Of a stretch of 22,338 nt of DNA, positions 1 to 22,338 are shown piece after piece. Origin of the DNA: Candidatus Tectimicrobiota bacterium (GTDB lineage Bacteria; JACPSX01); contig JACPSX010000058.1 of assembly GCA_016193065.1 (NCBI GenBank), forward strand, positions 1 through 22,338, written 5' to 3'. Each line of letters starts with the position of its first letter. Positions within the stretch are counted from its first letter, which is position 1. A model generated the notes under the pieces. It had not been told where the DNA came from. It made no database searches and saw only the letters and a program-made list of their open reading frames with translations. The translations under genes and the position numbers were made by a program.

Positions 1-210
1 AAGACGTCCCGGAGATGGAGTCGATGTCCCTCTTGCCACAATGCGTGGCATCATAGCACAGGGGTCGGAATCCGGGTGAAATCCTGGGGAGTCTGAGTCA
101 TCAAATTGATGAAAACAGCCCATGTCACCAGAAATTTGAGGCAGGTATTGTGATTTTAAAAAGGGTTCAACGTAGGGAAACCGATTCCACTACCTCCCGG
201 AGGAGGCACT
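1..210. other. Upstream flank of the first gene, no gene assigned
   Basis: No convincing gene is seen here. The first 60 to 96 bases stay open in all three forward frames and could hold the last codons of an upstream gene, but the frame cannot be decided. Two dyads are visible: TGCCAC/GTGGCA around a 5-base loop at 34-50, and CATCAA/TTGATG around one base at 99-111. The ribosome-binding stretch GGAGGAGG sits just before the GTG at 211. No sigma-54 or clear sigma-70 promoter was found. Confidence 0.5.
99..111. promoter_or_regulatory. Short perfect dyad CATCAA-A-TTGATG, possible operator
   Basis: Two 6-base arms form a perfect inverted repeat around a single central A, 100 bases upstream of the FAD oxidoreductase start. 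The size and symmetry suit a dimeric regulator, but no regulator can be named. It is not an FNR box, because the half-sites face the opposite way from TTGAT-N4-ATCAA. Chance occurrence is possible. Confidence 0.25.
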
Positions 211-1620
211 GTGGGCAAGCATCGCATCCGCCTGCAGCCTGGTGATCGAGTCGCCATCGTCGGCGGGGGGCCAGCGGGGAGCCTCTTTGCAATCCAGCTT
301 CTGCAGAAGGCCCGGGCTCTTCACTTACCGCTGGAAGTCACGATCCTGGACAGCAAGTCTTTCCTCTCAACAGGTGGAAAAGGGTGCAATATGTGTGCGG
401 GGGTGGTCGGGGCAAGTTTCCTAGACCATCTGAAGGAACTGGGAATTCCCTTGGACCCGGCCATCATCCAGCAGGAAGTCGCCGGCTATTCTCTGAACGG
501 GCCTTCCCTGTCCGCCTTTGTCAAGGGCGAAAAGGAACAAGAGATCGCCACCCTTTTCCGAGGCGCAGGGCCCGGTCACGGTCGCGAGGTTCTTCATCCC
601 GGCAGCTTCGATTATTTCCTCCTGCAAAGGGCCCAGGAAGAGGGTGCGCGGTACCTGAACTGGCGGATTGATCACCTCGAGTTTGGAATCGGCCCGGAAG
701 GACTCTGCCGTTTGCACGGAAAGGGGAAAAGTCAGGAATACACGGCGGCTCTGGTCGTAGGGGCCTTCGGAGTCATGAGTGGGATCCACAAAGCCTTCTC
801 TTTCGGCTACCGCCGGCCGCGAACCTGGCACGCCTGCCAGGCCGAACTGTATCTCCCTCGTGATCCTCCCCGGATGCGCTACAGTCGTCTGATCCACATA
901 TTCACCAGCAAAGATCCTCACCTGAGGTTTGTGGCTTTCACACCCAAGGGTCCTTACCTAACCGTAACGGGGATTGGCAAACACGTGATGATCGCAGACT
1001 TGAGGAAAGAGATTGAGGAGAATCTCTCCATACAATTTTGCCTGCCGAAGCAATGGGAAATCGCCTGTCACTGCCACCCCCAGGTTCCCATCACGACTTG
1101 CCGGAAGCCCTACGACGACCGGGTCGTGATCATCGGAGACGCCTGCGTCTCGCGCTACTTGAAGAGCGGCATCGAGTCGGCTTATTGGACGGCCCGTTAC
1201 GCCGCCGAGGCGGCCCTGAAACATGGGGTGGACAGGTCCTCCCTGCAGCGCCATTACTTCTGGCGCTGTCTGGCCACCTTTGCTTTTGATAACCTGTGCG
1301 GCAAACTCTTCTTCGGACTCTATCACTTCATTTCCCGGAGGCCCTTGCTGGCCCGGGGATTTATCCAAGCGGTGCGCCGGGAGCAGCACCTGAAACTGAG
1401 GAGAAACCGTCCCGTCTCCCAGGTTCTTTGGCATCTCTTTACGGGGGATTCCCCATACCGGAGCATTATCCTGCTTGCTCTTAACCCCAGAGTTGTCCTA
1501 AGATTTCTGCGAGGAATTTTCCTGGCCCGGGTCCGAATCAGAGGCCGTACCAGCAGATCTCGAAACCGAAAGCTGGATAATACACGGAAGGTTCCGGAGA
1601 GAAGCGTACATCATGGTTGA
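211..1620 (+). CDS. FAD-dependent oxidoreductase, geranylgeranyl-reductase-like
   Basis: This 469-residue protein opens with a Rossmann dinucleotide-binding segment (VAIVGGGPAG, residues 14-23), followed by a GKGCNMCAG stretch that places Cys59 and Cys62 near the flavin site. A second FAD-contact motif, VVIIGDA, sits around residues 306-311 with Asp310. This arrangement is typical of the geranylgeranyl reductase/PHBH-like flavoprotein superfamily, which reduces isoprenoid double bonds or oxidises hydroxylated substrates. The substrate here cannot be told. The C-terminal 120 residues are basic and hydrophobic and may contact the membrane. The GTG start is supported by GGAGGAGG six bases upstream. 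The stop overlaps the start of the next gene by 8 bases, so the two are probably translationally coupled. Confidence 0.8.
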   Translation: MGKHRIRLQPGDRVAIVGGGPAGSLFAIQLLQKARALHLPLEVTILDSKSFLSTGGKGCNMCAGVVGASFLDHLKELGIPLDPAIIQQEVAGYSLNGPSLSAFVKGEKEQEIATLFRGAGPGHGREVLHPGSFDYFLLQRAQEEGARYLNWRIDHLEFGIGPEGLCRLHGKGKSQEYTAALVVGAFGVMSGIHKAFSFGYRRPRTWHACQAELYLPRDPPRMRYSRLIHIFTSKDPHLRFVAFTPKGPYLTVTGIGKHVMIADLRKEIEENLSIQFCLPKQWEIACHCHPQVPITTCRKPYDDRVVIIGDACVSRYLKSGIESAYWTARYAAEAALKHGVDRSSLQRHYFWRCLATFAFDNLCGKLFFGLYHFISRRPLLARGFIQAVRREQHLKLRRNRPVSQVLWHLFTGDSPYRSIILLALNPRVVLRFLRGIFLARVRIRGRTSRSRNRKLDNTRKVPERSVHHG

Positions 1621-3019
1621 TCTGGGAACGGGGGAAAGTCGCGGCCGCATTCTGGTGGTGGATGATGAAGCCAACATCACCGATGCCATCAAACGAGCCC
1701 TGGAGAAAACAGGCTTCGTGGTGGATGCCAGCACGGATCCTTTGCTGGCTCTGGAGATGGTGCAGAGGGGGACTTACGACCTGGTCATCTGTGACGTCAA
1801 GATGCCTAAGATGGATGGCATTCAGCTTCTCAACAAGATCAAGGAGCACGACCCCAGCATCGGGGTCCTCATGATCACGGGATACGCTTCCCTGGAATCG
1901 GCCATCACCTGCATTAAGCTGGGCGCTCAGGATTATATTACCAAGCCCTTTAAACCGGATCACCTGCGGGTCCTGGTCGGAAAGGCCATGGACCACCGAC
2001 GGCTGGCCGACGAGAACCTCTTCCTGAAAGGGGAGATCCGGGGTTTCTATGGACGCGAGATTTTCATGGGCCAGAGCCGGGCCATGCGGGACATCTTTGA
2101 CCTGGCCTTGAAAGTGGCGTCCAACAATTCCAACGTGCTGATCCTGGGGGAAAGCGGCACGGGGAAGGAAGTGGTGGCCCGCTTCATCCATATGAACAGT
2201 TCTCGCGCCGCCCGCCCCTTTGTCACGGTGAACTGCGCGGCCATTCCCGAGAACCTCCTGGAGAGCGAGCTTTTCGGCCACCACAAGGGAGCCTTTACGG
2301 GAGCAGTCTATACGAAGCGGGGCAGTTTCGAGCTGGCCGACGGGGGCACGCTTTTCCTCGATGAGATTGCCGAGATGCGCCCTGAGATGCAGGCGAAGAT
2401 CCTGAGGGTCTTGGAAGACTCCAGGGTCCAAAAGGTGGGCTCGGAGGAGGCCGTTCAGGTCGACGTCCGCGTCATTGCGGCCACCAACAAGAACCTGGAC
2501 GAGGAGATGGCGGGAAACCGCTTCCGGGATGACCTCTACTACCGGTTAAACGTCGTTCAGATTGCGATCCCTCCTCTGCGCCAACACCTCCAGGACGTGG
2601 TCCCGCTGGCCCGCCACTTTCTGGCCCAGTACTGCAAGGAGCTCAAGAAAAGTGTGGGGGATTTCTCCGAAGATGCCCTTGAGTTCCTGGCCCGCTATCC
2701 CTGGCCCGGCAACATCCGTGAGCTCAAGAACGCCATCGAGCGCGCCGTAATCTTTGCAGAGCCGGGGGGGTTGATTCGCACCAAACATTTTCCTCAGCAT
2801 ATGGTCAGCGAGGCCCGGGATCCGACGAGGATCTCTGCCGGAAAGGATCTAAACTCTCTGCCGAGCCTGCGGGAGGCGGAGATTAGCTACATCCGGGAGG
2901 TCCTGGAGCTTTGCCATGGGAACCGCACCCGGGCCGCGGAAATCCTGGGAGTCTCTCCTGTCACCCTCTGGCGCAAGCTGGGCAAGGAGGAGGGTCAGCC
3001 TTCCACTCAAGACGATTGA
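1613..3019 (+). CDS. Sigma-54-dependent response regulator (NtrC family)
   Basis: This 468-residue protein has the classical three-domain layout. The receiver domain (about 12-125) carries the acidic pair DDE at 17-19, phospho-acceptor Asp61 and Lys111 in the KPF motif. The AAA+ domain (about 150-380) has Walker A GESGTGKE (179-186), the sigma-54-contacting GAFTGA loop (226-231) and the Walker B region GGTLFLDE. A Fis-type helix-turn-helix lies near residues 437-458. Phosphorylation should drive oligomerisation and ATP-dependent opening of sigma-54 promoters. No cognate kinase is adjacent, so its partner is elsewhere. A sigma-54 promoter with upstream tandem dyads lies about 1.1 kb downstream (4151) and is a reasonable target by proximity, though this is inferred. 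Confidence 0.93.
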   Translation: MVDLGTGESRGRILVVDDEANITDAIKRALEKTGFVVDASTDPLLALEMVQRGTYDLVICDVKMPKMDGIQLLNKIKEHDPSIGVLMITGYASLESAITCIKLGAQDYITKPFKPDHLRVLVGKAMDHRRLADENLFLKGEIRGFYGREIFMGQSRAMRDIFDLALKVASNNSNVLILGESGTGKEVVARFIHMNSSRAARPFVTVNCAAIPENLLESELFGHHKGAFTGAVYTKRGSFELADGGTLFLDEIAEMRPEMQAKILRVLEDSRVQKVGSEEAVQVDVRVIAATNKNLDEEMAGNRFRDDLYYRLNVVQIAIPPLRQHLQDVVPLARHFLAQYCKELKKSVGDFSEDALEFLARYPWPGNIRELKNAIERAVIFAEPGGLIRTKHFPQHMVSEARDPTRISAGKDLNSLPSLREAEISYIREVLELCHGNRTRAAEILGVSPVTLWRKLGKEEGQPSTQDD

Positions 3020-3045
3020 CTGCTTGTGAGCCGGGCAGGATCGGG

Positions 3046-3079
3046 GTTCCGGATAGGTTCCGGGAAGGGTCTTTTTTTT
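3046..3079 (+). terminator. Weak possible terminator after the response regulator
   Basis: An imperfect hairpin (CCGGA at 3049-3053 with TCCGG at 3059-3063) is followed after 8 bases by a run of eight T at 3072-3079. The stem is short and the gap to the T run is long, so this is only a weak candidate for ending transcription before the TerC remnant. Confidence 0.25.
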
Positions 3080-3132
3080 GCGGGGGCGGTGACTTTGGGC
3101 TTGCTCGGGTTCAGGTTGGGAGGGAGTCGAAG

Positions 3133-3901
3133 GTGGCCTGGTACTGGATCGGCTTTGTTGTTTTTATCCTCGTGATGCTGGCCCTTGACTTGGGTCTTTT
3201 TCATCGCCGGGCCCATATCGTTTCCCTGCGGGAGGCAAGCCTTTGGAGCGTCGTATGGGTGAGCCTGGCCTTTGGGTTCAATGGACTCATCGTCTGGACT
3301 CAGGGTTCCGTCAAGGGCCTGGAATTTCTCACCGGCTACCTCATCGAGCTTTCCTTGAGCGTGGACAATCTGTTTGTGTTTGTGATGATTTTTCTTTACT
3401 TTGCCGTTCCAGCCCAGTATCAGCACCGGGTCCTTCTCTGGGGGATCGTTGGCGCTTTGATCATGCGCGGAATCTTCATTGCTTTGGGGACACTGCTCCT
3501 GGCGCGGTTTCACTGGATCATCTACCTCTTCGGTGGCTTCCTGGTCCTGACGGGGATCAAGATGGCCGTTCAGCCCCATGGCCAACTGCATCCGGAGAAG
3601 AACCCCGTGCTTCGATTTTGCCGCAGAGTCTTTCCCGTAACTCCCGGCTACGAGGGGCAGCGCTTTCTAGTCCGCAGGGGGGGGCGCCTCTGGCTGACAT
3701 TACTTTCTCCTGGCAGGCATCGTGAATCGGTTTCGCTTCCTGAAGTTTGGGTTGGCGATCGTTCTGTGCTTCGTGGGGATAAAGATGCTCCTGTCGGAAA
3801 TCTACCCTATCCCCATAGGAGTTTCCCTGGCAATCGTGGCTGGAATCCTGTTCCTGTCGGTTCTTGCTTCCCTGGTTTTCCGTTCGAAACAGGAGCGCTA
3901 G
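3133..3901 (+). pseudogene. TerC-family membrane protein, broken by an internal deletion and frameshift
   Basis: TerC/Alx-family proteins are polytopic membrane proteins linked to metal export or tellurium resistance. The N-terminal part reads normally from GTG 3133 (VAWYWIGFVVFILVMLALDL), through SLSVDNLFVFV with its conserved acidic residue, to RLWLT ending at 3699. Reading then fails, and the C-terminal family sequence resumes one frame over at 3701 (YFLLAGIVNRFRF through to VFRSKQER, stop 3899-3901). Intact homologues have about 45-50 residues between LWxT and LYFLLAG, including the second acidic motif of the ExxDxxFAxDSIPA type. That segment is missing here. The remaining pieces (189 + 66 residues) plus the gap match the usual length of about 300. 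The same-frame continuation to 3993 looks non-native. A real deletion and an assembly error cannot be separated from this sequence. Confidence 0.8.
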
Positions 3902-3993
3902 ACCCCTTGCTGGAGACCTCCTGTTTCCTCCGATCCTATTGTTTTTCCCTTCCTTTCCGGAGAAATACCTCAGTCCATTCAAAATGCAACTAG

Positions 3994-4008
3994 ATTGCAA
4001 ATTGCAAT
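3994..4008. promoter_or_regulatory. Upstream activator site candidate 1 (ATTGCAA-A-TTGCAAT)
   Basis: A perfect inverted repeat with 7-base arms and one central A. Its centre is about 150 bases before the -24 element at 4151, inside the normal range for sigma-54 enhancer sites. A closely related copy lies 57 bases downstream. The cognate protein is inferred to be one of the NtrC-type regulators in this window, the nearer being at 1613-3019. Confidence 0.5.
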
Positions 4009-4050
4009 AAACGTGTAACCATTTGAATTTGATTGAGAAACGATAAGTTC

Positions 4051-4065
4051 TTTGCAATCTGCAAT
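4051..4065. promoter_or_regulatory. Upstream activator site candidate 2 (TTTGCAATCTGCAAT)
   Basis: This site matches the first dyad at 12 of 15 positions in the same orientation, and is itself an imperfect inverted repeat. It lies about 93 bases before the -24 element. Two similar sites in tandem at these distances fit cooperative binding of a sigma-54 activator. Confidence 0.45.
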
Positions 4066-4150
4066 GGTTAACCTTCCTCAAAAACTTCCTGCAGTCTGCC
4101 ACCATCCAAATAACTCTTTATATAATAGATAGTTAAATTATTAAACCGGT

Positions 4151-4166
4151 TGGCATTTGGATTGCA
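4151..4166 (+). promoter_or_regulatory. Sigma-54 (-24/-12) promoter
   Basis: TGGCATTTGGATTGCA carries the invariant GG and GC doublets at the exact sigma-54 spacing, and matches the consensus TGGCAC-N5-TTGCA at all conserved positions except the C after TGGCA. The expected transcription start is near 4178, giving a leader of about 40 bases before the cupin start codon at 4219. Two sigma-54 activators are encoded in the window, which adds support. Confidence 0.75.
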
Positions 4167-4218
4167 AACTGAAAAGGCCAGGTAGGGAGAAAGAACCTTG
4201 CAGGAGAAGGAAAGGTCC

Positions 4219-4623
4219 ATGAGGGTTGCAGCACAAAATCCAATTCCGGTTCCAGAAATCGGATCGATCCAGGTATGGCACCGGGAGAAATGCCTGCGCT
4301 CCATCGAGCGCCCCCAGGGGCAGATCCGGGTTCTCTTCGACGGCGGTGCTTTTGAGGTCGTGTCCATTGAGATCCAGCCCCGATCGGCTCTTGAGGAGCC
4401 TTACCTCTGGGGCGAGACGGCCATCTTGGTGCTGTCCGAGGGCGAGCTGTTGATGGAAGAAGGGGGGGATTCTTACGAGGTATTGCATGGGGACAGCATC
4501 CGGCTGGGAAAACAGTTTCACTTCCGATTGGTGAACCGTCAACCCCACCGGGCGTTGCTCTACGGAATCATCACGAAGGAGGAAGGCCAGAACCCTCCTC
4601 CGCGGGAAGGAGGTCAACAATGA
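4219..4623 (+). CDS. Small cupin-fold protein
   Basis: This 134-residue soluble protein has a single cupin-like beta-barrel pattern. A run of beta strands (GQIRVLFDGGAFEVVSIEI) is followed by an LSEGELLMEEGGDSYEVLHGD segment, typical of the second half of a cupin, where a glycine-rich turn precedes LHGDSIRLGKQFHFRLVN. The usual metal-binding His-x-His pair is not obvious, so it may be a sensor or structural cupin instead of an enzyme. The ATG at 4219 is preferred because AGGAGAAGGAAAGG lies directly upstream. A TTG at 4198 is an alternative. It is the first gene after the sigma-54 promoter and its TGA overlaps the next ATG (ATGA), so it is co-transcribed with the membrane genes. No catalytic function is claimed. 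Confidence 0.65.
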   Translation: MRVAAQNPIPVPEIGSIQVWHREKCLRSIERPQGQIRVLFDGGAFEVVSIEIQPRSALEEPYLWGETAILVLSEGELLMEEGGDSYEVLHGDSIRLGKQFHFRLVNRQPHRALLYGIITKEEGQNPPPREGGQQ

Positions 4624-4883
4624 CTCTGCAGCAAAAGTACGTTTTGTGGATGACCGGAGTGTTTGTGGCTGTGCACGCGATCAGCATCGGTTTGAGCACC
4701 TGGTACTTCGGCTATATGGACAGGGCGGTGGTGGCTCAGATGGCCCAGGTCCTCCTGCCGGCCGTTATGATCGCCGGGGTACTGTTCCACGTGTACCGCC
4801 GTCGTAGCGAGGCAACGGAGGCCGGGTCACAGCCAGTGGTCGCAGGTCGGGTGAAGTTTTCAGCCCAGGAAGTGAGAGGCTAA
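4620..4883 (+). CDS. Small two-TM membrane protein of the NrfD gene group
   Basis: The 87 residues contain two hydrophobic helices (about 7-28 and 40-58: VLWMTGVFVAVHAISIGL and VVAQMAQVLLPAVMIAGVLF), then a basic YRRR stop-transfer motif and a polar tail that is probably cytoplasmic. The start overlaps the cupin stop as ATGA, with GGAAGGAGG just upstream. I do not recognise the family. Its position two genes before an NrfD-like protein suggests a small subunit or assembly partner of that membrane complex. A histidine inside the first helix (His19) could be functional, but this is speculative. Confidence 0.7.
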   Translation: MTLQQKYVLWMTGVFVAVHAISIGLSTWYFGYMDRAVVAQMAQVLLPAVMIAGVLFHVYRRRSEATEAGSQPVVAGRVKFSAQEVRG

Positions 4884-4884
4884 C

Positions 4885-5088
4885 ATGAAAAGCAGCGCGA
4901 CGTTCATGACCACGGCGATGTCCGCACCATTCAGGACACGGGAAGTTTCCGTGGCAAGCGGGGTCCGGGAAAAAGAGAACCGAACCTTCTTCGTGGTCAC
5001 TGGGATTCTGATCGGCACGGGCATCTTCTCAGCAGTGGTGTCTGTAGCCATGCTGGTCTACGGCTATATCCAGTACACCAGTTGGTAA
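4885..5088 (+). CDS. Small single-TM protein before the NrfD gene
   Basis: The 67-residue product has a polar, charged N-terminal half (to about residue 33) and one strong hydrophobic helix (FFVVTGILIGTGIFSAVVSV), ending in YGYIQYTSW. It starts one base after the previous stop, with GAGAGG eight bases upstream. It shows no signal peptide or haem motif and no family was recognised. Its short length and single anchor suit an accessory subunit of the neighbouring quinone-interacting membrane protein. Confidence 0.65.
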   Translation: MKSSATFMTTAMSAPFRTREVSVASGVREKENRTFFVVTGILIGTGIFSAVVSVAMLVYGYIQYTSW

Positions 5089-5134
5089 GTCGATAGAGAT
5101 CGCGAATCAAAGTGATCTTGAGAGGAATGGTACA

Positions 5135-6397
5135 ATGACAACAACCGCGAACTTTCAACCCCCAGCAGGGCTAGCTGACCCCCACCGGGAAGGGCTCCCC
5201 GGCTATGCTTACCTGGCTGGCTTGCTGGCGATGCTGGTGGGGGTCGGGATGTATGTGTTCTACCGCCAGACAGCACTGGGCCTGGGAATCACGGGACTCA
5301 ACCGTCCGGTGCAGTGGGGCATTTACGTGGCCAACTTCATCTTCTGCGTGGGGCTCAGCGCCGGCGGCATCGCCATTTCCGCCATGGCCCATACCCTGAA
5401 TCTGGAGAAGCTTAAGAGTGTTGCCGTGGTGGCTGAAGCCATGGCGATCAGCTTCCTGATCCTGGCCGGGACTTTCATCACCCTGGATCTGGGGCGGCCC
5501 GACCGGCTCTTCTTCCTGATGCTCTATGCCCGTCTCACCTCCCCTCTTCTCTGGGACGTGATCGTGATTACCGCGTATCTAGGGCTCTGTTCAGCCCTCC
5601 TCTTCTTCAGCGTGCGCCCGGAGATGGTAGAGAAATTCGCCTCCTATGCCAAGACCCGCTGGCTTGCCCGCCTTTTCTCCTTGGGGGCTCCGCTGCCGCT
5701 TTCGCGCGGCGCTCTGGAAGTGAATCACAAGGTCCTCAGGATCCTGGCTATCGTCTCGATTCCTGGATTCGTGGCCCTGCACTCGGTGACCGCTTGGATC
5801 CTGGGATTGGTGAAAGGGCAGGCGGGTTGGAATACCACGATCCTGGCCCCTCTGTTCATCGTTTCTGCCCTTGTGTCCGGAATGGCCGGGGTCATTCTGA
5901 ATGTCTTGCTGGCCCGCTGGATGTTCAAGATCAAGGTCGACGACAGCGTGGTGATCCAGCTCGGCAAGTACCTCTTTCTCCTGATTCCGGTCCTCATGTA
6001 CTTTCTGTTCAGCGAGTATCTGACGGTGGGGTATTCCGGGAGCGTGTCCCACGTGGCGGTCCTTGACGAACTGCTCAAGGGCCGTTTTTCGGGGATCTTC
6101 TGGTTTGACGTGATTGTGGGCCTGCTGATCCCCTTGGTCCTGTTGGGGCTCCCGTGGACCCGCAAACCCCTGTGGATCGGACTCTCCTCGTTTATGGTGG
6201 TCATTGGGGTGTTCACCGAGCGACTCTACATTCTTCTTCCCTCCCTGATGACTCCAAACCTGCCAGTTGCGGCCATTTATGAGCCCACGAAGGCCGAGTG
6301 GACGTTGATGGTGGGGACATACAGCCTTGGGCTGCTGATGTTCATCGCTATCTTGCACATCATCTACGGTTTCAAGGAAAGCCGCACTGCCCGGTAA
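5135..6397 (+). CDS. NrfD/PsrC-family integral membrane protein
   Basis: This 420-residue protein has about ten hydrophobic helices and features of the NrfD/PsrC/HybB family: WGIYVANFIFCVGLSAGG in the second helix, then LDLGRPDRLFFLMLYARLTSPLLWD, equivalent to the family's LGRP...TSPMSW signature, and FTERLYILLPS late in the sequence. Family members are quinone/quinol-interacting subunits of molybdoenzyme, Hmc, Qrc and alternative complex III systems. These are normally paired with a ferredoxin-like subunit carrying four 4Fe-4S clusters. No such subunit and no molybdoenzyme is present here. The partners on hand are two tiny TM proteins and a cupin upstream and a c7-type cytochrome downstream. 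Start ATG 5135 has AGAGG upstream. Confidence 0.88.
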   Translation: MTTTANFQPPAGLADPHREGLPGYAYLAGLLAMLVGVGMYVFYRQTALGLGITGLNRPVQWGIYVANFIFCVGLSAGGIAISAMAHTLNLEKLKSVAVVAEAMAISFLILAGTFITLDLGRPDRLFFLMLYARLTSPLLWDVIVITAYLGLCSALLFFSVRPEMVEKFASYAKTRWLARLFSLGAPLPLSRGALEVNHKVLRILAIVSIPGFVALHSVTAWILGLVKGQAGWNTTILAPLFIVSALVSGMAGVILNVLLARWMFKIKVDDSVVIQLGKYLFLLIPVLMYFLFSEYLTVGYSGSVSHVAVLDELLKGRFSGIFWFDVIVGLLIPLVLLGLPWTRKPLWIGLSSFMVVIGVFTERLYILLPSLMTPNLPVAAIYEPTKAEWTLMVGTYSLGLLMFIAILHIIYGFKESRTAR

Positions 6398-6411
6398 TTG
6401 GCGCCCTCTCA

Positions 6412-6435
6412 CCCTCTCCCCCTCGGGGGAGAGGG
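6412..6435. terminator. Strong hairpin after the NrfD gene
   Basis: Perfect 11-base arms (CCCTCTCCCCC and GGGGGAGAGGG) separated by TC. It starts 15 bases after the NrfD stop codon. There is no T run, so it may act as an mRNA-stabilising stem or a factor-dependent terminator. CCCTCTCC/GGAGAGGG stems of this type also recur as dispersed intergenic repeats in many GC-rich proteobacteria. Confidence 0.5.
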
Positions 6436-6444
6436 ACAATGGAT

Positions 6445-6512
6445 GGACAGCCAGAGTGGCGGCCCCAAAAATATCGCGTATTCCGGATATCAAGAAGTTG
6501 GCCTTGTGTATC
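6445..6512 (+). repeat. Imperfect direct repeat, copy 1 (68 bp)
   Basis: Begins GGACAGCCAGAG and ends GGCCTTGTGTATC. It aligns without gaps to the copy at 6566-6633 with about seven mismatches. Both copies keep an internal ATATC...GATAT dyad around GTATTCCG. Confidence 0.8.
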
Positions 6513-6565
6513 ATGCAGTCCAGGATCGCATAGCGTTGGTTTTTTTTTGTCGGATCGGGGTGGAG

Positions 6566-6633
6566 GGACAGCCAGAGTGACGGCCCCAAGAATATCGAGT
6601 ATTCCGGATATTAGAAAGTTGGCCTTGTGTATC
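6566..6633 (+). repeat. Imperfect direct repeat, copy 2 (68 bp)
   Basis: Second copy of the 68-base block, 121 bases after the first, ending about 100 bases before the c7-type cytochrome start. The preserved dyad core could be a regulator site, but no function is known. Confidence 0.8.
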
Positions 6634-6736
6634 GAGCCGATTCGGGGGTATCGTAGCTTCCGTTAGATTGCCTATTCATACAGTAATGAATTACGGAGGG
6701 GAGTTTAGCAGGGAGACTTTCAGGGAGGAAGCGGGT

Positions 6737-7081
6737 ATGAAGCGGTTCCTGTATGCGGGTGTCCTGGTCGTAGCTGTCCTGGCGGTCGCTCTCATCTCCG
6801 GAAACAGTTTCGGACAGGTAAAAAAGGTTGGCGGTGGCGACATCAAGTACACCAATACCAAAGGATTGGGCCCCGTTACTTTCAGCCATGCCTTCCATGA
6901 CGGAAAAGGACTTAAGTGCACGGAATGCCATACGAAGATCTACAAGATGAAGAAGGGCGAGGCGAAGGTCGATATGGCGACCCTGAACAAGGGTGAGTCC
7001 GGCGGAGCCTGCCACAACGGCCAGAAGGTCTTCTCCTCGAAGGCTCCCAACGACTGCAGCCGCTGCCACATCAAAGGGTGA
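6737..7081 (+). CDS. Small c7/c3-type periplasmic cytochrome with one damaged haem site
   Basis: The 114-residue protein has a signal peptide (residues 1-26, ending SGNSFGQ). The mature domain is like the c(7)-type triheme repeats found in metal-reducing bacteria: VTFSHAFH supplies distal histidines, followed by CTECH (61-65), an ACHNG stretch (91-95) and CSRCH (107-111). In this family the middle motif is normally CxACHNG, but here the first cysteine is Gly89 (codon GGC at 7001-7003, one base from TGC). Two complete CXXCH sites therefore remain, and the third could bind haem through one cysteine only or not at all. Expected role: soluble electron carrier in the periplasm. The ATG at 6737 is chosen over 6668 because GGGAGGAAG precedes it and it places the signal peptide correctly. 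Confidence 0.82.
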   Translation: MKRFLYAGVLVVAVLAVALISGNSFGQVKKVGGGDIKYTNTKGLGPVTFSHAFHDGKGLKCTECHTKIYKMKKGEAKVDMATLNKGESGGACHNGQKVFSSKAPNDCSRCHIKG

Positions 7082-7160
7082 TTCTGCCCGAAAGAGACGA
7101 TCAACTTACCCAGTGGAAACCTGGCGTGGCTAGTACAACCCGGCCTCGCTGATCCCGGAC

Positions 7161-7191
7161 CAGGACCCCTCGGCAGCCCCGAGGGGTCCTG
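7161..7191. terminator. Strong hairpin downstream of the c7 cytochrome
   Basis: Arms of 13 bases (CAGGACCCCTCGG and its exact complement) around the loop CAGCC. It lies 80 bases after the cytochrome stop. The stem is very stable but there is no T run, so it is a hairpin terminator of the GC-rich type or an mRNA 3' stabiliser. It separates the c7 gene from the next operon. Confidence 0.6.
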
Positions 7192-7252
7192 CTGTGCTGG
7201 GAGTCTTTCGGATGCCGGGTCTCTGGGGCTGGTCCTCGAAAGCTGCAGAGAA

Positions 7253-7282
7253 TTGCGGGGTGGAAAGCGCTTCGCGTATAAT
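7253..7282 (+). promoter_or_regulatory. Candidate sigma-70 promoter for the dodecahaem operon
   Basis: A perfect -10 hexamer TATAAT (7277-7282) follows TTGCGG (7253-7258) after 18 bases. It lies 54 bases before the ATG at 7337 and after the strong hairpin at 7161-7191. A perfect TATAAT in this GC-rich intergenic sequence is unlikely by chance, but the -35 match is only four of six. Confidence 0.5.
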
Positions 7283-7336
7283 GGCGGCAGGCCAGAAGAG
7301 TGGGGCGAGCCGCTTTCCTCTTAAGGGTGTTATTCC

Positions 7337-8293
7337 ATGGTGTCCAGAAAGACCCTGATGATCGGGGCAGTCATCGCGTTGGGGCTGGTCGTCCTCGGCC
7401 TCGGCGGGTTTGGATTTATGACGTACAACTACGTGGAGAACAACCCCGCCTTTTGCGCTTCCTGTCACATCATGCAGGATGCTTGGGTGAGATGGGCCCA
7501 GAGCCCTCACAAACAAATCACCTGCCACAGTTGCCATGTGCAGAGCAAGGTGGACAGCGCCCGCCTTCTCGTCAAGTGGGTGACGCTGCGCCCCACGGCG
7601 GTGGAAAGTCACGCGGTGGTGGAGGTGGAGCGCTGCACTCAGTGCCACGCGTCCAAGGACAAGCGCTGGCCGCAAATTGCGGAGACGGCGGGTCACAAGG
7701 TCCACTTTGCCCGCGCCGGGATCCAGTGTCTTGACTGTCACGGCCAGGGCATCCACCGTTTTAGTCCTCCGGCGGAAGTCTGCAAGAAGTGCCATGCGAA
7801 TGTAGTGGTCAAGGCCCGGGGGATGGCTACCCTGCACTGCACCACCTGCCATAATTTCCTGGCCCAAAAGGGAGAACTTGCGCACCCCACCCGGAAGGAC
7901 TGCCTCGATTGCCACAAGACAATGAAAGTCAAGTCCGAGGTGTTTGCCACGACTGCTCCTATGCTGTTTGAGTGCGGCACCTGCCACAAACCCCATTCCC
8001 AGCCGGTGCCCGTACGAAAAGATTGCCTGGCGTGTCATCCCGAGCCTCAACTGGTGGGCCTGCACCAAAAGATGGCCCATGCGGATTGCGTTTCCTGCCA
8101 TCGCCCTCACCTGTGGAAAGTCAGCGGCCGGAGCACCTGCGAGGCCTGTCATGTGGATCGCAAGAGCCATTTCGGCCCGACCCCCTGCTTCCAGTGTCAC
8201 CGCTTCGGCGGCGGTGCGCCTGGAGGCAAGAAGGCGGAGGGTGTGAACAGGGAGGAGCTATGGGGAGAAGCCCGGAGTTCCTCCTGGCGTTAA
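7337..8293 (+). CDS. Dodecahaem c-type cytochrome, NapC/NirT-like N-terminus
   Basis: This 318-residue protein has one N-terminal membrane anchor (about 8-30), followed by FCASCHIMQDAW and SPHKQITCHSCH, which match the start of NapC/NirT/NrfH membrane quinol dehydrogenases. Twelve CXXCH motifs are present, beginning at residues 40, 63, 100, 131, 149, 168, 189, 213, 230, 251, 268 and 284. The protein is much longer than tetrahaem NapC, and the rest is a string of closely spaced motifs suggesting an extended electron wire in the periplasm. A role in moving electrons from menaquinol to periplasmic acceptors is inferred. Its last 34 bases overlap the start of the binding-protein gene, implying coupled expression with a sensory system. 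The C-terminal tail after the last haem motif is low-complexity. Confidence 0.88.
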   Translation: MVSRKTLMIGAVIALGLVVLGLGGFGFMTYNYVENNPAFCASCHIMQDAWVRWAQSPHKQITCHSCHVQSKVDSARLLVKWVTLRPTAVESHAVVEVERCTQCHASKDKRWPQIAETAGHKVHFARAGIQCLDCHGQGIHRFSPPAEVCKKCHANVVVKARGMATLHCTTCHNFLAQKGELAHPTRKDCLDCHKTMKVKSEVFATTAPMLFECGTCHKPHSQPVPVRKDCLACHPEPQLVGLHQKMAHADCVSCHRPHLWKVSGRSTCEACHVDRKSHFGPTPCFQCHRFGGGAPGGKKAEGVNREELWGEARSSSWR

Positions 8294-9162
8294 TCTTCTG
8301 CACTCTTCTCCTGTGGGGCAGCGCCTGGGCTGCTCCTCTTCAGGCGGAGTGGCCGGAACACCGGATCCGGCTTGCTTTGGGATCCCAATCCCCCTTTCCG
8401 CAAGCGCTGCAGCACTACCAGCCTCTGGTCAATTACCTGGAGCGAAAGATCGGGATTCCCATGGATCTGGTGCAGGTCCCGGAGGCTTCCGACCAGTTGA
8501 GACGGTTGGACCAGGGATCCGTCGACCTGGCCCTCGTGGATGGGGCTGTTTATTGGAAGTACCGCTCCCGTCTGGATTTGCTGGGAATCCAGAGGATCCG
8601 CGGGTCCTTGCAGCGCAGGGCTCTGCTGGCTGTGCGAAGTACGGCTTCCATTAGGACTCCGGCCGACCTGGACGGCAAGCCGATGGCGAGCGCCGATGAC
8701 TGGGATACCCTGGGCACTCTCTGGATCCTCTCCGCTGCGGGGCCGGAGGTGCAACCGCGTTTCGTGCGCGCCTCCAGTTATGTGGCTGCCCTGCAGGATG
8801 TGATCCTGGGGAGAGCCGAGGGGGCCGCGGTGGAAGAGGATGTCTTCCGGCACTTTTTCTCCCGCTACCCCCGGTACCGGGGGAGTGTCCGGGTGATCGC
8901 GACCTCACCCTTCTTTTCCAACCTGGCGCTGGTCGTCAGGCGGACCTTGTCGGCTGCGGCGCGCAGGGAATTTCAGAGTGTCGTTCGCAGCATGGGGGAA
9001 ACTCTCGAGGGGGCTGCCGTTTTGGCCGCCATAGGGATCGGGGGGTTTGTCCCGGTTGACGCCGGCTTTTTTAAAGAGGAAGAACTGTTGTTGTCCCGTC
9101 TAGCCCGCTTGGGGGCCAAAGGGGATCTCCATGGGGTTCCTGCAGCGATTTTCGCAAAATAG
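8260..9162 (+). CDS. PhnD-like periplasmic substrate-binding protein
   Basis: This 300-residue protein has a signal peptide (MGRSPEFLLALIFCTLLLWG, cleavage near residue 25) and the PhnD/SsuA/transferrin-type binding fold. Seen are RLALGSQSPFPQALQHYQPL with LVNYLERKIGIPMDL, then LDQGSVDLALVDGAVYW, the IRTPADLDGKPMA hinge segment and VAALQDVILGRAEGAAV. Relatives bind phosphonates or other oxyanions for ABC import, but no permease or ATPase is adjacent. Instead the gene is followed by a kinase, with a 32-base overlap. That favours a sensory role in which the binding protein presents a ligand to the kinase's periplasmic domain. Start ATG 8260 is set by GGGAGGAGC just upstream and by the signal peptide. 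Confidence 0.85.
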   Translation: MGRSPEFLLALIFCTLLLWGSAWAAPLQAEWPEHRIRLALGSQSPFPQALQHYQPLVNYLERKIGIPMDLVQVPEASDQLRRLDQGSVDLALVDGAVYWKYRSRLDLLGIQRIRGSLQRRALLAVRSTASIRTPADLDGKPMASADDWDTLGTLWILSAAGPEVQPRFVRASSYVAALQDVILGRAEGAAVEEDVFRHFFSRYPRYRGSVRVIATSPFFSNLALVVRRTLSAAARREFQSVVRSMGETLEGAAVLAAIGIGGFVPVDAGFFKEEELLLSRLARLGAKGDLHGVPAAIFAK

Positions 9163-11050
9163 CCTCAAGTTTCAGGTCACGGCCACCATCACGGGGCTCA
9201 TCCTGTTCATCTCCTTTGGTCTTTTCTTCATGTACGTGGCCAATGAGTTTGCCCAGTTGCGACGATCAGCCCGGCAGGAGGCCGAACGTCTGGCAGGGAT
9301 CGTGGCCCAAGCCGCCCTCCCTCACCTGGTGCGGCGGGACTATGCCCTTCTGCAGGATCTGGTCCGGGGGTTCAGCAAGGATCCTGCCGTGCAGTCCATG
9401 TGGGTTGCCGATGAACGGGGATTGGTTTTGGCTCACTCGGAACCGGATTTCTTCGGAGAACCCCTGGGTCCGGTGGTGCAGGGGCCCCCGTTCAGCGAGA
9501 ACAGAGTTTTGATCCGGGAAGATCTGCGCAAGAACCTTCTGCACGTGGAATTTCCCATGGTCCTGGCCGGCAACCGGTGGGGGACGGTGGGGATGGAGTA
9601 CTCAACCGCTTCCTTGCAGGAGACGCTGGGCATCCTGGGAGGGGAAGCCCTCCTGGTGACGGGTCTGTTCGTCCTGGTCGGTTTCTGGCTTGGAGCCGTC
9701 TTTTCCAAAAGGATCACCGCACCGGTCTCTGAACTCACCCGAGCTGCAAGCGCTTTGGAGGCCGGAGACTTCAACATCGAAGTTCAGGTGGAGGCGGAAA
9801 ACGAAGTGGGGGTCCTGCAGCACCATTTCGCCCGCATGGCGCGGGCCCTGGCCGAGAGCCAGAGGGAGTTGCAGGAAAAGAACGAAGCCCTCAACACATT
9901 GAATCAGGAACTGGCGGGCCGGGTTCGGGAGGCCACAGCAGAGCTTTCGCGGACCATGGAGTATTTGAGCTTTATATTGAAGAGCGCCCGGGATGCCATT
10001 ATCACCACGGACCGGGCCGGGAGCGTGCAAACCCTGAACCGGGCCGCTGAAGAATTGTTGGATGTGGGGAGAGAGGATCCCCGGGGGAAGCCGGTGGCGG
10101 AGCTTTTGGGCAAGAGCAAGGAGGTTTCGGAAGCTTTAAGTCAGGTGGTCGACAAGGACCAGACCCGCGAGATCGAGACTCGCATCCGGGACCGCAGGGG
10201 GGAAGAGAGGCTACTGAACTCCACCATTTCCCCGCTGAAATCCGATGCCGGTGATCTCCTGGGCGCCGTGGTGATTGCCAGCGACTTGACCGAGAAGAAG
10301 CACTACCAGGAGGAACTGATGCGCTCCGAGAAGCTGGCCAGCGTAGGGGAACTGGCGGCTGGTGTGGCCCACGAAATCAACAACATCATCATGGTCATCC
10401 TGGGCTTCGCCGATCTGCTGCTGCGCCAGACGGGTCCCGATCACCCCTCGACCCAGGATCTGAAGATGATCGAGAAAGAAGCCAAGCGGGGGAGGGACAT
10501 TGTCCAGCGACTCCTCCGTTTTGCACGACCTCAACCCCTGAAACTGGCCTGGACCGATCTGGAATCGATCCTGGAGAACACCGTCTCCCTTCTGTCTCAC
10601 CAGATCCGCAAGAGCGGAATCCGGGTCGAGAAGGACTATGATCCACGGGTCTCGGCAATTGTTTGCGACCGGGGCCAGCTCGAGATGGTTTTTACCAATA
10701 TCGCCCTCAATGCTATCCAGGTTCTTGGCGACGAGGGGATTCTCAGGATCAAAACAGGGGCCAAGGGTGCCGACCGGGTCGAGGTGATGATCTCCGACAA
10801 CGGGCCGGGAATCCAGCCCGAGCACATGGGCAAGATTTTCGATCCGTTTTTTACCACCAAAGAGCCGGGCCAGGGAACGGGTCTGGGACTCTCCGTCGCC
10901 TACCGGATCGTCCATGAACACGGTGGGATCATCCGGGTGCGAAGCCGGCCCGGCCAGGGGACCGATTTTTTCATCGAGTTGCCCGTCGGTTCTGAACGAG
11001 AGGGAGCACAGGCGCTTCCCACCTCCGGGGATTTCGGGGAGAAGAGGTAG
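9131..11050 (+). CDS. Membrane sensor histidine kinase (HAMP-PAS-HisKA-HATPase)
   Basis: The 639 residues read as TM1 (about 15-37), a periplasmic sensor domain of about 130 residues, TM2 (169-191), HAMP (192-245), a coiled coil, a PAS domain (about 278-388, starting AILKSARD-like [14 protein letters not shown]), the HisKA dimerisation domain with phospho-accepting His414 in GVAHEINNI, and an HATPase with N box [16 protein letters not shown] and GTGLGLSVA. The H-box has INNII where INNPL is usual. The gene overlaps the binding-protein gene upstream by 32 bases and lies 9 bases before a sigma-54 response regulator, so binding protein, kinase and regulator form a three-component chain. The signal sensed is unknown. 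No CXXCH is present in this kinase. Confidence 0.93.
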
Positions 11051-11059
11051 GGCAGGGCT

Positions 11060-12427
11060 GTGGTGCGGGAAAAGATCCTGATCATCGATGACGAGGAGGG
11101 GATCCGCCAGCTCTTCGTGCGCCTTCTCCACGGCGCCAAGTATGAAGTCCACCCCTTCGAACGTGGGGCTCCGGCTTTGGAATCCATGCAGCGCGAGACC
11201 TATGATCTCGTGATCACGGATCTGCGCATGCCCGGCATGGATGGGATGGAGGTTCTGGAGCGGGTGCGCCAGGAGCGTCCGGAGTTGCCGGTGATCGTGT
11301 TGACCGGACACGGCACGGTGGAGAGCGCCGTGGAGGCGATGAAAAGGGGGGCCTATGACTATATCACCAAACCCGTGCAGCCCGAGGAGATCGAGCTGAC
11401 CATCGAAAAGGCCCTGCGGGAGAAGCGACTTTCCGAGGAGAACCGGATCCTCAAAGAACAGCTCACGGAGCGTTACAGCCTGGATGCTCTTCTCGGGAAA
11501 AGCCCCAAGATGCGCGAGCTGTTCCAGTTGATTCTCCAGGTAGCTCCCAGCGATGCCGCCGTCCTCATTCAAGGGGAAAGCGGCACCGGTAAAGAACTCG
11601 TGGCCCGGGCGATCCATACTCACAGTGCTCGCTCCAAGCGGATTCTCCTGTCCCTGAACTGTGCCGCCTTGCCCGAGACCCTGCTGGAAAGCGAGCTCTT
11701 CGGGCACGAGAAGGGGGCATTCACCGGGGCGCTGACCGCGAAGAAGGGGCTCCTGGAAGTAGCCGACGGCGGCACGCTGTACCTGGACGAGATCGGTGAT
11801 ATGCCCTATTCTCTTCAGGCCAAACTCTTGCGAGCTGTCGAGCAGGGAGAATTTCTGCGCCTTGGGGGGCAAAGCCCGATCCACGTTGATGTCCGCACCA
11901 TCTCTTCCACGAATCGCAATTTGAAAGAGATGGTGGAATCAGGCAAGTTCCGGGAGGATCTTTACTACCGGCTCAATATCATCATGATTCACGTCCCCCC
12001 TTTGCGCGACAGACAAGAAGATATTCCCCTGCTGAGCGAGCATTTTTGCCGGAAGTTTGCCGAGAAAATGGGGAAGCCCATCAAGGGATTTGCTCCCCCG
12101 GCCATGGAAGCTCTGCTGGCTTACGACTGGCCGGGGAACGTGCGCCAGCTTGAGAACATCATCGAGCGGGCCGTCATCATGACGGCAGGCGAAACCATCG
12201 AGAAGGAATCCCTGGCGACTGAGATTCTTGCGGCCCCTTCCACTTCCTCCGAAGGCTATCTCCATCTTCCTCTCAAAGAAGCCAAAGAAAAACTGGAACG
12301 GGACTATCTCCTCAGGGTGCTCAAGCTGCACCACGGCAATGTCTCTTTGGCAGCCCAGGAAGCGGGGATTCACAAAACTCACTTTTATCAAAAGTTGCGC
12401 CAGTACGGGATCCGCTTTGAAAGCTGA
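11060..12427 (+). CDS. Sigma-54-dependent response regulator (NtrC family), partner of the upstream kinase
   Basis: 455 residues: receiver domain (1-120) with DDEE at 10-13, phospho-acceptor Asp54 ([12 protein letters not shown]) and the KPV lysine near 104; AAA+ domain with Walker A GESGTGKE (172-179) and GAFTGA (219-224); a C-terminal Fis-type helix-turn-helix (about 424-450, [20 protein letters not shown]). The GTG at 11060 follows GGCAGGG; a GTG three bases later is also possible. Nine bases separate it from the kinase gene. It lies just upstream of a control region with GTAGGGGAA-type dyads and a sigma-54-like promoter, so the following cytochrome operon is the leading target. In Geobacter the related CbcBA system is likewise under a sigma-54 regulator (BccR). 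Confidence 0.93.
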
Positions 12428-12444
12428 AGGCTCTTTGTAGGAAA

Positions 12445-12466
12445 TTCCCTACTCCCGGTAGGGGAA
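12445..12466. promoter_or_regulatory. Candidate sigma-54 activator site (TTCCCTAC / GTAGGGGAA dyad)
   Basis: Inverted arms TTCCCTAC and GTAGGGGAA are separated by five bases, about 195 bases before the -24 element at 12651. A lone half-site TTCCCCTAC occurs at 12545-12553, about 100 bases before it. These distances suit a sigma-54 activator, most simply the regulator encoded immediately upstream. The same stem could alternatively act as a hairpin after that gene, though no T run follows. Confidence 0.5.
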
Positions 12467-12544
12467 CCACTACTCAACCTAACCCTTGTCTTTTCAATAA
12501 GAAAGCCCATGAGAGGAGGGCCTCCCGAGTTCTCTGTGTTGCCA

Positions 12545-12553
12545 TTCCCCTAC
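12545..12553. promoter_or_regulatory. Half-site TTCCCCTAC
   Basis: Exact reverse complement of the GTAGGGGAA arm at 12458-12466. It is placed roughly midway between the full dyad and the promoter, as expected for a secondary activator site. A nine-base match alone is weak evidence. Confidence 0.35.
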
Positions 12554-12650
12554 GATTTCCCGCCCCGAAGGATCCATGGGAATCGGGAGCCTGTCACGTA
12601 GTCGTTTATAAAACAACAGGTTACTTAAATTCGCCGGGTAGGCTTTGCCG

Positions 12651-12666
12651 TGGCACGACCCTTGTT
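12651..12666 (+). promoter_or_regulatory. Sigma-54-like promoter of the cytochrome b/c operon
   Basis: TGGCACGACCCTTGTT has a perfect -24 element TGGCACG and, at exact spacing, TTGT in place of the -12 consensus TTGC. One mismatch lies in the normally conserved GC doublet, so the promoter could be weak or tightly activator-dependent. It lies 46 bases before the ATG at 12712 and directly downstream of a sigma-54 activator gene. Confidence 0.62.
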
Positions 12667-12711
12667 ATAAGGACAGGGTGAGAACTTGGGGTGGCAAGGG
12701 AGGATAGAAAA

Positions 12712-13434
12712 ATGAAACGGGTAACGATCAAAGGCCAGCCGGGAAAGACAGGGTTCCTGTGGGGCGCCGGAGTTGGGTTTATCGCTTTTCTCTTCCTGGG
12801 AGCCTTGCGGGGAATCGTGTACGGAGGGTTTTGGGGGTTGGTGATAGCCGGCTACCTCTTTGGAACACCGGTTGAGCCGACATTGATGAACAAAGCCATC
12901 GTTGCCCTGGGAATGATGTTGGGAGTGGGAGCCTCCTTTGTTTTCTTCACCGGGGCGGGAGCTCTGCTGGGCCTTGGATTTGGGATTCTCTACCCGCTCT
13001 GCGAGAAGCTCATTCAGCAGGTCAACCGGGTCTATCGCCGGACCCGGGGAGCTCTGCGCGAGCTCAAAGGTTCAAATCCCATCGCCCCGTTCAGTGAGGA
13101 AGATTCCTTCGTGCGCCGGGGCCGCGCCGCAGGGGCAGTTTTAGGAGCGGCAGGATTTGCGGCCGGCGGTTTGGTAACGGGAGTCCTCTACGGTGGAGCT
13201 GGCGGTCTGATTTTTGCATCTTCCTTCTACGGAGCACCTGTACCCCAGGCCCTGCTGCCGAAGCTCATGGTGGGAGCCGGGATGCTGCTGGGGGCGCTAA
13301 GTGTCGGAGCTTTCTTGCTCGTCGTGGGCGCGGTCCTTGGCACTTTGGCAGGGTACGGGTTGAGGGTTGCCCATCGGGTGGTCAGCCGCATGGTGAAAAG
13401 ACCCACACCGGTTGAAATCACCCACAGCCGCTAA
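12712..13434 (+). CDS. Glycine-rich membrane protein with internal duplication
   Basis: The 240-residue protein is built of two similar hydrophobic halves (about 15-91 and 137-216) joined by a polar, basic linker (95-136). Aligning residues 33-72 with 156-195 gives about 17 identities in 40, including YGG, GL, GxPV and GMxLG. Each half has three or so hydrophobic stretches rich in glycine with GxxxG-type spacing, as in packed or oligomerising membrane helices. I do not recognise the family and claim no function. As first gene after the sigma-54-like promoter, 28 bases before the seven-haem cytochrome, it is probably part of that system. ATG 12712 is preferred over GTG 12691 because GGGAGG sits eight bases before it. 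Confidence 0.72.
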   Translation: MKRVTIKGQPGKTGFLWGAGVGFIAFLFLGALRGIVYGGFWGLVIAGYLFGTPVEPTLMNKAIVALGMMLGVGASFVFFTGAGALLGLGFGILYPLCEKLIQQVNRVYRRTRGALRELKGSNPIAPFSEEDSFVRRGRAAGAVLGAAGFAAGGLVTGVLYGGAGGLIFASSFYGAPVPQALLPKLMVGAGMLLGALSVGAFLLVVGAVLGTLAGYGLRVAHRVVSRMVKRPTPVEITHSR

Positions 13435-13462
13435 AGGCGGCACGGAATCGGGGGGCAAAGTC

Positions 13463-14398
13463 ATGAGGTTTCCACGGGTGGCCGGATTCGCACTGGGAAT
13501 CGTGGTTGGTTCTCTCCTGGGGGTTGCGGGAGCCCCTGCCCAAGCGGCGGACAATGACACCTGCCTGGTCTGCCACCGCAGCCCCCTGGAATCCTCCAAA
13601 CCAGGGAAAACGGGCCCCTTTTATATCGATCCGGAAGCGCTTGCGCGCTCGGTGCACGGGGGCCTGACCTGCGACACGTGTCACCAGGGCTTCACGGCGG
13701 GGCCCCACGAAACTGGCGCGCTGCAGGGGGTTGACGAGAGTCTTCGAAAAGTGGCCGGCGAACTCCAGAAAAAGCGCGGCAAGGGAGGAGTTGCCCTGGC
13801 CAGTTGCGTGACTTGCCATTACGAAAGTTTTCAGGATTATTCCCAAAGTGTTCACGGCGTCGCTCTGTTCGACAAGGGTGTGAAAGACGCTCCCTATTGC
13901 CTGGATTGTCACGGTCCTCCGCACACCCTCATGCCCAAAGAGAGCCCCGCTTCCAGGGATTTCTACACCAACATCCCCACGACGTGCGCCTCTTGCCATG
14001 GCAATTCCGAGATCATCCTCAAGTACCGGCTAAACACGAATGTGGTGCCAACCTACCAGGAAAGCTTTCACGGCAAGAAACTGATCCTGGGCAGCTCGGA
14101 TGTGGCGGTGTGCAGTAGCTGCCACGGGGCCCATAAGGTCGTGGACCCCCAGAGCCCTGCCTTTACGGAAGGCCTGGCGATGCGTTGCGGCCAGTGCCAC
14201 GAAGGGGCCTCCCCCAAGTTCGCCACGGCTTTTGCCCACATCCCCGCTACGGAAACTTCCCAGAAGATCGTGCACTGGGCCGAGCGGTTTTTTGCCGTAC
14301 TGACCGGAGGGGTGATTTTAGGACTGGTCACTCACATCGGCCTCGACTTGGCCTCCCAAGTGAGAATCCGCCAACGCCGCAAAAAGGGGAAAAAATAA
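13463..14398 (+). CDS. Seven-haem c-type cytochrome, CbcA-like, membrane-anchored
   Basis: 311 residues with a signal peptide (1-29, cut after AQAA), seven CXXCH motifs at residues 34, 70, 115, 146, 175, 217 and 242, and a C-terminal transmembrane helix (about 276-297) followed by a basic cytoplasmic tail (RIRQRRKKGKK). Additional histidines in SVHG and SFHG contexts can act as distal ligands. A seven-haem cytochrome next to a di-haem cytochrome b matches the Geobacter CbcA/CbcB menaquinol:cytochrome c oxidoreductase, although gene order here is c then b. Expected role: accept electrons from the cytochrome b on the outer face of the inner membrane. A similar nine-haem paralogue lies at 19976-21139. 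ATG 13463 is chosen because it begins the signal peptide; its ribosome-binding site is modest (GGGGGG). Confidence 0.87.
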   Translation: MRFPRVAGFALGIVVGSLLGVAGAPAQAADNDTCLVCHRSPLESSKPGKTGPFYIDPEALARSVHGGLTCDTCHQGFTAGPHETGALQGVDESLRKVAGELQKKRGKGGVALASCVTCHYESFQDYSQSVHGVALFDKGVKDAPYCLDCHGPPHTLMPKESPASRDFYTNIPTTCASCHGNSEIILKYRLNTNVVPTYQESFHGKKLILGSSDVAVCSSCHGAHKVVDPQSPAFTEGLAMRCGQCHEGASPKFATAFAHIPATETSQKIVHWAERFFAVLTGGVILGLVTHIGLDLASQVRIRQRRKKGKK

Positions 14399-14470
14399 GC
14401 AGCGCGGTGGAGGAACGGGAGAAGGTCTTCCGCATCCGCCACAAGGTTTCCGATCAGGGGGGTGCAAAGC

Positions 14471-15250
14471 ATGGACGCCAACGATAAGGTCCTGCGCTGG
14501 AACATTCACTACCGGCTCCAGCACGTCCTCATGTTCACGAGCTTCATCATCCTGGTGTTGACCGGGATTCCCCTGAAATACGCCGGCCTGGGGGTCTCCC
14601 GGGTTTTCATGAACCTGTGGGGCGGCCCGGAGATGGCCTCCACCGTGCACCGGACTGCGGCCGTGGTCATGATCATCTCTTGCGCCTATCACCTGGTTTA
14701 TCTCGGCTGGAGAATGTGGAAAGGCATCTTCTCCCCGGATATGATCCCGAGCTTCAAGGATCTGCGAGACCTCTACGACAACATCCGCTTCTACCTGGGC
14801 CTTGCTCGCCGGCCCCCTCTGTTCGGACGCTTCACGTACTGGGAGAAGTTCGATTACTGGGCCGTTTTCTGGGGCATCTTCATCATGGTGGGCTCCGGGC
14901 TTGTGCTCTGGTTTCCCGTCGAAACGGTGCGCTTTTTCCCGGTCTGGGCCCTCGGGATCGCGAAGGTGGCCCACAGCGATGAGGCTCTGCTGGCGGCCCT
15001 GGCCATTTTCATCTGGCATTTCTACAACGTGCACCTGAGGCCGGAAATTTTCCCCATGAACTGGGTATGGATCACGGGAACCATCACCCGCAGAGAGCTG
15101 AAGGAGAAATACCCGCTGGAGTACGAGCGCCTGCGCCTCCAGGAGGCGTTGGGTGCCCAGCGTCCAACCGGTATCCCTCCTCAAGAGCCGGAGGCTGTCG
15201 CTTCCGCCAAAAGAGGCGGGACCGAATCGGGTTCCGAGCAGGGGATCTGA
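14471..15250 (+). CDS. Di-haem cytochrome b (CbcB-like quinol-oxidising subunit)
   Basis: The 259-residue protein has four transmembrane helices (about 16-35, 58-80, 127-149 and 171-190) with histidines placed for two b haems: His18, His60, His74, His168, His183 and His188. Recognisable blocks are IHYRLQHVLMFTSF, STVHRTAAVVMI and KVAHSDEALLAALAIFIWHF. This is the cytochrome b561/FdnI/HydC-type fold that oxidises menaquinol and hands electrons to a partner cytochrome c. The partner is the seven-haem protein 72 bases upstream. The close paralogue at 21158-21997 shares the AKVAHSxEGLLA...IWHxY block and the FPM motif after it. ATG 14471 is preferred over GTG 14462 because GGGGGGTG precedes it at good distance. 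The C-terminal 50 residues are polar and probably cytoplasmic. Confidence 0.87.
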   Translation: MDANDKVLRWNIHYRLQHVLMFTSFIILVLTGIPLKYAGLGVSRVFMNLWGGPEMASTVHRTAAVVMIISCAYHLVYLGWRMWKGIFSPDMIPSFKDLRDLYDNIRFYLGLARRPPLFGRFTYWEKFDYWAVFWGIFIMVGSGLVLWFPVETVRFFPVWALGIAKVAHSDEALLAALAIFIWHFYNVHLRPEIFPMNWVWITGTITRRELKEKYPLEYERLRLQEALGAQRPTGIPPQEPEAVASAKRGGTESGSEQGI

Positions 15251-15253
15251 GGG

Positions 15254-16228
15254 ATGATTTTGGATCTCTATGTGCAGATGGTGTTGCACTCGGCGGTGAG
15301 CGCTTTGGGGGTGGAGGCCTTACTCGTGCTGTGGAGCGTTCGGGAACCGGCTCAGCGCTGGCGCTACCGGCTGCTGGCCCTGTTGCTACCGGTGCTCACA
15401 GTTCCTGCCTTTCGTCTTCTGGATCCTTCCTGGGGCAGCCCGGCGTTCCGGGCTGGAGAGGCCCTCTTTGACAGCAGGCGCTGGCTCGAGTTGAGAGTGG
15501 GAGGCGTGACGGGCCGGGTGGCCGTCATGGCCGTGTTTGCGACCAGCACCCTTGGTTTTTTTCTGCAAGAGGTGAGACCGCTGATCCGGGAGCTCTGGCA
15601 GGAGAAATCGCCGCGCCGGGCGCCTGCAGAGTTTCCCGACCTGGCTTCCGCTCTGGCCTCTTGGCGGAACATCTCCCCGGGGGAGAGCCCGGCCATTGAA
15701 ATCATCGATGCCGAGGAACCCATGAGCAAATGTAAAGGGGGGAAGCATGCTGCGGTCGTCCTTTCCTCGGGACTTCTGAACCGGGTCGATAAGAAGGAAC
15801 TGCTCAGCATTCTGGCCCACGAAGGCGCCCACCTTCGCAAGAGGGATCACCAGTATGGCTGGGCCCTGTTGTTTCTTCGTATCCTGCACGCTGCCAACCC
15901 GATCGGGCTCCTGGTGTTCCGTAAGCTGGGCGAGGAAAATGAGAATTGGTGCGATGACCTCTCCGTGGCTGCTACCGGGGACCCACTTTCCCTGGCTTCC
16001 GCCCTGGTCCATGTCTACCGCGGAACCTTGACGAACGACCAGCATTCCCTGGAATGGTACCGGAGCGGCGGTAGAGCTCTGGGAGCCAGGGCACGGGAGG
16101 CGGTGATTGTGGCCCGGATCGAGAGGCTTATGAAACCCCGGCCCGCCGGCAGCAGCAGGCAATTGGAACCCTGGCGCATGGGCGTTGCCGGGGTATCCCT
16201 GACAACCCTCCTGTTTCGGGTGGTGTGA
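15254..16228 (+). CDS. M56-family (BlaR1-like) membrane zinc metalloprotease
   Basis: 324 residues with three N-terminal hydrophobic helices (about 5-28, 39-57 and 86-104), a cytoplasmic zone, and the gluzincin-like motif HEGAH (189-193) followed by LRKRDHQYGWALLFLRILHAANPIG and EENENWCDDLSV, which match the HExxH and ExxxCDD signature of peptidase family M56. BlaR1/MecR1 relatives cleave a cytoplasmic repressor after a periplasmic signal. Here there is no beta-lactam sensor domain and no BlaI-like repressor gene. The gene follows cytochrome b by 3 bases and overlaps the next gene, so it belongs to the respiratory operon. Its target is unknown; candidates are the adjacent membrane protein or a regulator elsewhere. 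Active-site residues appear intact. Confidence 0.82.
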   Translation: MILDLYVQMVLHSAVSALGVEALLVLWSVREPAQRWRYRLLALLLPVLTVPAFRLLDPSWGSPAFRAGEALFDSRRWLELRVGGVTGRVAVMAVFATSTLGFFLQEVRPLIRELWQEKSPRRAPAEFPDLASALASWRNISPGESPAIEIIDAEEPMSKCKGGKHAAVVLSSGLLNRVDKKELLSILAHEGAHLRKRDHQYGWALLFLRILHAANPIGLLVFRKLGEENENWCDDLSVAATGDPLSLASALVHVYRGTLTNDQHSLEWYRSGGRALGARAREAVIVARIERLMKPRPAGSSRQLEPWRMGVAGVSLTTLLFRVV

Positions 16229-16791
16229 GGATGGTCCCTGCGGTGGTTCGAGAGGTCGGCAGATCGGTGGTGGCGATAGCGGCCGTCCTGGGAGGAATTG
16301 CCGTTCTGTTGTCAGGGCTCAACCGCGTTCCCGTAGTCCTGCAGCCCGAGGTCTCCCACCGATTCAAAGATTTTTCCGGGGTGCGGGAGGCCGAGCGGGA
16401 ACTAAAGACAAAGATCTGGATCCCGGCCTATTTCCCGGACTATCTGAGCTGGCCTCCGGCCCTGGTCCGGGTGGAAAAAGGAGAACCCCCTGTCGTGGTC
16501 CTGGGCATCTTGCGCAACCCTCAGCATGACCTGTCCCTCCTCCTGCTGCAGTCTCTGGGCAAAGGAGATTGGCAGGCTCTGTCGGTTCCCGCCGTAACCA
16601 GCGTGGTGGAAACACGCCAGGTAGCGCTCAAAAAATCCAGGGCCATTTTGTCCCGGACAATGGATGGCAGCGGGCAGATTTGGACTCGACTGCAATGGGA
16701 GAGCGCGTCTCGACGCTTCCTCCTCATTGGTCAGTCCTCCACCGAGGAACTCCTGCGGATCGCTGGCAGCATGGGAGGGGCGGATCAGTGA
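16225..16791 (+). CDS. Membrane-anchored protein of unknown function next to the M56 protease
   Basis: 188 residues: one N-terminal hydrophobic segment (about 10-30) that could be a signal anchor, then a soluble domain of mixed strands and helices (KIWIPAYFPDYLSWPPALVR, PPVVVLGILRNPQHDLSLLL, FLLIGQSSTEELLRIA). No cysteine pairs or haem motifs are present. The IPAYFPDYL...W pattern resembles periplasmic domains of anti-sigma or outer-membrane-lipoprotein-sensing proteins, but this likeness is too weak for a name. The GTG start overlaps the M56 stop, and the stop overlaps the kinase start (GTGA), so it is translationally coupled to both. It could be the protease's partner or substrate, or a modulator of the kinase. 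An ATG at 16231 is an alternative start. Confidence 0.7.
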   Translation: MRMVPAVVREVGRSVVAIAAVLGGIAVLLSGLNRVPVVLQPEVSHRFKDFSGVREAERELKTKIWIPAYFPDYLSWPPALVRVEKGEPPVVVLGILRNPQHDLSLLLLQSLGKGDWQALSVPAVTSVVETRQVALKKSRAILSRTMDGSGQIWTRLQWESASRRFLLIGQSSTEELLRIAGSMGGADQ

Positions 16792-18695
16792 AGGGCGCGC
16801 GTCTGCGACAGCCTTGGAGCCTTAGAGGCCGGGTTCTCTTCCTGGTGAGTGTGGGGATGCTTGTGGTCTTCGCGCTGATCGGGGTGTCAAGCTACATGAG
16901 TATGAGGGAGAGTTCGAAACAAATCCTCCAAGAACGCCTGCGCCTCGCCCAAACGGCCGCGGCTCACCTGGATTTCATCTTGCAGGAGAACTTAAACCGT
17001 CTGGTGGACATCCCCTTTGCCCGCGGGTTTGACCTCGGAGATCGCAACTGGGGGCCCGAAAGGGAATCTCTGCGGGATGCTTACCTCCACTCGATCTTTA
17101 CGGGGGGCATTTACCTGCTGGGTTCGGACGGCCAAATTCTGATCCGGGAACCGCAAGGGGCGGGACCGGTACGGCGGGATTTCCTCTCTTTTGCCCCTGT
17201 CGCCAAGGCATTTCAGGAGGGCAGACTCTACCTGACGGATCTTCTGCCGGGAGCCCCCGAAGGACGCTATGTGATTTGGGCTCTGGTGCCGGTCCGGGGT
17301 CGGGCGGGAGAAGAGAGGGGGGCTCTGATCGGGGAGATTGATCCGGGAGCACCGCGGCTTCAGGAAGCCATTGCGACGGTGCAGTTGGGGAAGTCGGGGT
17401 ATATCGACGTCGTGGATAGCTCGGGTTTGGTCTTGGCCTCCACCCGGCTCGAGCGTCTGTTCTCGGCGGGAGACCACCGGGAAACTCTCAGCGGCCTGCT
17501 GCGCGCCCGCCAGCCGCAGGTCGGGGCCTGTCATGACTGCCACACGAGCACTCACTTGGGGGAAAGGGAAACCGAGATCATGGCTTTCTCCCCGCTGCGG
17601 GCCGCCTCCTGGGGGATCAACATCCGGCAGCCGGAGCGGGAATTGGGGACGTCTCCGTCCCTGTGGGGCTGGCGCGTTGCCGGCATGGGCACTGTCCTCA
17701 TGATCATGGCTCTGATCGTGGGGTGGGGGACCTCTCAAAGCATCCTGAAACCAACCGCAACCCTAACCCGGGCGGCCCGGCAGATCGCCAGCGGGGATCT
17801 GAATTCCCCGATTCCCAACTTGGGCAGTGATGAGATTGGAGAACTGGGGCACTGTTTTGAAGCCATGCGGCTTCGTCTGAAGGAGTCGATCGAAGAAGTC
17901 CGGGAGTGGAACCGCCAGCTCGAACGCCGGGTGGCGGAGAGGACACTGGAGTTGGAGGAGCGCAACCGGGAGCTTTCCCGGCTCCTGCGGGAAAACGCCG
18001 CCCTCTACGCCCAGGTGCGGGAGAAAGAAGAGTTGCGGGGAGAACTGCTGCACAAGGTCATTGTCGCCCAGGAGGAGGAGCGCAAACGGATTTCCAGAGA
18101 ACTTCACGATGAGACCAGCCAGTCCCTGACGGCTCTCATCCTCTCCCTGGAAGCGGCATTGGCTGCGCTGCGGGGGGGGGAGGCCCGGGAACGGGTCTCG
18201 GCGAGCAAGGATCTGGCTCTGAAATCTCTGGAAGGGGTACACCAGCTCATTGCCGGCCTGCGCCCCTCGGTTTTGGATGACCTGGGACTCCAGGCCGCTT
18301 TGCGCTGGATAGCGGAACAGACCCTAACCCCTGCACAGGTGTCTCTGCACTACGAGGTGGCCGGGACCGAGCGCCGTCTGCCGACTGAGGTAGAGACCGT
18401 GGTCTTCCGCGTCGTTCAGGAGGCCATCACCAACGTCGTTCGACACGCGAGGGCGGAGACTGTCATGGTCTCTCTGGAGTTTAACGAGGATGCGGTAGCC
18501 GTGGACATTGAGGACGATGGACGGGGATTCAATGTCCGGGAGGGCATGAAGCTGGGTGAAGGAGGCCGGGGTTGGGGACTCATGGGGATGCAGGAGCGCG
18601 TTGCCCTGTGCGGTGGCGAACTTGTGATTGATTCCGCCCCCGGCAGAGGAACGCGGGTCCGGCTCGCCATCCCTGTCCCGGCGGGGGTGTGCTGA
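16788..18695 (+). CDS. NarL-type sensor kinase with a haem-c motif in its periplasmic domain
   Basis: 635 residues: TM1 (about 14-35), a large periplasmic dCache-like sensor domain (36-293), TM2 (294-314), HAMP (315-369), a long coiled coil (365-425), HisKA_3 with phospho-accepting His440 (EERKRISRELHDETSQSL), and an HATPase (about 520-630; EAITNVVRHA, DDGRGF, GWGLMGMQER). The sensor domain contains CHDCH at 248-252, a complete CXXCH motif, shortly after the GKSGYIDVVDSSGLVLAS strand of the second Cache unit. Periplasmic sensor domains with covalent haem c are known from Geobacter (GSU0582, GSU0935). A redox- or gas-sensing role is inferred. GTG 16788 is chosen because it forms GTGA with the previous stop and follows GGGAGGGG. 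The partner regulator starts one base after its stop. Confidence 0.9.
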   Translation: MKGARLRQPWSLRGRVLFLVSVGMLVVFALIGVSSYMSMRESSKQILQERLRLAQTAAAHLDFILQENLNRLVDIPFARGFDLGDRNWGPERESLRDAYLHSIFTGGIYLLGSDGQILIREPQGAGPVRRDFLSFAPVAKAFQEGRLYLTDLLPGAPEGRYVIWALVPVRGRAGEERGALIGEIDPGAPRLQEAIATVQLGKSGYIDVVDSSGLVLASTRLERLFSAGDHRETLSGLLRARQPQVGACHDCHTSTHLGERETEIMAFSPLRAASWGINIRQPERELGTSPSLWGWRVAGMGTVLMIMALIVGWGTSQSILKPTATLTRAARQIASGDLNSPIPNLGSDEIGELGHCFEAMRLRLKESIEEVREWNRQLERRVAERTLELEERNRELSRLLRENAALYAQVREKEELRGELLHKVIVAQEEERKRISRELHDETSQSLTALILSLEAALAALRGGEARERVSASKDLALKSLEGVHQLIAGLRPSVLDDLGLQAALRWIAEQTLTPAQVSLHYEVAGTERRLPTEVETVVFRVVQEAITNVVRHARAETVMVSLEFNEDAVAVDIEDDGRGFNVREGMKLGEGGRGWGLMGMQERVALCGGELVIDSAPGRGTRVRLAIPVPAGVC

Positions 18696-18696
18696 A

Positions 18697-19350
18697 ATGG
18701 CAAAGATTCGGGTAATCATCGCCGATGATCACGCCCTGCTCCGAGAGGGGATCAAAGCTCTGCTGGGGGCTTTCACGGACATTGAGGTGGTTGGGGAAGC
18801 CTGCGACGGAAGAGAAGCCATCGAGAAGGTGAAGGCACTGAGCCCTCATGTGGTTTTGATGGATATTGCCATGCCGGGGCTGGGAGGCCTTGAGGCCACC
18901 CTGGAGATTCGGAAGATTGCCCCCGAGACACGCATCTTGATCCTGACCCAGTACGACAACAAAGAGTACGTTTATCGTTTTCTAAAGGCCGGAGCGGCCG
19001 GCTACGTTCTCAAGAAAGCGGCAGCCGCTGAACTGGTGGACGCGATCCGGGCCACCTACCGGGGAGAAGCTTTCCTGCACCCGGCCATCGCCCAGGAGGT
19101 GATCTCGGGGTTCCTGAACCACCGGGAACCGGGAGACGGGGACACCTACGAGAGCCTCACAGACCGTGAAAAACAGGTCTTTAAGCTGGTGGCGGAGGGG
19201 TACACAAACCGCGAGATTGCCGAGTCCTTGGGGATCAGCGTGAAGACAGCCATGGCCCACCGCACCAACGTGATGCAAAAGCTTGGGTTTCATAATCGCA
19301 CGGAACTGGTGAAATACGCGATCCAGAGGGGCGTGATCCGGGTGGAGTAA
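18697..19350 (+). CDS. NarL/FixJ-type response regulator, partner of the haem-motif kinase
   Basis: 217 residues: receiver domain with DDH at 10-12, phospho-acceptor Asp56 (VVLMDIAMPG) and the conserved lysine in VLKKAAAAELV, then a LuxR-type helix-turn-helix (about 150-210: LTDREKQVFKLVAEGYTNREIAESLGIS). It starts one base after the kinase stop, with GGGGGTG upstream of the ATG. It should act on sigma-70-type promoters, unlike the two NtrC-type regulators in the window. Likely targets are nearby respiratory genes, for example the module beginning at 19494, but no binding site can be assigned from the sequence. Confidence 0.93.
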   Translation: MAKIRVIIADDHALLREGIKALLGAFTDIEVVGEACDGREAIEKVKALSPHVVLMDIAMPGLGGLEATLEIRKIAPETRILILTQYDNKEYVYRFLKAGAAGYVLKKAAAAELVDAIRATYRGEAFLHPAIAQEVISGFLNHREPGDGDTYESLTDREKQVFKLVAEGYTNREIAESLGISVKTAMAHRTNVMQKLGFHNRTELVKYAIQRGVIRVE

Positions 19351-19493
19351 GGCGAAAAACGGGGTCTTTTCGGCTTGGAATTAGGGTCCCCGCCCGATGG
19401 GGAAGAGCGGAACAGGGCGATACATTGGAGATGAGAAGAGAAGAGGTCAACCCCAGTAGGGGGGAGTGAGGGTGGCCGGAAAGGAGTACCGCC

Positions 19494-19958
19494 ATGATCC
19501 GCTACGAAGCAGGTGAGCTGGTGAAAAGGGGGTTCTACTTCAATCAATCCTCGGCCGAGTTTACCCGGGTAAGCACTCCCTGGGGAAATCTCCCCTGGGA
19601 CGCCAGCGGGGAATTTATCCGGGTTCCGGGGATCCTGGTAGTGGCTCTGGCCCCCGTGCTGGGCGGACTGTTCGTCATGTTCCTCCCCTTTATCGCCTTT
19701 GCCATGGTCCTTGGCCTTGCGGCGAAGGGATTTGGGAGGGCGGGCCAGTGGCTCAGCCACAAGGTGTTGGCCATGTTGATTCCGCAGTGGAGGCCCGGAG
19801 AAGCGTACCTGGCGCGCCTGGGGACCCGCCGCCAGAAAAAAGCGGAGAAGGGAAGCGGAGAAGGAAACGATCTGGGGACTCCAAAAGAGCATGAAGCGGA
19901 GCCCAGGATTGAGGATCTGGCCCGGGAAATCGAGCGCAAGCGCCAAGGGGGGCAGTAG
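19494..19958 (+). CDS. Membrane protein of unknown function heading the second cytochrome module
   Basis: 154 residues. A polar N-terminus (MIRYEAGELVKRGFYFNQSS, then STPWGNLPWDASGEFIRVPG) precedes a hydrophobic region (about 46-80) that can make one long or two short helices, followed by a highly charged tail with a predicted coil (RIEDLAREIERKRQ). The tail is probably cytoplasmic. No haem motif or catalytic residues are seen and no family is assigned. AAGGAG lies eight bases before the ATG. It is 17 bases upstream of the nine-haem cytochrome and so probably forms part of that complex or its assembly, in the same position that the duplicated membrane protein at 12712 holds in the first module. 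Confidence 0.72.
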   Translation: MIRYEAGELVKRGFYFNQSSAEFTRVSTPWGNLPWDASGEFIRVPGILVVALAPVLGGLFVMFLPFIAFAMVLGLAAKGFGRAGQWLSHKVLAMLIPQWRPGEAYLARLGTRRQKKAEKGSGEGNDLGTPKEHEAEPRIEDLAREIERKRQGGQ

Positions 19959-19975
19959 GAATAGGAGACCGGTTC

Positions 19976-21139
19976 ATGGGAATTGCGGAGGCCCTGATTT
20001 CCCGGTTGGGGTCCTTGAGAAGGATGAAGAGATGGTTGTGGCAGAGGAGGCGGATCCTCTGCTTGGCGGCGGGGGGAGCGGCTATGGTCCTGCTGGGGTT
20101 GCCCCCCCTTCCAGTGGGACCTCCCCCGCCGTTCTTCCCTCAAGCTGTAGCGGCCTCAGGACAGTCCGACGTGGAGGCCTGTCTGGGGTGTCACGGCTCT
20201 GACGGCCTGACCCTGTCCTTTCCCAGCGGGGAAACCGTCTCTCTGCTGGTGAACCCGCAAAAGTTCGCGACCTCAGTACACGGCAGGATCCTCAATTGCA
20301 CCGATTGCCATACGGGCATCCAGGAGGTGCCGCACCCCCAGCCCAAGGTGAAAAGTCACCGGGAATATTCTCTGGCCCAGTATGAAAGCTGCAAGCGCTG
20401 CCATTTTGCGAATTACACGAAGACGCTGGATAGCGTCCATTTTGACCTGATGTCCAGAGGGGACGTGAGGGCTCCGGTCTGCATGGATTGCCATGGGGCC
20501 CACGACATCCGCAAGGCCGGAGAACCCCGGGCGAGAATCTCTCAGACCTGTGCCCGTTGCCACGGGGAGATCAACGAGAGCTACAGCCGCAGCGTGCACG
20601 GGAAAGCCATTCTGAACGGGGAGAATTCCGACGTGCCGGTCTGCACCGATTGCCACCAGAGCCACAGCATTGAAGACCCCCGCACGGCCTCCTTCCGGCT
20701 CCGTATTCCTGAGCTGTGCGCGACCTGCCACAGCAATAAAGCTCTTATGAAGAAGTACGGGATCTCGACCGCCGTTCTGGATACGTACCTGGAGGACTTT
20801 CATGGGATGACGATAGCCCTCTACCGGAAGGAAGGGGTCACCAACAGGGCGCTGCAAGCGGTCTGCACGGACTGTCACGGGATTCACGATATCCAGCCCA
20901 CGGCCGGGCCCGGCTCTCTGGTGATGAAGGCCAACCTGGTGAAGGTATGCCAGAGGTGCCACGGCAATGTTTCCGAGAATTTTCCGGCTGCCTGGCTCTC
21001 CCATTACGAACCCAGCCCCAAAAAATTCCCGCTGGTTTATTACGTCAAGCTGTTGTACCGGATCTTCATCCCCTTTGTCATCGGGGGACTGATCCTCCAC
21101 ATCGCCCTCCACGTCTGGAGGATGGCCACAAACCGCTAA
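19976..21139 (+). CDS. Nine-haem c-type cytochrome, membrane-anchored
   Basis: 387 residues: N-terminal basic segment with a hydrophobic signal/anchor (about 27-45), nine CXXCH motifs (residues 69, 108, 139, 169, 192, 223, 248, 297 and 325), and a C-terminal transmembrane helix (about 361-381). Recurrent SVHG and DFHG histidines fit distal haem ligands. The C-terminal half, from KYGIST with TYLEDFHG through to the last haem and TM helix, follows the same plan as the seven-haem protein at 13463 (KYRLNT, TYQESFHG), so the two are paralogues. The next gene encodes its cytochrome b partner. The start at 19976 has AGGAG nine bases upstream; an internal ATG at 20024 (Met17) would give a shorter leader. 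Confidence 0.87.
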   Translation: MGIAEALISRLGSLRRMKRWLWQRRRILCLAAGGAAMVLLGLPPLPVGPPPPFFPQAVAASGQSDVEACLGCHGSDGLTLSFPSGETVSLLVNPQKFATSVHGRILNCTDCHTGIQEVPHPQPKVKSHREYSLAQYESCKRCHFANYTKTLDSVHFDLMSRGDVRAPVCMDCHGAHDIRKAGEPRARISQTCARCHGEINESYSRSVHGKAILNGENSDVPVCTDCHQSHSIEDPRTASFRLRIPELCATCHSNKALMKKYGISTAVLDTYLEDFHGMTIALYRKEGVTNRALQAVCTDCHGIHDIQPTAGPGSLVMKANLVKVCQRCHGNVSENFPAAWLSHYEPSPKKFPLVYYVKLLYRIFIPFVIGGLILHIALHVWRMATNR

Positions 21140-21157
21140 GGGATCGGAGAGGGCTCC

Positions 21158-21997
21158 ATGGAGAAAGTGGAAACCATGCTGGCCGAAAAGGAACCCGGAA
21201 CGCCCCAAGCCCCGGAGTTTTATGTGCGCTTCAACGTGCGCCAGCGTCTTGAGCATTTTTTCGTTATGTTCCTGTTCCTGGTGCTGGCCGTGACCGGCCT
21301 CCCCCAGAAGTTTTACCAGGCTTCCTGGGCCCAGTGGATCATCCTTTTCCTGGGCGGAATCGATTGGGTTCGGATCATCCACAGAGTTTCGGGAATTCTT
21401 TTTGCCTTCCTGGGCGTGGTGCACCTGGGGATGATTCTGGTCGGTGTGCTTCTTGGCCGGATCAAACCCATTCTCATCCCAACCCTGAAGGACTTTCGTG
21501 ATGCCGTCCAGCAGCTCCGTTACCACGTGGGGTTGACGGACGAGCACCCGCGGTTTGAGCGCTACGATTACAAGCAGAAATTCGAGTACTGGGGCCTGGT
21601 CTTTGGCGGCATGGTGATGATCACCACGGGGTTTATCCTCTATCTTCCCAACCTGGCGACCCGGTACCTGACCGGGGAGCTGATTCCGGCCGCCAAGGTC
21701 GCCCACAGCAACGAGGGGTTGCTGGCCTTCCTGGTCGTGATCATCTGGCATATGTATGGAACCCACTTTAACCCCGATGTCTTCCCCATGGATACCAGCA
21801 TCTTCACGGGAAAGATCTCGCGCGAGCGCATGCTGCATGAGCATCCGCTGGAGCTTCTTCGAATTTCCGCCGGCAGCCCCGAAGAAATGGAGCCCGGGAG
21901 AGATGGCGCTCACGAGCAGAGGGCGACGGCAAGCCCCGCGGCGGAACGGCAATCGGCCAACGCTCCTGATCGTGCCAAAGAGATAACGCCGGGATAG
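21158..21997 (+). CDS. Di-haem cytochrome b, partner of the nine-haem cytochrome
   Basis: 279 residues, four transmembrane helices (about 32-50, 72-100, 143-163 and 184-204), with candidate b-haem ligands His33, His75, His89, His183, His198 and His203. It aligns along its length with the cytochrome b at 14471-15250: both contain AKVAHSxE followed by GLLA or ALLA, then IWHxY, FPM and a TG(K/T)I motif. Predicted role is menaquinol oxidation with electron transfer to the nine-haem cytochrome encoded 18 bases upstream. GGAGAGGG precedes the ATG. The C-terminal tail beyond residue 240 is alanine- and glutamate-rich and probably disordered. It differs from its paralogue in a longer N-terminal extension before the first helix. 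Confidence 0.87.
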   Translation: MEKVETMLAEKEPGTPQAPEFYVRFNVRQRLEHFFVMFLFLVLAVTGLPQKFYQASWAQWIILFLGGIDWVRIIHRVSGILFAFLGVVHLGMILVGVLLGRIKPILIPTLKDFRDAVQQLRYHVGLTDEHPRFERYDYKQKFEYWGLVFGGMVMITTGFILYLPNLATRYLTGELIPAAKVAHSNEGLLAFLVVIIWHMYGTHFNPDVFPMDTSIFTGKISRERMLHEHPLELLRISAGSPEEMEPGRDGAHEQRATASPAAERQSANAPDRAKEITPG

Positions 21998-22003
21998 GCG
22001 CTG

Positions 22004-22046
22004 AAGGCCGGAGAAGCGCGGCGGCGCCGCTCTCCGAGGCGGCCTT
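22004..22046 (+). terminator. Nested GC hairpin after the second cytochrome b
   Basis: Three nested complementary pairs (AAGGCC/GGCCTT, GGAGA/TCTCC, GCGGC/GCCGC) form a long, slightly asymmetric stem starting 7 bases after the stop codon. No T run follows. It probably marks the 3' end of the operon mRNA, by termination or stabilisation. Confidence 0.5.
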
Positions 22047-22338
22047 CTGGCGGGGAGGACTGGCTTGTCCACCCCCAGTGCGGGTCCATGGACAGGGGCT
22101 GACTTCCCGCCCTTCGCTTCACGCCTCCCGCAGCGACCCCTTCGGGGCGCCCAGGGTGGGAACCCTCCGCTACCGCCACGTTAAGTGTTCAGCTATCTGC
22201 CAGCAAGTCTAGGCTGCGCGGTTTCCCATCCCTGGCCGCTCCCGATGGGTGTCCCCGCTGCTCCCGGCAGTTGCGCTCAGGGCGGGAAAGTCAGCCCTCT
22301 CGGAGCCCTGCCTCCGAGGGGGTAGCCCCCGCAGGCGA
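22047..22338. other. Structured non-coding region at the window edge
   Basis: About 290 bases with no credible gene on either strand, although a minus-strand frame crosses part of it. Inverted arms of 20 bases at 22094-22113 and 22279-22298 match at all but a pair of compensating single-base indels. They enclose short stems (CCCC-TTC-GGGG, AGGGT/ACCCT). Beyond them is a CTCGGAG/CTCCGAG hairpin (22299-22318), then GGGGG/CCCCC. This could be a structured RNA, a leader for a gene beyond the window, or the end of a small mobile element. I cannot assign it to a known RNA family. Confidence 0.45.

Follow-up and report, generated by a model that had tools for sequence, protein, structure and literature searches.

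A sensor kinase with a predicted haem-c-bearing double-Cache domain, encoded among multihaem cytochrome c-b genes in a Candidatus Tectimicrobiota bacterium

The window, i.e. the whole stretch of 22,338 nucleotides analysed here, belongs to a Candidatus Tectimicrobiota genome of 2.9 Mb (294 contigs, 86% complete). No other member of this phylum was present among the genomes sampled, so the lineage is either deep or poorly sampled. The genes that concern us lie on the plus strand in the order 7-haem cytochrome c, cytochrome b, M56 peptidase, p188, sensor kinase, response regulator, p154, 9-haem cytochrome c and cytochrome b (Table 1). An earlier note on this DNA had described the kinase as lying between two cytochrome modules, and this is the case, with one c-b pair upstream (13460-15250) and the other downstream (19976-21997). 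The genome also encodes cytochrome c maturation genes and many c-type cytochromes. No match was found in the plasmid records searched.

Table 1. Genes and predicted sites of the kinase locus, in window positions
Feature	Position	Strand	Remarks
7-haem cytochrome c, membrane-anchored (cytC_A)	13460..14398	+	
Cytochrome b561/FdnI-type membrane protein (cytb_A)	14462..15250	+	
BlaR1-type membrane metallopeptidase (M56)	15254..16228	+	HEGAH at 189-193; conserved cassette member
p188, 188 aa	16225..16791	+	N-terminal TM and beta-rich domain; conserved cassette member; overlaps kinase start
Sensor histidine kinase, 635 aa	16788..18695	+	GTG start, overlapping the stop of the preceding gene (p188); TM1 ~16-34, periplasmic double Cache ~36-296, TM2 ~297-315, HAMP 316-366, HisKA_3 431-496, HATPase_c 536-631
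Predicted periplasmic double-Cache sensor domain, residues 36-296	16893..17675	+	dCache_1 score, AF2 model, PDB dCache matches
His230 codon, predicted distal haem ligand	17475..17477	+	His 14/14 versus Cys 22/22 in two groups
CHDCH, residues 248-252, predicted covalent haem-c site	17529..17543	+	Between strands 3 and 4, membrane-proximal Cache module
NarL/LuxR-type response regulator, 217 aa	18697..19350	+	Receiver and LuxR-type HTH
p154, 154-aa membrane protein	19494..19958	+	Recurrent beside cassette
9-haem cytochrome c, membrane-anchored (cytC_B)	19976..21139	+	
Cytochrome b561/FdnI-type membrane protein (cytb_B)	21158..21997	+	

Further upstream the window encodes a 12-haem NrfH-like membrane cytochrome (7337-8293) and a small c7-type cytochrome (6737-7081), and c7-like ORFs recur near the kinase cassette in genomes of family f162, which is probably the Anaeromyxobacteraceae (Myxococcota). 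A second sensory set, consisting of a phosphonate-binding-type periplasmic protein, an AtoS-like kinase (sCache_3_2 and PAS) and an NtrC-type regulator, occupies 8254-12427; similar kinase and NtrC genes lie near the cassette at loci L112 and L114. The ORF at 2911-3993 looks, by eye, like the beginning of a TerC-type membrane protein; the C-terminal part seems to follow in a different frame, a middle stretch being absent, and the gene is possibly broken.

The two hydrophobic segments of the kinase (residues ~16-34 and ~297-315), its positively charged N-terminus and the position of the HAMP domain (316-366) place residues ~36-296 outside the membrane. The CXXCH motif noticed earlier (CHDCH) therefore lies, as had been claimed, outside the membrane and not in the cytoplasm. 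The phospho-acceptor box of the HisKA_3 domain reads ELHDE (residues 438-442). There are five cysteines in the whole protein, and the only two in the periplasmic part are both within CHDCH. The number of CXXCH motifs expected by chance in a protein of the same length and composition is about 0.0007; this value, together with the motif-free profile search described below, rules out a chance origin.

The earlier assignment of the sensor region to the Cache domains is confirmed, and the domain can be described more closely. The window kinase scores 41.5-44.4 bits against dCache_1 (PF02743), just below the Pfam cut-off of 45, and the homologues L063 (48.1 bits) and L066 (46.7 bits) score above it. 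An AF2 model of the sensor domain with nine homologues (pLDDT 82, pTM 0.82) predicts a double-Cache fold with two modules, and the fold matches listed in the PDB are double-Cache domains, including 5avf (Z 20.7, rmsd 3.5 over 233 residues) and 3c8c (Z 20.1, rmsd 3.0 over 224 residues). Searching the PDB sequences with a profile of the family likewise returned dCache proteins; a weak match of the motif region to the decahaem protein MtrC (E=1.4) in the same search was not significant and was set aside. In model numbering, the motif (213-217) is positioned after the third strand (209-212) and before the fourth (228-234) of the membrane-proximal module, in a low-confidence loop (pLDDT <50 at residues 250-259). 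Neither the window sensor nor any of five homologues matched the sCache_heme profile PF11845 even with a limit of E<=5, and we reject membership in that family, as there is no profile match and there are two Cache modules instead of one. The single-Cache haem structures 3B42, 3B47 and 5B82 are absent among the fold matches listed, which is still compatible with similarity of one module.

A search by similarity alone led first to L010 (27% identity), in which CKGCH occupies the position of the motif, and further homologues were collected from a broad genome sample with profiles built from two and then four sequences. To avoid circularity we also searched 386 genomes with a profile of residues 12-222 only, which contains neither CXXCH nor H230. 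Four matches had E<=6e-66 and CXXCH is present in all four; of the weaker matches, the best at 1e-15, the 26 whose DNA was read are ordinary double-Cache proteins, and the motif occurs in none of them. Judged from these sequences, CXXCH is specific to the family and is absent from its generic dCache relatives. In the wider family, which spans several phyla, the motif is kept by 35 of 36 sequences: outside f162 by 14 of 14 (all 13 distinct homologues plus the window kinase) and inside f162 by 21 of 22, although part of the named homologues were caught with a peptide pattern containing CXXCH, so that its presence in them is partly due to selection; H230 was in no pattern. This largely answers the objection, foreseen in the earlier note, that homologues might lack the motif.

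The relatives without CXXCH are L052/L105, which is inside f162 and has no CXXC, and the distant L059/L104, which has CRSCG. A frameshift does not explain these cases, as the motif is found in no other frame and the reading frame stays open, with substitutions at the site. According to a tree computed without the H230/CXXCH region, the motif was lost twice. Both L104 and L105 keep the nonahaem c-b genes as well as the residue-230 ligand type (His in L104, Cys in L105), and they can serve as natural haem-free comparison kinases from the same cassette.

Another conspicuous position is residue 230. The sensor alignment has 255 columns, and in 14 diverse members only eight of these do not vary, namely G115, D210, G213, H230, C248, C251, H252 and A266. 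Column 230 is the sole one that is fixed differently in the two groups, the f162 sequences having Cys throughout (Table 1). Histidine and cysteine are both haem ligands. The pattern makes H230 the likely distal haem ligand of the window kinase, and an invariant His or Cys at this position suggests a six-coordinate haem. However, the change from His to Cys maps to one event on the tree built without that region, and the column is therefore suggestive and no proof by repeated covariation.

The genes around the kinase are conserved as well. For 20 loci that encode a CXXCH-bearing kinase and have enough flanking sequence the neighbourhood could be compared, and in 17 of them, from several phyla, a nonahaem c plus b pair is encoded within ~6 kb, usually directly upstream. 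The exceptions are L070 and L111, which have no c-b pair within this distance, and L068, where there is only a fused homologue, farther off. The common order elsewhere is 9-haem c, cytochrome b, M56, p188, kinase, regulator, and it is seen in Dadabacteria (L063), in f162 (L029, L105, L106-L108 and L112-L114) and also at L104. A shorter form, c-b-kinase-regulator, is found in Nitrospinota (L065) and Acidobacteria (L067, L069), the contig ends after c-b-kinase in Methylomirabilota (L064) and in Acidobacteria (L066), and genome G036 (L013) has all cassette parts in a different order. A regulator 43-68% identical to that of the window adjoins the kinase in most homologous loci. None of the cassette partners is present at a control locus with a generic dCache-type kinase (L115).

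More than 20 homologous loci encode the M56 peptidase, p188 or both. For the beta-rich domain of p188, the best match among known folds is to RseB, in its C-terminal domain (Z 10.1, rmsd 2.6 over 93 residues); a Foldseek search with p188 gave no match under E 0.001, and we regard the resemblance as a lead only. RseB shields an anti-sigma factor against proteolysis. With a peptidase and p188 encoded before the kinase, a proteolytic signalling branch is possible. The p154 protein has no Pfam match; it recurs beside the cassette in several phyla, with two copies at L107 and L112.

Taken together, the motif, its location, its conservation and the maturation genes make a covalent haem c outside the membrane near certain. 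We propose that the proximal Cache module carries one such haem, attached through C248 and C251, with H252 as the proximal and H230 as the distal ligand. The haem would be oxidised and reduced by electron exchange with periplasmic cytochromes of the same cluster, whose multihaem c-cytochrome b pair presumably serves electron transfer between quinone pool and periplasm. A change in redox state would alter how the haem is ligated or how the proximal module packs. From there the signal would travel via TM2 and HAMP to the HisKA_3/HATPase core and finally to the regulator of the NarL type, which might then adjust the expression of the electron-transfer cluster. There is a precedent for the central step in Geobacter, where GSU0582 (-156 mV) and GSU0935 (-251 mV) differ in spin state and ligation between their oxidised and reduced forms (PMC8396549).

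With moderate confidence, we thus read the kinase and its regulator as a two-component haem-c redox sensor of the multihaem c-b electron-transfer module. Redox sensing is favoured by the second ligand-type residue fixed at 230 and by the fixed electron-transfer neighbours. The earlier note had proposed that a covalent haem lets the kinase read electron flow directly and signal through a NarL-type regulator. The haem, the NarL-type output and the link to cytochromes are strongly supported by the comparison, the last of them across several phyla. It is by inference that the kinase would read electron flow directly, that redox would be its signal, that the cytochromes would be its electron partners and that the cluster would be its regulon; electron-flow sensing as such is likely. 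A bolder version, which we put forward tentatively and consider doubtful as a whole, is a dedicated family of electron-flow sensors that would represent a second capture of c-type haem by Cache sensors (double Cache, with bis-His or His/Cys ligation), would be directly reduced by the co-encoded nonahaem cytochrome c and would be coupled to the M56 peptidase and the RseB-C-like membrane-tethered protein as a further branch of output or control.

The main rival explanation accepts the haem but supposes that the kinase detects a gas, most likely NO, bound at the distal site. It is unlikely in our opinion, but it has a close parallel: a HAMP-bearing, signalling sCache_heme protein of P. azotoformans, a single-Cache relative by type, binds NO with slow release and has no axial Cys (PMC12889525), and NO is also bound by GSU0582 and GSU0935 (PMC8396549). 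On the other hand, a strong distal ligand that is conserved is more in keeping with a redox haem than with a site left open for gas. The six-coordinate class, including the P. putida sCache_heme domain with its Cys/His ligation, was described as redox-like (PMC12889525), and Tll0287 is given His/Cys ligation there and in the title of reference 76 in PMC8396549. Even so, NO could still displace such a ligand. The conserved neighbours of the kinase, moreover, are electron-transfer genes.

The sensor could also respond to a small molecule bound by the distal Cache module, with the haem merely as a structural or tuning element, which would agree with a fold shared with the small-ligand dCache sensors PctA, Mlp37 and KinD. 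We think this improbable, since H230, C248, C251 and H252 make up four of the eight columns invariant in the 14 diverse members, while the distal module contributes G115 only and has no conserved ligand-binding signature among them. The persistence of two cassette kinases (L104, L105) that lost CXXCH and keep their cytochromes speaks for this explanation and also weighs on the direct reading of electron flow: a kinase can evidently persist without the haem, so the haem may be an addition to another input. A kinase with no haem at all, in which the CXXC acts as a thiol-disulphide switch or a metal site, is what one could suppose from the CRSCG of L059/L104, i.e. a CXXC without His. This last alternative seems very improbable, as every other CXXC-bearing member has the His of CXXCH, position 230 is fixed for another residue of ligand type, and the genome has maturation genes and many c-type cytochromes.

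Little is settled about the way in which respiring bacteria gauge the electron load on their periplasmic cytochromes. A kinase with a haem of its own, whose position next to a multihaem c-b module is conserved across several phyla, among them a large family resembling myxobacteria, offers a direct test object, and the natural His/Cys swap at 230 leads to predictions on redox potential and signalling that are open to point mutation.

It is instructive to compare the window kinase with known systems. The closest is the sCache_heme group (PF11845, DUF3365/Tll0287-like; Tll0287, GSU0582, GSU0935), in which an extracytoplasmic Cache domain with one CXXCH is fused to kinases among other outputs (PMC12889525, PMC8396549). 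A CXXCH in a Cache sensor is thus less unusual than the earlier note supposed. In a 2026 preprint sCache_heme is presented as the first Cache domain to carry a covalent cofactor (PMC12889525), and in the literature searched we found no description of a double-Cache haem kinase; with the present family, the haem-bearing Cache domains would include double as well as single ones. The slot between strands 3 and 4 is common to sCache_heme, a proven haem-c domain (PMC12889525), and, with a low-confidence loop in the AF2 model, to the proximal module of the window sensor. Either common ancestry of one module or a second, separate capture of the motif may lie behind this. The differences are that sCache_heme is a single Cache domain, whereas the window family has two modules, no PF11845 match and a fixed nonahaem c-b neighbourhood, and that its distal ligand is predicted between strand 2 and the next helix of the same module, while that of GSU0935 is Met60 in the N-terminal part.

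The dCache_1 sensors PctA, Mlp37 and KinD (PF02743) are like the window sensor in sequence and fold; they bind small molecules, and generic dCache relatives, unlike the window family, have no CXXCH (0 of 26). By description, the window kinase also resembles other signalling proteins with a periplasmic haem c for which redox roles have been proposed, namely GSU0303, GSU2816 and others in Geobacter and DcrA in Desulfovibrio (PMC8396549); DcrA and GSU0582/0935 are chemotaxis proteins, unlike the window kinase (PMC8396549). The electrode-sensing network EsnABCD of Geobacter was considered as a parallel and rejected, as EsnA is without a periplasmic domain (PMC5585712). In terms of output, the pair resembles NarX/NarL-type systems, having a HAMP-HisKA_3-HATPase kinase and a LuxR-type regulator. 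The NarX and NarQ models, however, have their best stretch, which starts at residue 430, in the kinase core and do not match the sensor domain, reaching 111 of the 553 bits needed for NarQ and 85 of 578 for NarX.
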